A stretch of DNA of 64,000 nt. Source: Sinohyriopsis cumingii. Its lineage: Eukaryota; Mollusca; Bivalvia; Unionida; Unionidae. The stretch covers positions 11,187,220 through 11,251,219 of the forward strand of contig CM068839.1 of assembly GCA_028554795.2 (NCBI GenBank). Reading direction: 5' to 3'. Each line of letters begins with the position of its first letter. The stretch's first letter is position 1. Made by a program: the position numbers and the translations under genes. The notes under the pieces were generated by a model that was not told the origin of the DNA, did not search any database, and saw only the letters and a list, made by a program, of their open reading frames with translations. This document shows positions 1-64,000 of this stretch, one piece after another.

Positions 1-1039
1 TTAAGGCAGATTTTGACAAATAAGGAATAAATATTTATATTTTAACTTAACAGTTACATTGTATTTATTATATTTGTACATATCAGGGATTTGCCAACTT
101 TCAGGTCCTAAGTTAGCCTCTGGCAGTTTACCATATTGCTACCTCTGAGCTATAAGTTTAGAAAAGAGTGTTTCCATGCATAGTACAACTTGAGAGACTT
201 CTTTGATATGTGTGTGTTTGGAAATAAAATGCACTCATCTCTAACTTCTACCTACTCAGAGAATTTTGTTAAAACTTGATGTTAGGAAAATGTTGCACAA
301 ACAATCTGTGTTATTTGTTGTTTACAAAATAATTAAAGGAGACTTGATACATATACATACTGCTAGGCAAACAAATAAAAGTACAAAAATAAGCATTCTC
401 AAAAGTTAGTTTGATGCATGTTGCTGATTTGGTAATTGTCAAGTAAATGTTCACAAATCCTTGAGTTGTGAGTAAGTTCTAGATTTGTAAATAAATCATT
501 ACAGTCTTATTTAATTCTCTCTCTCATAAAAATGTAGCTATTCCCAAAATCTTTTCCTTTTATATGTTTATTTACATGTACCTGTCTGATTTTGCTCTTC
601 CAACTGTATCTGCATTCTAACTCTTTCTAATTAACATATCTACATGTATATTTACATGTACATTTTTGGATAACTTTCATTATTGGTGTATTGTTTAAGA
701 AGCCAACTGAGATGCAAAGGAAACAAAAGATTCAATAAATATAATGTGATTTCCTTAAAATATATCACATTTTATCTTATTGTTTTACCGATGTTTGGAT
801 ATTACATTTGGGGCAAGCTCAAATCTTTCAGGATGAAGTCCAGTTTTCCAATCAGCCCTGCTAAGCTGAAATGTATAGAATTTGTAAATCCCTGCCTCTG
901 AAATTTGATTTTCACACAGTTTTGACTGTTCAGTTTTAACTTAGCCAGCGATTTAAGGAGATTCTTTTCATTACCCATGTCATTATCTCATGTGTGTCTC
1001 TCTCCCTTATTCTCTCTCTCTCTCTCTATACTCTATCTA

Positions 1040-1105
<66 letters not shown>

Positions 1106-1156
1106 TGTGTGTATTCAAACTACTATCCGATCTTGAAATACAAATATTTATTTCAG
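1..1156. other. Intronic or upstream AT-rich sequence with CT and AT microsatellites
   Basis: I see no gene here. The stretch holds a (TC)n run at about 1011-1028 followed by (AT)n at about 1042-1094 and a short acacac/gtgtgt palindrome. The reading frames crossing it are translations of the microsatellite. Confidence 0.6.
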
Positions 1157-1383
1157 CAACTGAAGCAAGTCAAGTTCTTTTTTCCTTTGACAACTGTCAA
1201 TATTTTGTTTTTTGCTTTTTTAATCATGAAGTCAAAAGAGTTCATGGTGAATTATTTTCTGAATATGTTCTCTGACACACAAATTGTGCTTCCAGACAAA
1301 CTCCAGAAACAGATTTCCAACAGTATCCTTCACACCTGCTTGAATATTAGTAATAATTCAGAGTTCAGTCTCTTTGCCAAAAG
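1157..1383 (+). CDS. Candidate exon of the LRRCC1-like gene (linker region)
   Basis: An open stretch of 227 nt starts after a plausible acceptor (tttatttcag, ending 1156) and stops before a donor gtactt at 1384. Its second half reads like protein (SDTQIVLPDKLQKQISNS, then NISNNSEFSLFAK). Its first half is oddly hydrophobic and also open in another frame, so the true acceptor may lie nearer 1237. It ends two bases into a codon, which is exactly what the exon at 22509 needs; the junction codon would be AGT (Ser). I recognise no domain. In LRRCC1 the segment before the coiled coil is poorly conserved, so similarity would not help. It could equally be chance. Confidence 0.3.
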
Positions 1384-1596
1384 GTACTTTATTTTTATGA
1401 AGTTATTTTATACCCAAAACTTTTTATTTTATTTTGATCTTTACTATAAATTTATACACCTCTGTGCTCTATTAATCACTTGTATTGATGATAGAATTTT
1501 AAAACTTCATTTTGGTTGTACTGCCTTCTGACATTTTGAGTATGCATGTTTTTATATGGTTTATACATTGAAAACATTCTTACAAGACTGGAAGCT

Positions 1597-2902
1597 TGTC
1601 AATACTGCATACAGAAAGATCAAACGGAATAGTATACTCAAAGTGTCAATACTGCATACAGAAAGATCAAATGGAATAGTATACTCAAAGTGTCAATACT
1701 GCATACAGAAAGATCAAATGGAATAGTATACTCAAAGTGTCAATACTGCATACAGAAAGACCAAATGGAATAGTATACTCAGAGTGTCAATACTGCATAC
1801 AGAAAGATCAAATGGAATAGTATACTCAAAGTGTCAATACTGCATACAGAAAGACAAATGGAATAGTATACTCAAAGTGTCAATACTGCATACAGAAAGA
1901 CAAATGGAATAGTATACTCAAAGTGTCAATACTGCATACAGAAAGACAAATGGAATAGTATACTCAAAGTGTCAATACTGCATACAGAAAGATCAAACGG
2001 AATAGTATACTCAGAGTGTCAATACTGCATACAGAAAGATCAAATGGAATAGTATACTCAAAGTGTCAATACTGCATACAGAAAGATCAAATGGAATAGT
2101 ATACTCAAAGTGTCAATACTGCATACAGAAAGATCAAATGGAATAGTATACTCAAAGTGTCAATACTGCATACAGAAAGACAAATGGAATAGTATACTCA
2201 AAGTGTCAATACTGCATACAGAAAGATCAAATGGAATAGTATACTCAAAGTGTCAATACTGCATACAGAAAGACAAATGGAATAGTATACTCAAAGTGTC
2301 AATACTGCATACAGAAAGACAAATGGAATAGTATACTCAAAGTGTCAATACTGCATACAGAAAGACAAATGGAATAGTATACTCAAAGTGTCAATACTGC
2401 ATACAGAAAGACAAATGGAATAGTATACTCAAAGTGTCAATACTGCATACAGAAAGACAAATGGAATAGTATACTCAAAGTGTCAATACTGCATACAGAA
2501 AGACAAATGGAATAGTATACTCAAAGTGTCAATACTGCATACAGAAAGACAAATGGAATAGTATACTCAAAGTGTCAATACTGCATACAGAAAGATCAAA
2601 TGGAATAGTATACTCAAAGTGTCAATACTGCATACAGAAAGACAAATGGAATAGTATACTCAAAGTGTCAATACTGCATACAGAAAGATCAAATGGAATA
2701 GTATACTCAAAGTGTCAATACTGCATACAGAAAGATCAAATGGAATAGTATACGCAAAGTGTCAATACTGCATACAGAAAGATCAAATGGAATAGTATAC
2801 TCAGAGTGTCAATACTGCATACAGAAAGACAAATGGAATAGTATACTCAAAGTGTCAATACTGCATACAGAAAGATCAAACGGAATAGTATACTCGAAGT
2901 GT
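1597..2902. repeat. Minisatellite, 46/47-bp unit, about 28 copies
   Basis: Head-to-tail copies of a unit beginning gtgtcaatactgcatacaga. Two unit types differ by one base (agatcaaat versus agacaaat), giving 47 or 46 bp, and same-type units cluster, as expected from local block duplication. The array begins 214 bp after the candidate exon. Confidence 0.95.
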
Positions 2903-5274
2903 GTTGGGTTACATAGCACATTTATTTTGTAGTTTTTATGAATAAACAGTAGATTTAAAAGGAGAAAATGTGGAATTTGAGGATTGTTCAATAAATGTAT
3001 TCTTTTTGCATGCAAACTTAAGACATTCACCATAAAAATAAACTTGCTTTGATGATGTAAAACAACAAATTCCTGATAGTATACAGTAATTCCAACTATT
3101 CTAAAATTTGCAGAAACAGTAAGATCTTATAACACATTTTTAAGCTTTATAAAAATAAAATTCAGGTCTTAGGGTACAAGAGCTTGGTTTATCATCAGTG
3201 GTCATTGTGGTATATTTGCAGGACATAAGTACATACTTATATATAGTATGTGAATAAATCTGCACAACTCATGCTACTTTTATCTTCATGTTCTGTATGA
3301 ATTTTGTTTGTCATTCTTCTGCTTTTTCTTCAAGTTAATTTTGAACAGAATCATTCAAATTTGGGAGGTATGGTATAAAGACAGCTTTAATATCTTAAGA
3401 TTGTTGCTGCACTTTTAATAGTTGCCATAGTAATCAACAATTTGATATAAATTTCAATAAATTAAATGTTAGAACAAAATATTTTTTTATATTTGAAATG
3501 TTTAAAATTATATGAGTACATTAAAGGAAAATACATTCACAGAGTATACAGCCAAAACTTGACTGACTTTAATTGTGCAGTCTTAACATTTCTCTCAAAG
3601 TAAAACACCTGTTGTGCCTATTTTATGAGTAACCAAGCCAAATAATTAGGAAATCTCACTTTTCTTAATCATAAATTAAACAAATTCAAACCTTGACTAA
3701 TTAGCTTAATGTAAATGAATACTAAACAATATGTAATTTTGTCTTGGTTTTTAAACATTCAAGGCTGGACTTGATTGTCATGGCAACCGACCATTTAATT
3801 TGCTGCATGCTGAAATAAAGCATATCCAATACCAATCCAGTGTCCCAAACATTAGTTTCCCACTGTGAAGAAAATTATTATTGCACAAGAAGTAAACTCA
3901 AGAGGGTCGCCAAATTATTGAATTAATAGATAAATCCTGTGCAGTCAGACAGTCAAGCCTCCAGACTGATGTGCAGTAAAGGGTTAATGGAGAAATTTTG
4001 AGACTGGGATTTGCATTTAAGGTTTTGTTCATTGCTTATATGAAGGAACTGTGCAATTTCAGTTCTGTATGTTTAGTATGTGCCAGGTGTTAATCAGTAC
4101 TTTTTTTTATTACCCAATTTTACTGACCTTATTTTATAGTTTTTGCAGGAAAAATTTATGTTACAGTTTCCTCTTAAGTTTTTTATTAGTATACAGCAGG
4201 TTAAAATTGTGTTACATGCATATGCAGGAACTGTGCATTTAAATGTCACTTCTTTCTGCTGATAAACACTTTCCTTACCTTTTTTAAAGTTATAAATAGA
4301 GTTTAAGAAACAATTTTTTATGCTGAAAAGTATCAGATTAAAAACTTTATTATAGTTGCTCAATCAGGTTTATGTGTTAAAATCCATTTTTTGTTAACCT
4401 GATGACAACTTTTTGGCATGCTTAGAAAGAAAGTGCCATTTTTGTTTGATCTGCAATAAATGTGGGAGGGGCCTATGGTGGTAACCTCACTTTCCTGTCC
4501 ATCCGTTCTGTCCATTTCTTCAATATACATGTATCTTGGTCTAGTTTTGAGTCACTCTTGGTCACTTTTACAGATACTATCAGTTGTAGTGTTTTGTAGT
4601 TTAGTGTGTTGATCCAGCTTGGGAAGAATTGAACTGGCATGCCAAAAGTAGGTGGTAGTATATTGGATTTGGCTGGTGTTATCTAGAGGATGACCTCCCT
4701 CAGTATTATAGCCCGGTGTGAGTGGATAGATAGAATTTCAACAGAGAACTGAGCAAGACTCTTGGGAAGAAATAGTGCAATACGAGCCCACTTAGACAAG
4801 GAAAATAACAAATTTAATCAAAACAAATTAATAGCAGCAATTCCAATTCAGCTTAAGTTATGTCAATGGAATTTAATAGCAATATCTAAATTGGATTTAT
4901 TTCATCATAATTACTATTGCATAATATTCACAAAATTCAAACAGTACAAAATCAGATATAAATATGCGATTATTGTTAACTCATGATAATAAAAATTATC
5001 CTAACAGACCAAGAAAATTGTTTCATATAACCCTATGAAATCCTACACATATGAAAACTTTGATAGCATGCAATCCTCAGTTTTATCAATAAACTAGTAA
5101 CTGTAAAATTAAACAGATCCATTGCATAACAACTCAAGCATACACAGATTTCCATGAAATTAAATAAACAATACATAATATGGATCCTAGTCATATCAAA
5201 CACATTTGCACAAAACAAAGAATCAAAATAGAAGATTACGTGGAAAAATTAAAAATGTGTACCTTAACGCTGTT
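2903..5274. other. Intronic sequence, no gene seen
   Basis: AT-rich sequence with homopolymer runs and no convincing exon, RNA gene or array on either strand. Short open frames here (for example 4051-4363) have low-complexity composition and no recognisable motif. Confidence 0.5.
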
Positions 5275-5625
5275 CTCTTTCAGAAATTGTGAATATGTTT
5301 TGATCTTGTCGTTATTACAGGTAGTCCATTCTGTAATAACAGTTCAACACTGGCTCAACTTCCAAGTTTTCAATAGTTTCTCTTATTTTTTTCTCCATAG
5401 GGTATTATATTATTTTCTCTATAAAGTAATCTGATGTTATCCCAAGAAATAGTATGCCCCAATTCTTTGCAGTGTTCACCAACTGCTGTAGGGATTCTCT
5501 GTTAGTATATAAATGTTCTTTGACTCGTGTTGCAAGGCTCCTAGTAGTTTCCCCAATGTAGTCTTTTTCATGATCATCACACTGGAGTTTACAGACAGCA
5601 GTTGGTGAACATTACCTTCTGCATC
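5275..5625 (-). mobile_element. Penelope-like element fragment, GIY-YIG endonuclease part
   Basis: On the minus strand the sequence encodes a C-x2-C-like lead followed by DYIGETTRSLATRVKEH, the pattern of the GIY-YIG endonuclease at the C terminus of Penelope-like retroelements. A downstream GHTIS-type motif is also present. The fragment is broken and old; no reverse transcriptase domain is seen next to it, because palindromic repeat and minisatellite sequence begins at about 5670. The family assignment comes from motif recognition only. Confidence 0.6.
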
Positions 5626-5659
5626 TATTATGATAATTTTCTTAAATTAAAACTCACTT

Positions 5660-5780
5660 TTACGTCTGGATTGGCTCAGATTAGGCATTGAATAATGTGC
5701 TGGTAGATCTGGGTTTGTGGACTTTTTATGAGTAATCAGTACAACAAACAACATAGATCCTGATCTTCTGTCAGCACATT
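5660..5780. repeat. Palindromic dispersed repeat (family B), copy 1
   Basis: Contains taatgtgctggtagatctg and a diverged inverted counterpart ending tcagcacatta, about 50 bases apart. Related sequence recurs at about 9567-9720, 10530-10690 and 56290-56385. It directly abuts the 24-bp array. Confidence 0.55.
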
Positions 5781-6930
5781 ATGCTATGGTAGAATAGGGT
5801 CTACATGCTATGGTAGAATAGGGTCTATATACTATGGTAGAATAGGGTCTATATACTATGGTAGAATAGGGTCTATATACTATGGTAGAATAGGGTCTGT
5901 ATGCTATGGTAGAATAGGGTCTTTATGCTATGGTAGAATAGGGTCTACATGCTATGGTAGAATAGGGTCTCCATGCTATGGTAGAATAGGGTCTACATGC
6001 TATGGTAGAATAGGGTCTACATGCTATGGTAGAATAGGGTCTACATGCTATGGTAGAATAGGGTCTATATACTATAGTAGAATAGGGTCTACATGCTATG
6101 GTAGAATAGGGTCTATATGCTATGGTAGAAGAGGGTCTACATGCTATGGTAGAATAGGGTCTATATACTATGGTAGAATAGGGTCTATATACTATGGTAG
6201 AATAGGGTCTTTATGCTATGGTAGAATAGGGTCTTTATGCTATGGTAAAATAGGGTCTACATGCTATGGTAGAATAGGGTCTATATGCTATGGTAGAATA
6301 GGGTCTATATGCTATGGTAGAATAGGGTCTTTATGCTATGGTAGAATAGGGTCTTTATGCTATGGTAGAATAGGGTCTATATACTATGGTAGAATAGGGA
6401 CTACATGCTATGGTAGAATAGGGTCTTTATGCTATGGTAGAATAGGGTCTACATGCTATGGTAGAATAGGGTCTACATGCTATGGTAGAATAGGGTCTTT
6501 ATGCTATGGTAGAATAGGGTCTATATACTATGGTAGAATAGGGTCTACATGCTATGGTAGAATAGGGTCTTTATGCTATGGTAGAATAGGGTCTACATGC
6601 TATGGTAGAATAGGGTCTATATATTATGGTAGAATAGGGTCTGCATGCTATGGTAGAATAGGGTCTATATACTATGGTAGAATAGGGTCTATATACTATG
6701 GTAGAATAGGGTCTATATACTATGGTAGAATAGGGTCTATATGCTATGGTAGAATAGGGTCTTTATGCTATGGTAGAATAGGGTCTACATGCTATGGTAG
6801 AATAGGGTCTATATGCTATGGTAGAATAGGGTCTGTATGCTATGGTAGAATAGGGTCTATATACTATGGTAGAATAGGGTCTATATACTATGGTAGAATA
6901 GGGTCTATATGCTATGGTAGAATAGGGTCT
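5781..6930. repeat. Minisatellite, 24-bp unit, 48 copies
   Basis: Unit atgctatggtagaatagggt plus four variable bases (ctac, ctat, cttt or ctgt). The 1150 bp correspond to almost exactly 48 units with no length change visible, although bases near the unit boundary vary among a few states. Such strict periodicity is consistent with recent expansion by whole-unit duplication. Confidence 0.97.
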
Positions 6931-7903
6931 ATTCTGTTTCCAGTTGGACCTGATGTTTAAGTAAGTATATACAGTCTATGAAACAAAGATAACAATACAC
7001 GATGCATTAAGTCAGAAAAACTGGCCATGCACTTTTCAGATCTGTATATCCCTGTGTCAAGGAAGATGACACAAGCAATGAACAGCTGCAGAAACAAAAC
7101 ATAAAATATATATTTGCATGCTGTGTGAAAACAAGATCACAAAATCACAAGATCACAAAATCTAATAATAATATAATCTGCAACAAAAAAAGGACAGAAA
7201 ACTTTAAACTATTTTTGGTAAATCTTTTATTAAACACAATAATCTTGATTGAATGTTTCCATTTGGCATTGGTGTACAGACAAGTTTTCTTGTCTTCTGA
7301 CAGCACTACTCAATCATTCATTAATCAAACCAAAAGTCAAAATATATTTTCTTGATTTTTGTCTTTGCACATTATATTCAGACTAATTGATGAATTTTCA
7401 GACAAGCGTGATCCTTTCAGAATTTTTTCTTGCAGATAAGTATTCTAACAAACTTCAGAAATTTGTAGAAATTATTTTGACAAAATTCAGAACTGTTATA
7501 GATAATTGAGGATTTGTTTCATGGGGCAGACGACAAATTTGACAGGGATGATGTGCTACAAAATGAAGCCAAAGTTCAGCTGATTTATTCAGCCATAGTT
7601 TAGACAGAATTCAAGACTGATAATGATTGATATAAACTTCAATCAACACACTTTGAGATACTATTTAATAATCCATATTTCAATGTTCAGTGACATCTGG
7701 GATTATATTTTCATTGGATAGGAAGTCAGTCATGTTCCACTCATTAAAAATATATTGTCAAGGCTGCAGTTGCCAGAAGACATTTGGCTTTAAACCATGG
7801 AAATAAAATTGGTTTGAGAATTGTTTACAGATAGTGATAATAGTTTGTGGTATCCATGTATTTGACAGTCCAATTTACTCAATATGAATTTCTAAGCCAA
7901 ATG
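6931..7903. other. Intronic sequence, no gene seen
   Basis: AT-rich non-repetitive sequence. The frame at 7125-7355 has low-complexity composition and no recognisable domain. Confidence 0.5.
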
Positions 7904-8327
7904 CATGTAACTCCCAGTACTAATTGTTCAATTCTATGCATCTTAATTTGTCTATAACTCCCAGTACTAATTGTTCAATTCTGTGCATCTTAATTTGTAT
8001 GTAACTCCCAGTACTACTTGTTCAGTTCTGTGTATCTTAATTTATATGTAACTCCCAGTACTAATTGTTCAGTTCTCTGCATCTTAATTTGTATGTGACT
8101 CCCAGTACTAATTGTTCAGTTCTATGCATCTTAATTTGTATGTAACTCTCAGTACTAATTGTTCAGTTCAATGCATCTTAATTTGCATGTAACTCCCAGT
8201 ACTAATTGTTCAATTTTATGTATCTTAATTTTTTATGTAACTCCAATTCTAATTGTTCAGTTCTATTCATCTTAATTTGTATGTAACTCCCAGTACTAAT
8301 TGTTCAGTTATATGCATCTTAATCTAG
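7904..8327. repeat. Minisatellite, about 47-bp unit, 9 copies
   Basis: Unit contains atgtaactcccagtactaat followed by tgttcagttctatgcatctt. Copies are more diverged than those of the 24-bp array, suggesting an older array. Confidence 0.92.
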
Positions 8328-9035
8328 CTGTTATGGTTACAGTGGTATCCTAGAGACAAATACATAAACCTTTTGATCTATATATATATATACTTCTGTA
8401 TGGGACAAGAATATAGTATCTATCTGGTATATGCAACGAAATACTGCTTTCATTGATTTTTGTTTTATAGGGTATTGAATTTTTAGTTTTAAATTTATTA
8501 CAAATTAACATCTTTAACCCAGAACATACTTTTTCTTTTTTTTTGCTAAGCATTGGATGATGTACAACTTCACATTTTCATTCATAAAATTACTTTCTTC
8601 ATGCATTTAATTTTTGCTATATAATGATCAATAAATAGTTCAAGCAAAGACCATATAAAGATACTTTCAGTCGGGTTTGTCCATAATATTTTAGTTACAA
8701 GTTAGTTATCCAATGACATTATATTGTTGCACATTTGCTGTGATAATGCAGCACAGATGTTACTTTGACATTACTGCAATAAATATTGTCATTAATAAAC
8801 TGTGTGAACTTCCGGATCTATTATACTTAGTTGATGGACCAAGACTTTAAATGTTTACAACTTTAACTAAGTATTGAGATATCCTAAAATTGTGCATTCT
8901 GATATTGGAGCCAACGTACCCAAACCTCCACTTATACTTTTAATACTTAATAGATTTACTTATATTTCATCTTCACCTACTATTAGTATTTATGCTTAGG
9001 GAAATATGTTAAGTTCTCCCACTGAATTTTTATTT
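8328..9035. other. Intronic sequence, no gene seen
   Basis: Unique AT-rich sequence with a short (TA)n at about 8380-8391; no gene, RNA or array found. Confidence 0.5.
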
Positions 9036-9526
9036 CATGAATGTGTAGCTTTCTTCATCACTGTGTACCATACTGAATATGGAACATGAATGTGTAGCTT
9101 TCTTCATCACTGTGTACCATACTGAATATGCAACATGAATGTGTAGCTTTCTTCATCACTGTGCACCATACTGAATATGGAACATGAATGTGTAGCTTTC
9201 TTCATCACTGTGTACCATACTGAATATGGAACATGAATGTGTAGCTTTCTTCATCACTGTGTACCATACTGAATATGGAACATGAATGTGTAGCTTTCAT
9301 CATCACTGTGTACCATACTGAATATGGAACATGAATGTGTAGCTTTCTTCATCACTGTGTACCATACTGAATATGGAACATGAATGTGTAGCTTTCTTCA
9401 TCACTGTGTACCATACTGAATATGGAACATGAATGTGTAGCTTTCTTCATCACTGTATACCATACTGAATAATTGGAACGCGAATGTGTAGCTTTCTTCA
9501 TCACTGTGTACCATACCGAATATGAA
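9036..9526. repeat. Minisatellite, 49-bp unit, 10 copies
   Basis: Unit begins catgaatgtgtagctttctt. Successive starts (9036, 9085) give a 49-bp period. Internal units are nearly identical and the last two are more diverged, the usual edge decay of tandem arrays. Confidence 0.95.
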
Positions 9527-9564
9527 AACAATTTTATACTTGCTTATAAGTTGAGGCAGACTGC

Positions 9565-9720
9565 AAACAACAAAGATCCTGATCTGCCCTGCATAATATG
9601 ACTGCAGATCAAGGTCTTTGTTGTTCGTTCCACTAACTACTCCTCACAAACTGCACAGACCCAAAGCTGCCAGTGATTTATGCAATGGCAGATCTTGCTC
9701 TATGCTCTTTGCAGTTGTCT
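9565..9720. repeat. Palindromic dispersed repeat (family B) with a strong hairpin
   Basis: Arms at 9567-9587 and 9604-9624 are inverted repeats of 21 bases with two mismatches around a 16-base loop. A second related motif (gccagtgatttatgcaatgg, then cagatct) follows. Sequence and layout match the copy at about 10530-10690, supporting a foldback or MITE-like family. Confidence 0.6.
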
Positions 9721-10070
9721 TGACTTCTAAGCAGTTATATATGGTATAAGTCAAGGTAGATGGCAGATACCTGTCCCTTCTGTAATTCCTTTTTTCTTTC
9801 ACTTCTATCATACTCTTCCTTATGTGCATTTAAAACTTTGTTTTAAGAGTTAGGCTTTTCAGCCCTGTACTAAATAGTGCCATCACTTCATGTATAAAAT
9901 AATGTGTTAGAAAAAACTTTCAAAAGTACAAACCATGCAATAAAAAATTCTGTGAAACAAAGTAAATTCCATACTTTTTACACATTTCATGAATTTTAAC
10001 CTCAGTTACAACTTTGTTTCATGCAAATTGTTCTTGGAAACCTTCTAAAGTACCAATTTAATTCTGTTTT
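9721..10070. other. Intronic sequence, no gene seen
   Basis: Unique AT-rich sequence between the family B copy and a SINE insertion. Confidence 0.5.
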
Positions 10071-10395
10071 ACTTAAGATTAGACCACACCAATGGCCTAG
10101 TGGCTAGACCGTCCACCTCAGATGTGGGAGGTTGTGGGTTCGAACCCTGGCCATGTAATACCAAAGATTTTTCAAAATGGTACTAACAGCTGCCTCGCTT
10201 GGCACTAAGCATTAAGAAGTTAGTGTTAGGACTGGTCAGCCTGGTGTCAGGATAATGTGACTGGGAGGGACATCATGCTACATGTCTGCGGCATGATGCC
10301 CCAGTGCTAGACATCACTGTAAAACTGCCACACAGCAAACATCATAACGATATGACTGAAAAATTGTTAAAGCCACATTAAAAATCCAAATCACA

Positions 10396-10426
<31 letters not shown>

Positions 10427-10436
10427 TTAAGATTAG
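10071..10436 (+). mobile_element. tRNA-derived SINE (family A) with 12-bp target duplication
   Basis: The head has RNA polymerase III promoter boxes: an A box tggcctagtggctaga and a B box ggttcgaaccc. A tRNA-unrelated body (ggactggtcagcctggtgtc, atgatgccccagtgctag) and an AC-rich tail follow. The perfect direct repeat acttaagattag at 10071-10082 and 10425-10436 marks the insertion. This is the best-preserved copy in the window. Confidence 0.9.
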
Positions 10437-10529
10437 TTCTAGACTATTAAGAACCAGTTAAAACAACTTCATGTCATTTTGTTTTGTTATTGTGAACTGT
10501 TGTGTCAGAGATAATGTATATACTTCCTT

Positions 10530-10705
10530 CTGACTGCACACTGCAGACCCAGATCTTCTTTTGCATAATGCACTGGTGGATCTGGTTCTCTGCAGTTTGT
10601 TAGGAGTAGTCAGTAGAAGAAAACGTGGACACAGATCTGCCAGTGCATTATATGACAGCAGATCAGGGTCTATGTTGTTTGGAGTGGGACTCAAGTTACA
10701 AGTAA
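10530..10705. repeat. Palindromic dispersed repeat (family B), copy 3
   Basis: Arms of 21 bases at 10564-10584 and 10632-10652 are inverted with three mismatches. The segment 10645-10674 (ending cagatcagggtctatg) resembles the 24-bp minisatellite unit at 5781-6930. Confidence 0.55.
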
Positions 10706-12309
10706 GTATATATGATACCCTGTATAAGTCTTCCTCATTTATAACATGGTTCTCCTTTCAATAATAATAATAATAATAAAAATAATAATAATGACCTTAT
10801 TTAAAGAGGGTAACACAATTAGCTAAAAACTAATCTACCTTGAGGCCCTCAATAATGTCATTAAGAGGAATTTTAATGGAATATTACTTTGTATGCTAGT
10901 ATAACTATAAAGCTTATATTATTATAAGCCATGATATTAAATTGTTGTTGATAATCACACAGTATCCTTCTCTGTTTTGAATGAGTCATTCTTGAAGTAA
11001 ATAAAGACCTATGGTTTTATGCTAGATATTAATTGATATATAATTTTATTACCTATTATGAGATATATCTGAAAAACTATATATTTAAGAAACATACCCA
11101 AAGAAGTGATACAAATCTTTTGCAATAAATACACTTTTGGGGCTTTGCTTTTATAAAATTTATTAACAAAATTCACTGAAAGAATAATTTAGCTTTGATA
11201 TCAGATATTGCATACAAGTGATAATTCTTCTTTTTAAACTTCAAATATGTGATTTGAAAATTTTCAGAACATTTAATTTTGAAATAATTTTAGGAAGAGT
11301 GAAGGAAGTATTATCTAAATATTCAGAATCCCATTTTATATTTTCTCTTTCCATATTAGAAGTATTATCTAATGTATTCAGAATCCCATTTCATATTTTC
11401 TCTTTCCATATTAGAAAGATTAACATAATATGCCAGCAACAAATAAAACCAGAATCACTCCAAAAGACTTCATTCCTTAGGTTTAATTCTGTGAATTTTG
11501 GAAGTAAAAAGAAAAAGAGATTGATTTATACATTATCTGACAAATGTTTTGGTTTTTAAGGAAATTAATGCATTTATAAATGAACATATTCAGAAATGAA
11601 AGCTAATGATAAAGAGAAAGATCAGAGGAATTAAAAAAAGGAATCTTAAAATTTAAAAACCTACCTCAATGCTATTTCAAAGTTCTTCACTTCCTCCAGC
11701 TTAAGTATACCAAAATTGTTGAAACCTTTTCAAATTCATGAAGGTCACGTTTGAATTAGGGGTTTAATGCTGTAACTATTAATACATTGTTCCAACTTAA
11801 GCTGGGACTGGCGTTATTGAATCTGTCCCTGCTGCAGCATCTGTCTTTTGTACCATTTCACCACACTATATTGGTCCAATCAGAAAATGACGAACTGAAG
11901 ATGTATATTGATCAAAGTGTGTAGGTCACATATGTTGAAATGGTATCAAGAATGACATATATATGGATGTAATTGCAGCCCTGTCTATTTGAGGCCACTT
12001 GTTTAATACAGGAAGAAGGAGTATGGGGGCATTTCCTCCCATCTGCTTCTTGCCAGTACCCCCATCCCCACCTTGCCACCACAGTCCTTGATCTATCTCT
12101 TTATCCATGCAACATTCTTGTTGATTTAACTCTCTTTAAATGGAAGTACATGCATTTTATTTTCCACTTTTTTTAATACAGTTCATTCATTCAGAATGAC
12201 AGAAACAAGACTATGTTTTCTATTTAGGTTTTTTAATGGGAAGAGTAAGAGTTGTTACCATATGGACAATCAAAGTTAGTTTATGGCCTAAAAATGTGAT
12301 AGCTATAAC
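10706..12309. other. Intronic sequence with an (ATA)n run and a 54-bp tandem duplication
   Basis: An (ATA)n microsatellite lies at about 10761-10791. A two-copy tandem duplication of 54 bp (agtattatctaa ... ccatattag) spans 11307-11414. No gene is seen; the frame at 11218-11559 passes straight through the duplication and has no domain. Confidence 0.55.
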
Positions 12310-12541
12310 TAAATTGGTCTAAAGCTCTCACCTTTATTGATCACTGCCGATTCAAACCTCTGTCTACTTGGGTTCAAGTCCTGGATTTGTCCAATGTGGG
12401 TTTTTGAGAAAGCTAATGCCACTTGCTTTCCATGGGTCAGTGTTTCTTACCAGGGATTTTCCCCAAGTTCCTTCTCCACTAGTTATACTGGCTGCCATGT
12501 ATAACTCATCTTGAACTGAAAATGGCATTAACCAGCCCCCC
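12310..12541 (+). mobile_element. Diverged tRNA-derived SINE (family B-type, AAC-tail)
   Basis: Recognisable parts in order are attggtctaaagc (A-box remnant), gggttcaagtcc (B box), gtgggtttttgagaaagct, ccactagttatactggctgc and cttgaactgaaaatggcatt. The same order occurs at 61204-61452. The copy is old and lacks clear target duplications and its 3' tail. Confidence 0.75.
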
Positions 12542-12823
12542 ACCCCCCAGTCATTCAGAATTTGTATATTGAGTGTCGTCAAAGTTGTTTCTACCTTCCA
12601 CTCATAGCATCAGTTTATTTTTTCTAGGCCTATGCTGGCTCATTCAAGTTTACTTTTTAACATACCCATACAGTTCAATATGTTCTAATATTAGTTGTTG
12701 CAGTATTGTTATAATAGTAGTATTTATTCTAGAAATAAGGAAGATATACAACATGATAGATAATTTCATTCAGATATTTACAATAATAAGACATTGTTAC
12801 ATTTGTAATTAATGATCTAAAAG
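12542..12823. other. Short intronic spacer
   Basis: Begins with a C-rich run (to about 12549), then unique AT-rich sequence; nothing recognised. Confidence 0.4.
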
Positions 12824-14787
12824 AATTACATCACCAGGATGTACAGTTCTTAACATTTAAAAAATTAACAGAATTACATCACCAGGATGTACAATTCTTA
12901 ACATTTAAACAATTAATAGAATTACATCACCAGGATGTACAGTTCTTAACATTTAAACAATTAATAGAATTACATCACCAGGATGTACAGTTCTTAACAT
13001 TTAAAAATAATAGAATTACATCACCAGGATGTACAGTTCTTAACATTTAAACAATTAATAGAATTACATCACCAGGATGTACAATTCTTAACATTTAAAC
13101 AATTAATAGAATGACATCACCAGGATGTACAATTCTTAACATTTAAACAATTAATAGAATTACATCACCAGGATGTACAGTTCTTAACATTTAAACAATT
13201 AATAGAATTACATCACCAGGATGTACAATTCTTAACATTTAAACAATTAATAGAATTACATCACCAGGATGTACAATTCTTAACATTTAAACAATTAATA
13301 GAATTACATCACCAGGATGTACAGTTCCTAACATTTAAAAATAATAGAATTACATCACCAGGATGTACAGTTCTTAACATTTAAACAATTAATAGAATTA
13401 CATCACCAGGATGTACAATTCTTAACATTTAAACAATTAATAGAATGACATCACCAGGATGTACAATTCTTAACATTTAAACAATTAATAGAATTACATC
13501 ACCAGGATGTACAGTTCTTAACATTTAAACAATTATTAGAATGACATCACCAGGATGTACAGTTCTTAACATTTAAACAATTAATAGAATTACATCACCA
13601 GGATGTACAATTCTTAACATTTAAACAATTATTAGAATTACATCACCAGGATGTACAGTTCTTGACATTTAAAAAATTAATAGAATTACATCACCAGGAT
13701 GTACAGTTCTTAACATTTAAACATTTATTAGAATTACATCACCAGGATGTACAATTCTTAACATTTAAACAATTAATAGAATTACATCACCAGGATGTAC
13801 AGTTCTTAACATTTAAACAATTATTAGAATTACATCACCAGGATGTACAATTCTTAACATTTAAACAATTATTAGAATTACATCACCAGGATGTACAGTT
13901 CTTAACATTTAAACAATTAATAGAATTACATCACCAGGATGTACAATTCTTAACATTTAAACAATTAATAGAATTACATCACCAGGATGTACAGTTCCTA
14001 ACATTTAAAAATAATAGAATTACATCACCAGGATGTACGGTTCTTAACATTTAAAAAATTAATAGAATTACATCATCAGGATGTACAATTCTTAACATTT
14101 AAACAATTATTAAAATGACATCACCAGGATGTACAATTCTTAACAGTTAAACAATTAATAGAATGACATCACCAGGATGTACAGTTCTTAACATTTAAAC
14201 AATTATTAGAATGACATCACCAGGATGTACAATTCTTAACATTTAAACAATTAATAGAATGACATCACCAGGATGTACAGTTCTTAACATTTAAAAAATT
14301 AATACAATTACATCACCAGGATGTACAATTCTTAACATTTCAACAATTATTAGAATTACATCACCAGGATGTACAGTTCTTAACATTTCAACAATTAATA
14401 GAATGACATCACCAGGATGTACAGTTCTTAACATTTCAAAAATTAATAGAATTACATCACCAGGATGTACAGTTCTTAACATTTAAACTATTAATAGTAT
14501 TACATCACCAGGATGTACAGTTCTTAACATTTAAACAATTATTAGAATGACATCACTAGGATGTACAATTCTTAACATTTAAACAATTATTAGAATTACA
14601 TCACCAGGATGTACAATTCTTAACATTTAAACAATTAATAGAATTACATCACCAGGATGTACAATTCTCAAGATTTAAACAATTAATAGAATTACATCAC
14701 CAGGATGTACAATTCTTAACATTTAAACAATTAATAGAATTACATCACCAGGATGTACAGTTCTTAACATTTAAAAAATTAATAGAA
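12824..14787. repeat. Minisatellite, 48-bp unit, about 41 copies
   Basis: Unit begins aattacatcaccaggatgta and continues to tttaaacaattaatag. Variants alternate (attaatag or attattag, aattaca or aatgaca, cagttctt or caattctt), and a shorter 'aaaaataatag' variant recurs at about 13000, 13340 and 14010, hinting at block duplication. The unit contains the small palindrome acatc-accag-gatgt. Because 48 is a multiple of three, long protein-like frames appear that are not genes. Confidence 0.97.
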
Positions 14788-15061
14788 AGTGATAAAATGA
14801 TTTTCTTAGTTGAAGACCATACTACTAATTTCTCATTGTATAAATATGTAATAATTTCATTTCAGGCACTTCCTTGTTATGTTATATAAAACAGAGTAAC
14901 AAAGTGTAATAAATAGGAAATAAATATATTGACCTGTCCAAGGCAGACCTGTTTACATCTTACAGACTGAATTCTTGCAGGGTCCTTTATCTAATCAGGA
15001 TGTTGGGGCTAGGACTTCATAAGTCTTAATTTTGTACTTTTGTTGTTGTAGATGAATGATA
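14788..15061. other. Short intronic spacer
   Basis: Unique sequence separating the 48-bp and 54-bp arrays; nothing recognised. Confidence 0.4.
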
Positions 15062-16146
15062 TTAGGTGGAAAAAAGGAATTATTATATCAAATTACAGTA
15101 AACTACAGTATTATCTAGAGTGGAAAATAGGAATTATTATATCAAATTACAGTAAACTACAGTGTTATCTAGAGTGGAAAATAGGAATTATTATATGAAA
15201 TTACAGTAAACTACAGTATTATCTAGAGTGGAAAATAGGAATTATTATATGAAATTACAGTAAACTACAGTATTATCTAGAGTGGAAAATAGGAATTTTT
15301 ATATGAAATTACAATGAACTACAGTGTTATCTAGACTGGAAAATAGGAATTATTATATGAAATTACAGTAAACTACAGTGTTATCTAGACTGGAAAATAG
15401 GAATTATTATATGAAATTGCAATAAACTACAGTATTATCTAGAGTGGAAAATAGGAATTATTATATGAAATTGCAATGAACTACAGTATTATCTAGAGTG
15501 GAAAATAGGAATTATTATATGAAATTACAGTAAACTACAGTATTATCTAGTGCGGAAAATAGGAATTATTATATGAAATTACAATAAATAAACTACAGTA
15601 TTATCTAGAGTGGAAAATAGGAATTATTATATGAAATTGCAATAAACCACATTATTATCATGAGTGGAAAATAGGAATTATATATGAAATTACAATAAAT
15701 AAACTACAGTATTATCTAGAGTGGAAAATAGGAATTATTATATGAAATTACAATAAATAAACTACAGTATTATCTAGAGTGAAAAATAGGAATTATTATA
15801 TGAAATTACAATAAATAAACTACAGTATTATCTAGAGTGGAAAATAGGAATTATTATATGAAATTGCAATAAACCACAGTATTATCTAGAGTGGAAAATA
15901 TGAATTATTATATCAAATTGCAATAAACCACAGTATTATCTAGAGTGGAAAATAGGAATTATTATATCAAATTACAATAAACCACAGTATTATCTAGAGT
16001 GGAAAATAGGAATTATTATATCAAATTACAGTAAACCACAGTATTATCTAGAATGGAAAATAGGAATTAACAGTATTATCTAGAGTGGAAAATAGGAATT
16101 ATTATATCAAATTACAATAAACTACAGTATTATCTAGAGTGGAAAG
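15062..16146. repeat. Minisatellite, 54-bp unit (with 58-bp variants), about 20 copies
   Basis: Unit begins agtggaaaataggaattatt and ends actacagtattatctag. Some units carry an extra 'aata' (acaataaataaac), and one near 16050-16090 is truncated. Confidence 0.95.
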
Positions 16147-16388
16147 GTCATACATTAGCATAATGTGGGGTTGCATTCTTAATATAGCCAGATATCTAAT
16201 ACCGTATTTTTGAAGAAAAAAACCAAATCGTTTCAACATGAAATGTAATTATTTCAGTTACTGATAATTACATACAGAGATATCAATAGTACTTGTAGCA
16301 GAGATGATAAATAATAATAGAATGATGACAAGATCATCTTGCAAAGAATTAAAGATATATTACCAAAAATATTGTAACAGATCTTGGG

Positions 16389-16609
16389 TATATACTATTT
16401 GTATCTAGTATATACTACATGTATTTGTATCCAGTATATACTTAATATGTATCTAGTTGATGCTATTTATATCTAGTATATACTGTTTGTATCTAGTATA
16501 TACTATTTGTGTCTAGTATATGCTATTTGTATCTAGTATATACTACTTGTATCTAGTATATACTTAATTTTTATACTATTTGTATCTAGTACATACTATT
16601 TGTATCTAC
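16389..16609. repeat. Degenerate 18-bp minisatellite, about 12 copies
   Basis: Unit tatactatttgtatctag with frequent substitutions and length changes, so probably older than its neighbours. The 240 bp before it are unique AT-rich sequence. Confidence 0.85.
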
Positions 16610-16937
16610 ATCTCCATTTAAAGATTCAATAGAGTTTAGCGATCATTTCTTTGCTTATTGGCAATTGACTGTGAGAAGATATTTCTCAAAGTATATGTAA
16701 TTAGCCTTTGTTAGTTACAGTCATTTTAAACCATGTTTACCACAGATGGTGCTGGGTACCACAAAATATATTGTACTATGGTATGCTACAGTGTTTCTAA
16801 ACATATCCCGATACATACCAATATAAACCACAATTATATTAGGGACTGACAATTTATTGTTCTGGAACAGGACCTGGCATCTTTTTTCCCATAAATTTCC
16901 ATCTGTCAGAAACAAAATATCTAGCAAAAGAACACTG

Positions 16938-17292
16938 TATCATAGACCACTCTGGTGGTCTAGTGGTTTTAGCATCCACCTCGGATGCAGGAGGTTGTGG
17001 GTTAAATCCCCGGCCGAGTCTTACCAGAGACTTTTCAAAATGGTACAAACAGCTGCCTCGCTTGGTGCTAAGCATTAAGAAGTTAGTGTTAGGACTGGAT
17101 GGCCTGGTGTCAGGATAATGTGACTGGGTGGAACATCATGCTACATGTCAGTGGCATGATGCCCCAGTACTAGACATCACTATAAACTGCCACACTGCAG
17201 ACATTATAGTGATATGACTGAAGTTTTTTAAAGCTATGTTAAAAATCCAAATCAGAGAAACATACACACACACACACATACACCATATCATA
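16938..17292 (+). mobile_element. tRNA-derived SINE (family A), copy 2
   Basis: A box tggtctagtggttttagc, B-box remnant gggttaaatcc, then the same body as the 10083 copy (tgcctcgcttggtgctaagc, ggcctggtgtcaggataatg) and an AC-rich tail. The direct repeat tatcata at 16938-16944 and 17286-17292 fits a 7-bp target duplication. Confidence 0.88.
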
Positions 17293-18139
17293 TCCATTAT
17301 AATTATTATTTGAAAAAACTAATTAACCTGATATTAAAAAATATATCACAGCTGAAAAGAAAATCATAACCCCAAGGTCCCCCTCCTGAAAATTACATGG
17401 TCAACACCTTATAGTTGATGAATTTGCTATGTGTATGTTACAAGTGGTAATCTAAAAACTGACTAAAGTGGGATGATTACACTTAGCTGATACCCTGTGA
17501 AAGACATGCTGACATAGAGAGCTGGTTGATAAAAATTAGAAGTGTTGACAATGAAAGCTACATTTTGCAAGCTACACAATTAATATAATTGGCAGGGAAA
17601 TTTTGAGTAGGATGTCAACCCCCAGGCAAGATATTTATCAGAGGGGGTCAGTAAACATAAAAACACACTTAAGAAGTAAATAAGAAAATAATACAGTTGA
17701 TTGAAAAATGATGTAAAATTATAAGAGAAAAATATTGCTGACCTGATTTGGTGGATATGATCTGATTAATATATATTATTGTATAGTATAAGATATTTTT
17801 GTTAGATCTCTAGTTAAAGGTGGCAGATATATTTCTGTGTGAATGAATATCACTGTATTGGTACAAATGGGATATAATTTTGTGGTGGAGCTGAGTATAT
17901 TTATTGTACAGTACTCAAGATGTTCTTAAAAGCAGGGTAATAGAAGACCGTCATCTTGTCTGTACACATACAAAGAGTAAATTTCTAAATTGGTGCAAGA
18001 AATGCATGGTTTCAGTTAGTTGGGGAAAACCTATCAGCTTCTCCGTAGACCACTGAGATGTTGTTAGTAAAGAAGAATGACAATGTCTTTTAACATAATA
18101 GCCCACTATAAGGTACAGCATGTTATGTTATGTCAGACT
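17293..18139. other. Intronic sequence, no gene seen
   Basis: AT-rich unique sequence; no exon, RNA or array found. Confidence 0.5.
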
Positions 18140-18600
18140 GTCCATCAACCTATTACCAATTTCATTTCTGCACGATAACTCCAGTTTTCCACCATCTACA
18201 ATTACTAAACTTTGCAGATGGCTTGCAGTTGGGATAAGGAAAAACTTTAGAGATTTGGGGGTCTAAAGATCAAAGGTCAAGGTCACCATAAAAAAATAAA
18301 AATGGTTTAACCACACTATCTTGTGTTCTTCATTACAGACTTAGAGCAACATTTGTGAATGACTTACACACTGAGTACAGTAGAATCTTATTGATTTGGG
18401 GTCAAAAGTTTAAGGTCACTGATTGAAAGAAAATAGATTTTTTTGGGGCATAATAACTTAGACCTATTGATTTTAGTGTCTTATGGTCAGAGGTAAGGGC
18501 CATTGTGGCTTAAAGAGAAATGGTTTTTTTCAGAATAGCTTTTGATCAAGAGGAGGTTATTTTGCCAACCTTTGTGGATGGCTTACACTTTGCATAATAC
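18140..18600 (+). repeat. Degenerate dispersed repeat (family D, 'aaggtcac' units)
   Basis: Contains diverged copies of a unit with ccaccatctacaatt, gatggcttgcagttggg, ggtcaaggtcaccat and aaaatggttt, and then ggtcactgattgaaagaaaa. The same phrases recur at 54780-54960 and 62530-63160. I associate such repeats with bivalve introns, but this rests on memory. Confidence 0.6.
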
Positions 18601-20123
18601 AGAAACCTGTTGTCAAGGCTCTAAAAATATATCCACGAAACTGAATTTTTTCCAAGTTGGCAGAAAGAACAAGTTGTAATGGTTAGGGATTTGCCACATC
18701 AAACAAGTTCTTTCCCCTGACTCACTACAAAACATGAATATGGTTTCATATTTAATACATATTAAATTTGTATGCTTTCTGAATATTTTTAGCTTGACTG
18801 TATAAACAGAATTGAAAATGAACTGTGAACAAAGAAGGCAACTAAGTATATAGTTCAAATCTGGGTGTGTGATGCAGAAAATATGGGTTAAACAGTTGTA
18901 TTGAAGGCCAGAGAAATCATGTTTGATTGAAATGGATATGTAATAAAACACAGTACTGTTACTGACACTTTGACCAAACTTAAACCATTTCTCATTTGGA
19001 AAATAAATTGGTCTACAAAAACACATAACAGTATGGGAGAAAGGATACAACATAAACTTTAGTTTTATATCTTTAAATCCTTTTTACAACATTATTATTT
19101 GAAAATAATAAATGGACAGTTAATTTACATAAACTAGAATTATTACATACATTTGACTGGTATTTTGATTATTACTGCCTCGCCCCCAATATACTTGCAC
19201 CATAGCAGCCAACCTACAGTGTGTATGTATGTGTTGGGAAAGGGGTTAAGCCTTAAAAAATGTTTTGTGGTCCCAAGGGGAATAAGTGCACATCACCCAA
19301 ATAAGCATTATTTTACAGTTAAGAATTAGTTCACTACTCAATAAGCCTATAACTGGAAAGTTAAGTTTGAATAAAATATGGAAAAATTATATTTGGTTTG
19401 AAGCATTTAATATGTTTCCAAACAAAATATGTTTCAGAAATCATGATTGATGGAGTTTGACTTTGTGATGTACAACATTTTATACTTAGCAGGTACTGCA
19501 TACATCTTATCAATGGTCACATACCACCCTACATAGACAGTCCAAAAATTAATCTCAACAGTATCTGACATTTATAAACAATTATCAACAGAACAAGTCA
19601 AATGATAGAGGTGTTTTGCTATTATACAGTACCATCCAGTCTCTAATCATTGCAAAGATGAACACTAATGCATCACCTTCTAATGAACTAATGAAATCAG
19701 CAAAGACCGTTTCCTCAAATTATACTGTAGTCTACTGTCAGGTGGATTTTAAAGGCAGAAACATTTTGTATTTTTTATTTGGTGTATTTGTGGGTGTGAT
19801 TGTTAGTGTGTGCGGGTGTGGTGATGATAGGTGACTGCTCAGTCTAGTAACTGTTTTTTGAGTGTTAAATGCTTCAAAAGGAAACCTTTTATTTCCTTGT
19901 ACTGAGATTTGAATTTCCATTCTTTTTCTGTAGGTTCATATGAGTAGATAACTTTTCTGGACTGTAAAATGTTGCTTATTTGGATCATATACACTGATTC
20001 CTCATTGGTACAAAAATAAACACTTTCTGAGACCCCACCCCAACCCCACTTTTAAAAAGTCATGTCTGGAAGGTTGGCAAGTACATTGTGTGGAATAATT
20101 CCTAATTCTAGATTTAATGTTAT
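18601..20123. other. Intronic sequence, no gene seen
   Basis: Unique AT-rich sequence. The longest minus-strand frame (18613-19053, 146 codons) has no recognisable motif. Confidence 0.5.
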
Positions 20124-20402
20124 GTGTTTATCCTTGTATCCAGCCATTTGTCTGTTTATCCTTGTATCCATCCATTTGTCTGTTTATCCTTGTATCCATC
20201 CATTTCTCTGTTTATCCTTGTATCCATCCATCTCTCTGTTTATCCTTGTATCCATTTGTCTATTTATCCTTGTATCCATCCATTTGTCTGTTTATCCTTG
20301 TATCCATCCATTTCTCTGTTTATCCTTGTATCCATCCATTTGTCTGTTTATCCTTGTATCCAGCCATTTGTCTGTTTATCCTTGTATCCAGCCATTTGTC
20401 TG
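20124..20402. repeat. Minisatellite, 28-bp unit, 10 copies
   Basis: Unit tgtttatccttgtatccatc plus catttgtc. Units carry catttgtc, catttctc or catctctc at the boundary, and one unit is four bases short. No stop falls in any plus frame, giving cysteine-rich frames that are artefacts of the unit. Confidence 0.95.
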
Positions 20403-20876
20403 GTACAGTCTAATTAGCACAGGTAGTCCTGCAGCTGCTGATGGATTTCCATGAAACTTGGTAAATGTTATGGTCATCACATGAAGATGCATGTGTCAAC
20501 AAACCACTTTGCTATCATTATTTTTAGATCTACTGGTCACAGACATGAAAAGCATATGAGATGGCCTGTTGTCCATTTTCCATTAGCACAGATTTGTTAT
20601 TGCTACTCCTATATATATATATAGTCCATGATTGTAGGTTGTAGTTTAAACTAATGGTCATTTGTAAACAAATGTTTTGATAGCTAACTTTTGTCCATGC
20701 TTGTGGGTTGTACTTTAAGATAATATTTATAAACTTGTTGGAATGGCTTTTTGATCTTGGAAAATTCTAGAAGCGAACTTATGGCCAACATCATGGTTAT
20801 ATTATTGTATCCTAGGCTTTTTACATAAGGTTCTGATGAACAAAATATTCATTCCTATTTTAATATCAGTCTTTGT
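20403..20876. other. Intronic sequence, no gene seen
   Basis: Fragments resembling the dispersed 'attgctactcct' and 'tagcacag' repeats, a short (TA)n near 20611, and no gene. Confidence 0.4.
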
Positions 20877-21290
20877 AGAATCACTTTTAGTTGTGTTCAG
20901 ATACAATTTGAGAGGAATTATCTATAAAACTTATTCATTTTAATTACAAGGTGCTCATTAACTTTGCACTCAAATGCTGCTTTGGGATTACTCAGGACTC
21001 ATTCAAAAACATTCTGGATTATATCAGTGTGTTATAGCAAGGCTGTTGGTACATCAACGCGTTCAAGACTACTGGTACATCAGCATATTCAAGGTTGGAA
21101 TTCATTCTGAACACTGCTATAATTCATTTGGAACTTTCTGTTCTTTTGTATTTGGGATAGAACTTTTAGGATTATTTAGGATTTAATTCACAAAACTAAA
21201 TTTTTCTTAAATGCTCATTGTATAACCAACATAATTAAATTATTTGTTGATTTTATTCAACTTGTTAGAACATAGAGTCAGAACAGCAGT
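20877..21290 (+). repeat. Dispersed repeat (family C), copy 1
   Basis: About 400 bp shared with 26219-26590. The order is tttagttgtgttcagata, gaggaattat, aggactcattcaaa, attctggattatatca, catttggaac, gatttaattcacaa, then attatttgttgattttatt. At its centre is a two-copy tandem duplication of 26 bp (tggtacatca ... at 21047-21072 and 21073-21098). No terminal inverted repeats or coding capacity are seen. Confidence 0.75.
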
Positions 21291-22508
21291 CACAATGGCC
21301 ATGTAGAAAATCTTGTTATTGCTACTCCTTATTAATGGATGGTCATATCAACTTCATTCAAAAAGGCCAATTGCTAAATTTCATTTGCATTGGCCAAGGG
21401 AGCTAAGAACAAATGTGCTGAACACAAACACAAAACTTAACTGGCATTTTGTTTATTATTCCCCCCCCCCCAATATACCATAGCAGCCAAAAATGTCTAT
21501 CTATGCACATAAATGCACTTGACATTAATTAAACAAGATTTTACCAGCAAGCTTATAAATCCAACAATTATTTAAAGAATTTATATTCACTCAAATGGCA
21601 TGAAAATGTAATTGGATTGTCTTAGCTGACCTACATATGGACAGAAACAATTGCCTACACATTTTATTTGCCTATGTGAAGTGTTTTTTGCATAATCATG
21701 CAATGGGACTGACCATATAATTGGGGTAGGGTGAGGTGGGTGGGGTAAGGGCATGGGATTTTTACAAAAAAATTACAGCCTACAAATATATTTTTGCTCA
21801 TATTTCTAGGAAAAAACCTAATTACTTGTATATTTATTATATTAGTTGAATTATTTTTTATCCTGAGGTAAAAACAAAAAAAAGAAAATCACAATCTCCA
21901 TCTCTATTATTAAATGGTCAGTCCCTAAAATGCTAGCTGAGGCAGACAGGAATTCCAACATTTCCAAATCAAGATTCTCTCACATCATCTAGGGCATAAA
22001 AATATACACCATTTAGAAACACATAGGTTGAGAAATTCAACATCTGTATATTTATATATAATAGTATATAAGAATTGACATCTTTATATTTAACAGCAAG
22101 GAAAGCACTTATCCACAGATCCCACATTAGCTGTCTTTTTATTATAATATGACAATATTCTTGACAAAGTAACACCACACACAGGACATCACATGGAAAA
22201 AATTATTTTATAGCAGACAAATCTGAATCACAAGGAATGTTTTAACAAACTCTAAGGTACGAGTCTCAAAAGACTAATCTCTTCAACTGTTAATTCTTTC
22301 CAATTTTGTTTCATTTACTCCCTTATTAGTATAAGTAATTTGTGTAAATTAGTAGAATTTGGCCTATGATCAACACGACAAAGATTTTCATGTGTTATCA
22401 GGTTCTTTGATTTGATAAGGGAATACAGATTTGTTAAATTATTATTACCAATATTATATCTGTCATCTCAGATAATTTATACTAATGGATAGTGTCTCTA
22501 TTTTTCAG
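21291..22508. other. Intronic sequence before the first firm exon
   Basis: Holds a C10 run at about 21462, a G-rich patch near 21730-21750, and otherwise unique AT-rich sequence. No exon was found. Confidence 0.5.
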
Positions 22509-22593
22509 TGTAAAAGGCCAAGATGTGGAGTCGGGAAACCAGACTAATGCAGAAGACCAGCGCATGAGAAATGATATCCAGTCTACATATGTG
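22509..22593 (+). CDS. LRRCC1: LRRCC1-like exon, start of the coiled coil
   Basis: An 85-nt exon after acceptor ctatttttcag and before donor gttagt. It begins with the last base of a split codon and then reads VKGQDVESGNQTNAEDQ and RMRNDIQSTYV, ending in phase 0. The acidic, polar first half fits the end of a disordered linker. The second half leads directly into the next exon, where the recalled human protein has NTYQSLVEQL. The exon is short, and without its phase-compatible partner it would be weak. Confidence 0.75.
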
Positions 22594-22972
22594 GTTAGTC
22601 TTACTTGCTGCAAACTTACATTGAAATATGTCTTTCATAACTTGAAGTGATTACTGTATTTAATGTAATTTTTAAAACCCTTTTAATAATTGTTTACATT
22701 TAAAATGACTGTTGGTAAAGACATTATATTTTTGTTTAACCTGCATAAGGTTTGTGAAGATTAGAAAATGTCATTCTTGTGAGATTTATCACATGACAAG
22801 AATTTTTAGATCAGAAGGTCATAACTTGGTTCCAAATATGTTGTTTCATAGAATTTTCTCAACTCTGTTTTCAGTGAAATGAATCAGCCAGCCCATACAC
22901 AACTTTGCCTTATTTCATTGAAAAGATTCAAGTTTCCATGATATTTACTCATAGAATGTTATGTTTGTATTT
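22594..22972. other. Intron sequence, no feature seen
   Basis: Start of the 5.2-kb intron; AT-rich and unique. Confidence 0.4.
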
Positions 22973-24119
22973 TAGCTCACCTGGTCATGAGGTATGGCCC
23001 AGTGTCTGTCAAGCATTGTTTGTACATCAGCAATAGATATTTTAAACTCAAAAGGCACCTGGACCAATTTTCACTAACTTTTGCAGAGCATCCTGACATG
23101 AAGGATTTCGAATTCATATAAATCAATTCAGTCCACAGTCAGATATTTGCTGCCATTTCTAGAAAAAGAAAAACATTAAATGACTTGTTTCTAAAGAAAA
23201 TAAACTGAATTTGATGAAATTTTACAGAAAGCATTCTGATTTGAAGTTTTTGGAGTTTGTGCAGATGATATCTAAACTGCTGTCAAATATGACAATTATT
23301 TTTTTTTAAATATACCAATCCATTCTTCATCATCAATAAATGCTATTTTTTATTTTTTTATAAAACCCCACCAGACCAATTTGAACTAAACTTGCCAAAA
23401 ATCACCCATGCATAAACGTTGTTCAGATCTATACAGCTGATGCTGTTGTGAAATCAGATATGGCCACCATAACAAAATGAAGAAAACCTTAACTTCTAAA
23501 AAAAGACCAAATATTTAATGGAAAGCATACTGGCATATTGTCAGCATTACACACCTGATGCTGATCCATTATCTGATGTGGCCACCTCCACTAAGAGTAA
23601 GGAAAAACAATCATTTTAATAGTAGCAGTAGCTTACCCATACCTATTGCTCAGCTTTCTTTTTTGTGCCAAAATAATGCAGCAGACATTTGATGTGCATA
23701 CATCTTCCCTTAAAGTGAAGAATTGTCTGTATGATCCTCATGCAACTCACCTTGTTCTTGGTATGTTATGTGCGGAACAAGCACAGATAGTTCATCTCTT
23801 TCATATCAGAGCAGGTTAGGAGAAGGACTTTTGACAATGGCTATGGGTACGTATTGCATCCTTAAAATTAATTTTACCCTCCAGAAATATACAGCTATTA
23901 TTTAGCTGAATTTGTCAGTATGGTGGCATTGGATGATGCTCCATAAAACTGATTTTAAAAAAAACAAACAGAAAATGGAAAGTACTCACCACTGGATGAG
24001 AACTGCATGTTCTGGAATATTACTATTTCTTGGGGCCATGTGCTGCAATGATGAGACCCAGAGAAAAATGCCTGCACTTTGTAGTCATAACAAGCAGAGG
24101 TAAAATGTGATCAAAAATT

Positions 24120-24402
24120 CCTGGAATTTAGTTGTTGTAGTTGTTGTTGTTGTAGGGTTTAACGCCATTTTTCAGCACACGATAGGCTATATACATGGCG
24201 GCCAGTATTAATGGTGGAGGAAGAACCGGGGAAATCCCCGGAAAGAACCACCGACCCTCGAGAAGCTACTGGCAAACTTTCTCACATACCCACATTAGCC
24301 GAATCTGAGACTCAAACCCAAGCAGACAGAGGTGAGATGGCAGTGGTCCGTAACGGAGAGCGCTTTAGACCACTCGGCCACTTGGGGCCCCCTGGAATTT
24401 AG
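24120..24402 (-). mobile_element. tRNA-derived SINE (family B-type, AAC tail) with 12-bp target duplication
   Basis: On the minus strand it begins ggggccccaagtggccgagt, with A box tggccgagtggtctaa, B box gggtttgagtc, the body gccagtagcttctcgagg and aaaatggcgttaaaccc, and an (AAC)n tail seen as gttgttgttgttg on the plus strand. The direct repeat cctggaatttag at 24120-24131 and 24391-24402 is perfect. The head resembles a Leu/Ser-type tRNA. Confidence 0.92.
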
Positions 24403-24658
24403 TATTGTACCATGAAGATTTTATAAGCCAGTAGAAGTAGATCTGCTGTCAGATATGGCTGCCATTACCAAAAATTCCAAAGAAAACTAAACAACTTGTT
24501 AGAAACAGCTCAGAATTTGACAAATTATCCTGGTTATAAGGGTTTTTAAAAAAATGTATACAAATGATGTCAATATGGCCACATTGCTAAAAATAGAATA
24601 TCATTTGACTTGCTTTTTCTAATTAAAAAAATCTCAGCATAATTTTATTGAATCTTAC

Positions 24659-24991
24659 AGAAAGCACTGAACCACTATGGTGGCCTAAGTGGTTTGAGCG
24701 TCTGCCTCAGATGTGGGAGCTCATGGGTTCAGACTTGGCCAAATCTTACCAAAGACTTATAAAAATGGTACAAGCAGCTTCCTCGCTTTGTGCTCAGCAT
24801 TAAGAAAGTTGTGCTAGGACTGGTCAGCCTGGTCTCAGATAATGTGACATGGTGGGACATGATGGTACATGTCTGGCATTAGCCCACATTGCTTGGCATT
24901 ACTACAAACTGCGACATTGCAAACATCATAGCAAAATGGCTAAAACTGTTAAAGCTATGTTAAAAATCTAAATTACACACACAGAGAAAGC
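24659..24991 (+). mobile_element. tRNA-derived SINE (family A), copy 3
   Basis: A box tggcctaagtggtttgagc and diverged B box gggttcagact, then tcctcgctttgtgctcagc, ggactggtcagcctggtctc and an acacacaca tail. A short repeat agaaagc flanks it, making a weak target duplication. It is more diverged than the 10083 copy. Confidence 0.85.
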
Positions 24992-25440
24992 GGCATGCAG
25001 AGTCTTTCAATTTTTACAAATGCTGCCAAATTGTCATCAAACATGGCTCCTGTTACTAAAACCCAAAAACCTTTAGTAACTTATTTTCATTGACTGCATA
25101 ACACCTAATTTAACAAAATGTGACCTAGTGTGAATGCTTTTCAAAGAGTTACACAGCTGATGCTTATAACCTTGCTCTTATTAAAGGTAGAAAAACATTT
25201 CACAACTTTATATAAAAAAATTAAAAAGAATTTGACCAACTTTGACACAAAGCATATTTTCATTGTTGGACAAATGATGCTAATGTGCATAGATAAAAGA
25301 CGAAAACTTGAGAATCCTTGAAATAGTTGTTTCATACAGTCAACAGTATTGGAAAAATTTAACAGAAAGCATGGTATACCTTCAAGGACTCTTCTTCCAA
25401 TGAACATACTGGCCACCATGTATGGCCTGTCATGAGCTAT

Positions 25441-26218
25441 AATTCAGATTAAATTCCCAAAATGACAAATCACAAATGATAGTGCCCTGCCCATAGACTC
25501 GCCATCTCTGTCTGAACTGATTTGAATCTGTACCCATTCAGTTATGGTTGTAAGTCTGGCACACTAACCACTCAGTTTATGTGGCTCCAATTTCAAATTA
25601 GGACTAAGGCACTATAAACATGCAGCAGAACACATTTTGCATATTCCACATCCAAAACCTTGGCGCTATGGCATGCAGGGGAGCACATCAGGCATGCTTA
25701 GCATCGGTTCTCCAATTATTTGAAATATGTATCAGAACAATACAATAAAGCCTGATTGCTGTTCTGTAAAACAATCGTTTGCATAAGACCATATTTCTAA
25801 TTCAAGAATCAATGGTTCTGTGTTACAGTGACCACTTGTTCTTTTGAGACTTTATTTAGTTGACACAAGGAATTGTATCTCAGGACAAGTTTTCTTTACT
25901 GGTATGTTGCAGAAAGTAAAAGCACAATTTCTGCAAACCAGTTAATGTTTATATAAATGTTTATTATTGTCCTTTAAGTAAAATAACAAAATGTAGTTGT
26001 ATAGATGCTTAATGAAACTTATGTAGTATTATTGATATTTAATTTATGTTATGTGCTTTACTTGAATTTATTTTCAAGATCTGATATTGTTTATGAATTA
26101 CCGGTAGTGAATTTTTCCATTGGAAATCATCAGTTTTGCATAACGTTATGTTGCATCCAATGTCAGGTGACAGTTTGTATAAAGATGGAGGTTTATAAAA
26201 AAAAAAGTATCCCCATGG
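25441..26218. other. Intron sequence, no gene seen
   Basis: Contains a faint SINE-like phrase (ctaaccactcag at about 25564) but too little to call. Otherwise unique. Confidence 0.4.
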
Positions 26219-26590
26219 AATCATTTTTAGTTGTGTTCAGATAATTTGAGAGAAATTATTTATTTAAACTGTTCATTAGAATTACAAAGTGCTTATTTAT
26301 GTTTTGGACTAAAACACTACTTTGGAATTATTGAGGACTCATTCAAAGAAATTTTGGATTATATCACTGTGGTACATTAATACATTCAAGACTTTTAGAA
26401 TATCATTTGGAACAATCTGTACTTTTGGATTTGTGATAGGACATTTATGATTATTCTGAATTTAATTCACAATACTATAAGTGTCTTTGAATTTTCACTT
26501 TGTATTCCTAGGAAATAAATTATTTGTTGATTTTATTAAACTTATTGCTTTCACTTTCTTTCTGTTGACCTAAATTCATAACAGCAGATG
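26219..26590 (+). repeat. Dispersed repeat (family C), copy 2
   Basis: Collinear with the 20877 copy but with a single, not duplicated, core unit (ggtacattaatacattcaag). Its 3' end (gaaataaattatttgttgat, then tgctttcactttctttctg) matches the right end of the 30371-31210 insert. Confidence 0.75.
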
Positions 26591-27209
26591 GTGATTATTG
26601 TGAATATAAAGAAATAAGCCAATAACCTATTCACCTTAAATTCATAAATAGATATTCAGACAAAGAGGAAGGTAATAAATGTTTCTCGTACATGCAATAT
26701 ACAGTTCTGAATAAAACTACAGCAGTAAAAAAATGGAAAAAATATTTGTCATGGGAAATTTAATAACCATAAAGTAGTTTCAGAGGAGACAGTTTGGAGT
26801 GATTTAGTTGTCTCTAAATTAGATCACCAGAATGAACCATAGCAAAATGTATTATGCACAGAAATGATTTAGTCCAGATTTAGTCATTTTTGTGAAACTT
26901 TTGCAAAATCATGAAACAAAATGGCTTCTTCAGTTTGTTAAATGACAATACACTGGTCGTCTTTGTTTTTTGCAATATACGTGATAAAAAAAATTCAGTA
27001 ATGATCATTTGTTGCAACTGTTATCAATGTTGCTTTTCTCCTGAAATCACCACCAGTATTTTTAGCATTGGTATATAAATTAAATATTGGACTTCAAAAT
27101 CATGTTCATGTATTAGAATTTATTAATCATTGCCATGGATTGTGTGAATAACATCCCATTGAGTGCTGTGAAAAATATTAAAGATTGATGCCTTTTTACT
27201 GGTAATTCT
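26591..27209. other. Intron sequence, no gene seen
   Basis: Unique AT-rich sequence. Confidence 0.4.
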
Positions 27210-27349
27210 GGGGCCCTGAGTGACTGAGTGGTCTAAAGTGTTCACTTTTGGCAATGACTGCTTGTTTCTTGAGCTTGGCCAATGTGAGAGAACTGCCTGT
27301 AGCTTCCCGTGAGTCTTTTTCCAGGGTTCTTTGTACACGAGTGAAACTG

Positions 27350-27412
<63 letters not shown>
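27210..27412 (+). mobile_element. 3'-truncated SINE (family B-type) joined to (GA)n(CA)n
   Basis: ggggccctgagtgactgagt starts the element; the A-box region, aatgtgagagaactgcctgt and ccagggttcttt follow, and the match ends at about 27350. The usual tail is replaced by (GA)n at 27352-27380 and (CA)n at 27381-27412. The microsatellite may have grown at the broken SINE end. Confidence 0.8.
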
Positions 27413-27414
<2 letters not shown>

Positions 27415-27840
27415 CTTTGTATATGATTTATTTTTTAAACTGGTCAGCAGAACTGACCAAATTATACAGAAAGCCTCACAGACATTGCTGCTATATGACA
27501 CTCTATGACCACCATTAGTAAAAATAAATTAAGTGACTTTTTGAAATAATTAAAAATACACTAAATTGTAAAGCAACAGTCAACTTCTACATGCTAATAT
27601 TCATCTATAAGAAAAAGAATTGCATGAAAGAAGAATTTTAAATATAGTTCAATTATCATTTCAGTTTACTATATTTGACCTAAATTACCATAATCCCTCA
27701 TTACACCACTGAACATTTTTACATGAGCTTTTAGTATAGATGACACAAACTTATCCAAAATATTTTAAAGCAGTTAAACACAGTGAATTTCACTACATCA
27801 CCATTGTTAGTGGATGATCATTTAAACTTTTTCTCTGTAG
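27413..27840. other. Intron sequence, no feature seen
   Basis: Unique AT-rich sequence leading to the acceptor at 27840. Confidence 0.4.
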
Positions 27841-27940
27841 CAAATCATGCAGGAGCTTGAACAAGAAAGAGAAAGGCGATGGAAAGCTGAACAAGCTGCT
27901 AAGAGATTAGCCACTTGCATTCAGGAGATGCATTCAAAAA
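27841..27940 (+). CDS. LRRCC1: LRRCC1-like exon, most conserved coiled-coil block
   Basis: A 100-nt exon between acceptor ctttttctctgtag and the consensus donor gtaagt. It starts in phase 0 and ends one base into a codon. It reads QIMQELEQERERRWKAEQAA, then KRLATCIQEMHSK. The run of E/R/K/Q with the single tryptophan is the part closest to the recalled human LRRCC1 (QEREKRWRAEQA). Heptad hydrophobics (I, M, L, W, A, L, I, M) support a continuous helix. The phase matches both neighbours. Confidence 0.9.
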
Positions 27941-28132
27941 GTAAGTATTTTAATGTTATACAATGTAAGCTAAGCTCTCAAAAACCAAACTCCCTTTCGA
28001 CCAAATTAAGTTTTCAGTTTTGAGAGTAGATGTCCCTGCACATTAAGGTAATTATTTATGGTTGTATAATACATAAATAGTCAGTTAATTTATTGCACTA
28101 CTGGTCATAGAACACATAATCTTATGAGATGA
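27941..28132. other. Intron start, no feature seen
   Basis: Unique sequence before a SINE insertion. Confidence 0.4.
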
Positions 28133-28474
28133 CCTATTGCCCATGCGTGTGTAAGTTGGATTTTTAATATAGCTTTAACAATTATTCAGTCATATTGCTA
28201 TGAAGTCTGCAGTGGAGCAGTTTATAGTGATGTCCAGCACTGTGGCATCATGCCACAGACATGTAGCATGATGTCCCACTCAGTTACATTATCCTGACAC
28301 CAGGCCAACCTGTCCTAATTCTAACCTCTTAATGCTGAACACCAAGTGAGGCAGTTCTTAGTACCATGTTTATAAGTCTTTGGTATGACTCAGCTGGGGT
28401 TCGAAACTGCGACCTCCCAAATCCAAGGTGGACACTCTAACCATTAGGCCACCAGAGATGTCCCTATTGCCCAT
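28133..28474 (-). mobile_element. tRNA-derived SINE (family A), minus orientation, 12-bp target duplication
   Basis: Reverse complement of the 10083 element. The B-box complement gggttcgaaactg region and A-box complement ctaaccattaggccacc are visible near 28396-28450, and a short GT tail (gcgtgtgtaag) lies at 28145-28155. The direct repeat cctattgcccat at 28133-28144 and 28463-28474 is perfect. Confidence 0.9.
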
Positions 28475-28491
28475 CATCCATTGTCCATCTG

Positions 28492-28547
28492 TACATACAT
28501 ACATACATAGATACATAGATACATACATACATACATACATACATACA

Positions 28548-28578
<31 letters not shown>

Positions 28579-28634
28579 TGGCTTTACATACATACATACA
28601 TACATACATACAACAGACAGACAGACAGACAGAC
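28492..28634. repeat. (ACAT)n and (ACAG)n microsatellite
   Basis: Tetranucleotide tracts with one nine-base interruption (about 28577-28586) and a switch to acag units near 28612. It starts 18 bp after the SINE. Confidence 0.95.
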
Positions 28635-28859
28635 ATTACTCTACTTTACTTTTTACTTTACTTTACCATGCCTTACCTCACCTCACTCACCTCTTATCAT
28701 AAGCTTTAGTTGGAACTATTTCAACCTGGTGCTATTCAGAGATCTATTATAACCTCTACAGTGGCCATCTTGATATTTTTTTTATCACTGCATCTTCAGA
28801 ACAGATGGTCTTATTAATATTTAATTTTCACTAAAACACTTTTTATATCTTGTCGGTCC

Positions 28860-29025
28860 TTAATGAAAATGATGTTATTAATGAAAATGGTGTTATTAAT
28901 GAAAATGGTGTTATTAATGAAAATGGTGTTATTAATGAAAATGATGTTATTAATGAAAATGGTGTTATTAATGATAATGAAAATGGTGTTATTAATGAAA
29001 ATGGTGTTATTAATGAAAATGGTGT
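28860..29025. repeat. Minisatellite, 18-bp unit, about 9 copies
   Basis: Unit gttattaatgaaaatggt. One unit carries an extra gataat. With 18 being a multiple of three, several frames are open without meaning. Confidence 0.95.
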
Positions 29026-29268
29026 CATCATACCTTCCATATTGTTGTTGTGATGGTGATCTTAACTATCTTGTTTTTTCAACTCCTCTGGGAAGGATGG
29101 TCTTATCAAGATGGAGTCTTCACCAACAGACTTGGTAATTCTAGCTAGGTCTAAATAAAAATAGTGCTTTTCTAAAATCCAATATGGTCACCATTACAGT
29201 AATCCAATATGGCCACCATTACAGTAATCTTGAAAGAAATATTGTTATTTGTATACTTCTTAAACAGA
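29026..29268. other. Short spacer of dispersed-repeat fragments
   Basis: Holds two copies of aatatggccaccattacagt (29182 and 29209), phrases shared with family E. Confidence 0.5.
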
Positions 29269-30370
29269 AAATCATATTGATATGTGGTTTTATATGATAA
29301 AATCATATTGATATGGGGTTTGATATGATAAAATCATATTGATATGGGGTTTGATATTATAAATTCATATTGATATGGGGTTTGATATGATACAATCATA
29401 TTAATATGGGGTTTGATATTATAAATTCATATTGATATGGGGTTTGATATGATAAAATCATATTGATATGGGGTTTGATATGATAAAATCATATTGATAT
29501 GGGTTTGATATTATAAATTCATATTGATATGGGGTTTGATATGATACAATCATATTAATATGGGGTTTGATATTATAAATTCATATTGATATGGGGTTTG
29601 ATATGATAAAATCATATTGATATGGGGTTTGATATTATAAATTCATATTGATATGGGGTTTGATATGATAAAATCATACTGATATGGGGTTTGATATGAT
29701 AAAATCATATTGATATGTGGTTTGATATGATAAAATCTTATTGATGTGTGGTTTTATATGACACAATCATATTAATATGGGGTTTGATATTATAAATTCA
29801 TATTGATATGGGGTTTGATATGATAAAATCATATTGATATGGGGTTTGATATGATAAAATCATATTGATATGTGGTTTGATATGATAAAATCTTATTGAT
29901 ATGTGGTTTTATATGACACAATCATATTAATATGGGGTTTGATATTATAAATTCATATTGATATGGGGTTTGATATGATAAAATCATATTGATATGTGGT
30001 TTGATATGATAAAATCATATTGATATGTGGTTTGATATGATAAAATCTTATTGATATGGGGTTTTATATGATAAAATCTTATTGATATGGTGTTTGATAT
30101 GATAAAATCTTATTGATATGGGGTTTGATATGATAAAATCATATTGATATAGGGTTTGATATGATAAAATCATATTGATATGGGGTTTGATATGATAAAT
30201 CATATTGATATGGGGTTTGATATGATAAATCATATTGATATGGGGTTTGATATGATAAAATCATATTGATATGGGGTTTGGGGTTTGATATGATAAAATC
30301 ATATTGATATGGGGTTTGATATGATAAAATCATACTGATATGGGGTTTGATGTGGTAAAATCATATTGAT
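29269..30370. repeat. Minisatellite, 31-bp unit, about 36 copies
   Basis: Unit ttgatatgataaaatcatat plus tgatatggggt. Variants (ttataaattcat, tgtggttttatatgacac) recur together in blocks near 29740-29770 and 29890-29920, showing multi-unit duplications. The array resumes at 31211-31305. Confidence 0.96.
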
Positions 30371-31210
30371 TTAATGTAATTTTGTTTACAAGGAATTTGA
30401 TATTTTCCAGAAAATTCAGTTTTACCTGAATGTTTCCATAAATATTTAATAATAGAAATACTTGTTTCTATTTTTGACTTAGTTCCTGGCCTTGATTGAG
30501 GGTCAAATAAACAACTTTTTTCTAGGAGTAAAATCATTGGTTCTTATCAAGGATATACAGGAGCTATGTGACTTTTACATGTAAACATGATCACATGATC
30601 CTCTATTTTGCAATTAGGCATTTCCAAAATTGTGAAATACTTAGTATTAATAGTGATGTTTAGAGAGATCTCAGAGTCCGGGCTTTTAAACAGTTGGTGT
30701 CAAGTTGTTTTCTTCTGTTGTGACCAGTATTGAAGTATTGAAATTTTTGAGTTTTTGAATTATATGTTAATTCTTCTTCTGATTACATGGACTCAAAAAG
30801 ATTAATTCGTTTCTCTGGAAATATTATTGTATTCATACAGGACTCTTGAACAAGGACTTTTCTTGAAAATTTTATTTGGATTTCCAAAACCGGAGGATAA
30901 ATCATTGTGTTTGTACAAGGAACTGTGGACTTCAACACAGTACAGGCTACAGCATATGTCATTGCCTTCCATTTTGGATTCTTCATTGGGACTTGAACTT
31001 AAAATCATTAGAACATTTCATTATTAGGACTTCTGAAATTTTATTCGTGGATTATTCTTGGGTTATTTTATGATATGATTCTTAAAACCGTAAGTTCATA
31101 TTTTTTCATTTTTAAAGTATTTAAATAGGGAAATAAATTATTTATATTTTTCAAAGTTTGTTGTTTTCACTCTTTCTTGTATTGCTGTTTATTCGCGCTT
31201 AAACATAAGA
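30371..31210 (+). mobile_element. About 840-bp insert in the 31-bp array, right end like family C
   Basis: Non-repetitive sequence that interrupts the array. Its right end (gggaaataaattatttatat, then gttgttttcactctttcttg) matches the right ends of the family C copies at 26590 and, loosely, 58800. The middle has the shared phrase types caggactcttgaac and gaacatttcattattagg. Coding capacity is not evident. Whether it inserted into the array or the array grew out of it cannot be settled by eye. Confidence 0.6.
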
Positions 31211-31305
31211 TTTGATATGATAAAATCATATTGATATGGGGTTTGATATGATAAAATCATATTGATATGGTGTTTGATATGATAAAATCATATTGATATG
31301 GGGTT
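31211..31305. repeat. 31-bp minisatellite, resumed (3 copies)
   Basis: The same unit and orientation as 29269-30370, beyond the 840-bp insert. Confidence 0.95.
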
Positions 31306-31574
31306 TTCACCAAAACGCTTCTTATTCTGTCTTGTTGGTCTTAAAGGAAAAATACTGCCAGGGCAATTTTAACATCCATCTTGAAAATCTTTTTATTGCT
31401 ACTTCTACCGGATGGATGGTCAAATGAAATGGGGTTTTCACCAACAGATTTGTTATGATATCTAGTTGGTCCTAGATAGAAGTGATGCTAATCTGAAGTC
31501 CAATATGGACACCATGGCAGCCATCTTGAAAATCTTGTTATTAGGGTGTGTTGTTGGTCCTAAATGAAATGGTG
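31306..31574. other. Dispersed-repeat fragments
   Basis: Phrases such as ggggttttcaccaa, gccatcttgaaaatctt and tccaatatggacaccat recur nearby, suggesting degenerate repeat units of about 120-150 bp. No gene. Confidence 0.45.
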
Positions 31575-31670
31575 CTGATCTGACCTCAAATATGACCACT
31601 GATCTGACCTCCAATATGGCCACTGATCTGACCTCTAATATGGCCACTGATCTGACCTCCAATATAGCCA
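31575..31670. repeat. Minisatellite, 24-bp unit, 4 copies
   Basis: Unit ctgatctgacctccaatatg plus gcca, apparently expanded from the local 'ccaatatggacaccat' repeat sequence. Confidence 0.9.
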
Positions 31671-31822
31671 AAGTGTTGGCCACATTGCAAATCTTGTTGC
31701 TGTTACTCCTATTAAAGCAAAGGTCATATTGACATAGTGTCTATTTCAGGGACTCTTGTTTAAATAAATATACTGGTATGTGATAGATAAAATTTAACAC
31801 TGTCTGTTTTTCCATGTTAGAC

Positions 31823-31886
31823 TATTTTTCTCATTATGGCTTAGATTTTTCTCAGTATGGCTTAGATTTTTCTCAGTATGGCTTAG
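31823..31886. repeat. 21-bp tandem triplication
   Basis: Three copies of atttttctcagtatggctta plus g. Confidence 0.85.
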
Positions 31887-32981
31887 ACTGTTTAAGACCA
31901 TTGGCTGACCACATGCACTAAGTTGTAGTTTTACAGGGGTCATTTTAATTTTCAATTGAAATTTGGAATTGTAAATTTCTTTTTGTTTTTATAGTAGAGA
32001 GATTTCAGTTTGAAAAGTTAATGTTTATTGATATAAAGAAGGACAAAAATTGAGGACCAGAAATATGACCCAGATTTAAGAGGTTGTGGTCCTGCGATAT
32101 TTCACAGTAACACCAAAAAAAAATATCTTCCTAGTTTTGTCTGTCATGCAAAGTATAGCTGAAATATATCTTATGTACAGATCACCTTTCTGACAACATT
32201 GTCACTGTTATTGTTGTTGGTTTTGGCATCAGTGTTAAGGTTCTGCATTTAGCCTAGCTCTTCAAAACATTTGTAATAAGCTGTCCCGAAATTTTAAGGG
32301 TAGATTCACATTGAAGGCACTTACCAGGGGCAAACATGGGTCACAGTGACTTATTTTGTTAAAACTGATCCATCTTGGCGGGTTCTATATACTGCTCACT
32401 GCTGGCAAAGTCTTAGTGACTATCTTTCTTGCTCAAAAGATTATTTAAAGTTTTTGGCATTGATCTCATTTTTGTTTGAAATTGTTGAATGTACATTAAT
32501 GACACTTATTTGTTCAGGGTTCCGACACTAACAAGAAATTGGGGAAAAAAAATCCTGACTTGGATAAACCAAAATGTCACAAGCAGAAAGATGCATCAAG
32601 TACACTTTGCTTACAGGAGCAGAATATAAAGCTTCTCTGACTGATTTTTGTGGTAAAATCAGCATTTCCATTTGGGAATGGAAATACTTAAACCCAAATA
32701 TTTATTTGTTTGTTTATTTATTTATTAAATAGAGTTGGTATTATACTTAAATTAATTAAAATTATTCTAAGTGGTTTAATTTTACGTTTGTAAGTGTACA
32801 CTGACACAGTGTATGAATGAAGAAGCATAAACCCATAGATTTATTAATATTTTAACCTAAATTCTCATTTTTTTTGTTTAGTTTGCATTGGAAATGTATC
32901 ATTTTCTGTTGCATTCAAAAGAGAAAAGAAAAACAAATATCTTTATTTTAATATGGAATGCATTTATGGCCCAGCATTGTT
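31887..32981. other. Intron sequence, no gene seen
   Basis: AT-rich unique sequence. The frame at 32346-32531 has no recognisable domain or splice context that fits the gene. Confidence 0.5.
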
Positions 32982-33630
32982 CATTATGCCCTGATTAACC
33001 TTTAGCATTATGCCCTGATTAACCTTTAACATTATGTCCTGATTAACCTTAACCTTATGCCCTGATTAACCTTTAACATTATGTCCTGATTAACCTTAAC
33101 CTTATGCCCTGATTAACCTTTAACCTTATGCCCTGATTAACCTTTAACATTATGCCCTGATTAACCTTTAACATTATGTCCTGATTAACCTTTAACATTA
33201 TGTTGCTGTTGTTGTTGTTGTGGGGTTTAACGCCATTTTTCAGCACAAGATAGGCTATGTATGGCGGCCAGTATTAATGGTGGAGGAAGAACCCGGGAAA
33301 ACCCCGGGAAGAACCACCGACCCACGAGAAGCTACTGGCAAGCTTTCTCACATACCCACATTGGCTGAATCCTAGACTTGAACCCACTCAGACAGAGGTG
33401 AGATTTAACATTATGTCCTGATTAACCTTTAACATTATGCCCTGATTAACCTTTAACATTATGTCCTGATTAACCTTTAACATTATGCCCTGATTAATCT
33501 TTAACATTATGTCCTGATTAACCTTAACCTTAAACAAGATTGCAAATCTTGTTGCTGTTTCTCCTGTTAAATCAAACATTGAACATTATGCCCTGATTAA
33601 CCTTTAACATTATGCCCTGATTACCTTTAC
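32982..33630. repeat. Minisatellite, 24-bp unit, interrupted by a SINE
   Basis: Unit taacctttaacattatgtcc plus tgat, with a gccc/gtcc alternation and some 22-bp units. About 9 copies lie left and about 8 right of the SINE at 33204-33403. A foreign stretch (acaagattgcaaatcttgtt) lies near 33533-33585. Confidence 0.93.
33191..33416 (-). mobile_element. 5'-truncated SINE (family B-type) inserted in a minisatellite
   Basis: The minus-strand element keeps the B-box part, the body and an (AAC)n tail (gttgttgttgttg on the plus strand) but lacks the A-box head. Flanking tttaacattatgt occurs at 33191-33203 and 33404-33416. In a tandem array that repeat could be chance, but both copies abut the SINE ends exactly. 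Confidence 0.88.
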
Positions 33631-34249
33631 TACAACTTGATAAAGTATTGTGATGGGCAATTCATGCTTGATATGTTAAAATATTGTCCAAAATGGAATC
33701 TTTGTAGGTCAAATTGCATTTTTCATTGTTCCACTACCAAATTGTCATGTGACACCATGACTGTGGCACATGCCTATGATGTCACAAAGGTACGAGATTG
33801 AACTATTATTGCTATTGTAACATTTTATGAGAGAGATAAGTCTATCCATGAAAATGTATCTTTTTTTAACTAGATTTTATGGGCATTCAGAGCAAACTAG
33901 TCCTTTGAGAAGAAGAAATATGATATAATGTCATAACAGTTATAAAAATATTATGCCAGTTCACCAGCAAATATGGCTGCTATGGAAAATCTTTTAAACA
34001 AATTCTCAAAAATCTTGCAGCAGAATTTGACCAATTTTTACTTAAAGCATTCTAGCATGAAAGACTTCTAAAAAGAACACTTAAGAGACTTTGATTAAAT
34101 TTGATGGAAAGTGTTTGAACACTTTTGTCATATCTATACATACTGCATGATGCTGTTCCACCATTAAATATGGCTGCTGTTACTAAAAGTAGGCAAACCT
34201 TATGGCACAAAAAAATCCCACTGAACAGAATTTGACAAACTTTGACACA
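33631..34249. repeat. Degenerate family E repeat pieces
   Basis: Phrases aatatggctgctatgg, agaatttgaccaattttt and aaatatggctgctgttacta match units at 23100-25100. No gene. Confidence 0.5.
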
Positions 34250-34345
34250 AAGGATACTAACATATGGGCCTGTCGGAATTGGACAAATGACATCCTGACA
34301 TATGGGCCTGTCAGAATTGGACAAATGACGTCCTGACATAAGGGC
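34250..34345. repeat. 38-bp tandem repeat, 2.5 copies
   Basis: Unit includes catatgggcctgtcagaatt and gacaaatgacatcctga. Confidence 0.85.
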
Positions 34346-35000
34346 CTGTTAAAGTAGAACAGATAATACCTGATGTACCATCAGGTATGGAGGATGTAAA
34401 TTACAGGTACAGAGAAACCTTGAAACAATTATTTTCATGACACATGCAATCAACAGGACTGGAAATTTGTTATGCAGAAATTATCCCACTGACTCCCAAT
34501 TTCTCCACCTACTGCTCATGCATTGGCCTATTTGGCAGATGTCAGTTGAGCAATTTCAGGGCCACTTGAGTCTCTTTTGTTTTACCTATAACTATTTAGC
34601 AACAAAATGAACAAAAATATATACCAAATAATTACAGACAATACAGTATAGAAGTAAGTTTTTCATATAGCACTATGTCTTGCCTCTTTTGGTCACGGTC
34701 ACCATCTTTCTGTTGGTTAGACATAAAAAATATACAAACTGACATTAGCTTTGCTATGTCTTGCAATTTTGCTTTAAAAGTATTAAGGCAAGATAAAAAT
34801 TAGCTTTACTAAGCAACTACCTGCCTAAGATTACCAATCACTGAATACAGTTTTTACTGCAGTTGTCATTGCTCTTGAATGGCAGTAAGTCATCTCTTGT
34901 TTCAACATTTTGACACAGCATAATTACACTTGGAATTTATTATCTAGGTAAACCAGACAATCTGATTCTTCTATATTATATAAATTTCTTTTCTTTTCAG
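34346..35000. other. Intron sequence leading to an acceptor
   Basis: Unique AT-rich sequence ending in the pyrimidine-rich acceptor tttcttttcttttcag. Confidence 0.5.
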
Positions 35001-35119
35001 CAAAAGAAGAAAGAGACATGAAAGAAACAGCAGTAGAAGCAATCACAAAACTAAAGCAAGCTTTAAGCAGTGAAAGAGAAGCCAAATTGCGGCTTTTAGA
35101 TGATACAGAAAAATTAAAG
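35001..35119 (+). CDS. LRRCC1: LRRCC1-like exon, coiled coil continued
   Basis: A 119-nt exon between acceptor ttcttttcttttcag and donor gtaagc. Its first two bases complete the codon left by the previous exon (ACA, Thr) and it ends in phase 0. It reads KEERDMKETAVEAITKLKQA, then LSSEREAKLRLLDDTEKLK. In the recalled human protein the matching stretch has TTDRLKEIIFRERNSKGQLE at the same spacing from the tryptophan block. It is pure coiled coil with regular heptads and no enzymatic motif. Confidence 0.9.
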
Positions 35120-35770
35120 GTAAGCATGTGGGATATGGATGCATTTCAGTCTTTTGAAGGCCTTGAAATATTTTATTAGATTTAATGAATATTCAAACAA
35201 CACAAGACACAGGTTCAATTAAAAGTTTATTGTACGTATAAAATAATCTGTGGCATAATGGGGCTAATTTCATCACAGCACATTGTATCAGCCAAATTCT
35301 GAATTTGCCTATAAGAATATCTCAGGAACAAAGACTTGGGTGAGTTTATAGGGTTGTGAAGAGTGTCTAACACTTGTGTATGAAACTGCAAAGGGCTGTT
35401 ATGAGGTATATAGGGACACTGATAAGCGAAACTCAGCAAGTCCGATCCTGAGGATTGCTATGTTATAAAACAGCAGCTAATACTCCATGCATGCTTCGAA
35501 GGAAAAAGGTGTGAAGTATATGTGCGTAATAGTAATTAAATTGATTTGTGTGGTGTTTTACACCAGTTGAGTACATTTAAGTACTGACAGAAGTTGGGGG
35601 GGGGGAGTGCAAAGAGAATTTCCACCTCAACCCAGATTTCCTACCTTGGTGCATATATTTTACGTCATTGTGTTGATCTGATATACAACACCAAATAAAT
35701 CAATGTATTAATTTTTCTAGAAGGTGTCAGATGGAAGTTAAAATAAACTGGTCTTAAGAAGTTCCTTTAC
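35120..35770. other. Start of a 27-kb intron, no gene seen
   Basis: Contains a G10 run at about 35596; otherwise unique. Confidence 0.5.
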
Positions 35771-36558
35771 CAGTGATTTGTATGTACTCATTGCAATAAC
35801 AGTGATTTGTATGTACTCATTGCAATAGCAGTCATTTGTATGTACTCACTGCAATAGCAGTGATTTGTATGTACTCATTGCAATAGCAGTGATTTGTATG
35901 CACTCATTGCAATAGCAGTGATTTGTATGCACTCATTTCAATAGCAGGGATTTGTATGTACTCATCGCAATAGCAGTGATTTGTATGTACTCAATGCAGT
36001 AGCATTGATTTGTATGTACTCATTGCAATAGCAGTCATTTGTATGTACTCATTGCAATAGCAGTCATTTGTATGTACTCATTGCAATAGCAGTCATTTGT
36101 ATGTACTCATTTCAATAGCAGTGATTTGTATGCATTCTTTGCAATAGCAGTGATTTGTATGCACTCATTGCAATAGCAGTGATTTGTATGTACTCATTTC
36201 AATAGCAGTGATTTGTATGCATTCTTTGCAATAGCAGTGATTTATATGCACTCATTGCAAGAGCAGTTAATTTGTATGTACTCATTGCAATAGCAGAGAT
36301 TTGTATGCACTCATTGCAGTAGCAGAGATTTGTATGCACTCATTGCAATAGCAGAGATTTGTATGCACTCATTGCAATAACAGTGATTTGTATGTACTCA
36401 TTGCAATAGCAGTGATTTGTTTGCACTCATTGCAATAGCAGTGATTTGTATGCACTCATTGCAATAGCAGTGATTTGTATGTACTCATTGCAATAGCAGT
36501 GATTTGTATGTACTTATTGCAATAGCAGTGATTTGTATGCACTCATTGCAATAGCAGA
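35771..36558. repeat. Minisatellite, 29-bp unit, about 27 copies
   Basis: Unit cagtgatttgtatgtactca plus ttgcaatag. Variants gcactc/tactc and cagtcattt cluster locally. A block containing 'gcattctttgcaatag' is duplicated (36131 and 36215). Confidence 0.96.
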
Positions 36559-36680
36559 AGGGCAGGATGTTGCCTTAATGCTGTCTGTCCATAAGTCTGT
36601 ATGTCTGTAATCTTTAGATCCATTTTAGCCTGATTGCACAAAATCCTTTTTACTTAGCACATTGAAATTTTTACAGACTT

Positions 36681-36934
36681 CATCACGGTTATAAATAGAT
36701 GACCTAATTCTTCATCATGGTCATGAATAGATGACCTAATTCTTCATCATGGTCATGAATAGATGACCTAATTCTTCATCATGGTCATGAATAGATGATC
36801 TAATTCTTCATCATGGTCATGAATAGATGACCTAATTCTTCATCATGGTCATAAATAGATGACCTAATTCTTCATCATGGTCATGAATAGATGACCTAAT
36901 TCTTCATCATGGTCATGAATAGATGACCTAATTA
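36681..36934. repeat. Minisatellite, 32-bp unit, 8 copies
   Basis: Unit catggtcatgaatagatgac plus ctaattcttcat, nearly identical between copies, with an older first unit (catcacggttataaatag). Confidence 0.95.
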
Positions 36935-38733
36935 GATTTGCAAGATATTACAGATATTTTCCAATTGTTTTACACATTTTAAAACTTATTCAGGTTACCC
37001 TCTATTTTTAGACCGAAAAATATTGTTGTTAAAATAATAAGCAAAAACTATTTGAGGTAGCCAAATGGGATTTTGTAAGCAAATTTATATTTTTTGATTA
37101 TGTTTTCATATCACATCAGTGGTTCCATTTTGTCACACATTTGTGAAGTTTTGGGACTTTAAAAAAAAGTGAAGGTGGAACATCAAAATTTGGCATGCTT
37201 GACATGATTTTGTGCCATTATAGCAATTTGTCCAGTTTTTCTGGTTTTAATTTTTTTTTACTTTGACTTGTTTAATCGCCATTGGGGCATACACGTGTTA
37301 CAAACACAAATCTAGTTATTTTATGATGCATTGACACCAAAGACCAATGTTCAAGGAGATTAAATTAAACATCTCGCTATTTCCTCACATCATGGTTTAT
37401 TTCTGGTTCCACCATTTAGAATTAATTCTGTACCCAATGTATTCACTGGAATTGTGGGAGTAGTAGTGTCTTTCCTTCGATTACTGGGAAGACTGATTCT
37501 TCAGGACTTGGGTGACTTGCTGATCCACGATGTTTAGAGGGTCTGCTCCTTTGTTGGTCCACAGTAGTTTCGTTAGGGCTCTTACACAACCATGAAAAGT
37601 CAGAGCTCATTTAATCTCAGGACTTTGTTTACATGGGAATGATTTTCCACACAAACTACATCTTTGTATCATTCAGTCTCCTGGATTGTCCAGTAGTCTT
37701 TTGATTTTTGACCCCATCTTTTGATCTACTGATTTGCCAAGAAAAACTTGGAGAAATAAAAAATCTGCCAAAGATAGGTGTTTTTTTGCTAAAGCAACAT
37801 CTTCCAAGCTTAGGTATTTCCAGCTTAAACAACATTCATTGGACTTTTACGGTTATTGTAATCCATCAGTTACGTGATTAACAACCTAACAACCATTCAG
37901 ATTGCGCTTGCAAAACACGCTGATTCATTTATTGCTGATTCATTTATTGTAAAAACGTAAGTTATTTTGCTCATCAGTGTTTCATTATTGAGTAATGTGT
38001 CATATATAACAGTAATGTGTCATATACAACAGCTTGCAGGCAATCTGACTAGTTCATGATTTACGTGGAAATGTAATATTTTTGATATCATATTGAAATG
38101 AATGCTAAAAGATTCGCAGGAAAATACTTACTTCTAACCCTTCTCTGGTGTCTGGCATAATTGTTGTCTATGAAAAATATGTACTTCGCATGGGTGTGCA
38201 AGGTGAAAGGGTTGACCATGTCTTAATGACAGTTCTCTGCCATGTGGGAGGAGGTATTCGCACCGAGCAGACAAGATTATTTGAGATGAAAATGCAGAAG
38301 CTATGAAATAGCGATAGGTAAGTATTGCATAACTAAAATTAGTTTTACCTTCTCCCCCCCTCTAAATAAAAAACTTTTAACCCTATGGTTTGTTATGGGT
38401 TTCCCCACAAGTGTTTTTTTTTAAAAACAAGACATAATTTTCGCTGTTTATCCTATTACCAATCGGGATGTTGCCACATTTGTGCTGCATCCACTCACTT
38501 AAAATTAATCAGTTTCATGAAAGTATTCTCTTTGTGTTATTGGTACAAAAGTCTGTTTTGATTTCCCATCCACTTCCTGATTGCCAGCATTGACTCAAAG
38601 TCTTTTATATCACCATCAATATGATTTGCCATATTCTCGTAAGTTCATCAAACTATCAACACTCAGTCTCCATCACAAAATTGTTTTGGTCGAATTACGG
38701 CACAAACTCCTTGCTCACACTCCATGCTCTACG
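36935..38733. other. Intron sequence; faint minus-strand coding trace near 37400-37720
   Basis: No gene is called. On the minus strand near 37500-37660 a stretch reads CSLCGKSFPCK followed within about 20 codons by FHGCVRALTKLL, loosely zinc-finger-like and broken by a stop. It may be a decayed gene or transposon piece. The remainder is unique, with a C-rich run near 38354. Confidence 0.3.
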
Positions 38734-38997
38734 CTGGAAGTACTCCATTCTTGACACTGGAACTATTCCAGGCTTGACGCTAGAAGTACTCCATTCTTGA
38801 CACTGGAAGTACTCCATGCTTGCCACTGGAAGTACTCCATTCTTGACACTGGAAGTACTCCATGCTTGCCACTGGAAGTACTTCATGCTTGCCACTGGAA
38901 GTACTCCATTCTTGCCACTGGAAGTACTCCATGCTTGCCACTGGAAGTACTCCATTCTTGCCACTGGAAGTACTCCATGCTTGCCACTGGAAGTACC
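38734..38997. repeat. Minisatellite, 23-bp unit, about 11 copies
   Basis: Unit ctggaagtactccatgcttg plus cca. 'Cattcttgaca', 'cattcttgcca' and 'catgcttgcca' forms alternate, indicating a 46-bp two-unit period in the right half. Confidence 0.95.
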
Positions 38998-39309
38998 TGT
39001 GAAATTTCCATCAGATAAATCACATTCAGGTTCTGACCTTTCACTGAAAATAGTTTTGACAGTCCATAAATTGCTGATGGTCCTCTGTAATTGTTACACA
39101 ATGTGCATGAGAAACCATAAACTCCTTTACATTTTCCGACACTGACTGCCATGTCACTGTTCTCTCTTTCTCAACCAAAGTCAGCATTCATTGTGTCTGT
39201 GTGATCATTACAAACCATGATATGTTGCTACATTTTCAGGAAAAGTGTTTGACTCAAACACAACGAATGCATTAGAAATCTTTTGGCCCAGGAATCTGTC
39301 ACATATGTT

Positions 39310-39720
39310 TCCATGAATAATCCTTAAAATAATAGAATAAAATAGAAACAAAAAGTCATACATATAATTATATTGTTATAAAGGATATACAATATATCAA
39401 TTAAAAAAAGATTATATAATTTTATATAGTGCATTAGCATTAAGGCCATTAGGATACAACGTATCTAATTTATGAATCCAGTAAGTTACTTTTATGAGTC
39501 TATTGGCAGGAAAGAAAAATCGAGTAGAGAGTGATTATTGGTGTTAAAGTGTGTTGAAATATTAGAGGAAAACTGAGGATCTCTATAACTTTTTATATGA
39601 AAGCGATAATTTTTCATTCTCTTAGAAACTTGTTGAAGTATTTGTCCAACATATTGCATGCTACATTTTATACAGGTTAGCAAATAAATCACATCAATTG
39701 ATATGCAGTTAGTTCAGGTT
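39310..39720 (-). mobile_element. Penelope-like element fragment, GIY-YIG endonuclease part (second type)
   Basis: On the minus strand the sequence reads IYLLTCIKCSMQYVGQ, then HFNTNNHSLLDFSF, and further on TYWIHKLDTLYPNGLN. These are, in order, the GIY-YIG core and C-terminal features of Penelope-like retroelements. It differs clearly from the fragment at 5275-5625, so two subfamilies are present. No reverse transcriptase is seen. A related non-coding piece (gttataaaggatatacaata) recurs at 42481-42500. The fragment is old and incomplete. Confidence 0.7.
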
Positions 39721-39752
39721 TCATTAGAGACTCATCTGTCTTATAGATCCTG

Positions 39753-39831
<79 letters not shown>

Positions 39832-39895
39832 ATGACGATGCATATCATCTATGACAATACATAATTGTTATTTTAAAATAAATGATGTTAACAAT
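39701..39895. repeat. Left arm of a long inverted repeat, with an (AT)n tract
   Basis: The segment from gttcaggtttcattagagac through (AT)n (39754-39828) to atgttatgacgatgcatatc and attttaaaataaa is matched in inverted orientation at 42305-42430. It joins the GIY-YIG fragment, so it may be the element's terminal repeat. Confidence 0.7.
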
Positions 39896-40089
39896 TTCTT
39901 TCAAAATGTGAACTAGTTGCACAGAATTTTTGGCATTTGTCTTGTTTTTTTTATCTCAATTCATGAATAATACTTGCACACTGTATTGCTTTAATTGGCA
40001 AGTCACTGTCATGTAATGAGCCCTTCAGTTCTGTCACTTTAAAGTCACTGCTGTCACTTGTGACTAAGCAAATCAGTGCAATGAGGCCC

Positions 40090-40352
40090 AAAATGTATAC
40101 CGGCCATATTCCCAGACAGTGTTAGGGGCCTTTTGAGACTCAAAATGTATACCGGCCATATTCCCAGACAGTGTTAGGGGCCTTTTGAGACTCAGAATGT
40201 ATACCGGCCATATTCCCAGACAGTGTTTGGGGCCTTTTGAGACTCAAAATGTATACCGGCCATATTCCCAGACAGTGTTAGGGGCCTTTTGAGACTCAAA
40301 ATGTATACCTGCCATATATTCCCAGATAGTGTTAGGGGCCTTTTGAGACTCA
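40090..40352. repeat. Minisatellite, 52-bp unit, 5 copies
   Basis: Unit aaaatgtataccggccatat ... ggggccttttgagactc. The last copy is diverged (cctgccatatattcccagat). Confidence 0.95.
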
Positions 40353-40752
40353 GAATGTGTTTTTTTGTGATTACAAGGGGAATCACTGTGCTTGACCAAA
40401 AAAGTGAGGTTATCCAATTGAGAATAAGCTATCTTTTCATATAAGCCTATAACAGATTTAAATCTTAACTAATTAAAATAACTTGTCGATTTTCTTCAAA
40501 GCTTTTAATACACTTATAAAGCAAAAACTAGTTGCTACACTTAGTATTGTCAAATATCAACACCATACACATATTTGCAAACACTCACATAATCACAATC
40601 ACTGTGACATTGAAAAAAGCAGACACAAAATTTCTTTAAACTCATTGGATTGCAAACTATAGGATTTATTAGATGCAGTCATTACTGCTTTCAAAAGTTC
40701 AGTAGTGGTTTGAAGTACTGCATGTGTCACTAGTGTTCATCTCTGCATTCAT
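40353..40752. other. Intron sequence, no feature seen
   Basis: Unique AT-rich sequence. Confidence 0.4.
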
Positions 40753-41374
40753 TTAACACATTAACTTCTAGCGACGACTTAACGGGGCAGGAGGTAGTAG
40801 CCTACTGCCGAGCTCTGTAGTGTCATGGTCATGCATGATACACTAAAGTGGGTGGTATTATAGAAAGGTAGACAGATGTTGCTCTACAATGATACCAAAT
40901 AATCTGGAATATCTAGTTGTACTACAAAATGCAGATAATAAAACCTCATTTTTTTGACCCAACTTTTTTCTACCTAATATTCGCCTGTGGTCGGAATCTG
41001 ATTTTGTGTCCGGATTTTAGACTTTTTGGTCTCAGATCTAAGACAGACCGGTATGAACTGCAAACAGACAGATGAGCCTTTGCAAAAAGTAGGATAAGAT
41101 GGGCATTTGGAATAAAGAGTGGTCTCAATACAAAAATAATGGCTCTGTTTAGCAAAAAAAATAAACAAAAAAAATCCAACTTGTACCCTTCTGCTCATGC
41201 ACAAGTCAAATAGCCAATGAAAAACGATGTTTCCAACACAACTAGGCAGTATGTTATTGAAAGATCACTGGGGATTTGGTGTGTTTGGATCTATTCGGAA
41301 ATAGCTTTCAAAATGTGTTTCCTACTCGATTTTCAGGCAAAAATGACAAAAACCTCCAGGGCTTAATGTGTTAA
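40753..41374. mobile_element. Putative TTAA-flanked MITE (piggyBac-like)
   Basis: TTAA at 40753-40756 and 41371-41374 flanks a 614-bp segment. Its ends read cacattaacttc inward from the left and cacattaagccc inward from the right. It is GC-richer at its left edge than its surroundings, with no transposase. The terminal match is short, so the call is tentative. Confidence 0.4.
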
Positions 41375-42240
41375 GACTGTTGTTCAAACTTCCCTTCCTT
41401 AATCACCTTGAAAAATGAATCACATTTGAACACTATCCTAAAACTTAAATAAGCAATTGTTGTGTTTTATGGATGGACTAAAATCTGCTTTCAATGCATA
41501 AACTTGCCAATAATCTGTAAGAGATGGCTCATTCAAGGCAATGATGTGTACTAACTTTTGCTTTTCATTGCACATCTAGCATCTCTTTGATTTATCTGTA
41601 ACTTCAAACAAATTGGGTCATTCCATTTGTGAACTTTCCCAATCAAATAGCACAATGGATTCTCCCAACAGCAGTTTAAATGGAATGCCACAATAGCTAT
41701 TCTTAGCCAAGTAAAAATAATATATGAAATGGCGGTTGCTAGTACATGACCTGTTTGTCATTTAATTGTGTCTGTGACAGTTTGCTATATAAACTGCCCC
41801 AAGGATAGTTTTTCCTTGAGATCAAAGCAGGGCTATAATCTTGGATACATTACACATATTATTGGCGTATACCGAAGCTGAGTTTGGGAGAGTTTTTTAG
41901 GTATATTTTTGATGAAGATTACTGAAAATCTTGTTTTTTGAAACATGGCATTGTCAGAGGGTTTTGGAGTAAAACATTGTGTTTTTAGCATAACACAATA
42001 TGGCAGGTATGGGTTGTACATGTACCTCCAAGATATTTAGCTTACATTGTTGTCAAAAATTCATGAACATCTTGCTTAATTGTATTTTCAGGCATATCTC
42101 TTGACTGCAAACTGCAGCTAACAGTTTATTTTTCCAAAGATATCAAAAGGATGTGCAGCAAAAACATGAATTTGTATGTCAGGTTCCAATGAATCTGTCG
42201 TAAGGTCTTTGTTGGCCTGGTCACTGAACATGCTGATTAT
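41375..42240. other. Intron sequence, no gene seen
   Basis: Unique AT-rich sequence; nothing recognised. Confidence 0.4.
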
Positions 42241-42248
42241 AGACACTA

Positions 42249-42570
42249 CTGATTATAGACACTACTGATTATCAAAAATTGAAATGTTTTTTAAAAAATG
42301 GTTGACGTCTTTTATTTTAAAATAAAAATTATGTCATTACGTATTGTCATAAATGATATGCATCATCATAACAATCATATATATATATATGGCAGGATCT
42401 AAAAGAGACATGAGTCTCTAACGAAACCTGAATCAGTAAAATAATACAATAAAATAGACAAACATACATAAAATTATGCTGTTATAAAGGATATACAATA
42501 TACCAAATCAAAAATAAAAAAACCAACTGCATATCAACTGATTATAGACACTACTGATTATCAAAAATTT
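42249..42570. mobile_element. About 258-bp insert flanked by a 32-bp direct repeat
   Basis: The 32-base repeat starting ctgattatagacactact lies at 42249-42280 and 42539-42570. Between them is the inverted partner of 39701-39895, plus the gttataaaggatatacaata phrase also found beside the Penelope-like fragment at 39380. This looks like a short non-coding Penelope-type copy with an unusually long target duplication. Confidence 0.55.
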
Positions 42571-42718
42571 TCAAAGCCTTTCCCCAAAAACAGCCAGTGT
42601 CCTCATTGAACCTCAAGGGAGCTCCATATGGGGTTTTCAGTGATTGTTTGCAAGACTTGCAGTTTGGAAGGATGAGTTAGGGATCTATTGTAGTAGATAT
42701 GAAGAGAGTCAAAGCTAT
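42571..42718 (-). pseudogene. hAT transposase remnant, downstream part
   Basis: On the minus strand, just beyond the 43-bp array, a frame reads LHIYYNRSLTHPSKLQVLQ, then ITENPIWSSLEVQ, a stop, and GHWLFLGKGFENF. This follows the hAT-transposase order 'IYxFFxxSxxR..KLQxLQ' and then 'RWLSxGKAFE' expected directly after the part encoded at 45891-46345. The stop and the loss of R in RWLS mark it as dead. The assignment is by motif only. Confidence 0.6.
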
Positions 42719-45700
42719 CTCTCCTTGTAGCTTATCTCTGACACTGTATCTACTCTCCTTGTAGCATATCTCTAACACTGTCTTTGCAGTATCTACTCTC
42801 CTTGTAGCATATCTCTGACACTGTCTTTGTAGTGTCTACTCTCCTTGTAGCATATCTCTGACACTGTCTTTGTAGTGTCTACTCTCCTTGTAGCATATCT
42901 CTGACACTGTGTTTGTAGTGTCTACTCTCCTTGTAGCATATCTCTGACACTGTCTTTGCAGTATCTACTCTCCTTGTAGCATATCTCTGACATTGACTTT
43001 GCAACATCTACTCTCCTTGTAGCATATCTCTGACACTGTCTTTGTAGTATCTACACTCCTTGTAGCATATATCTGACACTGTCTTTGTAGTGTCTACTCT
43101 CCTTGTAGCATATCTCTGACACTGTGTTTGTAGTGTCTACTCTCCTTGTTGCATATCTCTGACACTGTCTTTGCAGTATCTACTCTCCTTGTAGCATATC
43201 TCTGACACTGTCTTTGCAGTATCTACTCTCCTTGTAGCATATCTCTGACACTGTCTTTGCAGTATCTACTCTCCTTGTAGCATATCTCTGACACTGTCTT
43301 TGCAGTATCTACTCTCCTTGTAGCATATTTATGACACTGTCTTTGCAGTCTCTACTCTCCTTGTAGCATATCTCTGACACTGTGTTTGTAGTGTCTACTC
43401 TCTTTGTAGCATATCTCTGACACTGTCTTTGCAGTATCTACTCTCCTTGTAGCATATCTCTGACACTGTCTTTGCAGTATCTACTCTCCTTTTAGCATAT
43501 TTATGACACTGTCTTTGCAGTCTCTACTCTCCTTGTAGCATATCTCTGACACTGTCTTTGCAGTATCTACTCTCCTTGTAGCATATCTCTGACACTGTCT
43601 TTGCAGTCTCTACTCTCCTTGTAGCATATCTCTGACACTGTCTTTGCAGTATCTACTCTCCTTGTAGCATATCTCTGACACTGTTTTTGCAGTATCTACT
43701 CTCCTTGTAGCATATCTCTGACACTGTCTTTGCAGTATCTACTCTCCTTGTAGCATATTTATGACACTGTCTTTGCAGTCTCTACTCTCCTTGTAGCATA
43801 TCTCTGACACTGTGTTTGTAGTGTCTACTCTCTTTGTAGCATATCTCTGACACTGTCTTTGCAGTATCTACTCTCCTTGTAGCATATCTCTGACACTGTC
43901 TTTGCAGTATCTACTCTCCTTGTAGCATATCTCTGACACTGTCTTTGCAGTATCTACTCTCCTTTTAGCATATTTATGACACTGTCTTTGCAGTCTCTAC
44001 TCTCCTTGTAGCATATCTCTGACACTGTGTTTGTAGTGTCTACTCTCTTTGTAGCATATCTCTGACACTGTCTTTGCAGTATCTACTCTCCTTGTAGCAT
44101 ATCTCTGACACTGTCTTTGCAGTATCTACTCTCCTTTTAGCATATTTATGACACTGTCTTTGCAGTCTCTACTCTCCTTGTAGCATATCTCTGACACTGT
44201 CTTTGCAGTATCTACTCTCCTTGTAGCATATCGCTGACACTGTCTTTGCAGTCTCTACTCTCCTTGTAGCATATCTCTGACACTGTCTTTGCAGTATCTA
44301 CTCTCCTTGTAGCATATCTCTGACACTGTCTTTGCAGTATCTACTCTCCTTGTAGCATATCTCTGACACTGTCTTTGCAGTATCTACTCTCCTTGTAGCA
44401 TATTTATGACACTGTCTTTGCAGTCTCTACTCTCCTTGTAGCATATCTCTGACACTGTGTTTGTAGTGTCTACTCTCTTTGTAGCATATCTCTGACACTG
44501 TCTTTGCAGTATCTACTCTCCTTGTAGCATATCTCTGACACTGTCTTTGCAGTATCTACTCTCCTTGTAACATATCTCTGACACTGTCTTTGCAGTATCT
44601 ACTCTCCTTTTAGCATATTTATGACACTGTCTTTGCAGTCTCTACTCTCCTTGTAGCATATCTCTGACACTGTCTTTGCAGTATCTACTCTCCTTGTAGC
44701 ATATCTCTGACACTGTCTTTGCAGTCTCTACTCTCCTTGTAGCATATCTCTGACACTGTCTTTGCAGTATCTACTCTCCTTGTAGCATATTTATGACACT
44801 GTCTTTGCAGTCTCTACTCTCCTTGTAGCATATCTCTGACACTGTGTTTGTAGTGTCTACTCTCTTTGTAGCATATCTCTGACACTGTCTTTGCAGTATC
44901 TACTCTCCTTGTAGCATATCTCTGACACTGTCTTTGCAGTATCTACTCTCCTTGTAGCATATCTCTGACACTGTCTTTGCAGTATCTACTCTCCTTTTAG
45001 CATATTTATGACACTGTCTTTGCAGTCTCTACTCTCCTTGTAGCATATCTCTGACACTGTCTTTGCAGTATCTACTCTCCTTGTAGCATATCTCTGACAC
45101 TGTCTTTGCAGTATCTACTCTCCTTGTAGCATATCTCTGACACTGTCTTTGCAGTATCTAGTCTCCTTGTAGCATATTTATGACACTGTCTTTGCAGTGT
45201 CTACTCTCCTTGTAGCATATCTCTGACACTGTGTTTGTAGTGTCTACTCTCTTTGTAGCATATCTCTGACACTGTCTTTGCAGTATCTACTCTCCTTGTA
45301 GCATATCTCTGACACTGTCTTTGCAGTATCTACTCTCCTTGTAGCATATCTCTGACACTGTCTTTGCAGTATCTACTCTCCTTTTAGCATATTTATGACA
45401 CTGTCTTTACAGTCTCTACTCTCCTTGTAGCATATCTCTGACACTGTCTTTGCAGTGTCTACTCTCCTTGTAGCATATCTCTGACACTGTCTTTGCAGTG
45501 TCTACTCTCTTTGTAGCATATATCTGACACTGTCTTTGCAGTGTCTACTCTCCTTGTAGCATATCTCTGACACTGTGTTTGTAGTGTCTACTCTCTTTGT
45601 AGCATATCTCTGACACTGTCTTTGCAGTATCTACTCTCCTTGTAGCATATCTCTGACACTGTCTTTGCAGTATCTACTCTCCTTGTAGCATATCTCTGAC

Positions 45701-45890
45701 ACTGTCTTTGCAGTGTCTACTCTCCTTGTAGCATATCTCTGACACTGTCTTTGCAGTGTCTACTCTCCTTGTAGCATATCTCTGACACAGTCTTTGCAGT
45801 GTCTACTCTCCTTGTAACGTATCTCTGACACTGTTATTGCAGTCTCTACTCTCCTTGTAACATATCTCTGACACTGTCTTTGCAGTATCT
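42719..45890. repeat. Large minisatellite, 43-bp unit, about 74 copies, with higher-order structure
   Basis: Unit tctctgacactgtctttgca plus gtatctactctccttgtagcata. Two marked variants recur many times: one with gtgtttgtagtgtctactct and ctttgtagca, the other with cttttagcatatttatgac or its relative. They keep the same order relative to each other, so blocks of several units have been copied. The array lies between two parts of a hAT transposase remnant; its rightmost unit is continuous with that coding sequence on the minus strand. Confidence 0.97.
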
Positions 45891-46345
45891 AAACGTGCAA
45901 GTGAAGTATCTCCACATGCAAATGAGAGTCTATGGCCATAAAAAACATTTCAACTAAACTGGAGCAAGTTTCTTTAAGTAACTGTGGTACACCTTCCATG
46001 TTTCCAAGCATCATGGGTACAGATCACATAGCCATAGATTTTTGTTTGATCTAATCCTTTAGATTTTAGATGTGGATGCAGTTTTATTGCAAATGCATCA
46101 GCTGATGTTAATTGATCCATTGTACATTTTGAGTATGCAGTTCCCCTTCTGCTAAATGTATATAATCAAGTGCTTATCTGTTGCAAGGTCAGTTGATTCA
46201 TCAGCAATTGTTCCCAAAACAGGACTAGCTCTGACCTCATCAACCAAATATTCCTCCAGAAGTGCCTGCAAGATGCTAATGAATTCAGAACATGTGTTAT
46301 CTACCAGATACAACTTTGTGTTGATCTCAGTGACTTAAGTGTGGG
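45891..46345 (-). pseudogene. hAT transposase remnant, catalytic-core part
   Basis: Minus-strand reading from 46345 gives TKLYLVDNTCSEFISILQAL, then SPVLGTIADESTDLA and DKHLIIYI. The D-E-S-T-D motif followed by L-x-IY is typical of the hAT (DUF4371 / ZNF862-like) transposase core. After frame changes LKSKGLDQTKIYGYV, GVPQLLKETCSSLVEM and HRLSFACGDTSLARL follow in the family's usual order. The last block runs straight into the first 43-bp unit. At least two frame changes and a stop make it non-functional. No terminal inverted repeats or 8-bp target duplication were found. Confidence 0.75.
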
Positions 46346-47190
46346 AACTTGTTGAAAACTTTTAATTTTTTAGTAGACAAGTTATCCTTTTTAATGAAGT
46401 ATGCAGTTCTGAATAAGGTAAATACATTGGTTCAGCAGCTTTCTCTGAAACTTTATTTAACATTATCACATAGTAGGTATAGTTTTCCATTAGTATGGGC
46501 AATTTCATATTTTCTGTACTACCATATTTTTAAATATTATTTTGTGATTCAGATTGGTCCAAATAAGCCCATGAGATTATTGTGCAGTATTCTCTTTACT
46601 GATTGGCTGCGACTGTGGGATAACTTTTTAGGCTGGATTTCTGGAATTTTTTGTTTTTAATGAACATTTTTGGCTGCCATGTTTCAAATCAACTTGCGAA
46701 AGGAAATTGGGCAAAATGGTCTTGTCTGTTCAATAAGGCTAATTTATTTACCCCCCACAGGGATTTGTTATGTCATGTACTTCATATAATAACATGAAAA
46801 TTGGCTAACACCACAAGTCAAAAACAATATCCACAACAAGTAAAACTACGGGTATTGCTTGTGTTGGGGGTGGGGTGGGGGAGGCTGTGTATCTGTAGAA
46901 TGGAATCCACCCTATATACAAGCATGGTTTAAATGTTTAACAGAAGTAAATGAACTCACCTCTGTTAACAGAAGAATTTGGACATAAACCAGTCTCCAAA
47001 CTGACAGAAGTTTATCCAACCACTGCATATTTACGCAGTAAATATGTGATGCAATTCAAAGTCAGAATGCAATTTGTTTGCATATTCTGTAGTCTACTGT
47101 TCCGATTCAAACATTGCAAATATCCAGTCATAAATACATTGCAGTAAATATGGGAATTTCTGCATCCAGTAAACCTTCTTTCACATGAAT
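46346..47190. other. Intron sequence, no gene supported
   Basis: A plus-strand frame at 46349-46660 (103 codons) is hydrophobic with no recognised motif. The sequence next to the hAT remnant may be more transposon, but I could not identify it. Confidence 0.4.
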
Positions 47191-47380
47191 ATTGCAGTAT
47201 CAATGTAATGTTTAATTGTGAAAGTGACACTTGCAGTATCAATGTAATGTTTAGTTGTGAAAGTGACACTTGCAGTATCAATGTAATGTTTAGTTGTGAA
47301 AGTGACACTTGCAGTATCAATGTAATGTTTAGTTGTGAAAGTGACACTTGCAGTATCAATGTAATGTTTAGTTGTGAAAG
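47191..47380. repeat. Minisatellite, 39-bp unit, 5 copies
   Basis: Unit cttgcagtatcaatgtaatg plus tttagttgtgaaagtgaca; 39 being a multiple of three leaves both strands open. Confidence 0.95.
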
Positions 47381-47707
47381 TTACAATCAAGGTTACATAA
47401 ACATGGATCATCAACTGTATGGGTAGTACATCAAACAATGCAACATCACACACACTGGACATTCTGTGCTGAAAAATAACTTTGTGTAAAATGTTCTCTT
47501 TATTCAGAAGGATGCTTGTTCTTTGATTTGTAGTTTGTAAGAAAAGTATAATTTACTTTTACATGTCATTGCTAGTTCACCTCTGGTTAGGACTATTTTT
47601 TACGCACAACAGATGAAAGGTGCAGCATCTGTCAGAATTAATGAAATTATTTGTTCTTTTTTCCATCTAAATAACTTTCACATAAATAAACTCTATGTGA
47701 TAAAAAG

Positions 47708-47862
47708 AATCTCAAATAGATAATGATTCTGTATTAAATTAATAATGAAACTCGTTGAATAATGTCCAGCTTTTGCTTCCCAAGGCTTGCTAAAGCTGAA
47801 CATTATTCAACGAGTTTCATAAATTCAATATTAAATCATTACTCATTTGAGATCATCTTTAT
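47708..47862. repeat. Foldback element, about 150-bp near-perfect hairpin
   Basis: Arms at 47745-47773 and 47792-47820 pair over 29 bases with one mismatch around an 18-base loop. Weaker pairing extends outward to about tctcaaatag (47711) and catttgagat (47845). No coding sequence; it looks like a MITE or foldback element. Confidence 0.8.
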
Positions 47863-48311
47863 TTGACCAGCTTGTTATCTTTAGCTGCATTTTTGGCTTT
47901 GACTGATCTTGCATGGTTATTGCATGCAGCGTTGCTCTACTTATGCCGATTTCATAAAGTTTGCAGATCCATGAAGTTTTTATTATCATGCTTTTGGCAG
48001 ATTTAAAACAAAAAAACAGCACAGAGTCTGCTGTCATACCTGAACCAAGTGAATAATTCTGTCCACTTTCTTTTAAAGCTCTAGCTAGTCAGCTGGCAGT
48101 TTTCAGCAGTATTATGTTTCGGCTTTGACATGTTGAGTATTGATGACTCAAACAGAAAAAACCTGGGACTGATGCTTGTTATTGTCCTAACTAGGTGTGT
48201 ATAAATAAACCTTCCAACATACGAAAAAAAACAACTTCAGTATAACATACAGATATTTTACTGGGAAGCTGATCATTGAAATATAATTCTCTCATGGATT
48301 AAGTTGCTCTT
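47863..48311. other. Intron sequence, no feature seen
   Basis: Unique AT-rich sequence. Confidence 0.4.
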
Positions 48312-48984
48312 CTCTAACCCCATATGACCAGTTTAACTGTGAGCAATATAGCCCTCTAACCCATATGACCAGTTTAACTGTGAGCAATATAGTCCTCTAA
48401 CCCCATATGACCAGTTTAACTGTGAGCAATATAGTCCTCTAACCCCGTATGACCAGTTTAACTGTGAGCAATATAGACCTCTAACCCCATATGACCAGTT
48501 TAACTGTGAGCAATATAGTCCTCTAACCCCGTATGACCAGTTTAACTGTGAGCAATATAGTCCTCTAACCCATATGACCAGTTTAACTGTGAGCAATATA
48601 GTTCTCTAACCCCATATGACCAGTTTAACTGTGAGCAATATAGTCCTCTAACCCCATATGACCAGTTTAACTGTGAGCAATATAGTCCTCTAACCCCGTA
48701 TGACCAGTTTAACTGTGAGCAATATAGTCCTCTAACCCCATATGACCAGTTTAACTGTAAGCAATATAGTCTTCTAACCCCATATGACCAGTTTAACTGT
48801 AAGCAATATAGTCTTCTAACCCCATATGACCAGTTTAACTGTGAGCAATATAGTCCTCTAACCCAATATGACCAGTTTAACTGTGAGCAATATAGTCCTC
48901 TAACCCCGTATGACCAGTTTAACTGTGAGCAATATAGTCCTCTAACCCAATATGACCAGTTTAACTGTGAGCAATATAGTCCTC
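48312..48984. repeat. Minisatellite, 42-bp unit, 16 copies
   Basis: Unit ccccatatgaccagtttaac plus tgtgagcaatatagtcctctaa. Variants (cccgtatg, cccaatatg, gtaagc, one-base-short ccatatg) are interspersed. The period is a multiple of three. Confidence 0.96.
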
Positions 48985-49323
48985 AGACTACTGAGCTATA
49001 TCAAGCCGAATCAGAGAGGCCACTTTTGATTGTTCAACAAAGAAAAACTGTAAGTAAGATCTACTGACCTTAAATGAAGCTTACTTGATGACAACCTTAC
49101 TCATTGTTCAGCAGAGACACCATCTTTGCAGATCGTAACCTTTGAAGTTGACTTCATTAAGGTGTTTGTTTCATACTTCATTGGATAAACAGATCAAAGG
49201 CAGTTTGATATAATTATAGTTGGGATTTCCAATTACTGATTTCTGGTTGCTTCAAGTATGTGCAAAAAGTCAAAACCTTTGAATTGGTGGTCATGTCCAG
49301 CAAATATAGGAATTGAATGAAGT

Positions 49324-49383
<60 letters not shown>

Positions 49384-50524
49384 TATGTTAAGGAACAAGA
49401 TAACCTATTTTAATATCAGCAATATGGCTTTTGTTGCTATTGCATAGCTAATATTCAATCTCCCATAGGGTGACTACTTTCTGGAAGTAACAGAAGCCTG
49501 CCCTATTGTAACGACCATGGGTAGAAAAATGCCATTTTCCACAGATCACATGGCTTTAAGGGTTACAAGCAAAATGTCATTTTCCACAGATCACATGGCT
49601 TTTCATCACAGGTTCAATGCAGACAATTTAAACCCTATGCACTCATTAGGTCTGTAGTCCAGAAAATACAATTTCTTGGTTACATTGATTATTCAATATA
49701 AATTCAGTACACGTATATCAATAAGCAGCAGTACAACTGACATAGACTTGTTATTCTTCTTTTTTATATCAAGGATCACATGTCATGTAGAAAAATATCA
49801 CACAATACCAATCTAATCAAGGGACTTCACCTTTGCATCATTTTGGAATTACAAATATTCTACAGTTTGTGTATTTGAATAATATAGAGTGACTGACTCT
49901 CATCTTCATTAATAAATTGATTCAATAATATTTATCACTGAATCAAATTCTTCAACCTTAGAATAAATTCCAGGGAAATAACCCTATACAATTACTTGTT
50001 AGGACTTGGAAATTATACAACTTGTACAAGAAAGATGAGAATAAACTAACCAAATATGTCTCACTTGGACAGAGTTTCAATTACATTGATTGCAGTCATG
50101 CAATGAATGTTAAACTCAGTGAAAAAATATATTAATTCTGCAAAATGAAGAAAATGTGATTTTGCTAATAATCCTTGTTTTCTTCTCATAATAAACTCAA
50201 AGGAAATATTGTAGGATTTACTTAAGAACCTTTGAACATGCCCACTGGAAGCCTCCTCTCACCTCAAATAGCTGCTTTTCAACTAAAAATTATAAATATC
50301 ACAATATCACTAGGTCATATGCAAATCAGTTGGACTGGGAGCAAATACATTTCATTGCCTCCTGGGCAGGGAACATCTCATAGAAGAAATTGAATATTTC
50401 CTTTAATTAAGAAATAATTACTATCTAGTCATATAAGTAAACAAAACAAATAAACTACAAAAGTTCTCGTGGTTTATTTTCTAAATGATGCTCATTTTTT
50501 TAGTTTTTCCAAGTTTATTTTATA
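48985..50524. other. Intron sequence with an (AT)n(GT)n tract
   Basis: (AT)n(GT)n at about 49325-49385. A short direct repeat (aaaatgtcattttccacaga / aaaatgccattttccacaga) lies near 49526 and 49570. Otherwise unique; no gene. Confidence 0.5.
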
Positions 50525-50755
50525 GTGTCTTATGCCTACCATGGTAGCCATGGTAACTACTGGAAACAGAAGAGGTATCACATTGAGGCTGCAGCATATG
50601 AACATGTCGTAAAAATTGAATACACAAATGGATCTTATGAAATCAACGTGACTCATTATGAAGATTCTTCGAATCTGACAGTTAAATATGATGATATAAA
50701 GAGTAGAATTAGACTACTATTGGTCCATAAAGCATGTGGTTTGAAATTCCAATAA
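50525..50755 (+). pseudogene. Isolated exon-like stretch, weakly like a biotin-carboxylase BT domain
   Basis: An open stretch of about 76 codons after an acceptor-like tttattttatag, with protein-like composition: RYHIEAAAYEHVVKIEYTNG, then SYEINVTHYEDS and IRLLLVHKACGLKF. The patterns KR-x-HI, V-x-I-x-Y-x-x-GSY and a C-terminal L-x(4)-LKF resemble, from memory, the BT domain of methylcrotonoyl-CoA carboxylase alpha (MCCC1). It ends in a stop with no biotinyl domain. Its phase does not fit between the LRRCC1-like exons on either side. It could be a stray exon of a nested gene, a retrocopied fragment, or chance. Confidence 0.3.
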
Positions 50756-51080
50756 CTTGTTCTAGTCATTGTGTAGCTTACATTACCGTATATACCCCCC
50801 CTCTTTTGTGTTTGATCATTAAAAGATCATAGGAAACATAAATATCACAATTATACAAAATGACCCAGCACATGCCCAGTAGTCTTCATCTTTTTTTTTC
50901 TTCAAATGACACCATTGGAGAATTATATTCTATGAAAAATTCTTTTGCTTTATATCTGATTACATGCATTGTGCATTTTAATTACACATATTATAATTCT
51001 TAGTGTATTTATCAGCAGTCAAAGTGTTTTTGGAATTAAGCTCCCTTGAGATTTCTTGACAATTTTGGGCTCAAGTTTTT
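50756..51080. other. Intron sequence, no feature seen
   Basis: Unique AT-rich sequence with a short C run near 50796. Confidence 0.4.
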
Positions 51081-51492
51081 CTTAACCTCACCATTAGCTT
51101 ATCCCCACCCCAACACATACAGCATTTAGAGTTACTTTCTTAATCTCACCATTAGCTTACCCCTACCCCAACACATACAGTGTTTAGGGTTACTTTCTTA
51201 ATCTCACCATTAGCTTACCCCTACCCCAACACATACAGTGTTTAGGGTTACTTTCTCAACCTCACCATTAGCTTACCCCTACCCCAACACATACAGCATT
51301 TAGAGTTACTTTCTTAATCTCACCATTAGCTTACCCCTACCCCAACACATACAGCATTTAGAGTTACTTTCTTAATCTCACCATTAGCTTACCCCCACCC
51401 CAACACATACAGCATTTAGGGTTACTTTCTTAACCTCTCCATTAGCTTACCCCTACCCCAACACATACAGTGTTTAGGGTTACTTTCTCAAC
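51081..51492. repeat. Minisatellite, 58-bp unit, 7 copies
   Basis: Unit accattagcttacccctacc ... tttagggttactttcttaatctc. The 'ttagggtta' phrase inside it is not a telomeric repeat because it occurs once per 58 bp. Confidence 0.95.
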
Positions 51493-52144
51493 ATATCTTA
51501 TTATACATAAGTTTATTTGATTCATTTTGTTTTCACTAGGGGGTAGGTGTTGTCTCCCTATCCCTACCAATGTGATTTCCCCATGCCTTAATTTGGTCGT
51601 GATGTGAATCTCCAAAAGTTTACATTATATGTTATATTGATTTTTGCAGAATACTGCTTATGGAAGTATATGTCACACCAGCTTGCATATCCTATTGTGT
51701 GTGTTGTCATTTGCACATTTTTTATTTTATGTTGCCTTTAAAGAATAGTATTTCTTTTTAAGTTGATTCAGTATACTTTGCTGGGGTCTTTTCGCCTTCT
51801 TTGTCACCAATTACATATTGCTAACATCTTTCAGTTGTTGTTTCGATTCATATTTAAAAGAGACTCACTGAGAAATATTGGTATTTTAACTTGCATTCAT
51901 TTTGGTTCCTACTCAAATTCATAGACAGTCTTTGGGTATGCAAGATTTGTTCTTGTTTTCAGAATTTTTCTTCATGGAGATCTTTGAGAGATAAAGGTTA
52001 AGAACACTTAGTTGACCTATTTTGTTGTCTGTGGTCAAATGAGGCGTGGGACCATCACTGAACACAGTCAATTGTAAAAAGTCAGAAGAAATGCATCTTC
52101 CTCCTCCAGAATTTTCGTGATTTTTCCATCCCTGAGAACCTTGG
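51493..52144. other. Intron sequence, no gene seen
   Basis: Unique AT-rich sequence. Confidence 0.4.
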
Positions 52145-52470
52145 GTCCCAAGGATTAATTCAGTCTCTTTGATACCTACAGGACCCCTACCAAGAGAGTT
52201 CGTGAAAAAAATCCATCACTGTTTCTCTCTTGGCTCAGATCAGAACTGGATCAGTCTCTTTTGGAGACTCATAAGGCCCATTAGGCCTTTCAAGGTAGTT
52301 TGTAAAGGATCCATGGCTGAGTCCCTACAAGCTCAGAACAGGATTAGGTCAGTCTCTTTGGAGACTCAAAAAGCCCATCCAAAGAGTTAGTAAAGGATCC
52401 ATAGCTAAGACTATTGGGTCTCAGAGCACTTCTGGGTCAGATTCATAAGGCCTATGGTACCTCTCCATAG
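52145..52470. repeat. Degenerate repeat of about 90-98 bp, GC-richer than the surroundings
   Basis: The phrases cagtctcttt, ggagactca, aaggatccat and ggctcaga recur at spacings of about 91 and 98 bases. Copies are strongly diverged. GC content is visibly above that of the neighbours up to about 52730. Confidence 0.7.
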
Positions 52471-54779
52471 GGAGGTTATAAGCTGTTGAAGAGTGAATCA
52501 TGCTCCCATGAAGGAGATACAGCACCCTCTCCACTCCCATAAGGAGAGAGAGAGAGAGTTGCACTCATTGATCTCATTCTAGAGAGGTCACTGTTCCAGT
52601 CCACAGACTGACTTTGCCCTTTCACATTGTGGAGGTTGAACAGAGGGAGGGACACAAGCTATGTTCTTCCTAATGACTCATGAGGATTGGGAGCTGATCT
52701 GGTTTTCCTGCAGAATCAGACACCAGGGGAACATGAATTTTTAAAAATCTATATCCTGTGTTAATATATGCACTAAATGGGCATATAAAGATTAATTCAT
52801 ATATGCAACTTGAATGACTTGCAGTCTATTCTTACCCCTGGGACTAAACCAGCAAAGCAATGATAGGTATTTTAATATATATATATATATAAAGTAAAAT
52901 ATGGCTTTTTTTACTTAAGTCAGAATTGTATCTGCTTTTTCACCTACTGTCATTGACCCAAATATCTGGACTCTAAAAATATTTACTTTTTTATCTGTCC
53001 AGATCAATAGTATACTAATGAAAATAATCAGTTTTCATGATTATTTTGTTTAATCAGTTTTCATGATTATTTTGTCCAGAAAATTACAGTAATATCTTTA
53101 TTGTGATGATCATTTGTTAATGTTCAGTGTTAGTAAAAAGTGGTCTGGGTAGGTAAACTAGTTTGAATTACATCCTTGCTTGCCTGAATTATATCCTTGC
53201 TTGCCTGAAGAACGCTTGCCCTATTATATATCAATATTCTTTAATAATGAAATTCTTCTGATCGCAGTTCTGGTGTTTGTTTTTCTTTTTTTTTTTTTTG
53301 GTAAAAAAACTATAACCATCTGCAATACTCTTCTACCATTGGAGATAAGTCTCAAAAGAAACTGCCTACGAATTCTTGAAAATAATTTTTTTTTCTTCTT
53401 AATGACAACAGAATGTATCCCTTCATATTATCATCCCTCTGAGAAACTGAAATATAATCCATATTTTCCATCAGAACTTCTGCCTCAACACTAAAACTCC
53501 AAATATTTTGATGATTGCCTTGAACAAGTAATGAAGTCAATCACTTAGAATGCTTCAGAATTGTATTGCAGAATACCATTATTTTTTTAACTCCAATCAT
53601 AAGCATGAGGACCAGACAATCTGTGTAAATTCAAAATGAAGTTAGCAAGGGATGTATGGTACTGAATAAAACTTTTACTTCAGAAACTTGTGACAGTCTG
53701 TGTGTCAGAGGTGTTTACCACTTTATCACAGATATATATAACCCATTTTATTGATTGGAAAAGAGAAAACAAAGATAATAACCCAAATGCAAGTAGTTTT
53801 ATAACCAGATGGTTGAATACTCAGTTACCAGTTTTTAAGTACAGGTAATACATTCCTTAATTTAGGTGAATTTTTTGTGCTTTCCTGGCTTTAAACAAAT
53901 GCACTCATTGTCTGTAATTTTTTTAAATAATATTTCAATTATCAAAAATTTGGAAAATATGATATCCAGAAAATTAAAAGGTCAATTTAATTAGGTTATT
54001 TATGGTAGCAAGTCTCGAATTTATTTTAATCTGCAGCTCTTGAAATTTTAGCAGTTTCTTTGAGTGCATGTGATTTCATGATTTTAGAATAATACAGTAT
54101 TCCAGGAAAATTGAAATCACAGCATAATGTGTGGTTTTTATATGGTGAATATAATGAGACTTTTGTTCTGATGTAATATGAGAAATTGGATGAAAGCTTC
54201 AGAGTCCTTAGTGAAGATATTTTGTGCCCTTAACGTTACCAGGTTTTACTGTGTTTGAATTGTGAATTGATCTCATCCAATTCTGTCATGTTTCTTTCTT
54301 TGACACTTTGATTAAAGTTCTGCATTTCTTAGAAAAATCAATGCATTACTTTCTTGGATTCATTTCATCAGATGTTTTTTTTTTTAAAATGCAAATTTTT
54401 TCAGATACTAATTTCTCAAAATATTGCTTCCAGAATCTGATGAATGGAAGTAATTTTCTCATATGAAGCCTTGGAGTCATTTATCACAAATGATTGTTGT
54501 CTGCAATCTTTGGACAAAAATGTCCATCATCAGTGAGACACAATTACCTGTCTACACTGAGAATGATTGTTATGGACCAAAAAAGTAAATACCCCTAAAG
54601 GCCATCCTAGATGGGATATATATAATGTGTTGCCCTGCAAACACTTAGGTTATATCCTGCTGAAGCAACATTGCTAGATGAATCCTAATTAATACAATTT
54701 GTGATGACTCATCTGATTCACAGTAACTAATTAGCTGATGTTTAATTGTTTTCTTAAAGCCATTTTCTTCTACCTTTTT
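52471..54779. other. Intron sequence, no gene seen
   Basis: A (GA)n run near 52546, (AT)n near 52878, a 24-bp duplication (aatcagttttcatgattatt, at about 53026 and 53054) and T-rich runs. The frame at 53180-53494 is low-complexity. Confidence 0.45.
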
Positions 54780-54982
54780 ATATAATCCAGCCTTTCATGG
54801 AAGGTATTTTGTCCTTCTGTCCATCTGTTCATTAACTTACATTTTCTGCATGATAACTGCAGTTGTCCATCAGCTACATTTACTACATTTAAGTGTAAAG
54901 CATGAACTTGGGATCAGGAAGAAGCCTATTAGAGTTTAAAGACCAGCCACTAACTGAAAGAAACCAACAAAAATAGTTTTTT
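54780..54982 (+). repeat. Family D dispersed repeat fragment
   Basis: gcatgataactgcagttgtc, catcagctacatttac and gggatcaggaagaagcctat match the unit seen at 18180 and 62560-63160. Confidence 0.55.
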
Positions 54983-55836
54983 CACACATGTGCTTATTGT
55001 CCAGTATAGTTTTTTTTTTAGGCACATGCACTTTCTGTCCAGTATATACATATTTACACATCTGCACTTTCTGTCCAGTGTATACATATTTACACATATG
55101 CACTTTCTGTCCAGTGTATGCATATTTACACATCTGCACTTTCTGTCCAGTGTATACATATTTACACATCTGCACTTTCTGTCCAGTGTATGCATATTTA
55201 CACATCTGCACTTTCTGTCCAGTATATACATATTTACACATCTGCACTTTCTGTCCAGTGTATGCATATTTACACATATGCACTTTCTGTCCAGTGTATA
55301 CATATTTACACATATGCACTTTCTGTCCAGTATATACATATTTACACATCTGCACTTTCTGTCCAGTGTATGCATATTTACACATATGCACTTTCTGTCC
55401 AGTGTATGCATATTTACACATATGTACTTTCTGTCCAGTGTATGCATATTTACACATATGCACTTTCTGTCCAGTGTATGCATATTTACACATATGCACT
55501 TTCTGTCCAGTGTATGCATATTTACACATCTGCACTTTCTGTCCAGTGTATGCATATTTACACATATGCACTTTCTGTCCAGTGTATGCTTATTTGCACA
55601 TATGCACTTTCTGTCCAGTGTATGCATATTTACACATGTGCACTTTCCGTCCAGTGTATGCATATTTACACATATGCACTTTCTGTCCAGTATATGCATA
55701 TTTACACATATGCACTTTCTGTCCAGTATATGCATATTTACACATATGCACTTTCTGTCCAGTATATGCATATTTACACATATGCACTTTCTGTCCAGTA
55801 TATATGTTTATTTTCACGTATGTGCTTATTGTCCAG
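54983..55836. repeat. Minisatellite, 36-bp unit, about 22 copies
   Basis: Unit cacatatgcactttctgtcc plus agtgtatgcatattta. Substitutions cycle between ctgc/atgc and tgtatgc/tatatac. With a period of 36 and no stop codons, long frames of 200-290 codons open on both strands. Their identical layout in at least three plus frames shows they are artefacts. Confidence 0.97.
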
Positions 55837-56290
55837 ATTTTACAGTATGACTGAGTGCCAGTTTTGAACATATTATACATGTTGATGCAGGCATTCCGTC
55901 ACATGCAGTATTTAATGCATGACACCACTTGTATGATTATAATAAAATGACAGTTATCTGGATTGTTTGTTTATACTGACACCCAGCATATCCCCATAAA
56001 ATGTAAAGTCCCCAGTTGAGTAAAATCGGCTATCCAGATGACTGGTTTTCCAGGCAGTATCACTGTCCCCCATTGCATCCAACATTTTACTGTATTGTGA
56101 GCGAGTCTTATCATAAGTGCATCTGGTGGAAAAAGAAAGGCAAGAAATGAGATGAAATCTACAAGATTACATGCTACGGTGAAGGACCGTATATATTCAC
56201 ATACAAGTTGCATCAAACTACAAATAATATAGACACTAATCTGCCATCAAATAATGTCTGTTACTTGGTTCTACTAAAGACTCATACAAA
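55837..56290. other. Intron sequence, no gene seen
   Basis: Unique sequence; the minus-strand frame at 55971-56216 has no recognised domain. Confidence 0.4.
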
Positions 56291-56390
56291 CTACATAGAT
56301 CCAGATCTGCTGGTGCCATTTATGTAGACAGCTCTGGGTTTATGCAGCTTATTGTTAGATCAACAACTTAACAGCAAGTATATGCAGTTC
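56291..56390. repeat. Family B palindromic repeat fragment
   Basis: catagatccagatctgctgg and gtagacagctctgggtttat resemble arms of the family B copies at 5660 and 10564. Confidence 0.45.
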
Positions 56391-56611
56391 TACTGTTATG
56401 TATATCTATATTATGTGTATTATTTTCATAATAATGGTTTCTCTAAGATTTTTTTTCTTAATGACATTTTTAGTACTAATATTCCTATGATCAAAGTTGG
56501 CAATTTAAGTTATGTATATTGCATCTATTGTTTGTTCATGGGTTTCAAGATTGAGTTATACTGTTAGTACAATTAAACATTATGTGATCTAACAATGATA
56601 AGTGTTCTTGT

Positions 56612-56939
56612 AAGAGGCCAAGCTGTGTGTGTGTGTGATTAGGATCTTAACATAGCTTTAGCAATTTTTCAGTCATATCGCTACAATGTCTGCAGTGTGG
56701 CAGTTTATAGTGATGTCTAGCACTGGTGTATCATGCTGCAGACATGCAGCAGAATGTCCCACCCAGTCACATTATCCTGACACCAGGCTGACCAGGCCTA
56801 ACACTAACCTCTTAATGCTGAGTGCCTAGCGAGGCAGCTGCTAGTACCATTTTTGTACGTCTTTGGTATGACTTGGCCGGGGTTCAAATCCACAACCTCC
56901 AGATTCCAAGGCAGACGCTCTAACCAAGAGGCCAAGCTG
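56612..56939 (-). mobile_element. tRNA-derived SINE (family A), minus orientation, 14-bp target duplication
   Basis: Reverse complement of the family A body: gcgaggcagctgctagtacc, B-box complement ggggttcaaatcc, A-box complement ctaacca. A (GT)n tail lies at 56624-56637. The perfect direct repeat aagaggccaagctg lies at 56612-56625 and 56926-56939. Confidence 0.92.
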
Positions 56940-57109
56940 ACCTAATTCCTTATTGATCAGTGTTATGTCTGTTTACTGATAAGAGTGATTTCAAAATGAA
57001 AAGATCATTCAGTCAAAGTCTGATGTTGAATTTATCTCTATTGCATGTTAATTGTTCTAATTGAGAGAATTATTACTTAGAAATAGGCATTCTTAGCAGT
57101 ATTATGATT
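56940..57109. other. Short intron spacer
   Basis: Unique AT-rich sequence. Confidence 0.3.
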
Positions 57110-57258
57110 GAGAGGAATTAAATTATTTAATAAAATATTTGTGGGAATTGCAGTGCTTGAAATACATCAGAAATTGGAATGATAGCTGTTCAGAATTACT
57201 ATGGAACATTCAAAGACATTTGGATTTATTGCTGAATTGGAATTCTTTTGTGATTATG
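57110..57258 (+). repeat. Family C repeat, left arm
   Basis: gattgagaggaattaaatta, gaacattcaaagacattt and ggatttattgctgaatt follow the order of the family C copies at 20877 and 26219 up to the point where the 33-bp array begins. Confidence 0.55.
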
Positions 57259-58611
57259 TTTGAATGTGATTTCATCAGTACTGTTGACATATTTGAATGT
57301 GATTTCATCAGTTCTGTTGACATATTTGAATGTGATTTCATCAGTACTGTTGACAGATTTGAATGTGATTTCATCAGTACTGTTGACATTTTTGAATGTG
57401 ATTTCATAAGTACTGTTGACATATTTGAATGTGATTTCATCAGTACTGTTGACACATTTGAATGTGATTTCATCAGTACTGTTGACACATTTGAATGTGA
57501 TTTCATCAGTACTGTTGACACATTTGAATGTGATTTCATCTGTACTGTTGACATTTAAATCTGATTTCATCTGTACTGTTGACACATTTGAATGTGATTT
57601 CATCAGTACTGTTGACACATTTGAATGTGATTTCATCTGTATTGTTGACACATTTAAATGTGATTTCATCTGTATTGTTGACACATTTAAATGTGATTTC
57701 ATCAGTACTGTTGACATATTTGAATGTGATTTCATCAGTACTGTTGACATATTTGAATGTGATTTCATCATTACTGTTGACACATTTAAATGTGATTTCT
57801 ACTGTACTGTTGACATATTTGAATGTGATTTCATCAGTACTGTTGACACATTTAAATGTGATTTCATCTGTATTGTTGACATATTTGAATGTGATTTCAT
57901 CAGTACTGTTGACACATTTGAATGTGATTTCATCAGTACTGTTGACACATTTAAATGTGATTTCATCTGTATTGTTGACACATTTAAATGTGTTTTCATC
58001 TGTATTGTTGACACATTTAAATGTGATTTAACCAGTACTATTGATATATTTGAATGTGATTTCATCAGTACTGTTGACATATTTGAATGTGATTTCATCA
58101 GTACTGTTGACACATTTGAATGTGATTTCATCAGTACTGTTGACACATTTGAAAGTGATTTCATCAGTATTGTTTGACACATTTAAATGTGATTTCATCT
58201 GTATTGTTGACATGTTTGAATGTAATTTCATCAGTACTGTTGACATATTTGAATGTGATTTCATCAGTAATATTGAGATATTTGAATGTGATTTCATCAG
58301 TACTGTTGACATATTTGAATGTGATTTCATCACAACTGTTGACACATTTGAATGTGATTTAATCAGTCCTGTTGACACATTTAAATGTGATTTCATCTGT
58401 ACTGTTGACACATTTGAATGTGATTTAATCAGTACTGTTGACATATTTGAATGTGATTTAATCAGTACTGTTGACACATTTAAATGTGATTTCATCTGTA
58501 CTGTTGACACATTTGAATGTGATTTCATCAGTACTGTTGACACATTTAAATGTGATTTCATCAGTACTGTTGACACATTTAAATGTGATTTCATCAGTAC
58601 TGTTGACACAT
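57259..58611. repeat. Minisatellite, 33-bp unit, about 41 copies, inside family C
   Basis: Unit tttgaatgtgatttcatcag plus tactgttgacaca. Two main forms alternate (gaatgtg...cagtact and aaatgtg...ctgtatt) and run in blocks. The period is a multiple of three, so both strands give long meaningless frames. Confidence 0.96.
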
Positions 58612-58860
58612 CAGAATATTACTGTCTATGGTCCAGAATTCCTTTGGAATTCATTCGGAATACTCAGAACTATTGGAATCAATAGAACATTTAGGATTTT
58701 AGGATTTCATTTACCATATTGTAAGTTATTCTTAATTCTCTCACTGAGAATTTAGGAACATACATTCACGATTTAAACTAAACAAAACTTGTTGGTTTTG
58801 CTCCTTCTTGTTACTTATTTTAAGACCACAGAATTGTAACACTACTGACAGTAAATTGTA
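58612..58860 (+). repeat. Family C repeat, right arm
   Basis: ccagaattcctttggaattc, gaacatttaggattttagga, tttcatttaccatattgtaa and tgttggttttgctccttctt correspond in order to the right halves of the other family C copies. Confidence 0.55.
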
Positions 58861-59048
58861 GTGAAGCATGTGTTGTACACTATTTATCTCCCAAATCTGC
58901 ACCAGCCTTCCATGTTTTTTGTCTCCCTTCCACCTACTTCCATGAGAGAAAAAAATTATGACCAACAAACTTTTAGAACTAAACACTGACTGACCGTGCA
59001 AATGAATGAAATAAAATCACGGTAAAAATGAACCTAAATATACTCATA

Positions 59049-59741
59049 GACAACCATGTCCCTATCTAAAAATACAGGTAGACAACCATGTCACTATCTC
59101 AAAATACAGGTAGACAACCATGTCACTATTTAAAACTACAGGCAGGCAACCTGGTCACTATTTCAAAATACAGGTAGACAACCATGTCACTATTTAAAAC
59201 TACAGGCAGGCTACCTGGTCACTATTTCAAAATACAGGTAGACAACCATGTCACTATCTCAAAATACAGGGAGACAACCTTGTCACTATTTCAAAATACA
59301 TGTAGAAAGCCATGTCACTATCTCAAAGTACAGGTAGACAACCCTGTTACTATCTCAGAATACAGGTAGACAACGTTGTCACTATCTCAAAATACAGGTA
59401 GACAGCCATATCACTGTCTCAAAATATAGGCAGTCAACCATGTTACAATCTAAAAATACAGGTAGACAATGTTGTCACTATCTCAAAATACAGGTAAACA
59501 ACCATGTTACTCTCTCAGAATACAGGTAGACAACCTCGTCACTATTTGAAAATACAGGTAGATAACAATGTCACTATCTCAAAATACCGGTAGACAACCA
59601 TGTCACTATTTCAAACTACAGGCAGACAACCATGTACTATATCAAAGTACAGGTAGACAACCCTGTTACTATCTCAGAATACAGGTAGGCAACATTGTCA
59701 CTATCTCAAAATACAGGTAGACAGCCATGTCACTATCTCAA
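59049..59741. repeat. Minisatellite, 32-bp unit, about 22 copies
   Basis: Unit caaccatgtcactatctcaa plus aatacaggtaga. It is more diverged than most arrays here, with a two-unit form (aaactacaggcaggcaac ... caaaatacaggtag) repeated near 59130 and 59190. Confidence 0.94.
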
Positions 59742-61193
59742 ATGATATTGCATGTTGCACACACATGTCATGCTGAGTATTAAAATAGTTAACCATTCTT
59801 TTAAAAAGAAATAAATAATCATTCATCTTGAATATGATTTATATTAAAGTTTTACACTATCAGGAAGTTATTTTATTTAAACTTCATAAATACCATTTTG
59901 AGGTTACAGTATAACCTATATTAACAGACAGCTGTATACAATACCTATTATAATGGACACTCTATGGGATTCCCAGTAAAGATTATTTTTTTTAATGCCC
60001 TTTTTCATAGTGAATACCTGTCTGATGCAGACAGCAGTTGGTATTGTTTGGTGAAGAGCTGTGTGTAATAAACATCTTGACCATGACTGTGCATGGATTT
60101 TCTTATCATTCCAGCATTATTTCAGAATTAAGTGCACAGTGGACAATGGCCACATTCCACTAGATCTCAGTACATCACTTAACATGGATTTTGTAATGGA
60201 TATGGCCTTGCTTTGTTTAGATCCAAAAAGAATATACTCATGGTGATTTGTACAATACTGATAAACAGAATGGCAGCTCTGAACATTGTGAAAATTAAGC
60301 CATTAATGAAAAAGGTATAGAGGACTAAATCAGGTTCCAATTTAATATAATTTTAATTGTGATCTCAGTTAAAATCCTTACATATCAATGTATGATGTAC
60401 TTTGGTTTTGAAAATTTAATTTGAAGGTCAGTAATGCACACTTAATTGTCTTATTCAGGTTGATAAGCACTGCAAAGCCTATGTACTTTATGTTAGTGCA
60501 ATCTTTTCTTTATAAGGGAAGATTGTTAGTTACAAAAGCAATTAGATATTATAAATGATAATATTACATTTAGAAATTACCTAAATCACTGTTGACAACA
60601 CTGCCATGTATTGCAAAAAAGTAATGTGCTACTGACCTTTGACCCCCAATAAGGCAACCTGTTTGAATAAATGTTAATTTTGTTTAAAAATTATTATCAG
60701 GATTAAAAGTCCTAGTACATAGTAGTGCAATAAGTAATTCTTGGTTTTTTTTGTTAACTTACTGTGCATTTCATTGTTTAGTTTCACTGGTACTGGAATT
60801 GGACATTTTCATTGATGGATTTTTATTTTTATTGAACATAATAGTTCATTAAATTTTTCATACAGAATCCTATTATCCCTAAGAACCTCTACTCTCTTGC
60901 TTTTAATGCAACACTCAGAATCAACACCATACAAGTGGTAAAGCAAACCAGGATTAGTAAAAATTCTTCATGTCCCATGACTGTCCTTAATATACAGGTT
61001 CCACTGTTCTTAGAAAAATCATTTTCATTTTTTTATGTCTTACTCAGATACATCACAGTAACAAACTTGCTGGAAAATCATTTGGATCAAATATCTAAAC
61101 AGTTTTTTAAAGAAAAGTGAAATTGAATATTACAGAACTTACCCATAACTTTGCCAAATTATTTTCATACATGCATGTATATGTATGTATGCA
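59742..61193. other. Intron sequence; weak candidate alternative exon at 60115-60246
   Basis: After an acceptor-like tcttatcattccag, the frame HYFRIKCTVDNGHIPLDLST continues to a stop at 60246 and starts in the phase left by the exon at 35119. It could be an alternative last exon, but it is not coiled coil and nothing supports its use. The rest is unique AT-rich sequence. Confidence 0.35.
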
Positions 61194-61462
61194 GTTATTT
61201 CTTGGGGCCCTGAGTGGCCGAGTGGTCTAAAGTGCTCACTGTTCCGGATCACTGCCATCTCACCTCTGTCTGCATGGGTTCGAGTCCAAGGCTCGGCTAG
61301 CGTGGGTACGTGGGAAAGCCTGGCAGTAGCTTCTCGTGGGTCAGTGGTTCTTCCCTGGGTTTTCCAGGGTTCTTCCTCCACCAGTTATACTGGCTGCCTT
61401 GTATAGCCTATCTTGTGCTGAAAAATGGCGTTAAACCCTAGAACAACAACAAGTTCTTTCTT
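61194..61462 (+). mobile_element. tRNA-derived SINE (family B-type, AAC tail), best full copy
   Basis: Starts ggggccctgagtggccgagt, with A box tggccgagtggtctaa, B box gggttcgagtcc, body agtagcttctcgtgggtcag, ccaccagttatactggctgc and aaaaatggcgttaaaccc, and tail gaacaacaacaa. The imperfect direct repeat gttatttctt / gttctttctt (61194-61203, 61453-61462) fits a target duplication. Confidence 0.93.
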
Positions 61463-61580
61463 ATTTTTAATTGTGTTTTAATGATTCTTGTATAGTCTGA
61501 TAATTCTGCCTCTAACAACAAACAGTCAGGTTATTTTGTTGTAATAAGTTCTCATTAAATATGTGCTATAAATGATATCA
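61463..61580. other. Short intron spacer
   Basis: Unique AT-rich sequence. Confidence 0.3.
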
Positions 61581-61706
61581 GTGTAGAAAATATATGTAAC
61601 AGTATAGAAAATATATGTAACAGTATAGACAATATCTGTAACAGTATAGACAATATCTGTAACAGTATAGAAAATATCTGTAACAGTATAGAAAATATCT
61701 GTAACA
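61581..61706. repeat. Minisatellite, 21-bp unit, 6 copies
   Basis: Unit agtatagaaaatatctgtaa plus c, with tatatg and gacaat variants. Confidence 0.93.
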
Positions 61707-62039
61707 GACTTCAGCTAGTGATGTAACAGCTGGTATGTCAGAGTGATGCAGAAATGCAGAAATTAGACATGAGACAGCAGATAGTTTGAACAGAGGGGAT
61801 ATTTGTCAAAAAAAAAGATTACGAGATTTTGTTAGACATTATGTTTAATTGCTCTTCTTTCTTTGTCTTTTGACTCATAAACAAAAATCAGCTTAGAAAA
61901 TGCTGGTTAAAATTATATTCAAGAAAACATCTCCATCCTTTTTGTTCTGTCTGCAGAATATTTGGAGCAAAGCCCCCAGCATCTTGTTTTTGAGGTTATA
62001 GCATGTTTAGAAAAGGTATTGAAATTAGGATTTATGAGA

Positions 62040-62122
<83 letters not shown>

Positions 62123-62341
62123 CATGATGAACTGTAGGCATTTCCGTATTCTTTTAAGAGTATATGATTTTTCAATCACAACCTGCCCAGTTTGAGTTTG
62201 AATATATGCAACCATATCAATTTCCAAACTAAAACAGGTGTTTCAAAAAATAAAACCCTTGGAAGCAATATCTGTCTTGATTTACACATATCCTCCATAA
62301 CCTATTTTCTTGTACATATATTATGGGCATTTATTTTATAG
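61707..62341. other. Intron end with an (AT)n tract
   Basis: (AT)n occupies about 62042-62120. The rest is unique AT-rich sequence leading to the acceptor at 62341. Confidence 0.5.
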
Positions 62342-62476
62342 GAGCAGTTACAAAAGGCACTTCATGACCTTTCCCTTGCCAAGGAAACAGAAGAAGTTCA
62401 GAAGAAGTCCTTAAGGTTGATGGAAGAAATGGCAGCTAAAAATGAGAGGGAAAAACTAGAACAACAGACACATCAA
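62342..62476 (+). CDS. LRRCC1: LRRCC1-like exon, coiled coil continued
   Basis: A 135-nt exon, in phase 0 at both ends, between acceptor catttattttatag and donor gttagt. It reads EQLQKALHDLSLAKETEEVQ, then KKSLRLMEEMAAKNEREKLE and QQTHQ. The recalled human LRRCC1 has NEIKKLTVELMKAKDQQEDH and then LRTLEKTLEKMERQKRQQQ at this place, with the same spacing of hydrophobic heptad residues. The gene must continue to the right of the window, because no stop or further exon was found by 64000. Confidence 0.9.
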
Positions 62477-63160
62477 GTTAGTTCTCATTGTCAGCTTGTT
62501 TTTTTAATGTTTGCCATAACGTGGAGTGTATTATGTTATAATGTTTTTCATCTGTCTGTCTGTTATCAGTTTTGTTTCCACACAGTGACTAGAGTTGTCC
62601 ATCATCAACCTTTACCAAACTTTATGACTGGCATGCAGTTGGGGTAAGGAAGAATCCTTTCTATTTCACGGTCAAAAGGTGATGGATTAAGGTCACTGTG
62701 ATTGAAAGAAGAAAAAATGGTTTAAAAACAACAAATCCATTTCTCCACTGTCAACAGATGCCAAAGAATAAGGATAGCTTACACTTCAGGCAGGGAAGAA
62801 CCCAATCAATTTTGTTTTCAAAAGATCAAAGATCAGTGTCACTGTGACTGAAAGAAGAAATTGGTTTCCACACAATAACTTCAGTTCACCATCATCTATG
62901 GTTTCCAATCTTGTGGATGGATTGCATTTGGTGTAAGAATGAAATGTATTGATTGGATTGTAGTGTCAAAAGGTAAAAGGTCATGGTGATGGTGACTGAC
63001 AAAAGAAATATGGTTTTCACATAATAACATTAATTCTATATCACAGACATTGACCAAATTTTGTGGATGGCTGGGGGCAAGGAAAAAGCCTACTGATTTG
63101 GAGTCAAAAGCTTCAAGATCAAGGTCACTGTCATTGAAAGAAGAAAAGTATTTCAGCAGA
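62477..63160 (+). repeat. Family D repeat, about four degenerate units of roughly 140 bp
   Basis: Each unit carries a form of 'caccatcatctatggtttcc', 'tggatggcttgcagttggggtaagg', 'ggtcaaaaggtcaaaggtcaaggtcactgtgattgaaagaag' and 'ggtttccacacaataac', in that order; I quote these as short phrases that drift between units. It begins just inside the intron after the exon at 62476. Confidence 0.7.
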
Positions 63161-63546
63161 AAAATTTAAGTTATCAACAAATACTACATTTTACACATGG
63201 GGTTGGTATACAGTGTGCCAACTATGATACTCTTGTTAATCTTACCTTAAGAAAATAAATTCTATTTTCCAAAAACAGACATTTTTAAAAGACATTTGAT
63301 TTTAAAATCTTGTTGAAGTAATTTGGTTGAGAAAAATAATCATTCAACTTTAATAATAATGAAGTTTGTCACAGGATTTTACTTAATTTACTTGTACAGT
63401 ATATTGGGGGAATTGTATAACCTTCATGAATTTGATGATTTAACCAGTGTTCTACACACACTACACACTATTATGCTTAGATTTTAGGACTGGTCTGTTT
63501 CAGAAAATATGGTGGCAGGTAATAAATGTATATCAAAACTGACAAA
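63161..63546. other. Intron sequence, no feature seen
   Basis: Unique AT-rich sequence. Confidence 0.4.
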
Positions 63547-64000
63547 CATGTTTATGTTAGCTCACCTGGCCAAAGGAGACTTAAGTGTATGGTTTTGCCT
63601 TGAGTGTATGATGTCATTGTCCTTCATCTATCAACATTGATATTCTTTGACTTCTTCTCACAAGCAGCTAAGCCAGTTTCAATCAAACTTGGTAGAATTG
63701 TTTATCAGGATGTGCTGCAACAAAGTTTTGTTCAGGGTTGCTCCACTAGCATCAATTTGGATTTCACCGGAACCAAAATGGAACCTATTTTCAACTTTAT
63801 CTTAAGAACTGTTCAGCTTAAATTTGTTAAACATGGTAGGCATATGCTACATAAAAAAAATTCTAACTATGGTGGATCCCCTAGCAATGATGTGGCTTCC
63901 TTAGCAACCAGTTGGGAAGCCTATTTTCAACATTACTGAGCATATCAAATCCTCACAGTGTACTTATCTGTTACTGAATACACCAAATCCTCCTCACAGT
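63547..64000 (+). repeat. Family E dispersed repeat, running off the window
   Basis: Starts tttatgttagctcacctggc. It continues with ttctttgacttcttctcaca, agccagtttcaatcaaactt and ggtagaattgtttatcagga, the typical order of this repeat. A 111-codon frame through it is not a gene. Confidence 0.6.

Follow-up and report, generated by a model that had tools for sequence, protein, structure and literature searches.

At least 7,276 tandem repeats of the human genome derive from transposons, and they make up 23% of minisatellites/satellites (Ahmed and Liang 2012, PMC3389668). According to the passages of that study that deal with their origin, established mechanisms explain only 6% of these repeats, and hotspots occur in some elements and in others not at all. 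Many minisatellites and satellites of transposon origin are listed in the relevant parts of reviews (PMC9659126, PMC6947457). In the model of Haber and Louis, as outlined in excerpts of two of these sources (PMC6947457, PMC3389668), slippage or unequal exchange between short repeats on either side of a small segment creates its first duplicate, and growth follows. The start of a minisatellite is rarely visible because the pre-amplification sequence is gone. In the case described here, from the bivalve Sinohyriopsis cumingii, dispersed copies of a transposon preserve it.

The window, namely the whole stretch of 64,000 nucleotides that was analysed (contig C16, 11187220-11251219), contains a tandem array with a period of 43 bp and 94% matches (Table 1). 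The first-pass annotation had described it as a 3.2-kb minisatellite grown inside a hAT transposase gene at 42571-46345. The array is real and lies, as claimed, between two minus-strand blocks of a broken transposase; it is 3.15 kb long, however, and 42571-46345 is the array plus its flanks. With 73.2 copies of a 43-bp unit, it is a tandem array within the unit range of about 10-100 bp expected of a transposon-derived minisatellite. Cutting by script yields 74 pieces, one of them only 34 bp long, and the mean divergence of 72 units from the consensus is 3.6%, with 2, 5 and 2 differing bases in the three units at the right edge. On the minus strand the unit codes for DTAKTVSEICYKE of the transposase. 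Because 43 is not a multiple of three and one frame of the unit contains a stop, every reading frame meets stops inside the array. A 34-bp core of the unit, with up to three mismatches allowed, has 71 matches in the 2.9-Gb genome, all within the array, and the reversed core used as a control has none in the same genome-wide search.

Table 1 Features of the window copy of the transposon (positions in the window)
Feature	Position	Strand	Evidence
SPVLGTIADESTDLA peptide	46182-46226	-	exact match
HRLSFACGDTSLARL peptide	45890-45934	-	exact match
IYYNRSLTHPSKLQVLQ peptide	42648-42698	-	exact match
HWLFLGKGFENF peptide	42564-42599	-	exact match
Upstream element part with 42-bp array	47861..49330	-	67% over 549 bp and 61% over 482 bp to L087
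Second minisatellite of element origin, 42 bp x 16	48312..48984	-	TRF; single-copy counterparts
39-bp x 5 array	47192..47385		TRF; within the ~1.4 kb absent from relatives at this place
Transposase block before the array, DESTD and HRLSFA motifs	45905..46469	-	matches to L010 and L011; colinear with L087 4635-5199
21-bp tandem near-duplicate SFACGDT / SLARLDT, right array edge	45884..45925	-	TRF; gap in 9 aligned relatives
43-bp minisatellite, 73 copies	42746..45891	-	TRF, unit split, single-copy counterparts, unit-core search
Transposase block after the array (IYYNRSLTHPSKLQ)	42537..42747	-	matches to L038 and L036
Further element sequence	42020..42280	-	colinear matches to L039, L038, L035 and L078
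52-bp x 5 array	40082..40358		TRF; edge of the ~1.9 kb that relatives lack
Downstream element part, blocks 39962-40096, 39183-39326, 39006-39143 and 38400-38706	38400..40096	-	
Probable third minisatellite of element origin, 23 bp x 12, between two element blocks	38719..38996	-	TRF

All four peptides that had been quoted as transposase motifs occur exactly, on the minus strand and on the sides stated. They span two reading frames, the HRL peptide lying in one and the remaining three in another, and stops are present both between and inside the blocks that flank the array, indicating that the transposase gene is broken. The right-hand motif is present exactly, although its SLARLDT part proves to be a 21-bp near-duplicate of SFACGDT (TRF 45884-45925). 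This duplicate is private to the window copy, being absent from nine relatives aligned with MAFFT, and the 43-bp unit begins within its second copy. The right flank is 69% identical to the locus L010 over 579 bp (E 4e-79) and 68% identical to L011 over 604 bp (E 2e-73), a likeness that is far from chance. The block after the array is 73% identical to L038 over 211 bp and 68% identical to L036 over 209 bp. Both flanks belong to the same element, since eight of ten clear relatives (L010, L011, L025, L035, L036, L041, L070 and L078) match both of them in order; in L038 and L040 the match is confined to the left flank.

The element is very probably hAT-like. The hAT name comes from a profile comparison with DUF4371 loci and not from a Pfam match: Pfam searches gave no hAT or DUF4371 match either for the window flanks (threshold E 10 for the joined reading and E 1 for the pieces) or for the peptides of relatives (E up to 1 and 0.1). 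The hAT identity proposed by the first-pass annotation is thus backed by the profile comparison and not by the Pfam search of the flanks. DUF4371 matches are present in the same genome (96 among 150 scored candidates), and five of the eight such loci that were fetched were compared by hhalign with a family alignment around the DESTD motif, which gave a probability of 96.1% at E 2.9e-9. This alignment holds 12 peptides, namely that of the window and those of 11 of the 14 other right-flank loci; nine of L012-L023 are included, and L014, L015 and L023 are left out. The block that bears the array site is colinear with the DUF4371 loci and ungapped from HxLxL to LxxFF, the likeness being weak (39%, E 3e-4). 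We take the element to be of the ZNF862 type and its motifs to follow the hAT order. In a BLAST self-comparison of two 10-kb loci, no pair of inverted sequences was detected to either side of the element; short ends can be missed in such a search, and the copies are old. The right-flank peptide of 60 aa has no relative in viral contigs, a search of PDB by sequence returned none at E up to 1, and Rfam gave none at gathering scores.

Other copies of the element were searched for in the window's own genome of 2.9 Gb. The right-flank peptide finds 15 places, the window among them, and the left-flank peptide finds the window and L025 (E 0.048); further copies were found with peptide queries from L025, L036, L038-like copies and L078. 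Three more loci, L084-L086, came up as weak matches (E 0.47-0.74). Besides the window, 12 loci bear the site of the array (L010, L025, L035, L036, L038, L040, L041, L042, L070, L078, L079 and L011, the last being identical with L039), and the counterpart search covered these 12; L012-L023 match the right-flank peptide only. Ten of the 12 are alike in DNA to one another and to the window and are dispersed over contigs C1, C2, C10, C15, C16 and C17, as is expected of a multi-copy dispersed element. The remaining two, L042 and L079, came from weak peptide hits (E 0.95 and 0.71); in DNA they match only each other at the thresholds used, and their peptides line up roughly with the site.

The first-pass annotation had proposed that the founding unit was transposase coding sequence, to be checked by whether an intact copy holds it once between the two blocks. 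In nine of the 12 loci, one counterpart of the unit lies at the expected place, in favour of the proposal. The 43-bp unit was scored without gaps over each whole locus and compared with 200 shuffled units; in each of the nine loci the best-scoring place is the expected one and none of the 200 shuffles reaches its score, and an earlier shuffle test of L025, L010 and L011 gave 0 of 5000. The counterparts are identical to the unit at 37 of 43 positions in L078, 34 in L038 and L070, 33 in L025 and L041, 30 in L010 and L036, 29 in L011 and 27 in L040, the last of which carries a small deletion. Consistently, in the MAFFT alignment of the nine single-copy relatives the unit is a single block continuous with both flanks, and the site of L078 is one open frame reading HRLPFACVDAAKTVSDIGYTESILNF, compared with DTAKTVSEICYKE in the window unit. 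When gaps were allowed, the unit in L011 did not rise above z 4 in one scan or z 3.5 in another. L042 and L079 do not pass the shuffle test, their scores being reached by 114 and 68 of the 200 shuffled units; these loci are so distant that DNA is uninformative. The twelfth locus, L035, has an array of its own at the site (940-1542, period 40 with units of 38-40 bp, 15.1 copies).

The 43-bp array is part of a copy that has been enlarged elsewhere as well. From 49330 down to 38400 the window is colinear with about 2 kb (3749-5720) of L087, the 10-kb locus around L010, so that the window copy has lengthened from some 2 kb to 11 kb. The extra length consists of the 43-bp, 42-bp and 23-bp arrays and of DNA absent from relatives, in stretches of some 1.4, 1.9, 0.6 and 0.26 kb. 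One of these, of about 257 bp, separates the further element sequence from the block after the array; by eye, 42251-42281 and 42538-42569 form a direct repeat, roughly 30 bp long, that brackets some 257 bp missing from other copies. The stretch of about 1.4 kb (46470-47860) lies within the element, holds the 39-bp array and contains a palindrome near 47755-47822, seen by eye. The downstream blocks are colinear with L087 5340-5692, with 5626-5978 of L088, the 10-kb locus around L036, and with L025 1712-2378.

Single-copy counterparts of the 42-bp unit are present in five of nine loci (L087 at 4160-4197, L039, L088, L038 and L070; z 7.5-11.1), by which measure the 42-bp array is derived from single-copy element sequence. 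The 23-bp array is probably element-born too: its unit has a counterpart in one of nine loci, L025 (2077-2098), at the colinear place, with a score (z 5.0) weaker than those of the others. Neither the 39-bp nor the 52-bp unit has a counterpart at z>3.5 in the nine loci tested, and for four control arrays located outside the element a single match was seen (z 3.6). A unit of 16 bp x 2.5 in the window also has counterparts, in L039, L035, L036 and L038 (z 4.5-6.0).

Relatives carry arrays of the same kind. The 39-bp array of L035 has counterparts in L010, L011, L036, L038 and L041 (z 4.4-7.8), and its 44-bp array (402-780) has one in L041 (z 6.8); L035 thus holds two arrays in one copy, each from its own element sequence, the one at 940-1542 lying at the place of the window array. 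In L025, an array of 18 bp x 24.8 on the HRLSLA codons, with counterparts in L011 and the window, ends right before the single 43-bp counterpart of that locus. In L078, an array of 42 bp x 20 (490-1334 in minus-strand coordinates of the locus) is built on codons upstream of the HRL motif, and its units match one place each in L011, L035, L041, L010 and the window; the stretch that corresponds to the window array is still present once in this locus. Element-born arrays therefore total seven, one of them weakly supported: three in the window and four in L035, L025 and L078. They are present in four of 13 copies, or four of 11 when L042 and L079 are set aside. The rarity that the first-pass annotation had attached to the case does not hold up, because other arrays in the window copy and in relatives arose in the same way. 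Counterparts were also seen for a 64-bp unit of L035 (in L036, z 7.5) and a 42-bp unit of L036 (in L041, z 4.1), and no counterpart above z 4 was found for the 26-bp unit of L035, the 48-bp unit of L038, the 48- and 28-bp units of L041 or the 51-bp unit of L042. L038, L040 and L070 are close relatives (84-93% alike); the first two seem to carry internal deletions and have a 48-bp array in common, one unit of which is present in L070.

That one short stretch of the transposon is a repeated birthplace of minisatellites is a tentative and rather doubtful idea. The DAxxTVSEIGYxE codons underlie separate arrays in the window copy (43 bp) and L035 (38-40 bp). Some 180 bp upstream, overlapping pieces served as founders in L035 (44 bp) and L078 (42 bp), and the array of L025 (18 bp) is built on the HRLSLA codons that lie between. 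Five of seven founders fall within 250 bp, which random placement matches in 4.9% of 20,000 trials, or in 9.8% when the window array is held fixed; the presence of two overlapping founder pairs is matched in 9.0% and 13.5% of trials, in the same order. These statistics are rough, founder positions and coverage having been entered by hand, and the founder cluster is suggestive at best. Outside the window copy, four element-born arrays are observed against 1.5 expected at the density of random stretches (P 0.07) and 4.0 expected at the density of the window (P 0.57), so that the excess is not significant. With arrays counted at a period of 10-70, at least three copies and a score of 100, the window has 27 arrays (0.42 per kb, covering 27.6%), and twenty arbitrary 2-kb stretches of the genome have six (0.15 per kb, 4.9% of bases); the minisatellite share of the window is about five times that of arbitrary stretches. 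Elsewhere in the window, a 31-bp unit recurs as separate arrays less than 1 kb apart (29268-30370 and 31211-31306), as does a 24-bp unit (32982-33202, 33404-33532 and 33575-33629). If the birthplace reading is true, transposon copies can serve as replicates for asking which sequences give birth to minisatellites.

Because single counterparts are present in nine loci and the unit core with up to three mismatches is found nowhere else, the array is concluded to have grown in place, at one copy, from transposase sequence. With a probability of about 0.92, an old hAT-like DNA transposon copy decayed, and 43 of its coding bases were later duplicated and grew to about 73 copies. In outline, a DNA transposon copy (hAT-like, DUF4371/ZNF862 type) would have inserted here and then lost its function; 43 bases of transposase coding sequence (the DTAKTVSEICYKE codons, just after the HRLxxA motif) would have been duplicated in tandem through a local copying error; and the pair would have grown to the present array by unequal exchange, slippage or multi-unit duplication. 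We infer that slippage or unequal exchange drove the growth. Growth presumably followed the decay of the transposase: given the broken frames and a unit length that shifts the reading frame, a working gene is an unlikely setting for it.

The first-pass annotation had called this a dated ancestor. The order of events is supported; an absolute date is not possible. In a tree of nine copies, made without L042, L070, L078 and L079, the branch of the window copy measures about 0.21 substitutions per site, and the copies differ by 20-46%, except for L038 and L040 (4%). Because the units diverge by only 3.6% compared with this branch, array growth looks late, unless conversion keeps the units uniform; gene conversion at the edge units may make the array look younger than its true age. 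The mean likeness of the array consensus to relatives (0.756, 8 pairs) exceeds that of relatives among themselves over the same block (0.669, 26 pairs), and the flanks show no such difference (0.762 vs 0.752 before the array, 0.726 vs 0.728 after it). This comparison leaves the L010-L011 and L038-L070 pairs out of the mean of other pairs, L040 out of the table and the 21-bp duplicate out of the window flank. In that table L078, whose site bears no array, has a mean of about 0.74 against the seven other relatives. The closer consensus could be due to chance, or to early growth in which older letters were frozen.

Alternatively, a satellite or mobile tandem array that already existed might have been inserted by chance between the transposase blocks. 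Insertions do occur in the window copy, which elsewhere holds the stretches without counterpart in relatives described above, but the 43-bp unit is the very transposase stretch that would otherwise be missing, held once at that place in nine of 12 loci, and its core with up to three mismatches is found nowhere else in the genome, which makes a chance insertion extremely improbable. Selection on the array, for example as part of a domesticated host gene or of a regulatory element, is just as improbable: the flanking frames are broken, a 43-bp unit does not preserve the frame, and the whole window is strewn with arrays unrelated to one another in sequence. No function of the array is indicated, and the preferred interpretation is a neutral by-product of a minisatellite-prone genome.

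Somewhat less remote, though still unlikely, is that the array was already present in an ancestral transposon copy and was spread by transposition, and that single-copy relatives have contracted. Such inheritance is suggested for human LTR12 in the relevant passage of PMC3389668, and the array of L035 lies at the same place and is founded on nearly the same codons. The nine-copy tree is star-like, with support of 26-65 on four of six inner branches, so that it does not settle whether the window copy and L035 are sisters. The unit joins of the two arrays differ, however (...GGAGAG with 43 bp in the window, ...AATATG with 38-40 bp in L035), and the window unit matches the best L035 unit at 29 of 43 positions, no nearer than it matches single-copy relatives (27-37 of 43). 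An ancestral array would also require several contractions to exactly one copy. Growth in place in the window copy is therefore preferred.

Transposon-derived minisatellites are well known, and the window array is a clean further example of a mechanism class that is already known; a literature search, mainly of titles and abstract openings, returned no title on a minisatellite in a hAT transposase. When the founders are set against the model of Haber and Louis, the window founder has at most a very short end repeat, whereas the 42-bp founder of L078 has CAACAA-like repeats at both ends (both by eye). A transposon family in a repeat-rich genome offers replicated births, and these can be compared for the length of the founder, its edges and the short repeats that flank it. 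As in the CACTA-like Jozin/Chenopodium satellite, for which the parts of the paper that concern its origin trace a tandem repeat to the transposase region of a DNA transposon (Tnp2 TPase; PMC9659126), the source here is a transposase. The Jozin repeat, however, is a satellite family, whereas the window array is a minisatellite at a single locus with single-copy counterparts in the same genome. The transposon-derived minisatellites of the human genome (PMC3389668) are alike in that the unit is a piece of a transposon and the array has grown inside one copy. The human cases in the passages concerned are Alu and LTR elements, whereas the window case is coding sequence of a DNA transposon; unlike them, it also stands in a genome rich in tandem repeats, with several arrays in one copy. 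The value of the window case lies in a visible single-copy state and in replication among transposon copies.
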